Shown in pieces: positions 1-64,000 of a DNA stretch of 64,000 bases (its first letter is position 1; every line of letters starts with the position of its first letter). The notes under the pieces are model-generated. The model searched no databases. It had not been told where the DNA came from and saw nothing but the letters and a program-made list of their open reading frames with translations. The stretch spans positions 1-64,000 of the forward strand of contig JAADVB010000045.1 in NCBI GenBank assembly GCA_023334545.1, given 5' to 3'. A program made the position numbers and the translations under genes. The DNA comes from Salisapilia sapeloensis. Taxonomy: Eukaryota; Oomycota; Peronosporomycetes; Peronosporales; Salisapiliaceae.

Positions 1-1216
1 GAATAAAGCATGCTCGAAAGTGTCTAGTGGGCTGGTCTAGAGTGTCTACAAGTCGTTCCTTCATCTCTAAAATGATCAAAGTATATCTACGACCGTTCAA
101 GGTACACCGAGTGCTCGTAGGCTCGATCACTGTCCTAAATTGCCACGAGCGTGTAGCCATAGTACCGAGATCATCGATAAGTCGAAAAAGGAGGAAAACA
201 CTACAGCCGTACATGTTGCGCAAAGGACTGGATATGATGCAAAAGATTTGGGGGATGATGTCAAGAGATATGCAAAAACGACAGTTGAGATCGATTTCAA
301 AGTCTTTTGCGATTCGTGCTGCTATTGTGCTGGTATTGACATCTCCATTTCTGTCATCGTGTATTGTCCACTCCTGCGTCATGCTTTGGCGGGGAATAGC
401 GTCGAGTGTATTGTGGTTTCTAGTTGGAAGTCATCGAGGTTGAAGTTGCATTCGATTTAGTTGCAACATTGAACTCTTCACCATTTCAGTGGGACAGAGT
501 ACAGTATGAGTCACGATGCTTCCCAATTATTTCATCCACCACGGTACGTCGCCTGTTCCGAAATAATAGCGAAGAGGTCAATAGCGCAAGTAAAGTGAAG
601 AGCTCACCAAGTGAAGCGACTGTTTCGCGCGCATTTTCAAATGTGCACATTTCGAGCACCAGGCATGACTCGTAGTCTTCTCGAAGATCGTTTTCCCGTG
701 ATTGCATCAAAGACGAACGATCATTCGCTTGCATATTCCTTCTTTGAGAGGAAAGATATAGTGAGGTGCTACGCTAGGTTTCCAGCGACAAGTGGAAAAA
801 CAAAATCGGCCACTCCCACTGAATGTGAAATTGTCCGTTTTACTAGCATGAATAAAGGTGCAAAATGTGAATCCCCAATTTACAAAATCGATATCTAGCG
901 CGAACACGGCCTTTGAACTTCGGACTCGCATTTGATATAACCCTATGCAAATTCGATCCGGAAACTAACCATAAATGTATTCATCTTTTAATGAAATACC
1001 TCAAGATAAAAAAAGTATAGTTTCGATTAACCCTGCTACAAGGAGGTCCATGTCTTGCAACTCATGTCTATAATTTATTCATGTACGCAAATTACGTAGT
1101 ATAGTAAATGTACTCTTACTTGGTCATTTCGGAAAGTTTATAAAATGACACAATTTGCTGACCACGAGCTCTTCCTAGCGCAGTGACCGCTGCTGCATGC
1201 CAATAAGTTGAGATTG
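1..1216. other. Intergenic, no gene recognised
   Basis: Only short, mutually overlapping reading frames of about 60-140 codons on both strands. They have skewed composition, no recognisable domain and no convincing intron continuation. The last 300 bases are AT-rich and probably hold the promoter of the following gene. Nothing else is supported. Confidence 0.6.
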
Positions 1217-2215
1217 ATGAAACGAGCACCAGTACCTCTAGAACAAGTTGGCGACCTGATCTCATTGGGACTTGAAAAGTGCGCTAGCTCTCTTCCAAGA
1301 GTACTCATAGTCGGCGATGGCAACTTCTCATTCACTCGAGCATGGGTGCGTGCCAATCTGACGTCCATCCAGTCCAAGCAAATCGATGTCACTGCAACTT
1401 CTTTGGACACGAAAGAAGAGCTATTGGCAATGTACCCGAAATCAGAAACGATCCTGTCCGAATTACAGGATGACCATGTTCATGTCCTTCACGATGTTAA
1501 TGCGACCAAGTTACAGGATTATGCCTTTGCAAAGCAATCTTTCGACAGACTAGTCTTCAACTTCCCACATTACGCAGAGAACAAGAGTCGACATAATAAA
1601 ATCCATCGCCATCGACAATTGCTTCGAAACTTTTTCGCGAGTGCGAATGAGGTACTGGACGCCTCGGGACAGATCTGGGTGACTTTATGTGGAGGCCAAG
1701 GAGGCACTCCATCGGACATAAAGCAGCGAGAGTGGGGAGATCACTGGCAGATCGCCTCCATCGCTGCGTCCTACGGCTTTATCTTGCTGGATGCCCATCG
1801 ATGTCCAGTGGAAAAACTACAAGAACTGGGATACGGCAGTGTCGGCTACCAGCTACGCGAGCAAGCTTTCTGGACGCAGGATGCTATCACCCATGTCTTT
1901 TGTCGAGAGAGTACTGGCCAAGAGGCTCGATACCCTCTCGAATGGACTCGACATATGAGCTTTTGGGTGCACGAAGGGTTTACAGAGGAGAAACTGAAGC
2001 ATGTGATCCAGTCTCACTTCCCGTCACCCCTCGAGTGGGAAATCGAGCGAATCGATACGTACAATTGTCCCAAGACAGGTCGGACTGCTGTGACGTACAA
2101 GCTAGAGGCGTCGAGTCGGCATACGGCATTGTCGCGAGAAGATGTGAATAAACGAACGGAAGGTGCCTTGGTAGAGATAGAAAGCTCAGACTTTGCGAGT
2201 TCTCGAGACAAATAA
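1217..2215 (+). CDS. FDXACB1-like protein: DUF2431/BMT5-like methyltransferase fold plus FDX-ACB domain
   Basis: Single-exon gene of about 332 aa; the first ATG in frame is at 1217. The N-terminal half has the BMT5-like (DUF2431) Rossmann signature: the nucleotide-binding loop VGDGNFSFTRAW near residues 33-44, then DVTATSLDTKEEL and FNFPHYAENKSR. In yeast Bmt5 this fold methylates N3 of uridine in 25S rRNA. The C-terminal 90 residues (from about HMSFWVHEGF to the TAVTYKLEASSRH stretch) look like the ferredoxin-fold anticodon-binding domain found at the end of phenylalanyl-tRNA synthetase beta. The two together are the architecture of animal FDXACB1, whose function is not settled. Whether this protein methylates RNA is inference. 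It converges on the next gene with a gap of about 28 bp. Confidence 0.8.
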   Translation: MKRAPVPLEQVGDLISLGLEKCASSLPRVLIVGDGNFSFTRAWVRANLTSIQSKQIDVTATSLDTKEELLAMYPKSETILSELQDDHVHVLHDVNATKLQDYAFAKQSFDRLVFNFPHYAENKSRHNKIHRHRQLLRNFFASANEVLDASGQIWVTLCGGQGGTPSDIKQREWGDHWQIASIAASYGFILLDAHRCPVEKLQELGYGSVGYQLREQAFWTQDAITHVFCRESTGQEARYPLEWTRHMSFWVHEGFTEEKLKHVIQSHFPSPLEWEIERIDTYNCPKTGRTAVTYKLEASSRHTALSREDVNKRTEGALVEIESSDFASSRDK

Positions 2216-2243
2216 AGCAAGATTTCGTGTTTCATAAGTGTCT

Positions 2244-2702
2244 TTAACTAGCTAGAGCGTTATACAGCATCAAGTTCGCAACGTTCCCGATGATATGCAT
2301 GGACCGATGCCAACTAGACGATTCGTCTTGATCGACAGACTTCCTCGCCCGGAAATAACAGTACCCCACTGCTGCCACGAGCACGAAGTAGAGCGATTGG
2401 TAGAATCCATCTTCACAAGAGAAACTGCGGTACGTGTGGTACAAGACGCAAACCGCGACGGCGGCTTGGTCCATCGTTCGACGCCAGCCCAAGCACGGTG
2501 CTCGCCAGTAGTTTATCGAAGTGATTAGTACCATTGCCGCGAGCAACGAACAGATCCACAAGTTGTTCATGTAGGCTCCATATACGGATGCAATTGTTGT
2601 CATGGACGATCGATAAAGTCGTAGCGCATACTTGGGCGGCAGTACTGCTTCGTGCCTTCCCATCTCTATAAATTCGACGAGAATGTGAAAAGGTGTTGAC
2701 AT
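2244..2702 (-). CDS. Small multi-pass membrane protein, family not recognised
   Basis: Uninterrupted frame of 152 codons starting ATG TCA ACA. About four hydrophobic segments are visible: LWICSLLAAMVLITSI, an AVAVCVLYHTY segment, LYFVLVAAVGYCYF, and a C-terminal GNVANLMLYNAL. Conserved-looking polar residues lie at the membrane edges (NYWRAP, GWRRTMDQ, YHTYRS, SSWHRSMHIIGN). The scattered His, Asp and Ser in membrane segments recall the CREST hydrolase-like superfamily, but I cannot demonstrate membership. Function unknown. It is tail-to-tail with the FDXACB1-like gene. Confidence 0.55.
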   Translation of the reverse strand: MSTPFHILVEFIEMGRHEAVLPPKYALRLYRSSMTTIASVYGAYMNNLWICSLLAAMVLITSINYWRAPCLGWRRTMDQAAVAVCVLYHTYRSFSCEDGFYQSLYFVLVAAVGYCYFRARKSVDQDESSSWHRSMHIIGNVANLMLYNALAS

Positions 2703-3064
2703 GTTGACGTCATCCGGATACTTCCACTAAATGCGCGCCGGAATATTTTTACCACATTCTCATTTCTCTTTCTAGAGTTCATGCATGCCATCTTCTTCCA
2801 TTTACATGAATTTATCATCATATAGAGCAGTGCTATCACCTATATTATGAGTCATAGATAAAATATTAAAAGGCACGCTTTATGTACGTCTGTAGACATG
2901 ATATACAGCTCTAAAGTAGGTTACTACGTCCATAATGGTCATAGGAAATGTCCGACGTTGATGGTGAAGGTTGTTACATATACAAAGTGAACAGATCGAT
3001 GCGATGCAACAATAACAAGAGCATGGCGGATCTTCATTTGCTTTCAATTTCCTATCGTCCTAGA
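2703..3064. other. Intergenic spacer
   Basis: AT-rich spacer between the start of the small membrane protein and the end of the oxidoreductase. It presumably holds the promoter of the first and the terminator of the second. No open frame here has a recognisable product. Confidence 0.5.
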
Positions 3065-4117
3065 TCAAGAAGCACGAACGTCGCGCTGCGTCTTCTTCGC
3101 TTCTTCCAAAATACGGATCTGAGGGATCACAGTCTTGGGGTCTACGAGCAGCTGCGCGTTACAGCGAATCGCCTCGGCGATATTCGTGTAGTAGATAAGG
3201 TAGGCACCACGTTCACTCGGGATCACCTTTTCGTTGCCGTCATTATCTTTAAAGGTGCCATACATGGCATCCGGTTCTTTTCCCCATCCATTATCCTCTC
3301 CATTTCCATCCGTCGGTCGCAATCCTTCTTTTAACCACTGCTCCTGCACATCCTCTCCACCCTTTTCAAACGTCCCTTCAGATCCCTTGACAATGTACTT
3401 TGGTCCGGCATCCTGTACGAGATTCCCAGCCGTCAAGATGACCTTGAGCTCCGGACGTTTCACGTACTTGAACTGCAGGCAGAAGTAGTCTTCACTCATC
3501 GCTCCTTCGCGCTGGATTTGCACGTCAGCATCCACGTCGTCCGGTTGTCCAAACAACTGCAGCGTTTGATCCACGAGGTGCGCACCCAGGTCGTACAAGG
3601 TGCCTCCGCCCATGTCAGCAGCATCCTTCCACGTGCCTTTTAGACTCGGTCTGTACCTGTCAAAGTGCGCTTCATAGTGGGTCACTTGCCCAAACGCACC
3701 GCTCTCAATCAGTTTTCGGACAGTTAAAAAGTCACTATCCCAACGACGGTTCTGGAAGACGGAGAAGAGGACACCTTGGCGATTCGCCAGATCCATGAGC
3801 TCCTGCGCCTGTGCAGTCGTTTGGCACAATGGCTTATCGACAATGACATGTCGCTTCGCGAGCATCGCTTGCTTCGCCTGTTCAAAGTGCAAAGACGTTG
3901 GTGTGGAGATGACCACTAGCTCGACGTTGGTGGCTAGCAATGCGTCCATGGATCGTACGATCTCCGGTGCAGGCGTGAGCACTTGGCTCCGACTCGCTGA
4001 TCGTTCTAGTACATGAGTAATTTCGAACCTCCGAGGTAAACTTTGGATCAAAGGTGCATGGAAGACACTAGAACCAAGGCCAAAGCCGACAAGCCCGACA
4101 CGAATGCGCTCCTCCAT
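3065..4117 (-). CDS. Gfo/Idh/MocA-family NAD(P)-dependent oxidoreductase
   Basis: Single exon, 350 aa, starting at the ATG before EERIRVGLVGFG. The N-terminal Rossmann fold has the motif GLVGFGLGSSVFHAPLI (residues about 8-24), the usual start of this family. The DKPLCQT motif near residue 95 matches the family's EKP signature with the catalytic-region Lys. The C-terminal half (VTHYEAHFDRYRPSLKGTWK, then GGGTLYDLGAHLVDQTLQLFG) is the substrate-binding alpha/beta domain with the GG-x-L-x-D-x-G-x-H-x-x-D pattern. The family oxidises or reduces sugars, inositols and related compounds; the substrate cannot be read from the sequence. No signal peptide, so probably cytosolic. It is divergent from GCN2, with about 150 bp between the starts. 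Confidence 0.9.
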   Translation of the reverse strand: MEERIRVGLVGFGLGSSVFHAPLIQSLPRRFEITHVLERSASRSQVLTPAPEIVRSMDALLATNVELVVISTPTSLHFEQAKQAMLAKRHVIVDKPLCQTTAQAQELMDLANRQGVLFSVFQNRRWDSDFLTVRKLIESGAFGQVTHYEAHFDRYRPSLKGTWKDAADMGGGTLYDLGAHLVDQTLQLFGQPDDVDADVQIQREGAMSEDYFCLQFKYVKRPELKVILTAGNLVQDAGPKYIVKGSEGTFEKGGEDVQEQWLKEGLRPTDGNGEDNGWGKEPDAMYGTFKDNDGNEKVIPSERGAYLIYYTNIAEAIRCNAQLLVDPKTVIPQIRILEEAKKTQRDVRAS

Positions 4118-4270
4118 CCTGCGTCGATGGGGGCTGTTCTAAGAATGACCCAGTGACATGATGTCAAAAAATTAAATTCCCGATTTATTATGCATACTTG
4201 CTGGTTAGATAGGTTATCTGTATTGTGGGACTAGTCGCAATAAAAAGTGACAACAAACCATCAATTGAGC

Positions 4271-7200
4271 ATGGGGCGCAAGAAGGCTAAGAAGAGGAAG
4301 AATGGTGCGACTTGCTGCATTCAAATACTTTATTATAGTGACCCAAACTTTCTTACCTATCTGTTAATGCTAATTTTATATCCTATGTAGCTGGAGGTGA
4401 TGCTACAGGCGCTACTCCTCGATCCACGCCGGTGGTGGATGCCGAGACGCAGGCCGAGGCATTGGGATTACAGGAACAGGAAGTTGAAGTCTTACAAGCT
4501 ATCTTTGATTCGGATATGACCATGCATTCTTCTACTCCTGTCTATACGTACTTGTTCACAATTCGCTTGGCTTGCGAAACCACCGGTGGGCGAGGTGCAG
4601 CAGAAGTCTTGCTGCATTTCGACTTGAGCAAAGGATATCCTCTCGTCCAGCCACCCAATATTACTGTCGAAAACCAGCATGGCATTTCGAAAGATGAAAA
4701 GAAGAAGCTGACGAGCGAATTAGAAACTCAGGCAAAATCCAAAATCGGAGACGCGGTCATCTACGATCTCGTCGTCTCCGCCACCGAGTTCATACAGGAA
4801 CATCTAAAGGACCAGACATCGTTCTTTGATCAAATGGTACATCGACAGCATGAAATTGAATCTGCTGAAAAACGCGAACAGGACGAGTTATTAGAGCAGC
4901 AGGAGCAAGCAGAACTGGCAAAAGACCAGGAGTTACTAGCTCTCATTGATGCAGAGCGTCGTCGGAAGGAGGAGAAAGTGGAGGAAAACCGGAGGATGAA
5001 ACAGACGCGACAGAGAAGACGTCGGCATCGCTCTAGCATCGACGTGGACGAAGAGAGTTTCAGTCGAGGCGACGGGTACGACAGCTACGAGAGTGACACG
5101 CAGCCATCTAAGATCCCAGAAAACAGTGGCGACACGAAAGACTCGGAAGATAGTTCAGAAGAAGCAGACGATCTATCACTTGCGAGTAACGACGCCTTTC
5201 GCCACTCTCGCTACCACTCGGACTTTAAGGAGCTCGGTATCCTCGGTCGAGGTGGTGGTGGCGAAGTCGTGAAGGCTCAGAACCGACTCGATAGACAGCT
5301 GTACGCAGTTAAGAAGATCAAATTAGATGCTGAGGATCCAGCTATGAAGAAGAAGCTGCTCAGAGAAGTCAAGACGATTTCACGCATGCAGCATCGACAT
5401 ATTGTCCGGTACTTTCAAGCGTGGCTAGAGGACGAAAGCGGTCTCGGTAGTGACAGTGAGTCAGAGGAAGAGGACGAGAGTGCATCTAGTGCTTCTCGTA
5501 TAAATCAGAGGAAAGTGTCGACAGATGAAGAGTACGAAGATGACGATTGGCTTGGTACGATGAGTAAGAGCAATGGTCTATGGCAAAGCTCCCCGAGTGA
5601 TGACGATTGGGATGAAATGGAAGAAGCGCCGGAAGAGTATATACAGGATCAAGTGCTATCCAAGCCATCGGCCGTTGCATTAGGAGGACAGAATCGAACC
5701 TTGCGACGGAATGAACGTCTGTACATTCAGATGGAATACTGTGAAGGCAATGCTCTTCGAGAAGTGATTGATAAGAGTGGGCTGCATGCACATCCAGATA
5801 AGATCTGGACGTTATTTCGACAAATCCTTGAAGCCATGACTTACATCCACCGCCAAGGTGTCATCCATCGAGATATTAAACCGCCCAACATCTTTCTTGA
5901 TGCTGAAGGAGCTGTCAAACTAGGAGACTTTGGTCTTGCCGTGCGTCCACCGAAAGCTCTGGATGAAGAAGTGAATGACGAAACTGGCGTCGAGAACGCC
6001 CCAGTTGGATTCGATTCGGTCGGGTCTACTGCAGCTGAATTGTACGGGAAGCTCAAGACACTAAGTCTCGACAGCACGAGACACAACGTCCCATGGAGCG
6101 CTACGAGCACATCGCTAGGCAATGGAGTCGACATCACGGCAGGCGTCGGGACAACATTGTACCGAGCGCCAGAGCAAGAGCGAGAAGGTCAACGGTACGA
6201 TCAGAAAGCAGATTTATATTCCCTCGGCATCGTTTTCTTTGAAATGTGGTCACCACCTTTTGCAACGCAAATGGAGCGCTTCAATGCACTCATGGCACTA
6301 CGTGAAAACCATGAACTACCATCTACTTTTGACGTTCCGGAGAACGTCAAGGCATTGATCTTATGGCTCTGCAGTCGCGATCCAAAGGACCGACCGAACG
6401 CAGCAGATGTCCTACGCAGTAATCTTCTTCCAGCTAAAATGGAAGTAGAACAGTCGTACTTGCAAGAAGCGTTAGAGACACTAGCGAACCCGCAAGGACG
6501 TTTCTTCTCGCAATTCGTAGACGCTTTGCTAGCACATGATCCAGAAGCACATGCGCAATACACGTACGATCACTTGGAACCAAAGAAGCAGCGTACACAG
6601 CTCGCAGAGCTCCACACACGTGCGTTTGTCAAAGGCACTTTACAAAAGGTGTTGGAGAGACATGGAGCGACGGAGCATTCGACACCGCTCTTGCTACCAC
6701 GAGCACCAGCTCAGAACTTACCCAAGAATGCATTCACGCTACTAGATCGCAGCGGTGTGGCCGTTGCACTGCCTTTTGACCTGACGGAACGTATGGCGAG
6801 ATACGTTGGCCGACAGAATTTGTCTCGATGGAAAGGCTTTGAGTTCTCACGAGTGTATCGAGCTCATCCGGCTGGAGGTCACCCTCATGAGTTTCTCGAA
6901 GCTGAGCTTGCGATCGTTTGGAATGAAAAGAACCAGTTTCGTTGTGTCGAAATCGAAGCTTTGCAAGTCGTGGCAGAAGTCATGGATGCATTAAGTTCAT
7001 ACGTTGGTAGCTACTACCTTCGTGTGGCTGATGCTAGGCTTACGAAAGCTGTCTTGGAATTGTGTAATGTCCCAATAGGTTCGAGGCGAGAGGTATTGAG
7101 GCTCTTAGCAAGAGAGACGGCATCGAGAGTGCATCATGGTACGTCAAGTACCTCCATTCCAGCCATACAAAAAGGTGCGTGGAGATACATTACCAAGCGG

Positions 7201-8541
7201 ATGCAGCAACATGGCGTCTCGGAATGTGTCATGGAAGCTCTGCAGCCGTTCTTCCTCTTGCCAGAGGATCCACTCAGCTCTCTCGACCACACTGAGTCGG
7301 AGCTCAAGCAACTAGCAGCTAAACACAAGGAGAATAGTGATGCAGGACAGAAGACTGCAGTGCATATGCGTCGAATGCTCAAGGAAGCCAACGAAGCGAT
7401 TGCATCTCTCCGAGAGCTGCTGTCCATGCTTGACGCAGTGGGTCTCCAAGGCCCCACGTGCCTTCGACTTGACATTGGTCTAAGTCCACGACCAGAACGC
7501 TACACATCCGGACTGATCTTCCAAGCAGTCCTCATGCCTACATCGTCGAAGCAAAGCTTTAAGACGCAAGTGATCGCAGAAGGAGGACGATACGACTCGC
7601 TCGTCTCAAGTTTCCGTCTGCCATCCAAGTCCATTAAGGCAAGCCCCGTCGCTGCCATGAGCGTACGTGTATCGATCGATAAGATCTGTCCATGGGTCGT
7701 CACGACAGCCGAGACGAAACCTTCTAACACTGTAGCACCAATTGGCAAGCAGCATACAATCCTCGTATGCTCTGCAGGCAAAGGCAATGAACTTCCTCGC
7801 TTGAGACTCCAAGTCGCTATGATCCTATGGAGCCATAGTCTCGATGCCGAGTACTTGCATCCAGATGCTTTGCATCTCGAAGACTTGGAAACGTACTGTG
7901 TCGCGCAGCAGATACGATGGATGGTCGTCGTGCAAAAGCATTTGCTTGAAAAGAAACAAGTGAAAGTACGCGCAGTTCGTAATCCGAGTGAGCCGGACGT
8001 TGTCGTAAGCTGCAGCACCTTGGCCGAGTTCATGGCTGAACGACTGCATCTTCAGAACGCAAGTGCTGACTCGAGTGGTAATACATTCGACGCGACGACG
8101 AGTGACAATGCGCCGCAGCCAGTATTTGACGTCGTGGTCGTGGATAATAAGCAGCATGGCAAGGAAGGACGTGGAGGCAACAAGAATCATCAGATGGACT
8201 CGCAGAAAATCACGCGACGAGTGTCCAAGTGGATTAGCGCGAGTTTCTCTTCGAAAGGTGAAGAAGCGATGAAAGTCGTGTCTGTCGACCTACCCTTCGT
8301 GCTGCTTCGAGAATTGTCAACAGCCTTGATGGAATCTGGTGCGACTGGCGTCGATGACGTGTGTGCGCGTAATCCACGCTATCGGAAGCAAGTGCGCAAC
8401 ACATCTGATGAGATATTGGCGTTGCAACCGCAGAAAGGGCATGTGACGAGAGAACGCTACGTGCTGTTGCATAGCCTGGTAGACGACAGGTACGACATGA
8501 TGTCTCTAACTCAATCGAATAAGGATGGAGGGAAAAGATAG
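4271..8541 (+). CDS. GCN2: eIF2-alpha kinase GCN2
   Basis: Two exons: 4271-4304 (MGRKKAKKRKN, basic) and 4391-8541, joined across an 86-nt intron; about 1394 aa. Domains in order: an RWD domain (about residues 30-140, the GCN1-binding module); a charged coiled linker rich in Glu/Arg; and a protein kinase domain from about residue 290 with Gly loop GRGGGGEV, catalytic Lys in YAVKKI, HRDIKPPN and DFG. The kinase contains an acidic Ser/Glu/Asp insert between the lobes, as is usual for eIF2-alpha kinases. A histidyl-tRNA-synthetase-like domain follows (about 700-1140), then a C-terminal domain ending at the TAG. GCN2 senses uncharged tRNA and phosphorylates eIF2-alpha during amino-acid starvation. 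The separate pseudokinase domain of fungal GCN2 was not recognised here. Confidence 0.95.
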
Positions 8542-8671
8542 ATCGAGTGCATGTGCATAGCTTGAGAGACAAGGAAAAGCAAGTCTATTGGTCCTACCAC
8601 CACTACATGGCGTGATAAACAACTCGGACACGATGCCTAGTTCCTTTGATACCAAACTTCGTTGGAAATGT

Positions 8672-9885
8672 CTACTGCTCTTGCACCGGTAGCCCCATGT
8701 TCTTAAACCTGCATACTAGATGTTAGATGAAACAAGATGCTAGTGCTTTCGATAGAACGTACGCTTCTGCCTGTTTCGCATACATGGCTTCCACCTTAGT
8801 TCGGAACTCGTCGTTCTCTTGCGCAAACTTGTTCAGCGCGACCGTGAATTGCTGTAGTGAAGAGATTTAGTCGTGATCGGATAGTAGGAGGGCAGGATAC
8901 ATACGTCTTGCGTTAGGTTGTACGACTTCATGAGCTGCACAGCCATGAGCTGCACTTGTTCCAAGTAGATGGACTGGTACTCTTCCAACGCCTTGGCAGG
9001 GTCCGAGATACCCTCTTCCTTAGCATGTGCCAGCGTCTCCTTCATTGCCGTCACCATGCCGTTGATCAGGTTGTCGACCACCTCGAGCATCGTCTCTTGC
9101 GTCAGTCCTTCCGGAAGTTCGATTTCCTCTTGCGCTGGCAGCACACTACTCGAACATGATTAATTACAGGAGCTAGAAGAATCGATAGGGGAGACGTACG
9201 ACTGCATGATTTCAGCAATGCCCTGATTGATCTCCTGTACGTCTTGATCACCTCGGCAGCTGATCAAGGCCTGTTCAAAGTCACTTCGATCCCATCCACG
9301 CGATTCCAGAATCTACACCACCATTTATAAGCATCCTTCTCTTGTCAAATGTCTTTGAAGTGTCATACCTTTTGCTCGACACTTTCCATGAGCTGGAAAA
9401 TCTGTTCACCGAGAGCTTGTTGCAATTGCTCTTCCGTCAGATTCTCATTATTCTCCTTCATGTACTCTCGAACAGCCTTGTCCATCTCTGGAATTTGTTT
9501 CTACATGGAAAACTAGTGAGTGGATGGCATACGGATCATGAAAGATGATTCGTACGATGAGCTCCTGGAGACTCGCTTTCAAGTCGAGCAAGTAGCCTTT
9601 CACATCGTCCTTGCTGATATTGCTTTGCTTCGGAGCAGCTTGCGGAGCAGAAGCAGTCTTGGCTTTCGGCGCAGTCGAGGCAGACGCGTCATACCACATT
9701 TTGCCAACGCCGAGGACAGCACCGACGACTGCGACGCCAGCAAGCACTCCGGAGACGTCTCCTTTCTTATGGGGAGGCATGGAGCTTGCAGCTACGTTCG
9801 CAGTCGCATGGCGGGCCGACGGACGGGCCGAGGGGCATGCAGCTGCCTTGAAAGACGCGGATACTCGACGTGCGAAGGTTCTCAT
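8672..9885 (-). CDS. Probable mitochondrial protein with six exons, family unknown
   Basis: Reconstructed exons, 5' to 3': 9556-9885, 9369-9500, 9200-9312, 8905-9145, 8763-8851 and 8672-8708. All junctions keep frame and use GT/AG; the product is about 313 aa. The N-terminus (MRTFARRVSASFKAAACPSARPS) is rich in Arg, Ser and Ala without acids, like a mitochondrial presequence. A hydrophobic stretch GVLAGVAVVGAVLGVG, probably membrane-spanning, follows near residue 47. The rest is Glu/Gln-rich helix: KENNENLTEEQLQQALGEQ, then a segment LESRGWDRSDFEQAL resembling a UBA-type three-helix unit, then NLINGMVTAMKETL. I do not recognise the family. Its start faces the bZIP gene about 525 bp away. Confidence 0.65.
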
Positions 9886-10410
9886 TTGTACTTGTGCAAA
9901 TTATCAAACGCCAATCGATCAGTGTCTTGAACAACAAATCATCTGACACTATCTTCAACCCACAGACGTGATGGGTGGCAATCTATGAAAGAACAGTTGT
10001 CCAGAGTCGACGACAACACCACAATGTCTCTACGCTCGTTTCTTCTTCCTTTACCTACCTTGCCTTCGACAAAACGAGTGAACGCTTTCATTGTTTATCC
10101 TTTCTCTTGACTAGTCGTCGCTTTCGTATACAAGTGCTGAAAACGGTCCACCCCTTGGAAAGAAAATCTGGTCGGCCATTCTTTCGCTGAGAGTCAGACG
10201 GTTGGCACGTCGCATACAATTTCCAAGTCCAGCCTCGTCCAATCGTATGCGCCAGTTCGTCTTGTCGTCCACGCCTTTTCACCTTCCATTCAAAAAGCCA
10301 CAAGCACGCCATTACATAATTCGCGCAGGTCGGCACAAGCGGAATCCGATCTAACCACGAGCACGACGTCGAGCGACGCGAGTCAAATACCTTCCGAAGC
10401 CCCGAACACC
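9886..10410. promoter_or_regulatory. Shared upstream region of two divergent genes
   Basis: The spacer separates the start codons of the mitochondrial-type protein (minus) and the bZIP factor (plus), so it must contain both promoters and 5' UTRs. Short open frames here have no recognisable product. No canonical core-promoter element was pinned down with confidence. Confidence 0.4.
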
Positions 10411-11736
10411 ATGTCTACGGGTTTACATTCGGCACGCGGGGAACTTGGTCTCCCGACCGTCTCCTCCGCTGCTTCTCCCACCTTTCTCAGCGCCGACGCG
10501 GCCAACAACAATGGCGCGAATGGCAACAACCAGAATCAGCCAAAACCGTTTGCATTAAGCCCACGGACGTTTAACAACATGGAAGACTTGTACCAGCCTC
10601 TCGGGTCCTTCCGAACGGGACTCACGCCACGCGTGTTTAGTACGGGACTCACCCCTCGATCCGGTCTTACGCCTCGATACTCGACAGGTTTCACCCCGCG
10701 CCTCGGTGCGCCACAGCAGACGTCGACGAACGATGCCTACTTTGGCCAGAAAATGCAGTCCACGGGGTATACTCCTAAGGATAATAAGATGCCGACGATG
10801 CGATACTCGCACGACCAGAACGGCATGAACCAGATGAAGCCCGAGCAGCCGTTCCAGCAACATGCGATGTCTCCGGAGCAGATGCAGCAGCAGGAAATCG
10901 CCGGCATGAACGCCATGGGCATGTACGAGTACTTAAACCGGGCGAACAGCATGCAGCAAGCAATGCAGCAGCCTGCACCGATGCAGCCGCCGCAGCGGTC
11001 GGACCAGCGACCGACCGTGACGCCGACGTCGAACGAGAAGGCGAACGAACCAGAAGACTTGGACGAGCGCCGTCGAATGAAGAACCGGGAGCGCGTGCGC
11101 AAGTGTCGGAAACGGAAGCAGGACCGATTAAACTTTTTGGAAGAGCGGACGACGGAATTGGAAAAGGAGAACAACTCGTTACGGACCAAGATGGCACGAA
11201 CGTCAAGTGGCAAGGTCGAGCGAACGGAGGAAGAGAAGCAGGCTATGAAAGAGCGACATGTCAACGTCCTTCATGCGTACGTGAACTGTTTGAACAATGC
11301 ACAGGAGATGGATTCGCAGGCGAAAGACATTTGGAGCAACCAGGTGCAGGTCACATCGGGTGCGTCGAGCATCCAAGGCGTCGAAGAGCTCGTATCTAGT
11401 CACAAACAGGCGACGACGTCGGTTTTCTCGTACTTGCAGATCTCGCACCAAACGATCGAATGGAAGAACTCGGAGGACCGATGTGTCTTCAAGTACCAGG
11501 TGAACGCACACCTTCGACCGGACGCCGAAAAGCAGGTGAAATTGACGGAGAAGATGGCTGTGTTGGCAGGCAAGACTGAGTCGATGACGTTCACGGTGCA
11601 TGCGCACGTGACGTTCCACGAGCACAAGATTGTGGATGAAGTTCGTTTGGTGGATTTGACGGACGTGACGAAACAAGTATTGGCGACGCACCCCGACATG
11701 GCTGGGGAGATCGTACACGAGCTCTTGGGCTTGTAA
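10411..11736 (+). CDS. bZIP transcription factor with N-terminal Thr-Pro repeats
   Basis: Single exon, 441 aa. Residues about 60-120 contain repeated TGLTPR-like units (TGLTPR twice, SGLTPR, TGFTPR, TGYTPK), with five proline-directed Ser/Thr sites of the kind MAP kinases use in fungal Atf1/Sko1-type factors. A Met/Gln-rich stretch follows. The bZIP is at about 222-265: basic region NRERVRKCRKRKQ and a zipper with Leu/Phe/Leu heptads (LNFLEERTTELEKENNSL). The N-x7-R frame is intact, but the two alanines that normally follow the Asn (as in GCN4) are Arg and Val. The C-terminal about 140 residues (ISHQTIEWKNSEDRCVF, then FTVHAHVTFHEHKIVDEVRLVD) look like a beta-rich SnoaL/NTF2-like module; that is tentative. 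Nuclear transcription factor, targets unknown. Confidence 0.85.
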   Translation: MSTGLHSARGELGLPTVSSAASPTFLSADAANNNGANGNNQNQPKPFALSPRTFNNMEDLYQPLGSFRTGLTPRVFSTGLTPRSGLTPRYSTGFTPRLGAPQQTSTNDAYFGQKMQSTGYTPKDNKMPTMRYSHDQNGMNQMKPEQPFQQHAMSPEQMQQQEIAGMNAMGMYEYLNRANSMQQAMQQPAPMQPPQRSDQRPTVTPTSNEKANEPEDLDERRRMKNRERVRKCRKRKQDRLNFLEERTTELEKENNSLRTKMARTSSGKVERTEEEKQAMKERHVNVLHAYVNCLNNAQEMDSQAKDIWSNQVQVTSGASSIQGVEELVSSHKQATTSVFSYLQISHQTIEWKNSEDRCVFKYQVNAHLRPDAEKQVKLTEKMAVLAGKTESMTFTVHAHVTFHEHKIVDEVRLVDLTDVTKQVLATHPDMAGEIVHELLGL

Positions 11737-11871
11737 AGAGCTACCGATTTTTTTCTACTTTAGTTTCTTTCGATTTTGTTGCCATTTTTTCGATGTAAAG
11801 TATACAAAGCCATCGACCTCTTTCTTCATGTATCGTTCATTTCGTTTATCTTGACCCGACGTCGCGACTTG

Positions 11872-12380
11872 TTAATCCTTGAGGACATCTAGACACACGT
11901 GAGCACGAGATAGACCACGAGGAAGGTCAATCATATACCTTTAAAAACCATACGAAGTGTCTGCAAATTGTTCTTTTCCAATAGCTCTTTCGGAACGTCA
12001 TTCAGCTCATTGTACTCCTACCAATCGTTTAGAAGACTAGACATGTGCTGCAGGACAAGAAGGACATACCTGTATCTGTTTGAACGAACCAATGTACTGG
12101 ACGTCGTTCCCGTCTTCTAGAAACACTTGGGGGTAGTTGCCTCGAATGCCGCTGATGGCGAAATAACGATCACGCTCGGCCTTGTTCTCCTCACGGCTGC
12201 AATCGACCTCGGTGTACAGCACGCGATTGCCGTCGAGCATCTGCTGCAGCTGCTTAATCTCCCCACGTTGCTCTGGGAACGACACCATCGAAGACGTGAG
12301 CACTACGCAACGCTTATTCTAGCATTTAGACAGTTAGGTGAAGCAGATACAGAGGTACTAGGACGTCATACCGAGCTCAT
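11872..12380 (-). CDS. SH3BGRL-like thioredoxin-fold protein
   Basis: Four exons with a tiny first one (12372-12380, MSS), then NKRCVVLTSSMVSFPEQ and onward, an exon starting EYNELNDVPKELL, and a last exon encoding DVLKD. All junctions are in frame; total about 120 aa. The pattern beta strand - EIKQLQQMLDGN helix - YTEVDCS strand - EENKAERDRYF helix - NYPQVFLEDG with the cis-Pro - YIGSFKQIQEYNE matches SH3BGRL/glutaredoxin-like proteins. The CxxC active site of glutaredoxins is absent, as in SH3BGRL proteins, so a redox enzyme role is unlikely. Convergent with the bZIP gene, and divergent from the TauE/SafE gene. Confidence 0.75.
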
Positions 12381-12798
12381 TTTCACCCTAGTTCAGTTTC
12401 TGCTGGTTCGGGCGCGTGACAAAGTGACGTTTCCAACTATTGTGTCCTCTGCCTCAGTTCAAGTGTGAAGAACACTGTGCGTGACATGACTTGAACTTTG
12501 GACACTTGGCCACTAAGTTCATGTCATGCACATCCATCGTACTGGGTATTCTACGGAGCATCTAGGAGAAATAGGATATGTCTCATGCTCTTAGCCTTCA
12601 TCAGGATGGCGAGGAGAAGGGTAGTCGCGATCACGTCAAACGAAAGCGCGTGGCTCTTCCTCAGACGTTTTTCATATAACAGACAATTGACACATAATCA
12701 TCGGATCCTACGATTGGCTGCATCGTCATGGCCGATAGCTTTCGCTTAATGTCTACTTTGACCAATAAATCGCATCAACAGGACACAAAGCAATTATC
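12381..12798. promoter_or_regulatory. Shared upstream region of two divergent genes
   Basis: About 418 bp separate the starts of the SH3BGRL-like gene (minus) and the TauE/SafE gene (plus), so the stretch should carry both promoters. No other coding signal was seen; the plus-strand open frames here have no recognisable product. Confidence 0.4.
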
Positions 12799-14517
12799 AT
12801 GGGTGTACGAACACGCTTACTAGTGTTCCTATCACTAGTAGTACTTGTATGTGCTCAGGAAGAAGCTGAGACTTCAGTTCCACAAGTCACGAATGCGCAA
12901 GGACTCGTCGAATGTGAAGAGTCGATCGATTGCTATCACATGGGACTCAAGCACAAGCTGTGTGAAGAAGGCGTGTGTGTTAATGAACGTCTCTTTCCAC
13001 TTTCCGATGCTGAAATGGCTGGAAGTATTGGTGCCTTCCTCGCCACTGTCATTGCTATTGGTATCCCATTCGTATTAAGTTGATATGATAGTCCAAATGA
13101 ACTTATACATGTCTAGGCTCTGGTCTCGGTGGTGGAGGACTACTCGTACCTCTGTACATTATCCTCATGGGTCTATCCTCCCATGAAGCTGTTCCGCTCT
13201 CCAAGGTTCCTACTTGTCTCTTATCAACTACAGAATCAATACACTAAACTCTACATCGCATCGTAGGCGACTATCTTTGGAGGTGCCATCGCTAGTTTTA
13301 TCATGAACGTCCGCAAGACCCACCCACTCGCTCGTGGACGTCCATTAATCGACTATGAAACCATGTTAATGATGGAACCAATGACACTCGCAGGCACTAT
13401 CATCGGTGTCAACATGAACGCCGTCTTCCCCGAGTGGCTCATCACGATCTGCATCGTCCTCCTTCTCACACAAACGAGTCTACGCACACTTCGTAAAGGC
13501 AAGAAAATATACAAAGAAGAGAGTCAAGCAGACACAAAACGGATGCAGCAGATTGTCGACTACTGGCGTCTCTTACCGTACGAAAGTCAGATGAAGAGCT
13601 TCCAACTCGTCGCCAACGCATACCTCAAGTGGAAACACTACAAGCGCGATGATTCTCAGGACCAATCTGTCCGTCTAAAGATCGTCCACCAAATGGACGA
13701 CTCGCTTAGCAACGTCGACACGACGGACTCGAGCTCAGAAGACGAAGGCGATGCTCTCATCCACAACCGTCCCAAGTCCTCGATCGTCCGAGGCGGCATC
13801 CTCACGCTCACGGAGCTTAAGACGCAGCGTCGGAAGATCCCGAAAGCCGACGTCGGCGTCCTCCTTCTCACTTGGATCGCACTCGTCCTCTTCTCCATGG
13901 CTAAAGGCGGGCACGGATCTCCGAGTATCATCGGCTTGACCTGTGGTAGCGCTGGCTACTGGCTCCTCGTCTCCATCGCCGTCCCGTTCTTCATCCTCAT
14001 CACGTTCTACTTTGGCATTAAAATCTTCCGAACACATACCATGCTACGTGCTTTAGGCTACGAGTACGCCAAAGGAGACGTCGTGTGGACAAAGGATGCT
14101 GTCATAAGGTACCCAGCACTCTGTACTGCTGCAGGCGTGGCGGCAGGGCTCTTGGGTATCGGTGGAGGCATGGTGAAAGGCCCATTGCTCCTGGAAATGG
14201 GTCTCCTTCCCCAAGTTTCCGCCGCGACTTCCTCCACAATGATCCTCTTCACGTCCTCGGCGACGACCGTCCAGTTCATCGTCTTAGGAACACTGTCCGT
14301 GGAGCATGCACTATGGCATGGTCTCGTCGGCTTTGTCGGTGGAGTCATCGGTCAAGTCGGCATGTCGTACTTGATCAAAAAGTACCGCAAGTCGGCCTTT
14401 GTTATCTTCCTCGTGGCTGCTGTCGTCGGTGTAAGTGGTATGATCATGGGTGTCTTAGGTATTGAACGCATTCGACAAGTCGGATTCACAGGCTTCCGAC
14501 CACTTTGTCAGACGTAG
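12799..14517 (+). CDS. TauE/SafE-family anion permease with signal peptide and Cys-containing ectodomain
   Basis: Three exons: 12799-13078, 13117-13205 and 13267-14517, in frame across introns of 38 and 61 nt; about 539 aa. An N-terminal signal peptide (LLVFLSLVVLVCAQ) precedes a short extracytoplasmic stretch with Cys residues (CEESIDCYHMG, then LCEEGVCVNE). The first membrane segment leads into SSGLGGGGLLVPLYIILMG, the first Gly-rich TauE repeat; the second repeat is LLGIGGGMVKGPLLLEMG with SSTMILFTSSATT. A long cytoplasmic loop between the halves is rich in Ser, Asp and Glu (TTDSSSEDEGD). The family exports sulfite, sulfoacetate and related organic anions in bacteria; plant members exist. 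The substrate here is unknown. Confidence 0.88.
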
Positions 14518-14603
14518 GTAGCGAATAAAAAGATAAACAAAAGAGAATTGGAAAGCAACGTCCAGCCGTGTTTTGATTCTTAGTCTCGAAAGTCCTTGAC
14601 AAA

Positions 14604-15176
14604 TTACTTGCCAGCGAGGATACCGACCGTGCGGCCACGACGACCAGTCGTCTTGGTGTGCTGACCACGCACCTTGAGGCCCCACCAGTGACGGATACCA
14701 CGGTGCAAGTAGATCTTCTTCATGCGCTCAAGATCATCACGGAGCTTGCCCTGGAGGTTGTTGGCAACAGCCTGCGAGTGCTTGCCCGTCTTGTAGTCCT
14801 TCTTTCTGTTCAAGAACCAGACCGGGACCTTGAATTGCTGCGGGTTCTGGATGATCGCCACGAGACGCTCAATCTCGTCGTTCGTGAGCTCACCAGCACT
14901 AGGAGAACGTCAGCATTTTATAATAAGACTACCATGATTAAAAATATCATACCGCTTGGTGATGTCCACCTCGGCCTTTTTGCAGCACGTGATGGAGAAA
15001 CGGCGGCCGACACCCTGGATGGCCGTGAGGGCAACCCAGACCTTGCGGCGACCGTCGATGTTCGTATTCAAAATACGGAGGATGTGTTGGAAGTCCGGAC
15101 CGATGACGAGCGACTATAAAGGCATGGAGAATTAGAACGCTAGTGCATCATCATGAGCTCCCAAGGACGCTACCAT
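14604..15176 (-). CDS. RPS18: 40S ribosomal protein S18 (uS13)
   Basis: Three exons: 15174-15176 (the ATG alone), 14953-15113 and 14604-14898; introns of 60 and 54 nt. The protein reads [19 protein letters not shown], then [44 protein letters not shown] and [18 protein letters not shown]. This is nearly co-linear with human RPS18 and about 152 aa long. uS13 sits in the head of the small subunit and contacts the P-site tRNA and the large subunit. The initiator codon is a whole coding exon, with the donor GTAGCG directly after ATG. Confidence 0.97.
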
Positions 15177-16893
15177 TGCGACGGAGTTGCTAAGCTTTCG
15201 TAGAGTGAAACTTGGTGCCAAAGCCAGCAAATGACTGGCAGAGCATTACATCGAATTTTAGCCAATGAATAGGATAGAAATTCTTTTTGACGAATCAGAT
15301 CAGACGAACATATACACAGTACTGGAACGCCCTCTTGTTGCATTCGATGGTTGGCAAGTTCGTCTTTGTGCCGGTATCTGGTCTACCTTGGTCGAGTGTG
15401 CTTGTTAAGGACATGGCAGTTGGATATCGTTAGAGATAGGATGGAACAATTGATACGATAAATGGAAATGTGTTGGTCGAAAGTGTATTTGGAAGTCGTT
15501 CGATGGTCATGTACGACTTCGTCATCTATTCAACGCTTTATGTTTTTCATTCTACTTGCATATATGCTGGCAATTAACTATCATTTCTAGCTAGCTCGGC
15601 TGTGAATGGGTTCTTGAACATGAAACAGAAATTGAGATTATATCCAGCTTTTTGCTGCAAGGTCGAACTCAAAACGTTTGCATTTGCAAAAGAGAAGTGG
15701 TAATTCATTCCAGCGACGGCGATAGACACGATCCTCTTCATTTCGTTTCTATTCCTGAATCCACTGTGTGCTCTTCATACCTAAACGGCAAGCACAGACA
15801 ATTGCGAACCGCAATGCAGTGGCTACTCTGCCAGTGGTATTGTTTAGCTTACAAGTCAAAGCAAAGTCGATCATTTCATGTAACACCGAATGCTTTTGTA
15901 GTAAGTGCCCTCTTGTATCTTGCTGTCTTACATGTAGTTACACGACTAGCTACAACTAAAGTTCTTGTCCACAAAAAATTATTACGATGACGACAGCATT
16001 GGAAAAGTATAAGCTCGAAAGCTCGGCTATAGAAGTATTGATCGTGTAGTATACTTGAAAAAAGTAATAAATCTAAAGTATAATAAGTAATCAGCCACAG
16101 TTCCTCCTTTCTAAGACCCGGGCAAACTTGGTAATATAGGTCCTAAGAAAGATATATTGACTACTTGGATAGCTCGTGCTGCTCAACACCATACTATGCT
16201 TGTAGCATTCCTCGCATCAAGGCACTTTCTAGATTATATTCAGACATGATAAAGATACAGTTAGAGAATTGACAACGATGAGCATCGCAATCCAGTTAGC
16301 ACAAACGAAGACAGCGATACAATTGGGTACGGAGCGATCAGCAACTTGTAGGTTCCGAGCTCTGCCTGGCGTACTTCGGATGCGCCATCCATCCGGTCAC
16401 AGGCTCCATGCCATCTTTTCAGCGTAGAAATACTGCTCTATAAACTGTCCAGTCTGACGGCTCAGCACGTTGTAAAACTGATCTAGCATCTTTTCAACTG
16501 AAAAGCTGGATCAAAAGTAGAGTGGCCTCATTCGTTCAAGCGTACGATCGATGGATGAAAGCATTCACATGATCTTCAATTGGTGTTCCAGACTAGTAGC
16601 CGGAAGTTTGACACGTGAAAATCCCCATTCAATACACAGAGCAGAATAATCACTCAGTTACCTTCAGCTATACTACACATACGTACATTTCTCCACTATG
16701 AAGAGTGAAGGAAGACGGCGATCACGGTCGAGATCTCTCCAAGACCAAGGCTTCAATCGCACTTCAAACCACATTTCAGCCAATCTCTTCTCTTCTACAT
16801 ATTTTCTACCAATCACCACCGTTGTTTCATATATAGAGGTATGATCCTATCGGCAACAAGATCTAATGGCAAAAGAAGAAAAGGAGATCGAGA
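15177..16893. other. Long spacer without a recognised gene
   Basis: About 1.7 kb, AT-rich, between the divergent starts of RPS18 and proteasome beta-2. The largest open frames (for example 112 codons at 15652) have no domain, no coding-like composition and no splice partner. The flanks presumably hold promoters. No tRNA-like or repeat structure was recognised by eye. Confidence 0.5.
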
Positions 16894-18079
16894 ATGAGTG
16901 ACTTTAGACGGACGTTGCACGCCACGGGGGACAACTTCCCTGTCCAAGACCCATCGGAGGAACACGGGGGCTTCAACTTTGACAACTGCCGCCGCAACGA
17001 GCTCCTGCTCGGCCAAGGTGGCGCCAACGCCGCTCGCTTTAAAGCCACTAAAACTGGTACGACGATCGTCGGTGTAGTCTACAAGGTACGTCTCCATTTT
17101 GACGGTTGAGTTGCGTATGATAAAGAGACTTAGTTGAATGTAGGATGGTGTGGTGCTTGGAGCTGACACGCGTTCCACGGGTGGCTCAACGGTACGAATT
17201 CGACTTTAGCAGTCGCTACAATCGATATCGACTCAACCTCTACGACGTACATAGGTCATGGACAAGAACTGTGAAAAGATCCACTACATTGCACCTAACA
17301 TTTACTGCTGTGGTGCCGGCACGGCTGCCGACACGGAGAACTCGACCGGTACCTAGTCTTTATCCAGCTCCTTCCATCCCATCTAACGTTCACTCTATCT
17401 CCACAGCATTGATCTCTTCTAAGTTGGAGCTTCACCGTCTCGTACGATCACTCGTTTTACTTCTTACCAGTAAAATATACTTAAACATGTATTAGAACAC
17501 GAACACCGAGTCGCGTGTGGTGACGGCAATGACGATGCTCAAGCGCATGCTGTTCAAGTACCAGGGCTACGTATCGGCTGCCTTGGTGCTAGGAGGTGTC
17601 GACGTCTCTGGGCCGCACCTCTACACGGTGTACCCTCACGGCAGCACCGACAAGCTTCCGTTTGTGACCATGGGATCCGGTAGTCTCGCCGCCATGTCGG
17701 TCTTTGAGCAGGGCTATCATGACGATATGAGCGAAGACGAGGCGAAGAAGTTGGTGCAGAATGCTATTCTCGCCGGTATCTTCAACGACCTTGGCTCTGG
17801 TAGCAACGTGGACTTAACGACGATCAAGACGGTGAACGGCAAGGTCGAGGTCGAAAAGGACATCAACTGCATCCGACCGAATGACGTCGGACCGCTACGC
17901 GATCAGATCGACCGAGACTTTATTACTCACATTCCTCGCGGCGCCACCGGTACGTTCATTCTACTCCACACTAGTCATGTAATTTACTCATATCTATGTC
18001 TATAGAGGTGCTGCAATCGAGCTTTGAACCGTTGCGTTCGGAGATGGTGGTGGAAGAAGCAACGCCGATGGACTTGTAG
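16894..18079 (+). CDS. PSMB7: 20S proteasome subunit beta type-7 (beta 2)
   Basis: Six exons: 16894-17085, 17144-17191, 17255-17348, 17407-17441, 17496-17949 and 18006-18079. Every junction keeps frame. The propeptide of about 55 residues ends TKTG, and the mature chain starts TTIVGVVYK, giving the catalytic N-terminal Thr. GADTR and DKNCEKIHY supply the partner Asp17 and Lys33. The body ([42 protein letters not shown], then [12 protein letters not shown] and [15 protein letters not shown]) follows human PSMB7 closely. Beta-2 carries the trypsin-like activity of the 20S core. RPN1 of the 19S particle lies 32 kb away on the same strand; that is probably chance. Confidence 0.96.
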
Positions 18080-19773
18080 ATCCATAAGAAGAATTAGGAC
18101 GAAATACAAGACGTCTTTTCGTTCTACTTTTCTTTTCTTCGACTCTTTCATATCAATCTACTTTACGACATCGAAAGTATTGTTCTTTATGATCAATTAA
18201 TAAAGAGCAAGTAGCTGCGGAAGAGATGTACGCATTGAAGCTCGTTCTTAAGCTTAGCAGTGACGCTTCAGGTAGGTTCCTATCTTTTTCCTATCTTTCG
18301 TATCTACAAGCTACGCGGGTAGAGAGATAAAGATACGACATGTGCACGACGTGACATGAAGCGTTCATATAGTAGATGCACAAATGTCAGCAGAGTAGCA
18401 TGGACATGACTGCCGTCCAATTGGAAACATAGAGCGATGCTCGATTTGCGATGTACTTCCCGGTGTCGAGACAAGGCAAGGAGACATGCTGATTGTTGTC
18501 GGTCGCAGGAGACCGTAAAAGCGATCACGTCACGTGCTCATCGGAGAAACGAACTGTAGGCTACTTGCTCGTTCAGACTCGCTCATGGGTCTCTACTTCG
18601 ACAGTCCAGTTGCATGCGTTTCTATTCATACGCGGAGACTCGATCGTGTCTGTAAAGGACGTGGATCTAAAGGCCATTGGAAACTGTCCCGAAAGACCCT
18701 GGCGTCACAGTTGTCTCATTAGGATACGTTGCCATCGGATGGTATGGCCGTATGCAATTGCCAAAATGAGAGGTCTCCAAGTATTCGCTGCTTGGCGTGG
18801 CATGGAGACTCGGACAGGATCCACGTGAATGTGCTCGACCAGTAACAGAAATTCCCGTACCGAGAAACAAGAAGTAGACACGTCGATATCTCTGATTCAT
18901 ACACTAGATGGGTACACTAGATGAAATGCACGGACAAAGAGTTGAAGTTGTGGCACTGGGCGCTTCTTTCATGCCATGCCTGAACTCGTGTAGGCAGAGA
19001 GAAGGCAAATGTATACGTGAATGAGTATTTGGAACGTTGCCGTAGGACTCGATGTGTTAAAAAAAAACTACGTAGTGGACGTCGTACAGTCACGAGATAG
19101 TTTCACATCAGCCTTTATCGGTTGAATGACAATCTTGTGCATCCATGGTTTCCTACTGCCTCCATATCTGTTGATAAGAACATGCCCTTTATAGAATCAA
19201 AAGCTGTTCGTAGACATTTTCTCGTACGTGTACAAGCCAATTGGCACATGCGAATGCTCGGCCGATGAAAATAGAACGAGGCTCGAAACAGCAGTACAGA
19301 ATCCTTTCCTGCTATCCACAAAGCATGCAACTCAGACATCTTATTCGCCCCATGCGGTGGAAGAGAAGCGACGAAGGCTAGTGAAAGCCTATGCTGTACG
19401 CAATTTAGGGAGCGGGACCAGGGCATTGAACTCGTGAAGCAGTAGCGGAAACCTAGGCACACTGGGTTTATTTTTACACACCTCCAACGTCCTGGTCTGG
19501 AACAGGTCATCTCAATCGCAGCACGTTAGTTTATCAATAGGCTCCAACCGTACTCCATGCCTTAGCTTGCGTCTTAAAATATCCAAGCACATCCTCCGTA
19601 CATCCGACTACGGCCTCCATACTTTCAAGTCCACGTCTTGGCAGCAGCCCTACTCCCTTCGTCGTCCAAATACAACGCGACGACGTTTGTAACCTGATCT
19701 TTGTAGCATCGAAGTCAAAGTCGCAAGTCTCAAGTATCAACCTCCTCTCGCTCTCGTTTCGACTGCCAGACCT
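18080..19773. other. Long spacer without a recognised gene
   Basis: About 1.7 kb. Reading frames of 60-131 codons on both strands lack domains and overlap one another. A short direct repeat (TACACTAGATG twice, near 18900) and a run of A near 19060 are the only patterns noticed. The last few hundred bases are the upstream region of the zinc-finger gene. Confidence 0.5.
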
Positions 19774-19789
19774 GCTCATTCCGCAATTT
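19774..19789 (+). promoter_or_regulatory. Oomycete-type Inr plus flanking promoter region
   Basis: GCTCATTCCGCAATTT fits the oomycete core-promoter consensus GCTCATTYYNCAWTTT at every position. It lies 20 nt before the ATG of the CCCH zinc-finger gene, the expected distance for a transcription start with a short 5' UTR. The consensus is from memory of Phytophthora promoter studies; transcription starting here is inferred. Confidence 0.7.
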
Positions 19790-19809
19790 GCATCGATCCA
19801 TTCACAAGT

Positions 19810-20472
19810 ATGAAAACCCAATCTGCACCGGACAGTCCCAACCGCATCCAAGTGCTCGCCAACGGTGACATTGTCGACTGCGCCTCGTTGCCAGCCAGTG
19901 CGAGACACTCGCTCTATAAGACCGAATTGTGCAAACATTACCGCGACACTGGCCACTGCCGCTACGGTCCCAAGTGCCAGTTTGCACACGGTGAGGATGA
20001 ACTCCGTGGCGTCTTGCGCCATCCCAAGTACAAAACGACTAAGTGCAAAGCTTTCCTCACCACTGGTCGCTGCACCTATGGCAGTCGCTGCCGCTTCATC
20101 CACCAGGATGCAGCTGGCAACTACTTCCCGTCCTCTGGCAGCGAGTCCGAGGACCAAGAGAAGAACAGTTGGATGTTCAACCCATACTCGGACTATAACG
20201 ACATGGACCTCTCTCGCCCCTTCTCCGGCCTCTCGCTTGGAAACTTTACGCAGCAATCGTCGTTCGGAAACGACTTCCCGTCCCTCGGCTCGTCTTTCCC
20301 CAAGCTCGATGCCACTGACCTCGAGTCTCTCACAAGCACTAGCAGCAGCAGCGGTGGTTCATCAGACGCTGGTCTCGAGCCTCTATCTCCACGCTCGGAC
20401 CCAGACTCGCTCGTGAGCTCCAAGTCCTCTCGACTTAGTGTCTTCCAACGCATCTGTCGTGAAGACATTTAA
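19810..20472 (+). CDS. Tandem CCCH zinc-finger RNA-binding protein (tristetraprolin/ZFP36-like)
   Basis: Single exon, 220 aa. Two C-x8-C-x5-C-x3-H fingers lie near residues 36-100. Each has the family lead-in: YKTELCKHYRDTGHCRYG followed by CQFAHG, and YKTTKCKAFLTTGRCTYG followed by CRFIHQ, with a linker of the usual length between them. TTP-family proteins bind AU-rich elements in mRNA 3' UTRs and recruit deadenylases. The remaining C-terminal half is Ser/Gly/Asp-rich and probably disordered (TSTSSSSGGSSD), with Ser-Pro sites. The start is the first ATG after a well-matched Inr. Specific targets are unknown. Confidence 0.92.
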   Translation: MKTQSAPDSPNRIQVLANGDIVDCASLPASARHSLYKTELCKHYRDTGHCRYGPKCQFAHGEDELRGVLRHPKYKTTKCKAFLTTGRCTYGSRCRFIHQDAAGNYFPSSGSESEDQEKNSWMFNPYSDYNDMDLSRPFSGLSLGNFTQQSSFGNDFPSLGSSFPKLDATDLESLTSTSSSSGGSSDAGLEPLSPRSDPDSLVSSKSSRLSVFQRICREDI

Positions 20473-20655
20473 GCTTTGGACGCTTGCCTCCCAGTCAATT
20501 TTGTGACTATTTTGTTTTTCACCCGAGTCCATTTTATAAAGCGAGATCCATCAGGCTATTAGACAGACATGTACATGTCATCTAGATGCCATTAGAGTAC
20601 AATACACTGGATAATTTATCACCATTAAATCGTTTTTATTTTTATCATTATCTTT

Positions 20656-23338
20656 CTACACGTTTGGAAAATGATCGGAATAGGAAGCAATGAGTACATC
20701 ATGCGACTTGGAGGACAGTAGACTTGAGAAAATGTCATCTTGCAGAATACGCTTAAGACTCGGTCTCTCCATCGGATCGAAAGACAGCATCTGGAGCAAT
20801 AGGTCCTTGGCTCCTGGAAGTTGTCTCATGCGCGCTCGACAGCGTTGGAGAAGCGGATGACGGCCTGACGCGAGACTGAACTGCTTCCTGTCCATGTCAT
20901 ATTGACGTTGGACGCGGCTGGACCGATGGCCTGACGGTGGACACAGATGTCGTTGTAACAAATCGTACACGTCTGGCACTTGTCCAGCATTCGTATCTGG
21001 TAGACCTAGGAGTACAAGGAACCGATAGAGCGTATGATACAACAAGTCATCCGCATCATCTTCTGCTACACTCTTAATGACAGTAAAAGTCGACGTCTGT
21101 AAATCCTACAACATCCATTAGTACTATTCCATCGACTACGAATATAGATACCTACCGTCCATAGCTTCCGTAAGTCTTTCAACAGTGCCGACGGACACTT
21201 GACTTGACTCAAGATCTCTTCATAAGGAGAACTGCCGGTAAGTAAATGGAAGAAACATAGACCAAGCGAGAATGTATCGGAAGCAAACGACTGGATCGCA
21301 CAATCTCCTTCGAAGAGGTACTCGATCGGCGTATTCTCCAACGTCGTGAATTGATCCATCGTCACTCGTTTTCCAAGTGTCTCGGCATTCGATTCTGCTG
21401 TACCATAATCTGCAATCTTGACCCAATATGCATACTTGGATGGTAGTGTCAATACGTAGCGAGTATCCCCAAGATCATACGCAATATCCACTTGATCTTT
21501 CGTACATGTAAATCCACTTCGGTCAATATCTTTTAAAAAGAAATTCAAGAGCTACAAACACATCAGTTTCGAGATCGACAAGTAGCTAGGTGAAAAGACG
21601 TACTTTGACGTCACAATGGCGAAGACCAAAGTGTTCTCGAGCACAGTAGAGTCCAAAGACCATTTGGAAGAAGAATGGGACGACAGCATCGGAGACTGGT
21701 AGCACTTGCTCTGGCTGGAGACTAATAAAGTCTTCCATGTCGCCACCATCACAAAACTCCATGTGAATGTACTGATACAACTTGTCCATGTCACTCCCGA
21801 CAGGTCGAAAGTGGACGCTACTGTGCTTGCGTTGAGGAAGTAGCTCCACTGGCTTGCGATCTGTTGGACTACCCCAAGACTCGGCATCTGGACGTCCAGC
21901 AGACACAAAGACATCGTAGATGTGGACAAAGTTTGGACAAAAGCCACTGCTCACAAGCTCCGACAGCAACACCGAGTGCGCTACTTCTTGTCGAATCACG
22001 CGCTACAACAGATACATTAAGCGAAGAGACGAATACATGTATAAATACCAAGTACCTCGTTGCCAGTGCCTTCAATGGCGTGAATGTCCATGAGACTAAC
22101 TGCATCCACATGATCATTCGCACTCGAGTACACTTTGAAGATCTGCTTATAAGCGCCATCGGAGAGGTAATTACCACGTGGGTATCGGTCACATACTTCC
22201 TCAATATCCACATGATTCTCTCGTCTACATCAAACTTAGATACATGCACTTCTCTTATACATACATAAACGTACGTCTGATAGTCTGCTACAGCCCACGC
22301 CTGCGCTCTAATCAACCAAAGCATGAGTATCAATAGGTAGAGGAAGAAGTAGTTGACGTACGGTAGAGATAGCTTCCGCCATCGCTTGCTCACGTCTCGG
22401 ACACACGTGAGCAACTGCTGGAGACCGACGTATCCAGAGGAGAAGACGAGCGAGATTGCTTCATCTGATATGTTGTCTTGGTTCGTGGTATCCCATAGCT
22501 GACGACTGATGCTCTGTCGACGCACAACGTCGCTTGTCCAGTTCAATTCATCGTCCTTGATCGTAGCCCCCGTCGTCTGTGCAAGGGAAGGAGACAGCGT
22601 TAGACGCGAAAGGCGATCCATTCGAGAGAGTCGTCGAGCTCTCGTCTTATCTTTACGTCGAGATGGTTTCGCGAGCACTTCTTCCATCGCGTCTGCCACT
22701 TGTGCATGGCTCTTGGACGACAAGAGTCGATGGTGTTCTGACTGGGATACAAACTCTAGTTTTTCATGATCTAATCGTGCTAATTGATCCTTTATCTTCT
22801 CGATTTCGCTCTGCTGAGAGGAAGAGATCGTGTCTTCCGACAGAGGTTGAGAGATCGAATTTGTTCCGCCGGAAGCCTTGGATAATAGAGTACGCAGATG
22901 ACTACATCGATTCAAAGTCGTGCAATAGACTGATGTACCGAATATGAACTTCCAGTCGAATCCGAGACGTTGCATCCATCGACCAAATTGGTCCGTGTCG
23001 ATATTCGAGCTCGATGGAGCTTGCACGACGCTGCCATGGCTATCTCCAAAGCGTTCCAACGCTGTCGTTTGGACAGAATAATTCAACTGACTTGCCAAGT
23101 AAGCTGTAAAATTTGCTGGAGCTGATTCGATCTCTGCATCTAGATCAGGGCTCCAGTCATCCGATTCTCGATCGGTATGCACGGAATGGAGCTGCTGTAG
23201 CTTGCGTGCTGCTTTACGAGGCGCAACTTTTACACGTCTAGATGGCCGTCTCTTCACAGTTGCTTTCACAGGAGACTTTATGTCGTCATCCGATGACAGT
23301 GGTGAACGGCAAACGCTCCGCTTCGATCGAGATGCCAT
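20656..23338 (-). CDS. F-box-like protein with atypical (WNK-like lysine placement) kinase domain
   Basis: Six exons, about 810 aa. Approximate exons: 22362-23338, 22278-22310 (short), 22056-22237, 21604-22002, 21156-21551 and 20656-21105. The N-terminal 300 residues are basic and Ser-rich. ISDEAISLVFSSGYVGLQQLLTCVRDVSKRW (split: ISDEAISLVFSS, then LLTCVRDVSKRWRKLS) looks like an F-box. The kinase domain follows: a Gly-loop region YLSDGAYKQIFKVYSS, then DAVSLMDI where VAIK is expected, YIHMEFCDGGDMEDFI as hinge, HCDVKLLN for HRDxxxxN, and ADYGTAES for DFG. The catalytic Asp, Asn and metal Asp are kept. The Lys of VAIK is missing, but a Lys sits in GAYK, the position WNK kinases use. Substrates are unknown. 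Confidence 0.75.
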
Positions 23339-23548
23339 GCTCCGAAGCGTTTTTGAATTATGGCGGGAGGCGTGTCAATACATTCTAGCCAATCGTTTGG
23401 AAGTATTTATAAATTTCAACCAATCAAAGTACGACTTTGGCTAGTAGAAATGAAGGGGAGAACTAGCTGATGATGACGGTTTCTCTACTGCCAAGGAACG
23501 CGACTAGTGTCCAGTAGTTGGCAGATATAGTTTTCATAGACGAAAGGA

Positions 23549-26026
23549 ATGAAAAGCCTTCTTTACTTTTTCGTTGCCGCTGCTATCGTGGATGGTGCAA
23601 AGGCACAAGCTCTCGAGTGCGGTCAGACAGTGGAAAGTCAAGTGACAATTGACCGATGGGAGCAGCAGAGCGCACTTACGTTGTCCAGAGACTGTATTTT
23701 ACATTGCAACTCTCACAATCGAATAGTTGACTCATGGAATTTGCTAGCTCATACGGCAGCCGTGTTTCAAGATTCCATCTACCTTGTTGGTGGAGTCTCT
23801 TCCCCATACTATACCAAACGACTAGAATACACGAATACCAGGTCCGATGTTGTATCTTCCAAAGACGGAGTGGACTGGGTCGAAGTTCTGGAGGAGGCCC
23901 CATTTCGAAGGCGATATGGTCACTCGCTCACAACCTTGAAAGATACCAGCGATGGCGAGGAGCGCCTCGTTCTTGCTGGAGGCTTCAGCCCTCTTCCTGC
24001 ATCAGACATTTGGACCACAGTAGATGGAGGTACATTCGTCTTCGTGTACTACAATATTAAAGTGTAACGAAAGAAACAGAGAATTGGGTGGAAAGTAGTG
24101 CGAATGTGCCGTGGACTGGCCGAGGTTACCACTGTGCTGTAGTCTTTGACGAAAAATATTGGATCCTTGGCGGAAGCCCATTCAACAATGAAGTATGGTC
24201 CACTTCTTCAATCATGCAAGGTTACCTTCTCAACTTGTCTATTATTGATGACAGCTATTGATACAGCCTAGGTGACTGGAAACGACATGATGACGCAAAG
24301 TGGAGTCCTCGTGCTGCTCATGGATGTGCCGCCCATAAAGTCATGATGAACTCGACTCTCGGAGATACATCCTTGACCGAATTTCTATATGTGACTGGCG
24401 GCTGGGACGGCACTTCTCTCCAAGACGTCTGGCGAATGGACAAAGCCGGAGAGTGGCAACGCATCGTTGAAGCTGCACCATGGAGCAAACGAGCGTGGCA
24501 CTCTTTAGTCTCATTCGACTCTCGCACCATGGCGGATGTACAGTATGGACCTCGTCTCTGGCTCATTGGTGGCGGTATCGTTGGCAATGGCATTGACCTC
24601 ATGCAGTCCTATTCCGACGCATGGTTTACATGGGATGGCATTCACTGGGAGAGCGCGACATCCGATGCATCCGGCGTGTCCACTGCAGAGTGGAGTATGG
24701 TCAGCGTGAATACGGAAGAAGTATGTGTAGGCAAGTGGGGTCACGCGGTGGTGTCATTCCATCAGCGAGTGCCCATTGCCTTCTATTGTGATGATTCATG
24801 CTCGAACGAAGAGAATACAGTTGGACTCGGTGGTCAACTTATTCCTGTGTGTGATCCGAAGAATTCGCTACCACAAGATCCGATGCTTCAAACGATTATC
24901 AAGGACAATAGTATCCGAACGGTGACACTCTACCCAGACGGATGTGGCCTTTGCTCCGGACCACGATACTACAATACAACGTACATCCCATCACTCTTTC
25001 TCATCGCTGGGAATGCTGGGGCACAAAAAGTGAACGATGTATTTGCAAATGCTGCTGGGAGTATACATTTCCGATTCTATAGTCGCTCGTACGACGGTTA
25101 CTTACGTCGATCTAGTGTTGTGCGAGAAGAATGGAGCGATTTGTGGTAATCAAGGCGTATGTACCCTTGGAGGGACATGCCTATGCAATACAGGAAAGAC
25201 TGGTCCATACTGCGAAGACGAGGCGGATTTCGTCATCGTGAACACGAGTATGTAATCTCCTTGTCCTTCGCACGGTATCTCATGTTGACGATTGTGTCCT
25301 ACAGCTAGCTGTTTTCCGGACTATGCAACCGTATATGATACATACGGCCAGGCGCTAAAGATTGGCGATGTGAAAGTTGGCGATAAGATCTTGGGAGTAA
25401 ATAAGCTTGGTGCGATCGTTCCGACGACCGTATACTATTTGCCCCATGAAGATCAGACGATCCTGCCAAAGCTTGACTACCTACGCATTACCCACATGCG
25501 TTTCGATAGTACAAAGGTATATTATTGACTCTCTACACTCTATCCACGGTCGGCACTGACACTTCGTGTGCACGTATAGCAAGAAATACTGGACATAACG
25601 CCGGAGCACTTAGTATACGTTGTGCAAGATGTCTCATTGAAGACAGTCGGTGCATTCACCCAAAAAGCAGCACGGGAGATCCATCCCGGCGATCTTTTGC
25701 TTGTCACATCCACAACGTCAAGCAGTATGCGACTTTCGCCGTCGCAAGTGCTTTCAATAGACAACGTCCGCCTCTCGAAGACGAAACCGACGACAGTGTA
25801 CACGACAACGGGCACGATGCTCGTCGAAAGCGTCTTGTGTAGTAACTTTGGCGACTTTTACCCAATGATCAACCAGTGGCGCGACGGTGTGCCATTCTAC
25901 TTGTTTGGACTGCACCGATTCACTTATGGTCTCCTACCGTATGGTGTCACAGCACGGATCTACAGTGCGCTTACAAAATCTTTGATACCAATTGTCAGAC
26001 GAATCGGGGAAGTGCTCACGAATTGA
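23549..26026 (+). CDS. Secreted kelch-EGF-Hint (Hedgehog-type autoprocessing) protein
   Basis: About six exons. Signal peptide MKSLLYFFVAAAIVDGAKAQ. Kelch-like beta-propeller repeats follow (SIYLVGGVSS, RLVLAGGFSPLPASDIW, YWILGGSPFNNEVW, LYVTGGWDGTSLQDVW, LWLIGGGIVGN). Then an EGF-like unit CEKNGAICGNQGVCTLGG with CLCNTGKTGPYCED, reached through an intron whose best form runs about 25063-25119. After another intron comes SCFPDYATVYDTYGQ, the CFP start of a Hedgehog Hint domain, with VGDKILGVN, TPEHLVYV (Thr and His of the TxxH motif), IHPGDLLLV and GTMLVESVLCSNF as in the Hog second half. The chain ends 26026. In animals this domain cleaves itself before the Cys and can attach sterol to the released half. 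That this protein does so is inference. Confidence 0.85.
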
Positions 26027-26778
26027 CTTGAAAAGACTATGCTAAGTCGTCTAATTCAGATCATATTGTATGAAATGGCTCCGCCGTTCGTGGCTGGTCG
26101 GTCTTTACTTGAGTCCAGTATGCGTCTGAATCGTTGATTCGCTTCAAGCTGCTTTTCTGGATTTCTATCGCTCGATTTTCTGACTTGTCGCGACGTGCTC
26201 CATTTTTCGATTTATCTCCGATCCGTCACGATGCTTGGCAAGAGAGACCACGCGTCGATGGAAGCCTACTTGACCGAGTTTTACCGTCAAGAATGCCTCC
26301 GATCGCTTTATACGACAAAGACAATTTGCACGGTAGAGAAGCGACGGAAGCACGTAAAAGGTGTCTCGTTCGCCGTAGCACCAGAGATCATCGGCGTGGC
26401 AGACGACTCCGTAGACCGTCGGCCAATTGACGTGTCCCCATTCTCCAAACTCGAAATCTTCGTCTTGCTCTCGGAAAGAAAGTTTCCAGCTGCCCAAGCA
26501 ACGGCATGAGACCAGCATGATCATGACGCGCAAGCGATGAGTCGTATAAGAGCGACACGACAGTATATACGTAACGATTATCAGTCCAGTTAGTGCAGTG
26601 CTAAAAGTACCAATAAATGAGCATGTCCTGAAACGCGTAAACTCCACTCTGGTTCAGTTCTACATTCAGAGTAGATGGATGGACACGTGTGCATCACAAT
26701 GGTATTATGTAGGAAACCGTCGTTGGACTAGTCGACACTTTTCCCCCGCGTTTTCTAGTGGGGGGACGCGACCTCAGT
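26027..26778. other. Spacer with one possible small gene
   Basis: Region between the Hint protein and the LRRC49 homologue. Apart from the candidate at 26231-26509 nothing coding is recognised. The minus-strand frame opposite it is judged a shadow. Confidence 0.4.
26231..26509 (+). CDS. Possible small hypothetical protein
   Basis: ATG-initiated frame of about 92 codons (MLGKRDHASMEAYLTEFYRQ onward, with VEKRRKHVKG and a hydrophobic FSKLEIFVLL near the end), closed by TGA. The N-terminal half looks like an amphipathic basic helix. No family is recognised and no intron is needed. It could be a chance frame; composition is the only support. Confidence 0.3.
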   Translation: MLGKRDHASMEAYLTEFYRQECLRSLYTTKTICTVEKRRKHVKGVSFAVAPEIIGVADDSVDRRPIDVSPFSKLEIFVLLSERKFPAAQATA

Positions 26779-29700
26779 ATGGAACACACGACCCGGCACA
26801 ATGATAGCATTCCTAGTGGAGTTGCATTGGGCCTCTTTAGTAAGATCGCAGCGGCTCGGAAAGAATCGCTCACGTCTATTGTAAGGTTCACGACCAGATC
26901 TTTGTCACCCTGTCCTAATTCCGAGTGCTGTGTACCTTGTAGTCGCATTCAAATGGACCGCCTCGGTGGCATGATCCACAAAGCAATTCCGGAGGAACGC
27001 ATCGCTTTCCAGACATACACGACTCCCATACAGGTTCATAACGTATTTCCTCGGTGTGAAAACGCAAGCTTTCTCATGAGCTTCTTGATGCTAGATCTAT
27101 TTCAGCAGGATAGTGCGCTAAATGGCTCTAAAGCTCCAAAATTGGTAGTCCGGCCAGCATCCCGAGGCTCTCGACGACCGAAGGAGCCATTGAAAGCAGC
27201 AACGAGTCGTTCAAGGCGCGAATCCGAAGAATCGATGCTCCGTCCTAGTGTTGCCCAATTAGCTCGACCTCCTGGCGATTCCATCGATCAGCATCGACAC
27301 AGTCTCATACAGGTACACTTCTACCATGCTACAAGAGTTGCATAGTTATTTATTCCTTCGTTTCTAGTCTTCATCTCGAGGTTTCCACGAAATGCACGCA
27401 ACAGGACATTTTGATAACGGAAATCGTCCCGCAACTGCCGGAGAGGTATAGCTCTCGTGCTAGTCACCGCATCAATTGCAAGCGTTCATTACATTGGATA
27501 TAGATGTTCGGTGCATTGGATCCGCGACAAGTCAGGAATGACTCCCTTATGCCGGATGTGAAAGCTCATACAAGGTATGATGATCCGATTGAATTCATTC
27601 GACTACCACTCCTTACTCTTCTACTTTACCTACAGAAAGCTCGATGGACATTTCACGTCAGCATCTCAACCGATCAGCGTAAGCTGCACCTAGTTGATAG
27701 ATGTGCCATTCCTTACAGACGTTGAATCTGATAGAGTTCATATCGAGCTAGTTTGGATCTTACCAAACCAAGAACCAGCGATGGATCAAGGGTGCACACA
27801 TCAAGACCTATGCATCGTCCTCAAACATCGGATATTCCGACTGCTTCAAATGGATCGCTTCCACTGAAGCCACTAACAAAAGATAGTGAGGTAGGCTTTA
27901 TGTAGTATACAAACGTGTGGAGGAATAGTTACAAGGCTTGTTGATGAACAGATCTTCATTGCTGAAAATCCGGCCTACCCTGGCGTACCGATCCTGTCAA
28001 GAAACTCCAAAGTCTGTCTCTTATGCGTTTGATTGAATGCACCATGTCTAAGTATGCTTTAGTCAAAAGCAGCAAACCCCGAGCGACTCAACTTGGACCG
28101 GCGTAGTCTGGCAACCGTACCTGTCCTTGAAGCTGAAAGTATGCTTCGTCTTCTCAACCTTCAAAACAACGCCATTCGGCGGATTGAAAACCTAAGTGGC
28201 CTTGCAAATTTAATTTTTCTGGACTTGTACAACAACCGCATTGAGGTATCTACTCTTCCTTATACCATAAAGTACTTGTCATGACATGGACTTGAGTAGA
28301 AATTGGAAAACTTACATGCTGTTCCAAATCTTCGAGTACTGATGCTTGGAAGGAATCGGATACGCCAGATTGAAAACCTTGGTGTACTACGAAAGCTAGA
28401 TGTGTTGGATTTGCACAGGTATTTGCATAACTAATCGATATCATGGATGCACATCTAAAGTATACAATAGTAATGAGATCGACGAGATGAAGAACTTGAA
28501 TGATTTAAAAGAACTGCGAGTGCTCAATTTAGGTGGCAATGCAATCTCTGTAGTGGAAAACATTGAGGAGTTGCAACTACTGACAGAACTCAACTTGCGA
28601 CGAAATAAGATCGTTCGTGTGGGAACGATTGGTAACCTCCCATCTCTCCAACGACTCTTTCTATCAAACAACCAGATCGAAAGCATGGATGACATTTACA
28701 ATTTATTCCAGGTACTACCAATTCTATCAACAAGCTTATAAACGTGACTTATATCGCTCTAGGTCTCGACGATCTCAGAGCTGCGGTTAGATTCAAACCG
28801 AGTATGTGAGGTGAGCCCATTGGACTACCGGTCTCGAGTCATCCAAAACTTTCCAGCACTCAAGCACCTGGACCTCAAGTCGCTTAGTGAGGATGATCGA
28901 AAGGCTGCAATGCTCTATATGTCTCAAACAGAGCTCGAGCTGAAAGAGAAGAATGCATGGGAAAACAACCGGCGGACACAAGCGATTGATGCGGTAAAAG
29001 CGACTTGGATGCGACGGCAGAATGTCCAGAGCATTATGAAACCTCCGAGGTACACGACGGAATGGAATACGACGACGCATTGGGGAAGATCAAGTATTTT
29101 ATCGAATGAAGCAAGCGACGAAGACGAAGATGAACCAGAGCCGAGGCTTCGAGAAGACGCCATTGTCCATCGTAACTTAAGTGGATACTCGGAAGTGGAG
29201 GTGCATGGTGATTTGAGAGTACTAGTAATTTACGGTGACGCATTGGAAGCACTGGAGAGTACTAAAGTCCATGCGTCTGTAAATGTGATATCCTTTCGAT
29301 ACGTTCACATTGATAAGATCGCAAGTGCCGCTTCATCTGCCTCTGCATCGAACTTGAGACTTTTTGTCCGGTTGCGAAGGCTCGAATTTGTACACAATGG
29401 ACTGGCAGCGTTTGATCAGCTGCTCTGGCTATCGACTTCCGGGAATCGAGTCGAGGAGGTACTCGATCTACTTGTATCATATGTAGCATTCATTTCTTTA
29501 TCCACGTTCTAGCTCCACATCAAGTCCAATGCGGTCGGATCCAAGATGCTTCTTCGGCATTTCGTTGGCGCTCGACTCGATGTACGTGTTCAGAGGTGTT
29601 GTCTGTCTAGTGCTCTAACTAATGTACACCTAGCATGTGTCTCGATTAAATGGGAAGGAAGTATCGTCAAAGGAGCGGGAAGTTGGAAAGAAGCTCTTTC

Positions 29701-30089
29701 CAAAGAGTTCTCGTCCGAAGACGTTTGGCATCGCCTTGGAGCAACAGTCAAAAGTGAGAGAACGCGTGGGTTCCGGTAAGTGTGGGCCGAAGAAACCACC
29801 GGCATCGGCATCTACATCGAGTATGGCTGAAGAAATCGTCACAATAGCAGTGGACCGAGAGAAGAAGTCGAAGGTTTGCTACGCTCTATCGATTACTAAT
29901 TCTGGTGTCTAAGCACGTATATTGCAGGTGCTCGATCGTTCCTGGTCTGCACTTCTCACCTCTGTCGTCCGAGTAGGTTACTTCCGTGGGACCTATAAAT
30001 TATATACTGATCGAAAAGAAATGTAGGAAACGCTGCGAGATATGGAGCAACGGGATACGTGCGAAGCTGGCTGCCTAGCAGGCCTGTAA
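26779..30089 (+). CDS. LRRC49/TPGS4-like leucine-rich repeat protein (tubulin polyglutamylase complex)
   Basis: Multi-exon gene. The 5' end (ATG at 26779) and the first exons up to about 28080 are provisional. The centre is secure: LRR units RLLNLQNNAIRRIENLSG, LIFLDLYNNRIE, LRVLMLGRNRIRQIENLG, LRVLNLGGNAISVVENIEE, LTELNLRRNKIVRVGTIGN and LQRLFLSNNQIESMDDI. They follow human LRRC49 repeat for repeat. The similarity continues downstream: a HGDLRVLVIYGDALEAL segment, LRRLEFVHNGLAAFDQL, and SRLNGKEVSSKEREVGKKLF, matching the human INGTEVT region. LRRC49 is a subunit of the TTLL1 tubulin polyglutamylase complex acting on axonemal and other microtubules. It fits flagellated zoospores. The gene ends 25 bp from a convergent small gene. 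Confidence 0.82.
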
Positions 30090-30114
30090 TGCTTCTATTT
30101 TGTCAAATAAAAGT

Positions 30115-30407
30115 CTATTCTGTCTCCATCTCCTCTCCTCGCTCACTCTCTTTCTTCTTCTCCTTCTCTCGCTGATTTCGCTGGATACGACGCAAGACTT
30201 TATTCGGCACCTTTTTCTCCGTACTGTTCTTACTGCTCTTGGCTTTCTTATCCTGCCTACGCTTCAGCTTCTCCCGTCGCTCCTTTTCCTTTGACAGCTA
30301 CAATTAAAGTCTTCGTAAGTAAGATATACATATACATATATTAAAAGTAGTCGTACGTCCAACTCATGCTGTGCCTTAGCCCTCGATTTACTGTTCTTCT
30401 TGGACAT
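30115..30407 (-). CDS. Tiny highly basic protein
   Basis: Two exons (30357-30407 and 30115-30297) separated by a 59-nt intron with donor GTACGA and acceptor TAG. The product is 77 aa: MSKKNSKSRAKAQHELD, then SKEKERREKLKRRQDKK and VLRRIQRNQREKEKKKESE. It is almost entirely Lys, Arg, Glu and Ser, like small nucleolar or ribosome-biogenesis factors, but no family is recognised. The in-frame junction and clean start and stop support it as a gene. The stop lies 25 bp from the LRRC49 stop. Confidence 0.55.
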
Positions 30408-30539
30408 GCTGCTGCTCCAAATGGCCGTTCACCACTCGTTGTCAACTTTCGTTGTCTAACGTATACAAAGATCAAGTCATTTAAGCTGATTTGTAAATCG
30501 CATCATCGAAGCTATCGAACGCATCCAATTCGCACCAGT

Positions 30540-31837
30540 ATGAGCGGCAGGCAGCTTCAGACGATGGATAGCAATGCTTCCCTCGTCGAAATACAACAAA
30601 TCGGAGACCAGTATACGGTGAAGAGAAATCAGTCCAAGTATGACTTTGTCAAAGTGCGTGTATGGGTCGGTGACCACTTCTACGTCCTTTCACGCTACCT
30701 CGTGTGCCGAGCGCTAGTGAGCACCAAGGTCCATTAGCTCTTTATATCTTGATACACAGCAGACTAAAGCTAGTGGATGCCTCAGATTAACTCGAAGGAT
30801 GCAGTCCAGATCTCACTAGATCTTAAACGCGTACAATCGACTGTAGATAGATCCTAAACAATTTCATTGAATAATCCGCTTGTGTAGACACTAGTAGACC
30901 TCGGTCTCACAGATATCGTCCAGGAGCAGTTCGAAGACTTTTTGTACAAGACGATGCTTGTCTTTGGCTATGGAGATGCCCACATCTCTCGATATCGGAT
31001 GATGTCGAGGTATTCTAGCTCCAATTATACGAATTATTCTTCATACTCATCTACTTTATAGCTTCCATCGTAACCGAACGCCTTTGCTCATCATCTTAGC
31101 TGGTACTGGTTGCATCGGAAAATCGACACTAGCCACCAAAGTAAGCCATTTACCCCGCATAATAGAAACAGAGCTAAATAGACGGGTAATAGCTAGCAGA
31201 TCGATTGAATCTCTCTAGTGTCCTCCAGACGGATGTGATTTTCGAACTCATGTGCAAGTTCTCAGGGTACGACACTAGGCAGCAATCCTAGCCACAAAAC
31301 TTATGCATGTATAGGAGGGAAGAGACTTCATACGCTACATTTTCATCTTCCTCTACGAACGACCTCATTGACCAATACACATCCGACTGTGCCCTCGTGC
31401 GTCAAGGAGTGAACTCAGACATTGACAAGTGTCTTAAAGAAGGCAAGTCACTCATTGTCGAAGGTCTACACATTGACCCTCGGTTGTACCAGAAGGAAGT
31501 CGCAGTGGAAGTGGACTCTTCCGAAGATAATAACAAGAGTGGCGGTAGCGATTTCTCCGGAATCGTCGTTCCTTTCTTGCTCGTGCTGGATGAAAAAGAT
31601 CATCTAGACTTTATGAAGGTATCGCCAGACCCAAGGTATCAAGCAGCTGAGACTGCCGTCGGACTAGAGACGCTGCAGGATTTGCAGAAATACCTTTTGA
31701 AACACAAGGAAGAGAAGGGCATGCTACCGTTTGCTGAGATCCCGATCAACATACACTCGTTCAATGAAACGCTCGACCATCTTCATGATATCGTGCTCAA
31801 ACGCATTGAAGATGTGTACCAGGCACTCCCGAAATAA
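30540..31837 (+). CDS. P-loop kinase, 2-phosphoglycerate-kinase/LPA1-like
   Basis: Multi-exon gene with short introns. The ATG at 30540 starts MSGRQLQTMDSNASLVEIQQ. An N-terminal module (FVKVRVWVGDHFYVLSRYLV, then LKRVQSTLVDLGL) resembles the ATP-cone-like region of plant LPA1 proteins. The kinase part has the Walker A LAGTGCIGKSTLATKLADRL and continues LNLSSVLQTDVIFELMC, SDCALVRQGVNSDI and GKSLIVEGLHIDPRLYQ. All of these match the plant P-loop proteins LPA1 and archaeal 2-phosphoglycerate kinase. The archaeal enzyme makes 2,3-bisphosphoglycerate; some plant members are linked to phytate content. The substrate here is unproven. Confidence 0.78.
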
Positions 31838-32334
31838 ATACAGCTTTGAATTCTTCTTGCTTTGCCTAGTCGAGGTGCTTGTCAAAGGCAATAGGTATAA
31901 CGCGGAAACTTGGAAAAATGACCCGTTAGCATTAGAGGAAGATGGCAGGTAGCTCTGCGTCGAACGCATAATGGCAAGTACAAACTACATGTCAATATAG
32001 AGTTAGGCAGAGACGCTTAAAAGGTTCCTTGATATCGACATGACCTCTTTATAGTAAAAGTTACTCCTTTCATAGTCAAGATACAGACAATGACTCCAAT
32101 TATAAACACAAATATTCCCTTCAATACTACTAATCGCTAGTACTTGAGTACTTGATAGATAGCTTGGCGTGAAAGAGTTTCTAGTATATGAGCTGTAGCA
32201 ATGACCTTGCTCTGGCATATCAGGTAACTGCACCGCTCTTTTCCAAGTCAATTTGTATTTTTCTGGTAATCGCACCTATAAAGTATCCGGTGAAATTACA
32301 CGAAAACAACGAATAGTGGACACAAGTCACAGCG
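31838..32334. other. Spacer with a possible WD-repeat remnant on the minus strand
   Basis: About 497 bp. A minus-strand frame (32003-32275) preceded by an acceptor-like TATAG contains VLAISSIEGNICVYNWS, reminiscent of a WD40 repeat blade. No start exon or further repeats were found, so a gene is not claimed. The plus-strand promoter of the next gene must also lie here. Confidence 0.35.
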
Positions 32335-33255
32335 ATGGTTATTAAACGCAATCGGAAGCGCATTCAGGACGCACTCTCCAAGTGTGGACTGGATGATGCT
32401 TTGCAATCCATTGCAAAGTCATCCTCAGTCACGCGCTTCCTTGGATTAGACATTAATACCAATAGCACCGGCTTTGCTGTTCTGAATGACCAAGGTGCGC
32501 ATGCCATTGCATATTACTCCTCTTAAACTCTTTATAATAGCAGCATCGCACCACTGCATTAAAATGTAGGTAAACTGCTGCAATGGGGCCATGTTGACAC
32601 GAAGAAAATTCCAAGTGAAGACGTCTTAGCTGCGTCGAATACCATCCAGCAAGAGCTCGTCGATACGCTCCAGCCAAACGCCCAGTCCAAGTCATGGCTA
32701 GTGGGCATTGAGGACTTCATGAGGCAGTACACTGCTGGCAAGTTCCAAACGCGTGGTCTATTCCACTTGGCTCAGATCAACGGTATCGTAGGATTCGCTT
32801 GCTGGCAGCGTTTCGGTCGTAAACCAGTGCACACCCATCCAACGGCAGCGCGCTCTGCCCTTGGCATTTCCAATGGCGGCGTCGTGAAAGAGCAAGTGTA
32901 CGACCTCGTAGCTCGGCAGGAACCAGAAGCTGTAGTCTCCCTCCCACGTACCAAAGCCGGGCGCTTAACCGACACGGCGTTCGACATGACAGACGCATAC
33001 GTGATCGCAGCCTACACTCGCTTCCTACATCTGCAGCAGGGTCTCGTAGATAGTCCAGAGCTAGTCGAATCTTTCCATACTACCTACTTCCAAATGAGTC
33101 AAGAGACCAAACTTCGATCGAATAAACCATCCGCTGAAGCACAGCAGCTACGTAGCATGACACCTACCGAACGAAAACAAGAGCTCTATCGACTATACTG
33201 CAGCGGCGTCGATGAATGGATGAAGAATAAGCTAAAGCAAGACTTGGGGTTGTAA
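32335..33255 (+). CDS. RuvC/RNase H-fold endonuclease (Holliday-junction resolvase-like)
   Basis: Two exons, 32335-32494 and 32570-33255, joined in frame; about 281 aa. The N-terminus is basic (MVIKRNRKRIQDALSK). The RNase H-fold signature is complete: FLGLDINTNSTGFAVLND (first Asp, beta hairpin), LVGIEDFMRQY (catalytic Glu), THPTAARSALGIS, and FDMTDAYVIAAY (D-x-x-D pair). This D-E-D-D layout, with a LAQINGIVGFACW helix between, is that of RuvC-type Holliday-junction resolvases. Eukaryotic RuvC-like proteins are mostly organellar, and the basic N-terminus could be a presequence. The cellular site is inference. Confidence 0.72.
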
Positions 33256-33302
33256 CTGTGAAACTAAACGGTATCATGTTGTTGTTGTGACTATTCTAGA
33301 GC

Positions 33303-36300
33303 TTAGTGGAACTCGTGGACGTCCGTCCATGCCTTCTCCTCCCGGTTCTCGCGCTCATAATAATCAAAGAGGCTGTCAGCCTCGAGACCAAGCAACGGCT
33401 GGTGCTTGTGGCGCTCCATCGAGTCGACAAAGAGCTTGACGAGACTGATGTTCGTCAGCAGCGGGATGGAAAAGTCCACGGCTGTTCGTCGGATCATGTA
33501 GTTGTTCTTGGTCTGCTTGCTCTCGCTGTTCGGGAGGTTGACGACGAGGTCAATCTCGCCATCCTTGATGTATCGCAAGACATTGTTGTCACTGTCATCA
33601 TCCGACGGGAAGTCGACCTTGGTGGACGGAATGTCGTACTTTTGCAAAAACTCGTGCGTCTTCTCCGTCGTGTACAAGTTGTATCCGAGCTCGGTCATCT
33701 TGAACGCAGCGTGAACAAAGTCATCCGTGAACTTGTCTTGCATCGACAGCAAGATGTTCTTCTTGGGCAATCGGACATTGGAAGAGATGAGTGCCTTGAG
33801 GAAGGCCTCGTGCTCGTTCTTGCCAAAGCACGCGACTTCACCAGTCGACGCCATCTCAACACCCAACAGCGGGTCGGCACCACCCAATCGGGTGTAACTG
33901 AACATGGGCGACTTGATACCAACAAAGCCTTCCGGACGCTTCGGACCGTACAGTTCCGGCAAGTTGTCCTGCTCCGTCGGCTCTCCGACCATGACCTTGG
34001 TGGCAGCGTTGATAAAGTCCGATCCAGTCGTCTTGGACGAGAACGGGAACGATCGAGACGCACGGAGGTTGCACTCAATGACACTGACGTCCGCTCCCTT
34101 GGCCAAGAACTGCGCATTGAACGGACCAGAGATGTTCAGAGCCGAAGCGATCTTCTCGGCGCACTTGCGGACTTCGTTCTGGTAGAACGAACTGGCCTGC
34201 ACAGGCGGGAGGATCATGGTCGCGTCACCAGAGTGGACACCAGCGTTCTCAATGTGCTCCGAGATGGCAGCAGCAATAACCTTGCCGTCCTTGGCAACAG
34301 CATCAAGCTCCAACTCCTTAGCACCTTCCACGAACTTGGTGATCACGACCGGGTGCTCCTTGGACACTTCCGCCGCTTCGCCAAGCACACGCTCCAAATC
34401 CTCGTGGTTGTGCGCAACGTTCATGGCAGCACCAGACAGCACGTAGGACGGACGGACGAGGCACGGGTAGCCAACGCGGTCGGCAAAGTCCCGCGCCTCC
34501 TGCATGCTCGTGAGCTCCTTCCACTCCGGCTGACGGACGCCAGCCTTGTCCATAAGCTGCGAGAACTTGTATCGGTCTTCCGCACTGTCAATCATCGTAG
34601 GGTGCGTGCCGAGGACGTGGACGCCAGATTTGTGCAGCGGAAGAGCGAGGTTGTTCGGGATTTGACCACCGACACTGACGACGACACCCTGCGGCTGCTC
34701 GACGTCGTTGACATCCATCACACGCTCCTTGGACAGCTCTTCAAAGTAGAGCTGGTCGCACTCGTCATAGTCCGTACTGACCGTCTCGGGGTTGTAGTTG
34801 AGCATCACCGATCGGTAGCCAAGCTTTCGAAGCGTACGGATGCAGCTCACAGCACACCAGTCGAACTCGACACTCGATCCGATACGGTACGCACCGCTAC
34901 CCAAGACCATGACACCATCGTTCTTCTCCTGCGCCTGGACATCGTTCTCCGCACCATTGTACGTCATGTAAAGGTAGTTGGTCTGAGCTGGGTACTCAGC
35001 CGCGAGCGTATCGATCTGCTTGACACTCGGGATGATACCCACCTCCTTTCGCTTCGCTCGCACATCATCGTCTGAGCATCCGAGCATACGCGAGAGCTGA
35101 CGGTCCGAGAAACCGACCTTCTTGGCTTCCATCAGCTCTTCGCGACTCACTTCCTGAATGCTCTTCCCCGTGAGGTTGACATCCAAGTCAGCAATACCCT
35201 GGAGACGACTCAACCACCACGTATCGATCTTGGTGATATCATGCACCTCGTCGATCGTCAGCATACCTTCCTTGAGCGCCTGTGCGATCTGGTAAATCCG
35301 ACGGTCCGTCGGACGGCTCAAAGCGCTCTTGAGCTCGTCCTTGGTCATACGGTCAAAGCGCGGCTCGAAGCCTTCGACGGCAGGGTCGACCATACGCATG
35401 GCCTTCTGGATACCTTCCTCGAAGTTTCTCGAGATAGCCATGACTTCCCCGACACTCTTCATGGCAGATCCGATCTCCGTGCTGACGTTCTCGAACTTGG
35501 CGAGATCCCAGCGAGGGATCTTGGTCACACAGTAGTCGAGACTCGGCTCAAAGCACGCCGTGGTGCTCTTCGTGACAGAGTTCTTGAGCTCCGGAAGCGT
35601 GATACCAAGGGCAAGTTTCGCAGCAACGAATGCGAGGGGGTAGCCCGTCGCCTTGGACGCCAAGGCACTCGAACGAGAGAGACGAGCGTTCACTTCGATG
35701 ATACAGTACTCTTCCGAGTGCGGGTTCAGAGCGTACTGGATGTTACACTCACCAACGATACCCAAGTGTCGAACGACCTTGAGCGCCGTCTCTCGCAGCA
35801 TGTGGTACTCTCGGTTCGACAGCGTCTGGGATGGCGCAATCACGATCGAGTCACCCGTGTGAATACCAAGCGGATCAAAGTTCTCCATGTTGCACACCGT
35901 CAGACAGTTGTCGGCACTGTCTCGCACGACTTCGTACTCGACTTCCTTCCATCCCTTCATACTTCGCTCCACAAGGATCTGAGGACTACCGGCAAACGCC
36001 TTCTTCGCCATTGATCGCAGCTCGGCTTCATCGTCGCATAGACCAGAGCCAAGACCTCCGAGAGCAAAGGCCGATCGGATCATGACAGGGAAACCAATCT
36101 CGTGGGCAGCAGTCACAGCATCGTCGACAGAGTTCACGGCGATACCCTTGGCAATACGTTCGTTGATCTCCTTGAGCTTCTCGTTAAACGAATCTCGGTC
36201 TTCCGTCGCTTCAATCACAGGGATCTGCGTACCAATGACTTCGACGCCGTACTTCTCCAAGACACCGTTCTTCGCGAGTTCGACACCACAGTTCAAAGCT

Positions 36301-37841
36301 GTCTGACCACCCATACTGATCAAGATACCATCCGGACGCTCACGCTTAATCACTTGCTCCACAAAGTCTGCGTTCACTGGTAAGTAGTACACGTTACTCG
36401 CCTGTGCTTCACTCGACTTGTCAATGTTCGTCTGGACGGAAGCGATGTTCGGGTTAATCAGAATTGTCTCAATCGCTTCTTCCTTGAGCGCCTTGATCGC
36501 TTGCGAACCAGAGTAGTCGAACTCACCAGCTTGACCAATGGATAGACCTCCAGATCCGAGAACCAAGACCTTTTTCACTTGCGGACGAACGACAGGTGGA
36601 CGCTGGACTAAGCTCGAGATCGGACCCTTCTCCTTTCGACGCACGGCGTCGAGGAAAACATCGAAGAGGAACTCCGTGTCCGTCGGTCCGCCAGAGTGCT
36701 CCGGATGGAACTGCGCCGTGAAGAACGGCTTGCTCTTGTGGATAATGCCTTCGTTCGTACCGTCGTTACCGTTGACAAAGAGCTCTTCCCACTCACTCGG
36801 CAATGTCTTGCCGTCGAGAGCATACCCGTGGTTCTGAGCAGTGATGTAGCTCTGACCGGTCTTGAGGTTGTTCACAGGCTGGTTCTGACCTCGGTTACCG
36901 AACGGAAGCTTGTACGTCTGCGCACCGGCCGCACGACCGAGCAATTGGTTACCAAAGCAAATACCAAAGATCGGCTTGACACCATCGCCTTCGACACTGA
37001 GCGCCTTCTTCAGCTGCTCCGTCGTCTCCGTGAGCACAGCCGGATCTCCCGGACCGTTACTGATGAACAGACCGTCGTACCAGTCGGCTTCCGACGCAAT
37101 GTCGTGGTTCCACGGCACGAGCTTGACCTCGGCTCCGCGCGACACGAGGGATCGGATAATATTGTATTTGATACCACAGTCGACTGCAAGGATCTTGAGC
37201 GGATTGCCAGCGCCAAACGTACGCACTTCCTTCGTGGACACGAGGGCAGACAGGTTGGTCGCGTTCGGGTCGATAAAGTCCGGCGTGTCACTACCTTCAA
37301 CGACGATTCGGCCGCTCATGGCGCCCTTGGCACGGATCTTTTTCGTAATAGCACGCGTGTCGATGCCAGCAATACCAGGGATACCTTCCCGAGCGAGCCA
37401 GTCGCTTAGGGAAGACGCAGCGTTCCAATGACTATGATGAGAAGAGTAATCTTGGACGATCATACCAGCGGCATGGATCCGGTCGGACTCGATGAACTTG
37501 TTCAGACCGAACTCATCGATGGCAGTCGTGTCCGGGACACCGTAGTTTCCGATCATGGGGAAGGTCATGTTCAAGATCTGACCTTTAAAGGAAGCATCCG
37601 TGAGAGCTTCCGGGTAGCCGACCATGCCGGTCGTGAAGACGACTTCACCAGCCATGGACTTGGGGGCACCGAACGAGACACCTTCAAAGCGAGAGCCGTC
37701 CTCGAACTCGAGGAAAGCTGGCGTCTGGAACTTGGGGGCATTTCGACGATCGACTTTCTCCCGAGCAGAGCCGAGGAGACGGCTACCACTGGACTTGTAA
37801 AGTGGTGTGCGTTTGCGAGCGGCGTTGGATAATCGAAGCAT
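33303..37841 (-). CDS. Carbamoyl-phosphate synthase, fused GATase-CPSase (CPS III-like, probably mitochondrial)
   Basis: Single exon, 1512 aa. A presequence-like N-terminus (MLRLSNAARKRTPLYKSSGS) precedes the small-subunit domain. The class I glutaminase is complete: FGICFGNQLLG holds the catalytic Cys and HPEHSGGPTD the His/Glu, so glutamine should be the nitrogen donor. The large-subunit part follows in two homologous ATP-grasp halves (GSGGLSIGQAGEFDYSG and GSGAYRIGSSVEFDWCA openings). The C-terminal regulatory domain ends with IDLVVNLPNSESKQ and MIRRTAVDFSIPLLTN, very like animal CPS1, where this region binds N-acetylglutamate. No ATCase or DHOase is attached, unlike CAD. This is the type used for arginine and the urea cycle in stramenopiles. 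Divergent from the ArgB-ArgC fusion. Confidence 0.95.
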   Translation of the reverse strand: MLRLSNAARKRTPLYKSSGSRLLGSAREKVDRRNAPKFQTPAFLEFEDGSRFEGVSFGAPKSMAGEVVFTTGMVGYPEALTDASFKGQILNMTFPMIGNYGVPDTTAIDEFGLNKFIESDRIHAAGMIVQDYSSHHSHWNAASSLSDWLAREGIPGIAGIDTRAITKKIRAKGAMSGRIVVEGSDTPDFIDPNATNLSALVSTKEVRTFGAGNPLKILAVDCGIKYNIIRSLVSRGAEVKLVPWNHDIASEADWYDGLFISNGPGDPAVLTETTEQLKKALSVEGDGVKPIFGICFGNQLLGRAAGAQTYKLPFGNRGQNQPVNNLKTGQSYITAQNHGYALDGKTLPSEWEELFVNGNDGTNEGIIHKSKPFFTAQFHPEHSGGPTDTEFLFDVFLDAVRRKEKGPISSLVQRPPVVRPQVKKVLVLGSGGLSIGQAGEFDYSGSQAIKALKEEAIETILINPNIASVQTNIDKSSEAQASNVYYLPVNADFVEQVIKRERPDGILISMGGQTALNCGVELAKNGVLEKYGVEVIGTQIPVIEATEDRDSFNEKLKEINERIAKGIAVNSVDDAVTAAHEIGFPVMIRSAFALGGLGSGLCDDEAELRSMAKKAFAGSPQILVERSMKGWKEVEYEVVRDSADNCLTVCNMENFDPLGIHTGDSIVIAPSQTLSNREYHMLRETALKVVRHLGIVGECNIQYALNPHSEEYCIIEVNARLSRSSALASKATGYPLAFVAAKLALGITLPELKNSVTKSTTACFEPSLDYCVTKIPRWDLAKFENVSTEIGSAMKSVGEVMAISRNFEEGIQKAMRMVDPAVEGFEPRFDRMTKDELKSALSRPTDRRIYQIAQALKEGMLTIDEVHDITKIDTWWLSRLQGIADLDVNLTGKSIQEVSREELMEAKKVGFSDRQLSRMLGCSDDDVRAKRKEVGIIPSVKQIDTLAAEYPAQTNYLYMTYNGAENDVQAQEKNDGVMVLGSGAYRIGSSVEFDWCAVSCIRTLRKLGYRSVMLNYNPETVSTDYDECDQLYFEELSKERVMDVNDVEQPQGVVVSVGGQIPNNLALPLHKSGVHVLGTHPTMIDSAEDRYKFSQLMDKAGVRQPEWKELTSMQEARDFADRVGYPCLVRPSYVLSGAAMNVAHNHEDLERVLGEAAEVSKEHPVVITKFVEGAKELELDAVAKDGKVIAAAISEHIENAGVHSGDATMILPPVQASSFYQNEVRKCAEKIASALNISGPFNAQFLAKGADVSVIECNLRASRSFPFSSKTTGSDFINAATKVMVGEPTEQDNLPELYGPKRPEGFVGIKSPMFSYTRLGGADPLLGVEMASTGEVACFGKNEHEAFLKALISSNVRLPKKNILLSMQDKFTDDFVHAAFKMTELGYNLYTTEKTHEFLQKYDIPSTKVDFPSDDDSDNNVLRYIKDGEIDLVVNLPNSESKQTKNNYMIRRTAVDFSIPLLTNISLVKLFVDSMERHKHQPLLGLEADSLFDYYERENREEKAWTDVHEFH

Positions 37842-38191
37842 CGTGGATTAAATGTTAAACAGAAGGTGAGGCGTGCCAGGAGGCAGCTCGAGATGGCCGC
37901 AAATTCAGAAGTGCCGGGAAGAAGGGAGGCGGATCTCAAGTCGGAGCCACTGGTGAGGGGCGGATAGGGCTACTATGAAACGGTTGAAGATCGCGTTAAC
38001 ATCACATACTTTCTTTTATATTAAATCTTGAACGGATGTATGGCGCAAACAAGTAGTTTGAAACGAGTGGCCCAAGCAGCTTCGAGGCCGTGGGATCGTT
38101 GTCTGGCCTTGCGCTGTTACCGCCAGCAGAACGTTCACCTGGCTCTCCTGATCTGTGTGGCATTAAGGCTGTTCAGACCATTTCTAGTAGG
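37842..38191. promoter_or_regulatory. Bidirectional upstream region of two arginine/urea-cycle genes
   Basis: 350 bp between the CPSase ATG (minus) and the best ATG of the NAG kinase/reductase (plus). On the minus strand, about 60 nt before the CPSase start, GCACTTCTGAATTTGC partly resembles the oomycete Inr/flanking element. If the plus-strand gene has an upstream ATG near 38040 with a small intron, the shared region is nearer 200 bp. Co-regulation is inferred from the arrangement only. Confidence 0.5.
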
Positions 38192-40195
38192 ATGTGGAAA
38201 AGAACACTACGGAGTCCGGTGAACGTGTCCAAGCGATGCCTGAGCACGACACCGCAGGCCGTATCCACGCGGCTCGCGCAGATCATGCAATCCAATGCTG
38301 ATATCCAGCGCTATCGGGAAGTGTACGGTGTCCCGGGAGTACGGCGTTCCACAGTAATTAAGATTGGCGGTGACGTCATTGAGCATGAGCTCGACACACT
38401 CGTCGACTCGCTTGTCTTTCTTAAGCATGCTGGTCTCTTCCCGATCCTAGTGCATGGCGCTGGTCCGCAGATGAATGCCGAGCTCGAACGTGCCGGCGTA
38501 GAGCCGCAGTACGTCCAAGGCAATCGCGTCACGGACATAGAGACGCTTACGATCGCCAAGCGCATCTTCCTCCAAGCCAATCGCAAGCTCGTCGATGCAC
38601 TTGCTGCTGTTGGTGCACCTGCTCGACCCATCACGAGCGGTGTCTTTGAAGCCAAATTCCGCGACATGGATACCTTTGGGTACGTGGGTGAGATTAATCA
38701 CATTCACAGCCAATTCGTCGAAGCAGCGCTCGACAGTGACCAGATCCCAGTCCTCTCATGTCTTGGTGAAACTGCGTCCGGCCAGACGCTCAACATCAAC
38801 GCTGATGTCGCGGCGAGGGAGCTTGCATTGAGCATGCAACCGGACAAGACAGTGTTTATCAACTCCAAAGGCGGATGGGTCGAAGACGATGGCACCAAGC
38901 TCAAGGAAATTAATATGAAACGAGACTACGCCGAGATGGCATCGAGAGACTACACTGGTCGTCAAGGCACGTTGCTTAAGCTAAACGAGATCAACGCTTT
39001 ACTGCAAGGACTGCCATCCACTGCCACAGTCGCCTTGACCTCTGCAAAGGAGCTGTCCAAGGAAATTCTGAGCAACTGCAGTACCGGAACGATCTGCCGT
39101 CGTGGAGAGTCCGCTCCTGTCTCCAACTCCACTACCAAGAAGCGTGTGGGTATCCTCGGCGCTCGAGGCTACGTCGGTCGAGAGGTCATCCGCTTAGTCG
39201 GTCAGCACCCAGAGCTAGAGCTCGTATGTGCTAGTTCCCGTGCGTTAGTCGGTCATAAAGTGTTGGACGTAGCCATGGCGCCTCCTGTGAACCCCCACAC
39301 GAACCAACCTGCAAAGGACGCTTCTCGCCACCCAAAGCTCCACATCTCCGAGGACCTCGAGTTCTGTGAACTTGGTCTTGACGACCTCCCGACGTCAGAA
39401 CTAGCTGAATCCGTCGACGTCTGGGTCCTCGCACTTCCCAACGGACATTGCCAGCAGTACGCATCTGTCCTCGACGGTCTCAAGAAGCAGAACAAGATCG
39501 TCGTGGACTTGAGTGCCGACCAGCGCTTCAACGACGACTGGGTGTACGGTCTGCCAGAGACGCCTGGCTGTCGTGATGCGCTCCACGGCGCCACGCACAT
39601 CTCCAACCCCGGCTGCTACGCTACTGGCGCTCAGATCGGTCTCTTGCCGTTGCTAGGAGGCAAGCCGGAGGTGAGTGGCAAGCTCATTGACGAGAGCATC
39701 CCGCCCCATATCTTTGGTGTCTCGGGATACAGCGGTGCTGGCACGACTGCATCCAACGCCAATAACTTAAAGGTGTTGCAGGACAATTTGCTCGCGTACA
39801 AGTCAGTCAAGCACGTGCATGAGTACGAGGTGTCGCATCAGCTACAGACGCCTGTGCGCTTCATGCCGCACGTCGCGCCGTACTTCCAAGGCATCCACTT
39901 GACCCTGTCGGCGCAACTAGAAGATTCTTCCATCAAGGCAGCCGACATCCAGGAACTGTACAATGAGTTTTATAGAGGCGAGAAACTCGCCAAGGTCGTG
40001 GATGGCATGCCCATGGTCAAGGACAATGCGTTCCAACACCACGTGAGCGTCGGTGGTTTCCAAATCGACGAAACGACCGGTCGACTCGTCATCGTCTCCA
40101 CCATCGACAACTTGCTCAAGGGTGCTGCAACCCAAGCCGTGCAGAACGTGAACGTTGCGCTCGGACTAGACGAATACACTGGTATCGACGCTTAA
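38192..40195 (+). CDS. N-acetylglutamate kinase / N-acetyl-gamma-glutamyl-phosphate reductase fusion (Arg5,6-like)
   Basis: About 667 aa from the ATG at 38192 (MWKRTLRSPVNVSKRCLST, a likely mitochondrial presequence). An open frame runs further upstream without ATG, so a 5' exon is possible. The kinase domain shows VIKIGGDVIE, LVHGAGPQMNAEL, ITSGVFEAKF and LNINADVAAREL (amino-acid-kinase fold). The reductase begins about residue 318 with RVGILGARGYVGREVIRL and has the catalytic Cys in SNPGCYATGAQIGLLPL and HIFGVSGYSGAGTTAS. These are steps 2 and 3 of arginine synthesis from glutamate, as in fungal Arg5,6. The linker between the enzymes is only about 40 residues, so the vGNAT domain present in the fungal kinase is absent. 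Confidence 0.94.
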   Translation: MWKRTLRSPVNVSKRCLSTTPQAVSTRLAQIMQSNADIQRYREVYGVPGVRRSTVIKIGGDVIEHELDTLVDSLVFLKHAGLFPILVHGAGPQMNAELERAGVEPQYVQGNRVTDIETLTIAKRIFLQANRKLVDALAAVGAPARPITSGVFEAKFRDMDTFGYVGEINHIHSQFVEAALDSDQIPVLSCLGETASGQTLNINADVAARELALSMQPDKTVFINSKGGWVEDDGTKLKEINMKRDYAEMASRDYTGRQGTLLKLNEINALLQGLPSTATVALTSAKELSKEILSNCSTGTICRRGESAPVSNSTTKKRVGILGARGYVGREVIRLVGQHPELELVCASSRALVGHKVLDVAMAPPVNPHTNQPAKDASRHPKLHISEDLEFCELGLDDLPTSELAESVDVWVLALPNGHCQQYASVLDGLKKQNKIVVDLSADQRFNDDWVYGLPETPGCRDALHGATHISNPGCYATGAQIGLLPLLGGKPEVSGKLIDESIPPHIFGVSGYSGAGTTASNANNLKVLQDNLLAYKSVKHVHEYEVSHQLQTPVRFMPHVAPYFQGIHLTLSAQLEDSSIKAADIQELYNEFYRGEKLAKVVDGMPMVKDNAFQHHVSVGGFQIDETTGRLVIVSTIDNLLKGAATQAVQNVNVALGLDEYTGIDA

Positions 40196-40271
40196 GAAGT
40201 TCAATAAAAATACGTTTGTGGCTCGTTCGTTCTAGCGATAGCCCATGCAAAAATGCGTAATATTTCTTTTC

Positions 40272-41088
40272 TTAGTATTGCAGGATCGGATCCCCGACCT
40301 TGTCGATCATGGACACGGTGCATTTGAGGTCAAAGACTTTGCTTAAGACGACCTTGAAGAGTTTCTGGACATTGATCGAGTGAGACGCAGAGGTGAAGAT
40401 GAGTGGAGCTTTCATCGCTTTCGCAAACTTGCGTGCTTGCTTGGTAATGTCCTCCTGTTCTTTGGCTGAGAACTCGGTGAATTGATCGTACTTGGTTCCG
40501 ATCAAGAACGGAAACGCATTCTATAAGATACGTGAGCATGGTCGGTATAGTCGAGGTAGGACGAGTGTGACCTTGTTGATCGTCCGAACTTGGCGGTACC
40601 ATTCCTTAACACTCATGAGCGTCGCCTTCCGCGTGAGGTCGAACATGAAGAGGATGGCGACGGCATCGTTGCATACGAGTGGGAGCATGCTGATAAACTC
40701 CCGATGACCTGTCTCACGCGATTAGAATCATCTACTAGCGTCGAAAGATGTTAATGGATGCCAACCGCCAAGATCCCAAATGCTAAAGGTGATCTCGGTA
40801 TTCCGCAATGCAATCGTCTTCTCCATAAAATTTACACCTACGTGCCATAAGCCACTATCCTCTGTACAGTCTACAATGACACATACCTAGCGTGTGGATG
40901 TAGTCTTCATCAAACTTGCCTTCGACGTACTTGACCATGAGACTCGTCTTCCCGACCTGAGCATCCCCAACCATCCCGACTTTGACCACGACATTATTCC
41001 TCCCGCCTCGACCACTCGTCGCCTCCTTCTTATCCGTCACATCCTTCACCTCCTCTCCACTCGCACTCGCAGCAGCCTTCTCCTCCAT
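40272..41088 (-). CDS. Spg1/Tem1-type small GTPase
   Basis: Four exons; protein of about 215 aa starting [14 protein letters not shown]. The GTPase core follows fission yeast Spg1: [23 protein letters not shown] (P-loop GDAQVGKTS), [15 protein letters not shown] (switch I), [12 protein letters not shown] (switch II), [27 protein letters not shown] (the NKxD motif as TKYD) and FTSASHS (the SAK motif). Spg1/Tem1 starts the septation/mitotic-exit pathway in fungi and is found widely outside animals. The residue equivalent to Ras Gln61, normally Gln in GGQREF, is His here. The glycine before it is made across an intron junction. No C-terminal prenylation Cys, as in the family. Confidence 0.9.
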
Positions 41089-41323
41089 CTCCACTCGGAA
41101 AATCTCTTTTGCAATTGAAAATTCTTTTTATTTCGCTTCTCAACTTGCAATTTCATCGATTAATCATACAATACCACTTCAACCCGACATGGCAACCATT
41201 ACTCACAACAAGCACATGCGCCAATCCGTGGGCAGGGGTCTGATATACAAAAAAATAGTCAGCCACAGCCGACCATACTCAAATTGAGACATTCTCACAT
41301 TCGCCTCCACTGACGTAAGGAGC

Positions 41324-44300
41324 ATGCGACTGCACTACGCGCTGCTCGTATCGGCCATCGCGGTACACGCCGCGGATGCTGCCACGCAATGCGCTTTCAA
41401 TCTACAGACAAAACTACTGTCGACGTTGCAGGACCCACCGACGGATGTCGTCGTCGAAGGAAGCAGTCAGAGTCTAGACGTCTTCGTCGGCTCCACATCC
41501 TTTGATGGCAGCGTTGGAGACTTGCTAGACCACTACGACGACGCCATTACCGCGTCTACATCTACCAGTGGATCTGGCTTGCTCACCAACGACTCCTCTC
41601 TGGATGGAGTAGACCTACCGAATATCTCGACGCCAGTGCCCGTCGACGGGAGCTTGGACTTGCTACCAGGCGAATCAGGTTCCAAGGCCAAAGACAAGGG
41701 AAGTGGCAGCAGCACGTCTGCACCCACTACTCTCATCCCTGACTCTGGCAGCTCTGGCAGCTCTGCCAAGTCGGAAAAGGAAGATAAAGGCGGTAAATCA
41801 GACAGTGGCAGCACCAACTCCCCCGCGCCGACCACTACGGCGCCGAGTCCCAGCCCCGACAGCAAAGGCTCGCTGGACGCTGCCGTCCCATTAGACGATC
41901 TAACGAGACGACTGCAAGTAAACGCTGGCAGCTTGGCTGGCCTCGAGAACGTCGCCGGTGTCGATCGCGTCGGAAGCACCATCGGCTCTGCTTCTGTGAG
42001 CGCAGACGTGTTGTCATCTGGAGGTAGTGGCTCTACTTCGGATGGGAACATGGCCTGTGATGAAGGTTTCTATGAGAAATGGAATACTCTCGGTATTAAG
42101 TGTCTCGGAGAAGACATCGACGTCGAGAAAGCAGTCGATGCAGCCGCTTGTGTAATCTACAGCGGTAACCTCGGCGTACTCTCCGGTCATTCCTGCGTCT
42201 CGATCTGTTCCTTCCCTGGTTGCACCAACGACGGATGGGACTATAGCGTTTCCAACGGCTTTGCTTCTCCCGTCTATCGTGACTATCAACTCTCGGACTT
42301 TATGTCCCCGGACATGACTGCTCGGATGTCGACGCAGAAGCAAGCGCCTACTATCATGTCCAACACGAGCATGACGAGCTCTCAACAGTGTTCCTACGAC
42401 GACGAAGACTCGTTCTCGTCGTGCGACTGCTCCAGTCTTCTCGTCTCTGGCACGGAAGAAGACGCGCAGAGAGATCGGATCAAGGACTGGGCACAAGGCA
42501 TCATCCCAGACGACGACACGAGTCTCACAGGCAAGATCCTCGCGCCAGTGTCCAAGAGTCTCGCCGGTGCAGCCGTCGCCATGAGCGGTATCGCCGTCGT
42601 CGCAAGTTCCGTCGTGAGCTCTGCTTCTGCCGCTGCTGGAGCTGCAGGTGCAGGCGCTGGGTCCGTCGGTATCTACACGATCGACATCTGTGGCTTTGGC
42701 GTCATGATCAATCAATTAGATCTCCAAGGTCGCTCAGCTGTCTTGACCAACTTTGGCGAGTCGCTTGCTCCTGCGACCTTTATCTTCATGCCGTTCGGTA
42801 AGATCCATGACGACGATAAGGACGAGGGTACGAGTGATGCGGATCGAACGACACGCCGACTTATGGACGGGAGTGAGACGCTACCAGACTCTGGTATCGC
42901 CAAGTACGCTCGTATCGCAGGCTTTCGAGAAGACATGCTTTTCGTCGTGACACTCGCAGGTGTCGTCGTGATTATGGCAGGTATCCTCGCAGCTTTCTTC
43001 GTCGCCTACTTGATTGCTGGCTTCTTCATGTCAAGAGAAACGTTCATGGATAAGTTTTTTGATAAAATGGTTAGTCTACAAGTACTTGTAGCTATCCTCT
43101 CGCAGTACACGATCGGTGTCACGGGAACTTATCAAATCTATCACTCGATCGAATCCAAGGGAGAGGTAGATGCCAAGTGCATCTTGGCGTTCGCAGCTAT
43201 CATCTTCCTTGCTCTTGGTATCATGGTCTTTGGTCTCGTGGTCATTAAACGCAATGAAGACAAGATCCAGGACGTCGGGCAGCCTTCGCATATCAACAAG
43301 TGGATTTGCAAACGCTACGGACCGCTCTATGACGAGTACACGTACGACAATCGATTCTTCTTTGCTTCGAAGATGCTCCTAGCTCTTGCGACTGGTGTCA
43401 TCACAGGCTTTGTCGGCCTTAGCTCGACACTCCAAGTGTCGCTCTTACTCGGTTGCCAAGTCATCTTCTTCTTCTACCTCGAATACAGGTCTCCGCATCA
43501 CTCCAAGTTCATCCAACGCGCCACGAGCTTTGTTAGTGTCATGAAGATCACCGTCCTTATCCTCACTTTCTTCCTCATCAGTGCTGCGACGGCGGATGGA
43601 CTCCCGAGTGACGTCCAGAACGGTATCTCTTTAGCCATCGTCGGTCTTAACGTCTTCGTCCTCCTCCTCATGCTCCTACGCTCCGTCTACAACTTCTGGA
43701 ACAAGTTCCAGATGCAGCGTAAGGGACAGGAGTATGAGAATGAGGCACAGAGCGCTCGAGATTACTTTAAGGATGAAACGCCGCAGAAGGAGACTTCACA
43801 GACAAATCAAGGTTCCTCCTACTTTGATACATCGGAGCCGGCGCCGGAAGGAGAAGACATTCGTCTACGCTCCGGCACGCATCTTAATGACTCGAATAAC
43901 TATGCCAACTACCAGCCACAGGCGAGCGGTGCTGGACAGACCGGGTCGTCTAGATACCTCGCGGATGATATTGGACAGCAAGGATATCGTCAGAATCCGT
44001 ACGACGTCGAGACATCCATGGAAGACGACGTGATGAATCCGTACCAACGAGCTGATAGCAATGATGCTTTCCGTCCGAATAACGCGACGCAGCCGCTGAA
44101 TCCGTACAACTCGAGTCAGTCGATGGATACGTACCAGCCGAGTCGACCGATGAAACCGAAGGACTTGAGCCAATCCACGAGTGGCTACGAGTCTTCTCGA
44201 CCGAATCCGTACACTGCACATGGATCAATGGATACCAGTCAAGGGTATCAGCAGACGGAAAGATATGGTGCTCCACCGGCACCGACAGAAACGCACATGC

Positions 44301-44374
44301 CACCGAACAATCGTCAGGCACGTGACAGTGTGAACGAGTACAACCAGCGTCGAGATGACGTGATTGAGCTTTAA
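41324..44374 (+). CDS. Large signal-peptide-bearing multi-pass membrane protein, possibly TRP/Flc-like
   Basis: Single exon, 1016 aa. Signal peptide MRLHYALLVSAIAVHAADA. A long Ser/Thr/Gly/Asp-rich extracellular stretch (residues about 90-220) suggests O-glycosylation. A Cys-containing ectodomain follows (CDEGFYEKWNTLGIKCLGED, CVSICSFPGCTND). The membrane half has about eight or nine segments, including an Ala/Gly-rich one (GIAVVASSVVSSASAA), VVTLAGVVVIMAGILAAFFVA, and a last group ending GISLAIVGLNVFVLLLMLL. The layout (signal peptide, ectodomain, TRP-like core) resembles fungal Flc/TRP-like proteins; that is tentative. The cytoplasmic tail is polar, with four NPY motifs. Confidence 0.65.
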   Translation: MRLHYALLVSAIAVHAADAATQCAFNLQTKLLSTLQDPPTDVVVEGSSQSLDVFVGSTSFDGSVGDLLDHYDDAITASTSTSGSGLLTNDSSLDGVDLPNISTPVPVDGSLDLLPGESGSKAKDKGSGSSTSAPTTLIPDSGSSGSSAKSEKEDKGGKSDSGSTNSPAPTTTAPSPSPDSKGSLDAAVPLDDLTRRLQVNAGSLAGLENVAGVDRVGSTIGSASVSADVLSSGGSGSTSDGNMACDEGFYEKWNTLGIKCLGEDIDVEKAVDAAACVIYSGNLGVLSGHSCVSICSFPGCTNDGWDYSVSNGFASPVYRDYQLSDFMSPDMTARMSTQKQAPTIMSNTSMTSSQQCSYDDEDSFSSCDCSSLLVSGTEEDAQRDRIKDWAQGIIPDDDTSLTGKILAPVSKSLAGAAVAMSGIAVVASSVVSSASAAAGAAGAGAGSVGIYTIDICGFGVMINQLDLQGRSAVLTNFGESLAPATFIFMPFGKIHDDDKDEGTSDADRTTRRLMDGSETLPDSGIAKYARIAGFREDMLFVVTLAGVVVIMAGILAAFFVAYLIAGFFMSRETFMDKFFDKMVSLQVLVAILSQYTIGVTGTYQIYHSIESKGEVDAKCILAFAAIIFLALGIMVFGLVVIKRNEDKIQDVGQPSHINKWICKRYGPLYDEYTYDNRFFFASKMLLALATGVITGFVGLSSTLQVSLLLGCQVIFFFYLEYRSPHHSKFIQRATSFVSVMKITVLILTFFLISAATADGLPSDVQNGISLAIVGLNVFVLLLMLLRSVYNFWNKFQMQRKGQEYENEAQSARDYFKDETPQKETSQTNQGSSYFDTSEPAPEGEDIRLRSGTHLNDSNNYANYQPQASGAGQTGSSRYLADDIGQQGYRQNPYDVETSMEDDVMNPYQRADSNDAFRPNNATQPLNPYNSSQSMDTYQPSRPMKPKDLSQSTSGYESSRPNPYTAHGSMDTSQGYQQTERYGAPPAPTETHMPPNNRQARDSVNEYNQRRDDVIEL

Positions 44375-44910
44375 GCTTTTTCGACACTGCCATCGACCGA
44401 GGTGGATTTCTTTGACAATTTATTTTCTTTTGCTTTCGGAACTAGACCTTCGGGCTAGTGCATTTGAACATACTAGTGGATCTTTTGTAAGCAATATACC
44501 ACTTACTATTGGAAGCTCTTTGTTTGTATTTGATATCCTCTTGGAGATGAGCAAGTAGCTGCTCGATGCAGCTTGATAGAGAATTTGGATAAGAATCTGA
44601 TTCTGATGATCAAGTCCTTGTAGAAGTGCAGATGCAATGGAATAGTGATGGAAGGAAGCTTCCAACCACGAAAGTGGATGTCTCTAGACAGCAATACGAG
44701 GTACGTGTATCCACGAAAGGCAGTCGAAGAATCCATGCAAGATCCATCGGCAGATGTGGAGGAAGGCTGCATACTTTACCCCAATAAAACTATTGTACCA
44801 ACGACGTAAATGGTACCATTGGGAGTGTACCACCCGGATAATCAGACGAAAATCCATTTGATCGAGCTCGATCCAAGTCATTCGATCGAGTCGCTACGTA
44901 CGTCTAGACG
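44375..44910. other. Intergenic spacer
   Basis: About 536 bp, AT-rich, with only short open frames. The 3' end of the upstream gene and the promoter of the following one must lie here. No RNA gene or repeat was recognised. Confidence 0.5.
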
Positions 44911-45447
44911 ATGGCGACGTCCGAGTTGACTCAAGGACTACTCGACTTGCAAGAACGACCGGATGACATCGGACGCCAAGTGACAAAACTGTATGCGTTA
45001 GACGAAGAACTACAAGCCGCCCATCAGAAAGCCAAACAAGACGATGAGCATGGCGAACAGGTCGTCGCACTGTACAGCGACTTTTTAACCGAGCGACAGA
45101 AACTCATCGATTTACTCCAAGCCGAAGGTATCGCTGTGCCATGGCAATTACGCATGCGTGTCGATGTCTTGGAGCGAACTGTACGCTACTTTATTCCTAC
45201 CATCCTCATGTATGTGAAGCTCATTCCTACGTAGATCCGAGAGAGAAAGAAAGCTGGGGAGCCGATTAAGCAAGTGCAAAAGCAACCGACAAAAGCTTCT
45301 CTGGAAGAAGAAGACAGGGCAGCGTTAGGACCTGTGTCGAGAAAAGAGCGCGTGGTCGTCACAAGTCTCATCAGTGCCATCGTCGTCGCCATTCTCGCCG
45401 TCCTCTACGTCATGTACTTTGGCTATACTCCTCCTTCCAACACATAA
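44911..45447 (+). CDS. Coiled-coil, tail-anchored membrane protein
   Basis: Two exons around a 54-nt intron (45181-45234, donor GTACGC, acceptor GTAG), which removes an in-frame TAG and keeps phase. Product about 160 aa: MATSELTQGLLDLQERPDDI, Glu/Gln/Lys-rich helix to LLQAEGIAVPWQLRMRVDVL, then RTIRERKKAGEPIKQ, a charged linker and a single C-terminal hydrophobic segment (VTSLISAIVVAILAVLYVMYF) followed by ten residues. This is the tail-anchored topology of SNARE-like and ER or mitochondrial outer-membrane proteins. No family was recognised. Convergent with PRMT10, 46 bp apart. Confidence 0.7.
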
Positions 45448-45493
45448 CTCGAAAAAAGCGAAAAAAAGAAATGTTTAGTCATGAAAAAAGCAT

Positions 45494-46697
45494 CTACTCG
45501 ATCTGGAAGTAGTACGTCGTTGGTTTCTCCGCCATCATGCCCTCATCTTCACTCTCGTCATTACGCTTAAGCTGCAGATCGAAACGTACTTTCAACAACC
45601 TCTGGTTATCCTCACGTCTCGCAAGCGACATGTTGCCTTGGAAGACGTCGCCTTCGCACACTTGGACGCACGGATAGATAGGGAACGCCTGCTGCCCCCA
45701 GTGCGTCGGCTGGACGAATGGAGATGTCGTCAGCGTAATCTCATGGGACGCAGGACGATCTTCCGAGCCCTTGAAGTCGACATCAAACCATCCAGCAATA
45801 CCTCCGAGCCGAGAGGTCGCGACGATCTGGAATTGGAAGTCGCTCTTGACCGTCATGACATCCTCCAGCGTGCACGTCTTCAAGTCCCATCGCGCGACTT
45901 CCACTTCATCTCCGAGTAAATCACTCGTACTCAGCTCCACCCAGGAGGATGTTCTTAGCGAGTATTGATCCTGCTCTTTACGGAATGCATTCGTCAGACA
46001 GCTCATGTCGACACCCCACGACCGTTGCGTCGACTCGACAAACGTACGCCAACTGTCCATGGCGTTGGCAAATTCTGCATAGCGCTTCGTGCTGTCTCCT
46101 TCTAGGCACGCAGGAGCAACGTACATGGACGCGTGGGACGGGAAGAGCGCGCCATCGGTCTTGAGGTACTTGTCTCGAGCCACGAGGACCGAGTCGAGCA
46201 TCGATTCACGCAGGAGGAAGTAGCCCATCCACTCGGAGATGATCGTATCCACTTGCTCCGGCAAGTCCACATCCTCCACCTTACTCTGGATGACCGTCAC
46301 AATATCCTCCACGTTGTTCGCCTTGACCAACTTGCGAGCTTGTTGCGCAATATCCGTCGCCTACGTCCCTTGTTATTAATATATACATGATAATCATCAA
46401 TAATAAAGGAGAGCTACCTCGACAGCGTAAACCTTCTTCGCACCAGCCTGTGCAGCCCAGATCGCTAGGATACCGCTGCCAGTACCTACGTCGAGGACGA
46501 CCTTGTCTTTAAAGTGTCCGACGGCGTTATCAAAGATCGCGTCGTGGTAGTTTTGCATGCGCAAGTCATCACTGAGCATCTGCTTCTGATGGTAGATGTA
46601 GCCATAGGTAATAAAGTAGTTGGCAAAGTCCGAGCTACTCTCGAACGCTTTCTTTTGCTCCGGCGCGGCGTCCATCTTTGATCCACTAGTGTCCATC
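45494..46697 (-). CDS. PRMT10: Protein arginine methyltransferase, PRMT10-type
   Basis: Two exons, about 370 aa, starting MDTSGSKMDAAPEQKKA. YFITYGYIYHQKQMLSDDLRM is the N-terminal helix. VLDVGTGSGILAIWAAQAGA is the SAM-binding motif I, SEWMGYFLLRESML the double-E loop, and THWGQQAFPI the THW loop. Alignment by memory is best to the plant PRMT10 class (YHQKDMLSDRVRM, GYFLLRESM, THWGQQ in Arabidopsis), a type I enzyme forming asymmetric dimethylarginine on histone H4 and other proteins. The intron near 46360-46420 interrupts YAVEATDIA. Its start lies about 90 bp from that of the divergent methionine aminopeptidase. Confidence 0.9.
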
Positions 46698-46787
46698 TTG
46701 GGGTGTCTCGAGACCGAAATGACTGGTGCTGAGTATTGCGCATGTGAAACGTCGTACACCAAGATACGTCATCACACGCATTTCATC
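46698..46787. promoter_or_regulatory. Very short divergent intergenic region
   Basis: Only 90 bp separate the start codons of PRMT10 (minus) and methionine aminopeptidase (plus). Just before the latter, CATTTCATC resembles the flanking-promoter half of the oomycete Inr element, preceded by GTCATCACA. At least one 5' UTR must overlap the neighbour or be extremely short. Confidence 0.45.
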
Positions 46788-47709
46788 ATGTTCCGTCGAT
46801 TCCTCCATTCCGGTCGAACGCCCGTGCGTCCTGGCAAAGTCAGTCCACGACGATCGGTGCCGTCACATATCCAGCATCCACACTATGCTCAGAATGGAGG
46901 CATGTCTCGCCCTCCACCGTTCATACCGCTACTAGACAAGGACGGACAGCAGCGTCTCACAGCCGCGTGTGCCGTCGCGAAAGAGATCCTGACATTCGCA
47001 GGCACACAGATCGAGGTTGGACGTCCGACGGATGACATTGACGCCGTCGTGCATGACGAGATCATCCGACGAGGAGCATACCCTTCGCCACTCAACTACG
47101 GCGGGTTCTCCAAGTCCCTCTGCTCGTCCGTGAACGAAGTGGTCGTTCACGGCATCCCCGATAGCCGTCCACTTGAAGACGGAGACATTGTCAACATCGA
47201 CATCTCCGTCTTCTACGACGGCTATCACGGCGACACGTCCGCTACCTTTATGGTCGGTGACGTGGACGACCGTGGCCAGGCGCTCATCCACCTCACGAAC
47301 GAAGCTTTACATGCCGCCATCACCGAATGCTGCTATCCTCGCAGTGACTTCACCTCCATCGGTGCGTTATGTGAGAAACTAGCTACTCGCCATGGCTTTA
47401 GCGTCGTGAGGGAGTACACTGGCCATGGCATCGGCCAGGAGTTCCATACCCTTCCGTACGTCCTCCACCACCGGAACAATGAGCGACAGGAGATGCTCCC
47501 AGGCATGGCTTTCACCGTCGAGCCTGCGATTTGTGAAGGAAGCGCAGAGGTATGTCCATAATTAGTGAAGAAGAGGTAGAAACTAAATGTCCATCTAGAT
47601 TGAGCATTGGGATGACAACTGGACGGTCGTGACGAAAGACGGAGGACGGAGTGCACAGGCAGAACATACTGTTCTCATCACAGACGATGGTGTCCAAGTC
47701 TTGACCTGA
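46788..47709 (+). CDS. Methionine aminopeptidase type I, probably mitochondrial
   Basis: Two exons, about 290 aa, joined across an intron of about 48 nt after EGSAE. The Arg-rich N-terminus ([19 protein letters not shown]) looks like a mitochondrial presequence. The pita-bread fold has all five metal ligands: the Asp pair in [19 protein letters not shown], His in GHGIGQEFH, Glu in TVEPAI, and Glu in [10 protein letters not shown]. The substrate-side motif [12 protein letters not shown] is also intact. It removes initiator Met from nascent chains; the best counterpart is metazoan and plant MetAP1D. Confidence 0.93.
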
Positions 47710-47744
47710 TGAATACAATCTTGTCTTTGTTTTCCTTTCTTTTT

Positions 47745-49087
47745 CTATCGAAACGCTGGGATCTGTAGCTTGGTATCCAACGGCAAGAGCTCATCGTCAC
47801 TCGGATGCTGCGTCTGATTCGCAGCAATACTCAACCACGCGAGACTATAGTACGAATGCATCACATCCGGCACCGTGTCGGGGTACTTGCAGAAACCTCC
47901 ATAAGTAAATTGGCACGACAGGACAAAGTCTCGACAGCTTCCGACGTCTACAAGATGATGCTTCCCCATCAAATCCAACGTCGCGCCGTCCCAGAATGCA
48001 TAGCACGAGTCGGGGTCTTTGTTGCAACGACCTTGGAAGCCGTCATGCTGTCGATAGAGCAGCCATCGAACGAGGTCGGAGGGATCGCATTGGAGCTGGA
48101 GCATCCGTCCGGATAGAGCGAGGGATCCTATGGCACAGAAGATAGCTCCACCTTGTGATTCAGCTCCAGGCGAGATGCCAATACCTCCGTCAAAGCTCTA
48201 GTCGATCGTTAATTACTTGTTCTTGGGGGATGTAAGGGAGAATGTACCAAGCACGAGTTGATGTACTCCACAACGCCTGCGCCATCGACTCCGGACCAGT
48301 CGTTTAAGAGGTGGGAGATGGCACAGGCGCAGTAGACAAAGCGCATGTCTTGTTCCGAGCCGTATCGGACGGAGCAAAAGCTAGTATCGTCTTTAGTAGA
48401 CCTCTTAGACGCTCTTGATATACATAGCTACCTTCCTGTGTCTGGATTCTGAAGCTGACGTAAGGAACGGATGATAGCTGGTTTATTCACACGACCCAAG
48501 TCGTCTCCGAGTGTCTTGAGGATGCACAGCGCAGAGTACGTCGCGGCAATGTTGCTCGTATCAAATACCTGACTTTCATATTGATCCTACAAACTTCTAT
48601 GAGTTGCTATATTGGTAAAGATAATGTAATATAGCTTACGTGTGGAAGATGGAACTTGGTACCCATCCACGTCCCGCCTCGAAAGCCACAATCGCCGTCA
48701 TTCACAGCTACATCCCATGTCGTTAGAGCGTACGAGGATACTACGCAAGTAACATACATTTGTCGTTGCAATCTGGAGGGATCTGGAGAGCATAGACCCA
48801 GTCGATGACCTGCTTCTTATCCACGCGATCCAACTCGCCCAAGATCGCAAGGCCATGGACACAGAAGAATGCCTATTGAGCAGATTTTTACGTCGTATGA
48901 TGCATCTTTCTATTAGATGACATAAAAGACGTACGAGTACGACTCGATTGACATCTTGGGATGCGTATGGTTCTGGTAGCGACTGGAGGTTGTGCAGAAA
49001 GTAGCGCGTATGGAGCTCTCGCTCCAACTTCATCTTTTGTGGGAAATGGGGTACTAGGACCGTATACAAAGCGCTAGTCAAATGCAT
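47745..49087 (-). CDS. Geranylgeranyltransferase type I beta subunit
   Basis: Several exons; start MHLTSALYTVLVPHFPQKM. The chain follows human PGGT1B segment by segment: RYFLHNLQSLPEPY, AFFCVHGLAILGELDRV, CGFRGGTWMG, TYSALCILKTLGDDLGRVNK, GSFCSVRYGSEQDMRFVYCA and GGIGISPGAESQGG. Then come HDGFQGRCNKDPDSCYAFW, with the zinc-binding Asp/Cys, and PDVMHSYYSLAWLS with the His. GRxNK-x-xDSCYxFW is the GGTase-I rather than the FTase form. The enzyme attaches geranylgeranyl to CaaL proteins such as Rho GTPases in a heterodimer with the shared alpha subunit. Confidence 0.9.
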
Positions 49088-50228
49088 GTCCTTGAAGTTA
49101 CTAGAAGAGCAGTTGGGTTGCTTTCTGATAGTCTCTTGCGAGGGTATCGATTAAGTATTTAAGCGTAAACGTCGGTCGACTATGCAATTCGAATGTGAGT
49201 AGATGCTTCTTTTACGAGGTCTGGGCTAGAATGGATATGGAGTGCACAGAATTGTAGGCTAGTTGATTGCTCTTCCTCGAGCAATTCGATGAGAATGACT
49301 CTGTAGCAATGGATGCGGTGTTGAGCCTTATGTTGGGCTGAAAAGCAAATATGCTTGTGATCCTACAGTCAGCCAAGTGCATATATTGACTATACTTTGC
49401 CATACATGTGTCTCTACTTTGAGAAGCTATGGAAGTGTACGAATGGAATGACGATGTGTAGCTAGAGTCAGCATGTATCATGACTTTCGCAGCATTGTTA
49501 TAAGAATGGAAGCACATGACAGTATACTGTGGTCACTTCGTATCCCTTGGACTAACTGCATACTTTACCCTCAAGCGATGAAGGTGTCTTCTTTGGAGTA
49601 TGCCTAAACCTTGCTCATTCTTACCTGTCCTAAGGACGCCAATGGTTCAAATTGATAAAGACCGATTGCTTTCTCCAGCCACGCTACGCACAATATGCAA
49701 ATACATTCGCTTCGTACAGCCAAAGTAGTCAAGGGAAGGTAGTAACTTCGGATCCAGATTGACACTCTTTTGCATGCAAATCTTAGGATGAAGCTACATG
49801 CTGCTAAACTAATATTATCTGCCACCACCTTCTTTGATATTAATCGCTCGCTACCATCTTCAAAGCTATCTAACGCCAAAGACGGACCTCCATTCCCCGA
49901 CTACTGCATCCGACGCTTCAAGATCCATCTCCCTCCAACACCTCAAAACTTTTCTCCACTTCATCTACCTCCTTTTATGCAGCATTATCCTCCACCCTAC
50001 TTATCTGGCTTCCAGTCCCTCCGTCCACCTCCAAACTTCCACAGACACTCGAACGCCATGTACACCAGTCGCGTCCTCTCGAAGTCACTTTGATTGGCCA
50101 ATATTCCAGTTCAGACACCATCGATCTTTACCAACACCAAGGCCTTTTTTCACTTGATTAAAGTATGTTGGTACAAATTCCTAGTCGACCCAAATCCAAA
50201 AACTCGGAGAAGAGAGGAATAGATCGAT
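49088..50228. other. Spacer without a recognised gene
   Basis: About 1.1 kb between the start of GGTase-I beta and RPN1. Two overlapping plus-strand frames near 49770-50157 are Ser/Pro/His-rich and change character with frame, typical of non-coding pyrimidine-rich DNA. The last 100 bases are probably the RPN1 promoter and 5' UTR. Confidence 0.5.
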
Positions 50229-53105
50229 ATGAAGGACGAGTCGGCGCCACTGGAGGTGCCCAAGACGGACGAACAGGAGAAGAAGGAGAATGAAGACATG
50301 GAGCCTGCATCTGCTGCGGGGGTCGTCCCAGCGAATGAAGATGAACCGGAAGAATTGGTACGTTAGTAGGATATTTTCTTCCAAAGGAATTGAAATCCTC
50401 ATCCTGCATCTATATTATCTAGTCGGAGGAAGACCAGAAACTCAAGGAAGACTTGGAGACTTCTGTCCAACGACTTATTAGTGACAGCGAAGATGAGGGC
50501 GTCAAGAAACTTGCGCTCGAAATGCTTCGTCGTGAAATCCGGACAGCCACGTCGTCCATGACGTCCGTCCCGAAGCCACTCAAATTCCTACGACCGTGGT
50601 ATGATAAGCTCACAGCTACTTTCCAGGTACCATCTACTCCATCAAACCACTCGAATCTTCCTAAAGTATACTTGATACGCCCATAGAACTGTCAGAACAG
50701 TCAGATCAAGGCCGAATTAGCCGACATTCTGGCTGTCTTGGCCATGACCATGGCCAAGGAAGAGTCTCGTGCCAGTCTCGGATTCAAGCTGCAGGGTCAT
50801 CGGACGGAACTTGGCGCGTGGGGCCACGAATTCGTCCGTTCGCTCGCTGGTGAAGTCGGCGAAGAATATAATGCTCGTTTTACGTCCGAGACGATCGATC
50901 CGGATGTGTCGGACCTCATGGAGCTCGTGGACGCCATCGTGCCATTCCACATGCAGCACAACGCCGAGCCGGAAGCCATTGACATTCTGATCGAAGTGCA
51001 GCAGCTCCATAAACTCCTCTCGTCACCGCATATTGACGATAAAAACTACCAACGCCTATGTCTCTACTTGCTCGCGTGTGCTGACTACATGTCCGACACG
51101 GAGGATCTCGTCAACGTACTCGATACTGCGTACGCGATTTTCCTACAAGTGCATCAGTACCCCGACGCTCTCCGCGTCGCCCTGCGTCTCAACAGCTCGG
51201 ACAAGGTCACGGAAGTCTTCCAAAAGTGCCAGACACCAGCCATTCGTAACCAACTGGCCTTCATCCTCGCTCGCCAGCGCTTCTTCCATGAAGAAGACAA
51301 TGACGACGACTTGAACGCCATCATCGGCAACGCGGATCTAAGCGACAAATTTCAGCTCCTCGCGAGAGAACTCGATGTCGTGGAAGCCAAGACACCTGAG
51401 GATATCTACAAGAGCCACTTGTCCGAGACCGGCAGCCTTGCGCGTAGTCGAGATGCTGGTCCTCCAGCCGACTCTGCGCGTCATAACCTCGCGTCGACGT
51501 TTGTCAATGCGTTCGTGAACGCTGGATACAATGACGATAAGCTCATGACAGACGAGAGCTCGACGTGGTTGTATAAGAACAAGAAGCATGGTATGATGAG
51601 TGCCGCGGCGTCGCTCGGGATGGTCATGATGTGGAACGTCGAGGAAGGCATCACGCAGATCGACAAGTACCTCTACTCTGGCGACGAGTACGTCAAGGCC
51701 GGTGCCATCCTCGGCGTCGGTGTCGTTAGCGCAGGCATCCGGAACGAGATCGATCCGGCCCTCGCACTCCTCTCCGAGCACATTGACTCGGGCAATTGCT
51801 CCATCCGATGCGCTTCTTGCCTCGGTCTCGGCATCGCATACGCTGGTTCGGCGAGAGAAGACGTGTCGGAGCTACTGCTGCCGGTGGCATCTCAGACGGA
51901 CGAGAACGCGGACATCCAGGAGGTTTCGTACGCGGCCTTGGCACTAGGTATGGTCGAGGTCGGCACGTGTGACGAAGAGGCCGGCAACGCCCTCATGCAA
52001 CGACTGATGGACAGCACCGAGACGGAGCTCGACTCTGCGTGTGCCAAGTTCCTCGCGCTTGGTCTTGGCCTGCTCTACCTCGGTCGGCAGGAGCAAGCTG
52101 ACGCGATGCTCGAGGCAGCTAAGACCATTGAGCACAAGATCGGACAGTACCTCACCTTGACGCTCGAGACGTGTGCGTACGCCGGCTCGGGCAACGTGCT
52201 CAAGATTCAGCAGCTCCTACGCACCTGTGCGGAACATATTGAAGACACGAACTCTGCGCGTCATCAAGGCGTCGCGGTGCTTGGTATCGCTCTCATTGCC
52301 ATGGGCGAAAGCGTCGGGAGTGACATGGCCATGCGATCCTTTGACCATCTCCTGCAGTACGGAGAAGTAGGTGTCCGTGCAGCTGTGCCACTCGCCTTGT
52401 CGCTGCTGAGTGTCTCGAACCCAGAGTTTGCTCTCGTGGACACGCTCTCTCGTCTGACGCATGACGTCGAAGCGAGTGTGGCACAGAGTGCGATCCTGGC
52501 ACTCGGACTGGCGTCGGCAGGGACGAACAACTCGCGTGTTGCAGGACTGTTGCGCCAGTTGTCCGAGTTTTATGCTAGGGAAGCGGATCACTTGTTCATG
52601 GTGCGTATCGCCCAGGGATTGCTGCACATGGGCAAGGGACTCATGACGCTCCATCCATACCACTCGGACCGACTGCTGCTATCTCCGGTGGCGTTGAGTG
52701 GTATCCTGACAGTCCTCCATGCTGGATTGGACTTGGAACATACGCTCTTGGATAGCTCCCACTATCTCTTGTATACTCTGGCGACGGCCATGCAGCCTCG
52801 TATGCTCATCACGCTCGATGAAGAGCTCAACCCGCTGCCAGTATCCGTCCGCGTCGGCCAAGCGGTATTTCTTTTTCTTTATTCTTTTCCTTTTCTTAGA
52901 TACTAAAGGTTGTCTGCAGGTGGATGTCGTCGGACAAGCAGGTCGACCTAAGACGATTACGGGTTTCCAGACGCACACGACGCCTGTGCTCTTAAACGTC
53001 AAGGACCGCGCAGAGCTCGCGAGTGACGAATACTTGCCACTCTCGAATGTGCTTGAAGGGCTGGTCATTCTAAGGAAAAATCCTGACTTTGAGCCAGAAA
53101 CTTAG
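50229..53105 (+). CDS. RPN1: 26S proteasome regulatory subunit RPN1 (PSMD2)
   Basis: Four exons, about 890 aa, with ATG at 50229 and introns near 50358-50423, 50627-50686 and 52863-52919. An acidic N-terminus ([12 protein letters not shown]) leads into [19 protein letters not shown]. The helical solenoid has proteasome/cyclosome repeats: [60 protein letters not shown] and [13 protein letters not shown]. It ends in the conserved [18 protein letters not shown] tail. RPN1 is the base subunit of the 19S particle that binds ubiquitin and shuttle receptors. Confidence 0.96.
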
Positions 53106-53230
53106 GATGATCGGGATAAGTTGAATACAAGGTTCGGATTCGACCCCACTCGGCATTTGGTCTCGTCTATCTGTTTCGAACTCCTTTTATAACACTTTTC
53201 AAACAAAGATCGAAACGACGAACAGGACGA

Positions 53231-54753
53231 ATGCAGCCAGGAGGTAGCTCTCGACGCGTACATGTCGACTACTAGAGCTAACGTTGCATGCACAAGTAGA
53301 TCAGTTTCATCAGGTGAACCAAGGGTTCCGACCTCCACAGCAGAGGCAACGACCCATGCAGCCTCGACCGCAGCAGCCTCCGTTCCCACCGCAGCAGCCT
53401 GGCTATAGCCCATTCCAGCAGCAACAACAGCCTCCAGCGCCGCAATTCCACCATCGACAGCCGCAGCATAGTCCTCCCAACAATGACTTTTACTCGCCCT
53501 CTCCCCAAGAGGTTCCTTCTGTCCTATGTCATATACATCCTTGTGCTTACATCGTCTAGTTCCAGCAGGGCTATCCGCCACAGCAAGGCTATCCGCCACA
53601 GCAGGCTCCTGGTCCATACGGCCAGCATCAGGGGTTCCAAGGACCTTCACCTCCGCGTAGCAACAACTCCCAGCAAGGCTATAACCAGCCGATGCAGCCT
53701 GACTTTATCAACCAGATCTCCCAGTACTATCCTCTTCTCTCCACTTCCTTCCTTCCAATACTCACTCTTGTCACATAGGAACCCGATGGCTGGTCTAGCG
53801 ATGAACCAAGCCCAGCAGTTCATCGACAACCAAAAGCAGCTATATCTACCTGGTGCCCAAGGCGTATGGGGTGGTCTCAAGTACTACTTCACAGTCAACA
53901 ACAGCTACGTCAAGAGTCGACTTAAAGTATATTCGCATCATCCTATCTCTTCCTCTTTTCCTAACACCAGAGTAGATGCTCCTGCTTCCATTCTGGCATC
54001 GAGACTGGAGACGTATCAGCTCTTCGGAACAAGATGAAGCCAAATCCGTACGTCAATCCTCTTCCTCTCGCGATAGAAACATCCTCATTGCCTTCCTAGA
54101 GTCGATACGCGCCTCCAACTCGAGACATCAACGCCCCGGACCTCTACATTCCACTCATGGGTTTCCTCACCTATATCCTCATCGTTGGCTACAGCAAAGG
54201 CGCTTCCAACCAGTACATTCCTTCCTCCTCTCCTCTCCTCTTCTTCTCTTTCTCATTCAAATCAATAGATTCAGTCCAGATGTGATCGGGAAAGACGCGA
54301 GCTACTGCCTCGTGCTGCAGCTAGTAGAGATCGGCGTCTTGGCGTCCTGCCTCTACCTACTTAACAGCTCCATCTCGTTCCTCGACCTCGCCTCCTTTTC
54401 CGGATACAAGTATGTTCCTCTGGTCGTGAACACGGTAGTCTTCCAGCTCCTAGGCTCTCTAGCCTACTACGCCTCTCTCCTCTACACTGGCGTCGCACTC
54501 TCCTTCTTCACCGTAAGACCCACTTGTCCACCTAGACAGACGATAAGCTAACACTCGACGTAGCTGAACTGCATGAAAGGAAGCGCTCCGGAACCGACGC
54601 CCGAGACGAGAACCTTTCGCAACTATCTCCTATTCAGGTACACTCCCTCCCTCTCTCTTCTTTCTGATCGAGACTGACAAGAAGCCTAGTGTGTCGTGCC
54701 TCCAACTCATCCTCGTGTCCTGGATCTCGTACACGACGGCGCCTCGAGAGTAA
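53231..54753 (+). CDS. YIF1: YIF1-family ER/Golgi membrane protein
   Basis: Multi-exon. The first exon is 13 nt of coding sequence (MQPG) and joins in frame to DQFHQVNQGFRPPQQ. The N-terminal cytoplasmic half is Pro/Gln-rich with GYPPQQ repeats. The conserved region follows: AMNQAQQFIDNQKQLYLPG, VWGGLKYYFTVNNSYVKSRL and INAPDLYIPLMGFLTYILI. Then come four more membrane segments (LVLQLVEIGVLASCLYLL, VNTVVFQLLGSLAYYASLL, and CLQLILVSWISYTTA before the stop). YIF1 partners YIP1 in ER-to-Golgi vesicle transport. The exact exon edges between 53740 and 54270 are provisional. Convergent with DCP2, 111 bp apart. Confidence 0.88.
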
Positions 54754-54864
54754 GCAACATGAACAAACGCACCTGGTGTCCAACACCCTCGAGCTTCCAT
54801 TCCATCCTCCTTGCTCTTCCATCGGAGCAAGTCGCACTGCTCTATGATACACTCGCTCTCGTAC

Positions 54865-55944
54865 CTAGGTCATGACTGCCATAATCTCTTTCGTATCAAA
54901 CCGAAACGTCGAACTCTCATTTGCTTTCGCAGACTCTCGTCGAAGCATCTGCACTGGCACCTCAGGACGTTTGCCAAAGTCATTCGGATTCCCATCGTAC
55001 TCGAATTTCACACCTGTCAAACGCTCATTCACTTTGAACATCTCATCGACACTGAAACCTTTTGCGTCACCAAACGTCTCCGAGTTCACCACATCCGAAG
55101 ACGTGAACGTCTCTGCCTCTGTCCCAAAGTGTCCTCTCGTCCTCCGTCCACTCTGCGGTGTCGATGCAGAGGACGTCGGAGGTGTCTTCTTCGTCGGCGT
55201 GCTGTAAGCATCATTCTTCTTCTTTCGCTTCTCTGCCTTGCTCTTCTTCTGCTTGGTTAACCAACGACGGACTCGTGCCATGAACGGCAGGACGCACCAC
55301 GTCTTCTTCGGGAGATTGTCCACATCAAACCACTGGACGAGACTGATCTCCTTGCGTGTCTGTGGTGCAAAAGAAAAGTCCTCCGGCACACCTTTTGCGA
55401 GGAACATGCGCACACGCTGCTGCTTCTGCGCAAAGTCGAGGAAGAGACCGTCTTGGACATGGTCCTGGACGTCAAAGCCACATTCTTCCAAGACCTCTCG
55501 ACGAGCACACTCGCGATCAGTCTCGCCTTCATTCACTTTTCCACGAGGAAAACTCCAGGACGTACCTCGCCAGTTCCGGACGAGCAAGACTTTGGTCCCC
55601 GCAGCATTCGCCATGATACAGCCGACGACCGGTACTTGGCTCTGATATGCCTTAAAGTCCGCGAAAAGGTCTTGGCAGCGAGGAGCTAGTGGCTGGAGGA
55701 GTGGACAGTGCGCAAACATTCGGTCGGCAAACTCTGGGAGACGCAAATGAGGCAAATGGCCGTGCTCATCGGCGTAAAAGTCTTCATAGAACCAATAGCA
55801 CTGTTCGATTTGGAAGAAGAGACGGTCGCCAGAAGCAAATTCGGTAGCAGGGAGATTAACGAGGAAGCGACTCTGGAGTTCGTCCATCACTTCTTCGAGC
55901 GTAGGACCGGATACGGCCGTCGACTTCTTCTGGGAGCTCTTCAT
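54865..55944 (-). CDS. DCP2: mRNA-decapping enzyme DCP2
   Basis: Single exon, 359 aa. Box A/regulatory region: LEEVMDELQSRFLVNLPATE, IEQCYWFYEDFYADE and FADRMFAHCPLL. The Nudix domain starts VPVVGCIMANAAGTKVLLV with WSFPRGKVNEGETDREC, giving the Nudix box G-x5-E-x7-REVLEECGFD with all the catalytic glutamates. Box B is around SLVQWFDVDNLPKKTW. The C-terminal third is basic then acidic and disordered, shorter than in yeast. DCP2 removes the 5' m7G cap from mRNA in the cytoplasm with DCP1. Confidence 0.95.
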   Translation of the reverse strand: MKSSQKKSTAVSGPTLEEVMDELQSRFLVNLPATEFASGDRLFFQIEQCYWFYEDFYADEHGHLPHLRLPEFADRMFAHCPLLQPLAPRCQDLFADFKAYQSQVPVVGCIMANAAGTKVLLVRNWRGTSWSFPRGKVNEGETDRECARREVLEECGFDVQDHVQDGLFLDFAQKQQRVRMFLAKGVPEDFSFAPQTRKEISLVQWFDVDNLPKKTWCVLPFMARVRRWLTKQKKSKAEKRKKKNDAYSTPTKKTPPTSSASTPQSGRRTRGHFGTEAETFTSSDVVNSETFGDAKGFSVDEMFKVNERLTGVKFEYDGNPNDFGKRPEVPVQMLRRESAKANESSTFRFDTKEIMAVMT

Positions 55945-56191
55945 GATCTTGGTACGTGGTGCGAGATTTTAGTATGGAAGAAGCTGGGAGAAAGTATGCT
56001 TCCGATCAAGTACGACTTCTATATTTACACCTGTAGAGGTTAAAAACACGCTTTTCTTATGATTTGTATTTATAGAGTAGGGAGAATGTAGCCAGTAGGG
56101 TGTGTATCTTTCTAAAAACGTCGTGTCCCAGATTTTAAAGTCGTGAGACGGTACCTCTGCATCCTTCGGACTACACGGAACGAAGGAAGAC

Positions 56192-57829
56192 ATGGCCGAG
56201 ACGTCAACTTCACGTTCGTCTAAGCGCAAGTCTCGCTTCAGTGATGCACCAGAACATACGCCATCCAATACTTCTTCTACCAATACTTCCAACGATACCA
56301 ATTATCCGAACAAAGCTGCCAAATTAGACCCAGCAGAGGCAGCCAAAGCTGCAGCGGCTAGACTACGATCGCAGACATCTGCACCGCCAAAGCAAGGCGA
56401 TGCGCTTCAGACGCGCATGAGTCAGCTCACAAAGTCGGTGCAGGAGCAGCTGAACTCGATCAAGGGCATCCAACGGCCGAATAAGTCGTTCCAGCCTGCT
56501 CCTCTTCTACTGGACGCCCAAGGTCGTCAGATCGATGAGCATGGGAATCCGATCGAGGACAAGTACAAGCCAAAGACAAAGAAGAACAAGGCAGCTAATC
56601 CCTACTTATCTCATCGTGTCGATGAACAGGATAAAGTCGACGGTCTAGATCCACGTCTAAAGCTCCCGAAGCGCGAGACGAGAGGCAAGAAGGGACTCCA
56701 CTTTGTTAAGCAAGGCACATTCGTTAAACAAGGCGCAGAGGTGCGTGCAAAGGAAGCTCAAAAAGTCCTCGACGGCTTCAAGTCTGGACGTAACCCTCGC
56801 GGCTATCACAAGGAAGAGATCGCTACAGTCGACGAGGAAGAGACGAAAGAACCAGCAGCTCCATCCGCCATCCAGGTCCCTCCGAAAGCTGATGCAGAGG
56901 ATCCTACGCCCGAGATTGAATGGTGGGACGTCGATCTCTTACCAAAGGACCAGAAGCCTCATTTCGACCGCTTTGGACATGTCAAAGCGCAGAGTCGGAA
57001 GCAAAATCCCGACTGGCGCGTCGACTTGACCGACCTCAAGCTCAAGCACTGCGGCACGGCTCATTTGATCGAACATCCGTCTCGAGTGAAGCTATATCGA
57101 AAGCAGGAGGAAGAGGTGGCGGTGCCTCTGATGCTGACGCCAGCCGAGCGGAAGAAGATGAATCGTCAGATCCGACTGGAACGAGAGAAGGAGAAGCAGA
57201 GTAATATCGCACTAGGTCTCCTCCCACCTCCAGAACCTAAAGTCAAGCTATCGAACATGATGCGTGTACTCTCTGAGCAAGCAGTCGCTGATCCATCGAC
57301 CATTGAAAAGAAAGTAAGGGAGCAAATGGCGCAACGAGAGCAGAACCACGAGATGCGGAACCTCGCACGGAAACTCACGCCGGAGGAACGACGAGAGAAG
57401 AAGCTGAGGAAGATAAAAGAGGATGCAGCCAAAGACATCCACGTAGCTGTCTTTAAAGTACCTGAACTAGAGAACCCGCAGCATAGGTTTAAAGTAGATG
57501 TAAATGCGCAGCAGCACCACTTGACTGGCGGCGCGTTGATCTGTAAGGATGCAGGGCTCAACCTCGTGGTGGTGGAAGGAGGTCCGAAGGCCGTGAGGAG
57601 CTATAAGAAGCTCATGATGCGTCGGATCAAGTGGAATGAGGAGGAGGAAGAGGAAGAGGAAGAGAAAGAAGGGAACGGATGCTTGCTGCTATGGGAAGGC
57701 ATCGTCCATAAGCGTGCTTTTAATAACTTTCGCTTCCAAGAGTGCCGATCTCCCGCCACGGCGAGGAAGGTCATGGCTGCGAAGGGAGTAGAGCAGTATT
57801 GGGATCTGTGTGAGAAAGCATCAATATAA
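56192..57829 (+). CDS. PRP3: U4/U6 small nuclear ribonucleoprotein PRP3
   Basis: Single exon, 545 aa. The N-terminus is Ser/Asn-rich with KRKSRFSD. The PRP3 domain spans about 100-400: NPYLSHRVDEQDKVDGLDPRL, GLHFVKQGTFVKQGAEVRAK, EWWDVDLLPKDQKPHFD, LIEHPSRVKLYRKQEE, and LMLTPAERKKMNRQIRLERE. The C-terminal DUF1115 domain begins at VFKVPELENPQHRFKVDVNA and includes GGPKAVRSYKKLMMRRIKW. An acidic run of 13 Glu-rich residues then precedes LLLWEGIVHKRAFNNFRFQ. PRP3 binds U4/U6 stem II in the tri-snRNP. Confidence 0.95.
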   Translation: MAETSTSRSSKRKSRFSDAPEHTPSNTSSTNTSNDTNYPNKAAKLDPAEAAKAAAARLRSQTSAPPKQGDALQTRMSQLTKSVQEQLNSIKGIQRPNKSFQPAPLLLDAQGRQIDEHGNPIEDKYKPKTKKNKAANPYLSHRVDEQDKVDGLDPRLKLPKRETRGKKGLHFVKQGTFVKQGAEVRAKEAQKVLDGFKSGRNPRGYHKEEIATVDEEETKEPAAPSAIQVPPKADAEDPTPEIEWWDVDLLPKDQKPHFDRFGHVKAQSRKQNPDWRVDLTDLKLKHCGTAHLIEHPSRVKLYRKQEEEVAVPLMLTPAERKKMNRQIRLEREKEKQSNIALGLLPPPEPKVKLSNMMRVLSEQAVADPSTIEKKVREQMAQREQNHEMRNLARKLTPEERREKKLRKIKEDAAKDIHVAVFKVPELENPQHRFKVDVNAQQHHLTGGALICKDAGLNLVVVEGGPKAVRSYKKLMMRRIKWNEEEEEEEEEKEGNGCLLLWEGIVHKRAFNNFRFQECRSPATARKVMAAKGVEQYWDLCEKASI

Positions 57830-57928
57830 GCACTTTTGCTAGTACATGTTCGTTTTCTTATACGAGACTATCCTTCCGTCGACAAGAGAGACAGGAACAT
57901 CGACACTGGTCTAGAGGAGCATCTCGTC

Positions 57929-60018
57929 ATGGAAGAGACCGTCGAGACTGCTAGGAAGCAGGTGGACCGATCTCCGGAAGATCCCGAGGCGTATGTAGAG
58001 CTAGGGAAGGCGCTGCATGCTGCGGGACGTAGTGAAGATGCTGTCACGTGGTTTAAACGAGGTGATGTCGATGTTGCTTCTTCCTACATCCACGATCAAT
58101 AGCTGTGTTTCATAGGTTTGGAGAAGGCACCAGGGAACCAGGAGCTCGAGGCTGGACTTGGAGCTGCTCGCTTGACAGTGCTCGAAGCGCTGCTGGACGA
58201 GAGTGACGAGGACGAGGAGCCACCTCCGACAGCTACTAGGAAGAAGAGTAAACCACACTTACACCATCGTACATCTAGTGGAGTAGGCCCGCTCTTCCCA
58301 TCTACAGAGGAGTCGGAAGCGTATACTCTCTTTCCATCGAAATCCACTTCGTCCACGGACGTCCAGCGCATTGAGAGCAAAGCACTCGCGACGACGCAGC
58401 ACACGGAGCTGTCTGAATTCGATGAGCAGGTGAGTAAAATCTTTGAGCACTTGGATGTCCTCCAGCTCTTTCGACTCGGTGCAGTCCACTTGATCACCGA
58501 GATCGCTCGCGTACGCAAAGTCTCGCTCGGTCTCACTCTCTTTTCCCTCGGGCTCTTTGCCCATTGTGTTTCTCATCACCAAAAGCTCATGATATTATCT
58601 ATGGTTCTCCTCTGTTTCTATCGTTCTACCCTCTGGGTTAAAGCCCACAAGTACGTCCATGCATGGGCTGCGACGGCGGAAGACCGCTTTCACCTTTTAA
58701 AGTGGATCCCACGAGCCTTTGTCGCCGTCCCGATCGTCATGAAGATCGTGGGCGAAGTCAAGTTCACGCTCTTCCTCCTCCAAGACCATTCCTTGACCAT
58801 CGTCGTCTCCTGCTGCACCGGTGGTCTCGTTGCCATGGCCATGCAGGCAGAAGACACGAGTGCTAGGAAGCGATGGGCGAACGCCAAGCGCCTGAAAGTC
58901 GTCGCGTACGCAGTAACGATCCTGTACTGGGCCGTCCTCTGCGGCCACTGGGCAGACTGCTTCCGTCTGGTGGCGCCTGCACTCATGGACTCTGGGTCCA
59001 TGGTCCTTGGCTCGCTCACATCGGATGAAGTGCGGGAGGTGTGTCGACAGGCATGGCTAGACCTATACAAAGACGTGTGCGAAGGTATCCAGAAGGACGT
59101 GGATGTTGACGCTTGGTTTTTCCTAGGACTGAGTAACTGGGCGATCGAGTACTGGCAACAGCCCACGACTTTCTCCTTCTCCATGCTCCAGGCGATGCTC
59201 GTGGAAGGATTTGGTAACTTGGAGCAGATGACTGGCAACGTCCTTCGACCAGAGTTACGGCAGATGCGAAGGAAGATGCAGCACTTGGCACAGGACAGTA
59301 ACTTTGCCTTGCTGGTAGAGTACATCAAGCAGACAGCGAACGCCGTGCCTCCGTCCAAGAAAGTTGGAACTATCGGTACGATCTCTTCCATCTCTTGTCT
59401 GATGTAAAGACTAACGCTTAGGATACGGGCAGGTCTGGCAGCCAAGAAGTGTGCTTCTATGATCTCTTGTACCATCACCTTGCTCCTGTTCGCCAAGTTA
59501 CCACTGCCGTTACTTCCGTTTGCAGCACTGGAAGTCCAGGACGCCCAGTGGGTCTACCGCCTGCATACAGAAGGTGAGCTAGATAAGATGGACGATGGAC
59601 TAGACATCCTCTTGCTCGGCTCTCCGATGGTACGCGTGTGGCTCAACATCAAGGCAGCGCTCTACTGCCTCGAAGCGAGCATTACGGTTGGGAAGGCTGT
59701 TAACACAGGTGCCAACATCGCCAGGAACGCTGGTCGACTAGGTCGACTCGCAGCGTTCGCAGCCAAAGTACGTAGCCAAGGGTTTGCACCGAATGCGCAT
59801 GAAGTGCCAGAGCACATCACGAACGTTTTCTTAGCATCGAAAGACTCCAAGTATGTTTCTAGTTATATCTTTAAAGCATGATACTAATCGCTTGGACTAG
59901 TGCCATCGTGGAAGGAGTAAAGAGCGTAGTAGCGAGTCCACATCTCCAGGATGTGGCTCGGACGGTCGGATCGTGGTGGAAAGGCACCAAGCATCATGGT
60001 CCGCAGTCGACTAGCTAA
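57929..60018 (+). CDS. TPR-containing multi-pass membrane protein, unrecognised family
   Basis: Four exons; the ATG at 57929 starts MEETVETARKQVDRSPEDP. Residues 1-60 form a TPR-like pair (AYVELGKALHAAGRSEDAVT, then GLEKAPGNQELEAGLGAARL). An acidic stretch DESDEDEEPPP and a Ser-rich linker follow. LGLTLFSLGLFAHCVSHHQKL and ILSMVLLCFYRSTLW begin a membrane region. AFVAVPIVMKIVGEVKFTLFLL, VVSCCTGGLVAMAMQA and VAYAVTILYWAVLCGHWA continue it, and after an intron ISCTITLLLFAKLPLPLLPF. A Gly/Ala-rich C-terminal stretch (ANIARNAGRLGRLAAFAAKV) and PHLQDVARTVGSWW end it. The combination is not one I can name. Confidence 0.7.
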
Positions 60019-60088
60019 ACTTTTACTTAATATAAAAACGACATGGACTATTAATATCTCCTTTTATCTTCTTCACGGACAAGTCGAT

Positions 60089-60758
60089 ATGTCTGCCAAG
60101 AAAGGAAAGAAGGGGAAGAAAGGAAAAGATGCCAAGACCAAAGGTACGTTTACTCATGCTAGATGACGTATTCCTGACATAATGTCGAGTGTCCACAGAC
60201 GATGGTGCGGAGACTGGAGGACCTTTAACGCCAGAGGATCAGCTCAAGCTCTTTGCATCTGCAAACAAGTCGTTGCAGATGCAGCTAGCAGAACGTCAGG
60301 AGCTGACGATGCAGGCGATGGAGTCCAAGCGGGAGCTGCAGGGCAAGGTAGCGGATCTCCAACGAGACTTTGAACGTGAGCGGCAGGAGACTGTCGGCAT
60401 CACACAGGACATGACGCGTCAGTACAAGAGTATGCAGGAAGAGCTGCTGAATCGTATAAGTACGTTGGAGACAGCTAATAGCGACTTACGAGATCAATTG
60501 GAAGTTGGGCGTGTGCGGTATGAGGAGATGACAAAGGATAAGGACCGACAGCTTGCTGTGAAAGACGTTGAGATCCAACGCCTGCAGGTCAAGATGGAGG
60601 AAATGGCAGTTGAGTTCGGTGACATGCTACGGGAGACGCTGGACAAGATGCGAGAGCGTATCGAGATCACGAGCACGAGCTTTGATAATGACGGAGGCAT
60701 GCCCATGATGCGGAGGCTGGAGGAATTTAATCTAGGCACAACAACCGAGACCAAGTAA
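60089..60758 (+). CDS. DRC12/CCDC153-like coiled-coil protein (dynein regulatory complex)
   Basis: Two exons, 60089-60143 and about 60200-60758; about 204 aa. The N-terminus is Lys-rich (MSAKKGKKGKKGKDAKTK). Nearly the whole remainder is coiled coil with heptads: SLQMQLAERQELTMQAMESK, LQRDFERERQETVGITQDM, LLNRISTLETANSDL and VEIQRLQVKMEEM. The segment EFGDMLRETLDKMRERIEI near the C-terminus is the hallmark of CCDC153/DRC12. That protein is part of the nexin-dynein regulatory complex in motile flagella. The assignment is from memory of that segment and the overall size. Confidence 0.65.
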
Positions 60759-60856
60759 ATATAAAACACGTTTCTTAGTAAGCTTATTACAGTCGTAAAA
60801 GGATGACTTTCAAACTGTTTGTGGTGAACTGTGGCAGTATACAGTCGTGACGTTAT

Positions 60857-61822
60857 TTAAATGGAGCTCAAGGTCGTGTACTCGACCTTTTGGTCGCCTA
60901 AGCACCACGTACACTGCCAATGGTGGACTGTATACGTCTTGTTCGTATACTTCCTATGCGGATACTTGTCTACCCGAGCACAAGCTTCCTTTGCAGCCTT
61001 ATCTTTCCTGCTTTTAGAGGTCTTTTGGAAAGCTGCTATGTTCCGTGTCGCTATCTCTGGGTAAAAGTGCCTTGACGGAAGCACATGCACACTCACGTTT
61101 ATTTCCATGTCGTACATCTCCTTCACGACTCTCGGACCTGTAAAGGACACTAGGTCCAAGTTACCACATTTGTGCTTAAACTTGTGTGCGATGCGATCAA
61201 GGACGTGGATATAATACGCAAACTGCGTCTTGGACATCATGATGGCGTTACAGAGAGGAGTATCATGAGAGCTTCCAAACAAAATGTACACAAAAAGTTC
61301 CAGTGCTAGGAACGCGTTATAGAAGGATGAAAGCAAAGGACGGAAACTCTGGGCGGCTTCGACATCCACGTCGGCATAGACACCGCCAATGAGATGCAGC
61401 AAAGTATACTACGCCATGCCAGCGCGGGCGATTTTTCCAACGGGTGCTGCTACATTCAAGTGCTGAGAGTAGCCATACTCGAAGAAACATAAGCTGTCGA
61501 CATCAGTCCAAAAGACGCACTGATGCGTCGGATGTCGTTTCATCTAGGACTGCATCCACGGCACCAGATGAGGAGGAATATTATCCGTCGACTTCCACGA
61601 TTGATAAGTGATACATGAAAATCTGCTTCCCAAGCATAACAAATCATCCTGTTGATCTACCGTGAACATGACGAATGTATCCGCTATCTCATCCATCGGA
61701 TCATTTCGTAACGCCTGTAGATCGTTCCCTCGTGCGAACATCACAAGTAAGCTCACGGTGCATATAATCGTCAATGGACCTAGCATATACACCATTTGTC
61801 TCGTCCACCTTCCCGAACGCAT
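60857..61822 (-). pseudogene. GT32-type glycosyltransferase, broken by two in-frame TAG codons
   Basis: An N-terminal membrane anchor (MVYMLGPLTIICTVSLLVMF) is followed by sequence typical of DXD-containing GT32/Och1-like transferases. One block reads ITYQSWKSTDNIPPHLVPWMQS, then after a TAG (61544-61546) comes MKRHPTHQCVFWTDVDSL. After 44 sense codons a second TAG (61409-61411) precedes YTLLHLIGGVYADVDVEAAQ, which holds the DxD motif. The reading frame is the same on both sides, and homology-type sequence runs through both stops, so they look like substitutions rather than frameshifts. No GT/AG pair of believable length removes either one without deleting conserved sequence. These enzymes transfer sugars in the Golgi. 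Confidence 0.7.
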
Positions 61823-62069
61823 CCTCCTCTTTCTTGGCTAGTAGCGCATCAAGTTGTTTCCATGTGGTCTGTATCTCAATTACCAAATCTTCCATGGCTA
61901 CTTTTGATATTACTCTTCCAAAGCCGAGCATCCTATGAATTCCGAGGTGAAGCTGAGAAAATAAATCACCAGGTGCTCCATCGGCCTCGCTCGACCGCAC
62001 TCGTGCATCCCCACGTCCGTCCTCCATCTTGATCACGATCGTCGATCCACACTGGCGAACGAAAGCAAC

Positions 62070-63383
62070 ATGGCCGATCTCAAAGGTAGTATTAACAGTT
62101 TTACATGTCACCTCGGAGTACTGACCTAGTGCGCTTTGGCATTCGACTCTAGCGCCACCGCTCTCGGCGTTCTTCCGACCGGAGGAAGAGCACTTGGTTA
62201 CGCAAGGCCTAGCTGACGTCAATGGCATCCCAATGTTCCACTCGCTCTATGAAGTCGGCGACCTTATCGGACGGTACGTCCAGTCGACATTTATACCGCG
62301 ATCATGTTTAAACCTCATCTAGCGGCGCCTTCTCCATGGTCTATTTGTGCCGGAGGAAGACGACGCAGCAGGTCTTTGCCGTCAAAGTCATTGACAAGCG
62401 TCTGTGCGTCAAGAAGAAGACATTGAGAGACGAAATTACCGTCCTCGCGCGTATTAAACACCCGAACATCATCTCTCTCGAAGAAATCTACGAAGGTGAC
62501 CAAGAGCTCCTACTCATCATGGAGAGGTACGCCCATCCAGTCCATCACACATTCAGAGTCTTATCTAGTAACTAGAGTGACTGGGGGTGAGCTCTTCGAC
62601 CGGATCGCACAAGTCGGCGTGTACTCGGAGCGTCAGGCAGCTGCGATCGTTGGCAACGTCCTCCAGGCGCTGCACTACCTTCACTCGTGCCACATCCTCC
62701 ATCGAGACATTAAGCCAGAGAACATCTTGCTCGCATCTCATAACAGCACGGACGTCAAGCTAAGTGACTTTGGTATCGCCAAGATCATCGATGACGATGG
62801 AGAAGACTCGTTACGTCGAGGAAGAGCTTACACGAGCTGTGGGACGGACTATTACGTCGGTAGGATCTTTTATCTATACTCCTAGTAGGTATATGCGTCG
62901 CTAAAGGGTATCGATAGCTCCTGAAGTGCTGAATGGCAATGGATACGACAGCAAAGTGGACCTCTGGAGCCTCGGCGTCGTCGTCTACATCATGTACGTC
63001 TCTAGTATATCAAGCAGCCACTCGTATCCTCATCCTGTACGTAGGCTCTGTGGCTTTCCGCCGTTCGTCGAGGACGAGACAGGCATGGACTCGGTCTACC
63101 TCAAGATCCGGTCGGGAGTCATCGAGTTCCCCCACCCGTACTGGACGAACATCTCAGACGCTGGTATCATCCTTGCTCTTTCTATTCCATCCAGACACTC
63201 ACCCTCTGTCTAGCCAAGGACTTGATCTGCAATCTCTTAAACCTCGTTCCGACCGAGAGGTTCAGTGCGGCCGAAGCACTGGAACATCCATGGATCAAGG
63301 GTCAAGTGACTCCAAGTGAAGAGCCGCTGACGTCTGCGATTCATGAGATGAAGCGATTCAACTACAAGCGTCGTTTGAACTAA
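62070..63383 (+). CDS. CaMK-like serine/threonine protein kinase
   Basis: Multi-exon gene starting MADLK. The second exon begins APPLSAFFRPEEEHLV at the acceptor near 62150. Kinase domain: EVGDLIGRGAFSMVYLCRRK (Gly loop), FAVKVIDKRLC (catalytic Lys), RIKHPNIISLEEIYEG, TGGELFDRIAQVG, HILHRDIKPENILL, and SDFGIAKIIDD. An activation segment TSCGTDYYVAPEVLNGNGY, DLWSLGVVVYIMLCGFPPF and TERFSAAEALEHPWIKG follow. The HPWI end and GGELFDRI are CaMK-group features. There is no long C-terminal autoinhibitory or EF-hand region; only about 25 residues follow. Introns lie near 62270-62320, 62526-62577, 62860-62918 and 62995-63050. Confidence 0.9.
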
Positions 63384-63535
63384 CTCGTGTCACGTTCCTC
63401 CCCACGTCTCCTTTTCTCTTTTTTCTTATGCATGTCCACATGGAGCAAGTAGGAACATGAGTTGTATAGATCAGACAAGGAAACAAATACAAATTGCACG
63501 TTGGAAAAGAAAGATTTGGTGGATATATGGGGGTC

Positions 63536-64000
63536 TTAGAGACTAGTAGCAAAGGTGATGAGCACGAGAGACACGCCAGAGAGTGTGAAGGTCAGGTAGA
63601 GCCAAGCAGAGCTCGAGAATGGACTGGCGTATGGATTGTGGACACGCAGCTCTCGCTTCTCCTTTGCGGCGAGACGCTCTTCGTCACGTAGACGCTGGCG
63701 GAGGGAGTAGACGAGGCATGCGGGGACGAGCCACTACAAGACACGTGAGTACGAGCTAGATAGGAGAGAAGGACAAGAGGTACCTGGATGCCGAGACCGG
63801 CGTAGGAACCGGTGTACCCGACGAGCATGGACACGTCTTCAGTGAAGAAGGCGACTGTTAAAGGGGGCATGATGGCAAATAGGGCGTATGAGTGTCGCTT
63901 GATGAACGCCAGGACGGAAGAGGAGCTGTAGGAACTGTCTACAGGAGCAGTGCCACGCCCGTGGATGTTGCTCGCCAACGTCTTCAAGTTCTCTCGGAGC
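63536..64000 (-). CDS. Amino-acid-transporter-like membrane protein (TMEM104-like), 3' part
   Basis: The gene enters from beyond 64000 and ends at TAA 63536-63538. Visible are NIHGRGTAPVDSS, the segment SYALFAIMPPLTVAFFTEDV, and MLVGYTGSYAGLGIQ. After an intron (donor near 63782, acceptor near 63736) comes WLVPACLVYSLRQRLRDEERL with a final membrane segment SAWLYLTFTLSGVSLVLITF. The GxTGSYAGxGIQ-x-x-x-PAxLVY pattern resembles TMEM104 and relatives in the amino acid/auxin permease superfamily. The 5' half is outside the window. Confidence 0.65.

Follow-up and report, generated by a model that had tools for sequence, protein, structure and literature searches.

Oomycete kelch-EGF proteins carry a C-terminal Hedgehog-type Hint domain in a lineage that does not make sterols

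Hedgehog is the classic example of a protein that becomes joined to cholesterol by its own activity. The presence of its processing machinery, with the first step apparently intact, in organisms without sterol synthesis turns the choice of acceptor, where no cholesterol of their own is available, into a testable question. The locus considered here lies in a 64,000-nucleotide stretch of Salisapilia sapeloensis contig JAADVB010000045.1 (positions 1 to 64,000; hereafter the window), in which a secreted kelch-EGF protein ending in a Hedgehog-type Hint domain had been predicted from the sequence alone.

The interval of the original prediction, 23549..26026, proved exact, with an ATG at 23549 and a stop codon ending at 26026. 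Removal of five GT..AG introns of 50-63 nt leaves six exons and a predicted ORF of 733 codons (Table 1). The donor GTATAC was preferred for exon 3 because the alternative at 25097 leaves an intron of 19 nt. The predicted protein runs from a hydrophobic N-terminus through the kelch region, a Cys-rich segment and an EGF-like module to the Hint domain and its tail (aa 517-733). The assembly that was searched comprises 19.5 Mb in 452 contigs and is perhaps incomplete; it holds one Hint match, and when the complete protein served as query, pieces of the kelch-EGF-Hint gene were returned and nothing else.

Table 1. Exons, domains and individual residues of the kelch-EGF-Hint gene, in window coordinates.
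Feature	Position	Strand	Remarks
Exon 1	23549..24029	+	Start codon, hydrophobic N-terminus, start of kelch propeller; donor GTACAT at 24030
Kelch beta-propeller	23747..24849	+	About aa 67-400, spans exons 1-3
Exon 2	24080..24220	+	Kelch propeller
Exon 3	24272..25060	+	Remaining kelch propeller and Cys-rich segment; donor GTATAC at 25061
Exon 4	25116..25247	+	EGF-like module and linker
EGF-like module	25121..25213	+	aa 473-503, six Cys spaced 6-5-5-1-8
Exon 5	25305..25516	+	Start of Hint domain, including Cys517
Cys517 codon	25310..25312	+	Predicted nucleophile; the Ser516-Cys517 bond is the expected cleavage site
His562 codon	25445..25447	+	Likely place of fly Hedgehog D303 (D46); Glu563 next
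Exon 6	25580..26026	+	Remaining Hint domain, C-terminal tail, stop codon
TxxH motif, Thr592-Pro-Glu-His595	25598..25609	+	Thr and His invariant in the nine A2 rows
Cys672 codon	25838..25840	+	Invariant in A2; two residues ahead of the C400 place (Asn674)
C-terminal tail	25853..26023	+	aa 677-733 (57 aa), corresponds in position to the sterol (adduct) recognition region

The N-terminus (MKSLLYFFVAAAIVDGAKAQA) resembles a signal peptide by eye, with a hydropathy of 1.6 or less in every 19-aa segment of the protein, and some relatives, for example P0008, begin in a similar way; the protein is probably secreted. The kelch-like repeats were confirmed by Pfam Kelch_1 (27 bits against a cut-off of 20.1). 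The EGF-like pattern held in part, as the six Cys are present and EGF_2 reaches 25.3 bits in the relative P0024, whereas the window protein scores 18.1 bits, below the cut-off of 22.1. All four motifs on which the Hint assignment had been based (SCFPDYATVYDTYGQ, VGDKILGVN, TPEHLVYV and GTMLVESVLC) are present, and Pfam PF01079 matches aa 512-676 with an E value of 4.4e-16 and 59.5 bits against a cut-off of 29.7, with scores of 60.3-76 bits in P0024, P0008 and P0011. Against PDB chains, the C-terminus on its own picks out fly Hedgehog, with an E value of 1.4e-4 for the single sequence and 5e-12 for the family profile. Structure prediction agreed, giving a Hint fold for P0024, and Hedgehog Hint ranks first in both sequence and fold; the fold match comes from this one Hint model, which has a mean pLDDT of 56.9, with N-terminal Hint core blocks averaging 67-87. 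The Hedge signalling domain was not found, the Pfam families matched up to E 1 being limited to kelch, EGF and Hint. Judged by sequence and predicted fold, the C-terminus is a true Hedgehog-type Hint domain with a Hog tail, carried on a kelch-EGF protein.

The Hint fold is shared with inteins and bacterial intein-like domains, and a domain of that kind, splicing or cross-linking its flanks, is an alternative to a Hog domain. An intein as a rule ends in His-Asn followed by Cys, Ser or Thr. The window Hint domain ends in LCSNF, without His-Asn and without such a splice junction. The similarity to inteins is also lower than that to Hedgehog, whose Hint domain heads both rankings, and the oomycete Hog has extra C-terminal helices in a tail that matches the SRR helix of SHH, so that an intein is a very improbable identity for this domain.

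The protein is not peculiar to Salisapilia. A protein search gave 26 matches at E <= 1e-3, of which 24 are oomycete-type (23 of these bear the names Phytophthora, Pythium, Plasmopara, Lagenidium, Globisporangium or Nothophytophthora) and two are P0025 and P0026. The relatives share 35-63% identity with the window protein, most of them 44-59%. PF01079 was detected in 21 of the 24 oomycete-type relatives; the models of the other three end within the Hint region, stop ahead of it or lose its frame. With the Hog-domain profile, 16 matches were obtained at E <= 1, all of them oomycete-type proteins. The survey for the same architecture had a positive outcome, kelch-EGF-Hint being common to several genera from oomycete lineages that are sterol auxotrophs. 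No member of the Saprolegniales or Albugo was named among the matches of the protein, Hog-profile and full-length-profile searches (about 8000 candidates each, with many matches nameless). As a P. infestans database entry is already called 'Hint module', the domain is known to databases; what is new is the kelch-EGF architecture and the oomycete lineage.

The EGF-like module and the Hint domain are separated by one intron, and their join is seen in predicted models, which leaves the alternative that they are two genes or transcripts united by the gene model. The EGF is skipped or broken in four of the 23 predicted models that include the beginning of Hint, and several models are fused to a CNNM gene. 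Set against this are the other 19 of the 23 (window model counted), which have an EGF of the same Cys spacing, 13 residues and then Cys-Phe, and the consistent frame and splice sites in the window; we therefore think it highly improbable that the two parts are separate. The CNNM transporter (PF01595) is joined to kelch-Hint or Hint parts in P0006, P0009, P0017, P0022, P0023 and P0027, which come from Phytophthora and Nothophytophthora. A real CNNM-kelch-Hint protein was considered and set aside. These joins are treated as presumed model fusions because the window gene, P0005, P0008 and P0010 each have a hydrophobic N-terminus of their own; the two genes are probably neighbours in those genomes. 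CNNM had no match in the 19.5-Mb assembly.

Is the domain able to carry out the first step of Hedgehog processing? Cys517 does not vary in either of the nine-row alignments, A2 and A5, and in A2 Cys517, Thr592 and His595 are constant although neighbouring residues vary. Of 40 oomycete-type rows, 23 contain the Cys517 stretch and 23 the TxxH stretch, the Cys517 stretch being missing from the remainder; the search pattern itself requires the Cys. The residue preceding this Cys is Ser in 17 of the 23, otherwise Asn, Ala or Thr, and never Gly. Taken together, these sequences suggest that the first-step machinery is apparently intact and that the domain looks functional, and release of the kelch-EGF half through cleavage is likely. 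A degenerate Hint domain, retained as a structural module without catalysis, would fit the altered general base and C400 places and a Hint conservation below that of kelch and EGF, but it would leave the constancy of Cys517, Thr592 and His595 amid varying neighbours without a reason, and we consider it improbable.

The second step is a different matter. In animal Hedgehog the cholesterol is activated by D303 (PMC9163320), and D46A variants of SHH are reported to keep thioester formation and lose cholesterol transfer. In human SHH, Ala at H374, F377, R381 or any residue of the HWY motif strongly reduces the processed product in cells, and H374A, F377A, R381A, H433A and Y435A gave no cholesterol form in vitro (PMC7242414).

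At the D303 place, MAFFT and hhalign pair the fly residue with His562, whereas HMMER (phmmer and hmmsearch), given the wild-type fly sequence, moves D303 to one of the next two residues. In the MAFFT/hhalign register the place is His in 24 of 25 rows, several of them from one species, and Leu in P. oligandrum, with no conserved Asp among the 25. Read together with the next column, the pairs are His-Glu (15), His-Asp (7), His-Gly (2, both P. infestans) and Leu-Asp (1), so that in every row at least one of the two columns holds His or an acid; the shifted register of HMMER would put an acid at the D303 place in most rows. An engineered fly Hedgehog with D303H (D46H; PDB 6tyy) retained activity and accepted further sterols according to a review (PMC9163320), so His at this place would not exclude catalysis. 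The oomycete protein resembles that variant in probably having His at the general-base position, and differs from it in that its His occurs naturally and may lie one or two residues away from the true D303 place.

The place of fly C400 is Asn in all A2 rows (invariant N167), with the invariant Cys just upstream. The Cys672/Asn674 stretch occurs in 23 oomycete-type rows, the search pattern requiring both Cys and Asn. After the Hint domain there is a region of SRR/ARR type, which in the P0024 model is helical (helices at 385-390, 392-400 and 404-434), and the alignment of the family profile to human SHH extends through AFAPFRLAHALL, first SRR helix included. The places of SHH F377 and R381 are occupied by Phe694 and Arg698, invariant in A5, and a Phe, a His and an Arg, the first and last being these two, are kept in 23 of 23 tails. 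The H374 place is Phe in 20 of the 23 tails, and the other three have Val, Trp or His there, once each; that of P379 is Pro in 19, Leu in two (the window protein one of them) and Ala in two, and the HWY motif was found in 0 of 23.

Compared with the Hog domains of fly Hedgehog and human SHH, the oomycete domain is thus alike in fold, nucleophilic Cys, TxxH and motif order and, for SHH, in the first recognition-region helix with its F377 and R381 residues. It is unlike them in following a kelch-EGF half in place of Hedge, in having no Gly before the Cys, in having a residue other than Asp at D303 and Asn at C400, and, relative to SHH, in the replacement of H374 in 22 of 23 tails and the loss of HWY from all 23. 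Given what is found at H374, HWY, D303 and C400, this is a Hog protein whose acceptor site is unusual, and the sequences do not support a transfer of cholesterol like that of Hedgehog. The original prediction, in which the kelch-EGF half is freed, possibly with a lipid adduct, is accordingly retained for the cleavage, which is likely, and weakened for the adduct, since H374 is replaced in nearly all tails, HWY is missing from all of them and the D303 place is not Asp.

What would then take up the kelch-EGF half? From the gene, its family and its first-step residues, together with the predicted Hint fold, we infer that the kelch-EGF protein is made as a precursor, secreted or placed at the surface, whose C-terminus is a Hog part (Hint plus adduct recognition). 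In the secretory path the Hint domain would convert the Ser516-Cys517 peptide bond to a thioester, aided by Thr592 and His595, and a nucleophile brought in by the helical C-terminal tail would then take the kelch-EGF half and leave the Hog part behind. A lipid alcohol would be the most likely nucleophile, and among these probably a sterol acquired from the host or the environment; the kelch-EGF half would end in lipid and remain on the membrane. We judge this sequence of events, with lipid attachment and membrane retention, to be moderately probable. Several of the observations above count against this reading, namely the presence of His at H374 in just 1 of 23 tails, HWY in 0 of 23, the absence of Asp at D303 and the Asn at C400, as do the Leu of P. 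oligandrum at the His place and the low mean pLDDT of the Hint model.

The main rival to a scavenged sterol or lipid alcohol, which is the favoured acceptor, is plain hydrolysis, in which the Hint domain cleaves and water or a small thiol resolves the thioester, so that the kelch-EGF half is freed without lipid. H374, HWY and Asp303, all tied to the animal sterol step, are not conserved, and the D46A variants of SHH provide a precedent for a thioester formed without cholesterol transfer. The tail, however, is about as conserved as the Hint domain (mean pair identity 50% vs 47%), and its Phe, His and Arg, kept throughout, are not obviously needed by a hydrolase; the activity of fly D303H with sterols (PMC9163320) also speaks against this outcome. 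We regard hydrolysis as possible but rather unlikely.

The favoured acceptor, a scavenged sterol or other lipid alcohol, has to be seen in the sterol context of the lineage. That these organisms do not produce sterols was upheld, the lineage being described as sterol auxotrophs and the cyclase profile PF13243 being unmatched in the assembly; this was the sole cyclase profile used, and because the 19.5-Mb assembly is possibly incomplete, the lack of a cyclase match carries little weight. A squalene-epoxidase-like match is weak and partial (24.2 bits). An ERG24/DHCR7-like sterol reductase is present as two open pieces (L007 and L008, G000 C323:331-1499), and sterol-auxotrophic Phytophthora and Pythium are described as having kept DHCR7 and lost the earlier steps (PMC8211186). 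The assembly also has 18 elicitin matches, which together with the oomycete names of the closest protein relatives mark the organism as an oomycete by gene content. An NPC1-like protein (L006, G000 C82) combines sterol-sensing, NPC1 middle luminal and Patched domains and is the one match to the Patched family reported for the assembly. Sterol recruitment in oomycetes is largely unknown according to the same review (PMC8211186), and a protein-sterol adduct, if true, would be a new use of sterols in these organisms.

The origin of the architecture was approached through the full-length profile, which gave 52 matches, some of them kelch-EGF relatives beyond the named oomycetes, including P0042 (Phaeothamnion confervicola), P0045 (Cyclotella atomus), P0043, P0044 and P0046. 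P0042 aligns to aa 117-503 of the window protein, that is to the last EGF Cys (E 1e-44), and P0043 to aa 68-480. Both are homologous to the kelch-EGF half, and unlike the window protein they have no Hint match; where the oomycete proteins have Hog, they have a hydrophobic C-terminal stretch with nothing after it. The best 15-residue hydropathy within the last 40 residues is 2.45 in P0042 and 2.19 in P0043, compared with 0.99-1.66 in six oomycete Hog tails.

These proteins raise a tentative and, in our estimation, doubtful hypothesis, that in oomycetes lacking sterol synthesis Hog replaced the C-terminal anchor, GPI-like or other, of an older stramenopile kelch-EGF surface protein, so that a scavenged sterol now anchors it and its display depends on sterol. 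With this hypothesis the natural His at the Asp place and the altered tail would be consistent, as they suit a non-cholesterol acceptor, for example a plant sterol or a different lipid alcohol. Under this hypothesis there is a simple reason for the architecture, as Hog can also lipidate the C-terminus of an outer domain, and one membrane anchor would be exchangeable for another in evolution. It is built on two models, P0042 and P0043, one of which is marked partial. P0044-P0046 and P0055-P0057 stop before the EGF module and are uninformative on this point. P0052 and P0054, near-identical models of 267 and 268 aa on short contigs, end about 10 residues past the EGF-like module with neither Hint nor hydrophobic tail, which argues against a replaced anchor unless they were cut at an intron, where they may indeed be truncated.

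Hog domains outside animals have been described from dinoflagellates, Cryptosporidium, red algae, mosses, jakobids and haptophytes (Burglin 2008, PMC2362128). In the oomycete family, as there, the N-terminal part ahead of Hog is lineage-specific and often secreted, probably so in the oomycetes, and the motif J cysteine, which we equate with C400, is often replaced in those proteins. Unlike the oomycete family, they are not described with a kelch-EGF N-terminus in sections 9 and 16 of that paper; its main text lists no oomycete, and the words oomycet, stramenopile and heterokont are absent from it. A 2021 paper on a Patched-like protein states that oomycetes lack Hedgehog-related genes (PMC8530017), a printed statement that, as far as it goes in that source, the present family contradicts and corrects. 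No description of an oomycete Hog protein was found among the literature matches listed. A Peronospora gene annotated with a Hedgehog/Intein (Hint) domain is reported as well expressed during infection (PMC10234565). It was considered as an expression lead and rejected; the protein given there is choline-transporter-like, of about 450-480 aa, and so says nothing on the kelch-EGF-Hint gene.

Elsewhere in the window, the plus strand encodes a GCN2-like protein (4432-8541, 1369-aa ORF) with RWD, kinase, histidyl-tRNA synthetase-like and anticodon-binding domains, a short protein with two CCCH-type zinc-finger-like motifs recognised by eye (19810-20472) and a TRP-channel-like protein (PF06011; 41324-44374, 1016-aa ORF). 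The minus strand carries a carbamoyl-phosphate synthase with fused small and large chains (33303-37841, 1512-aa ORF).
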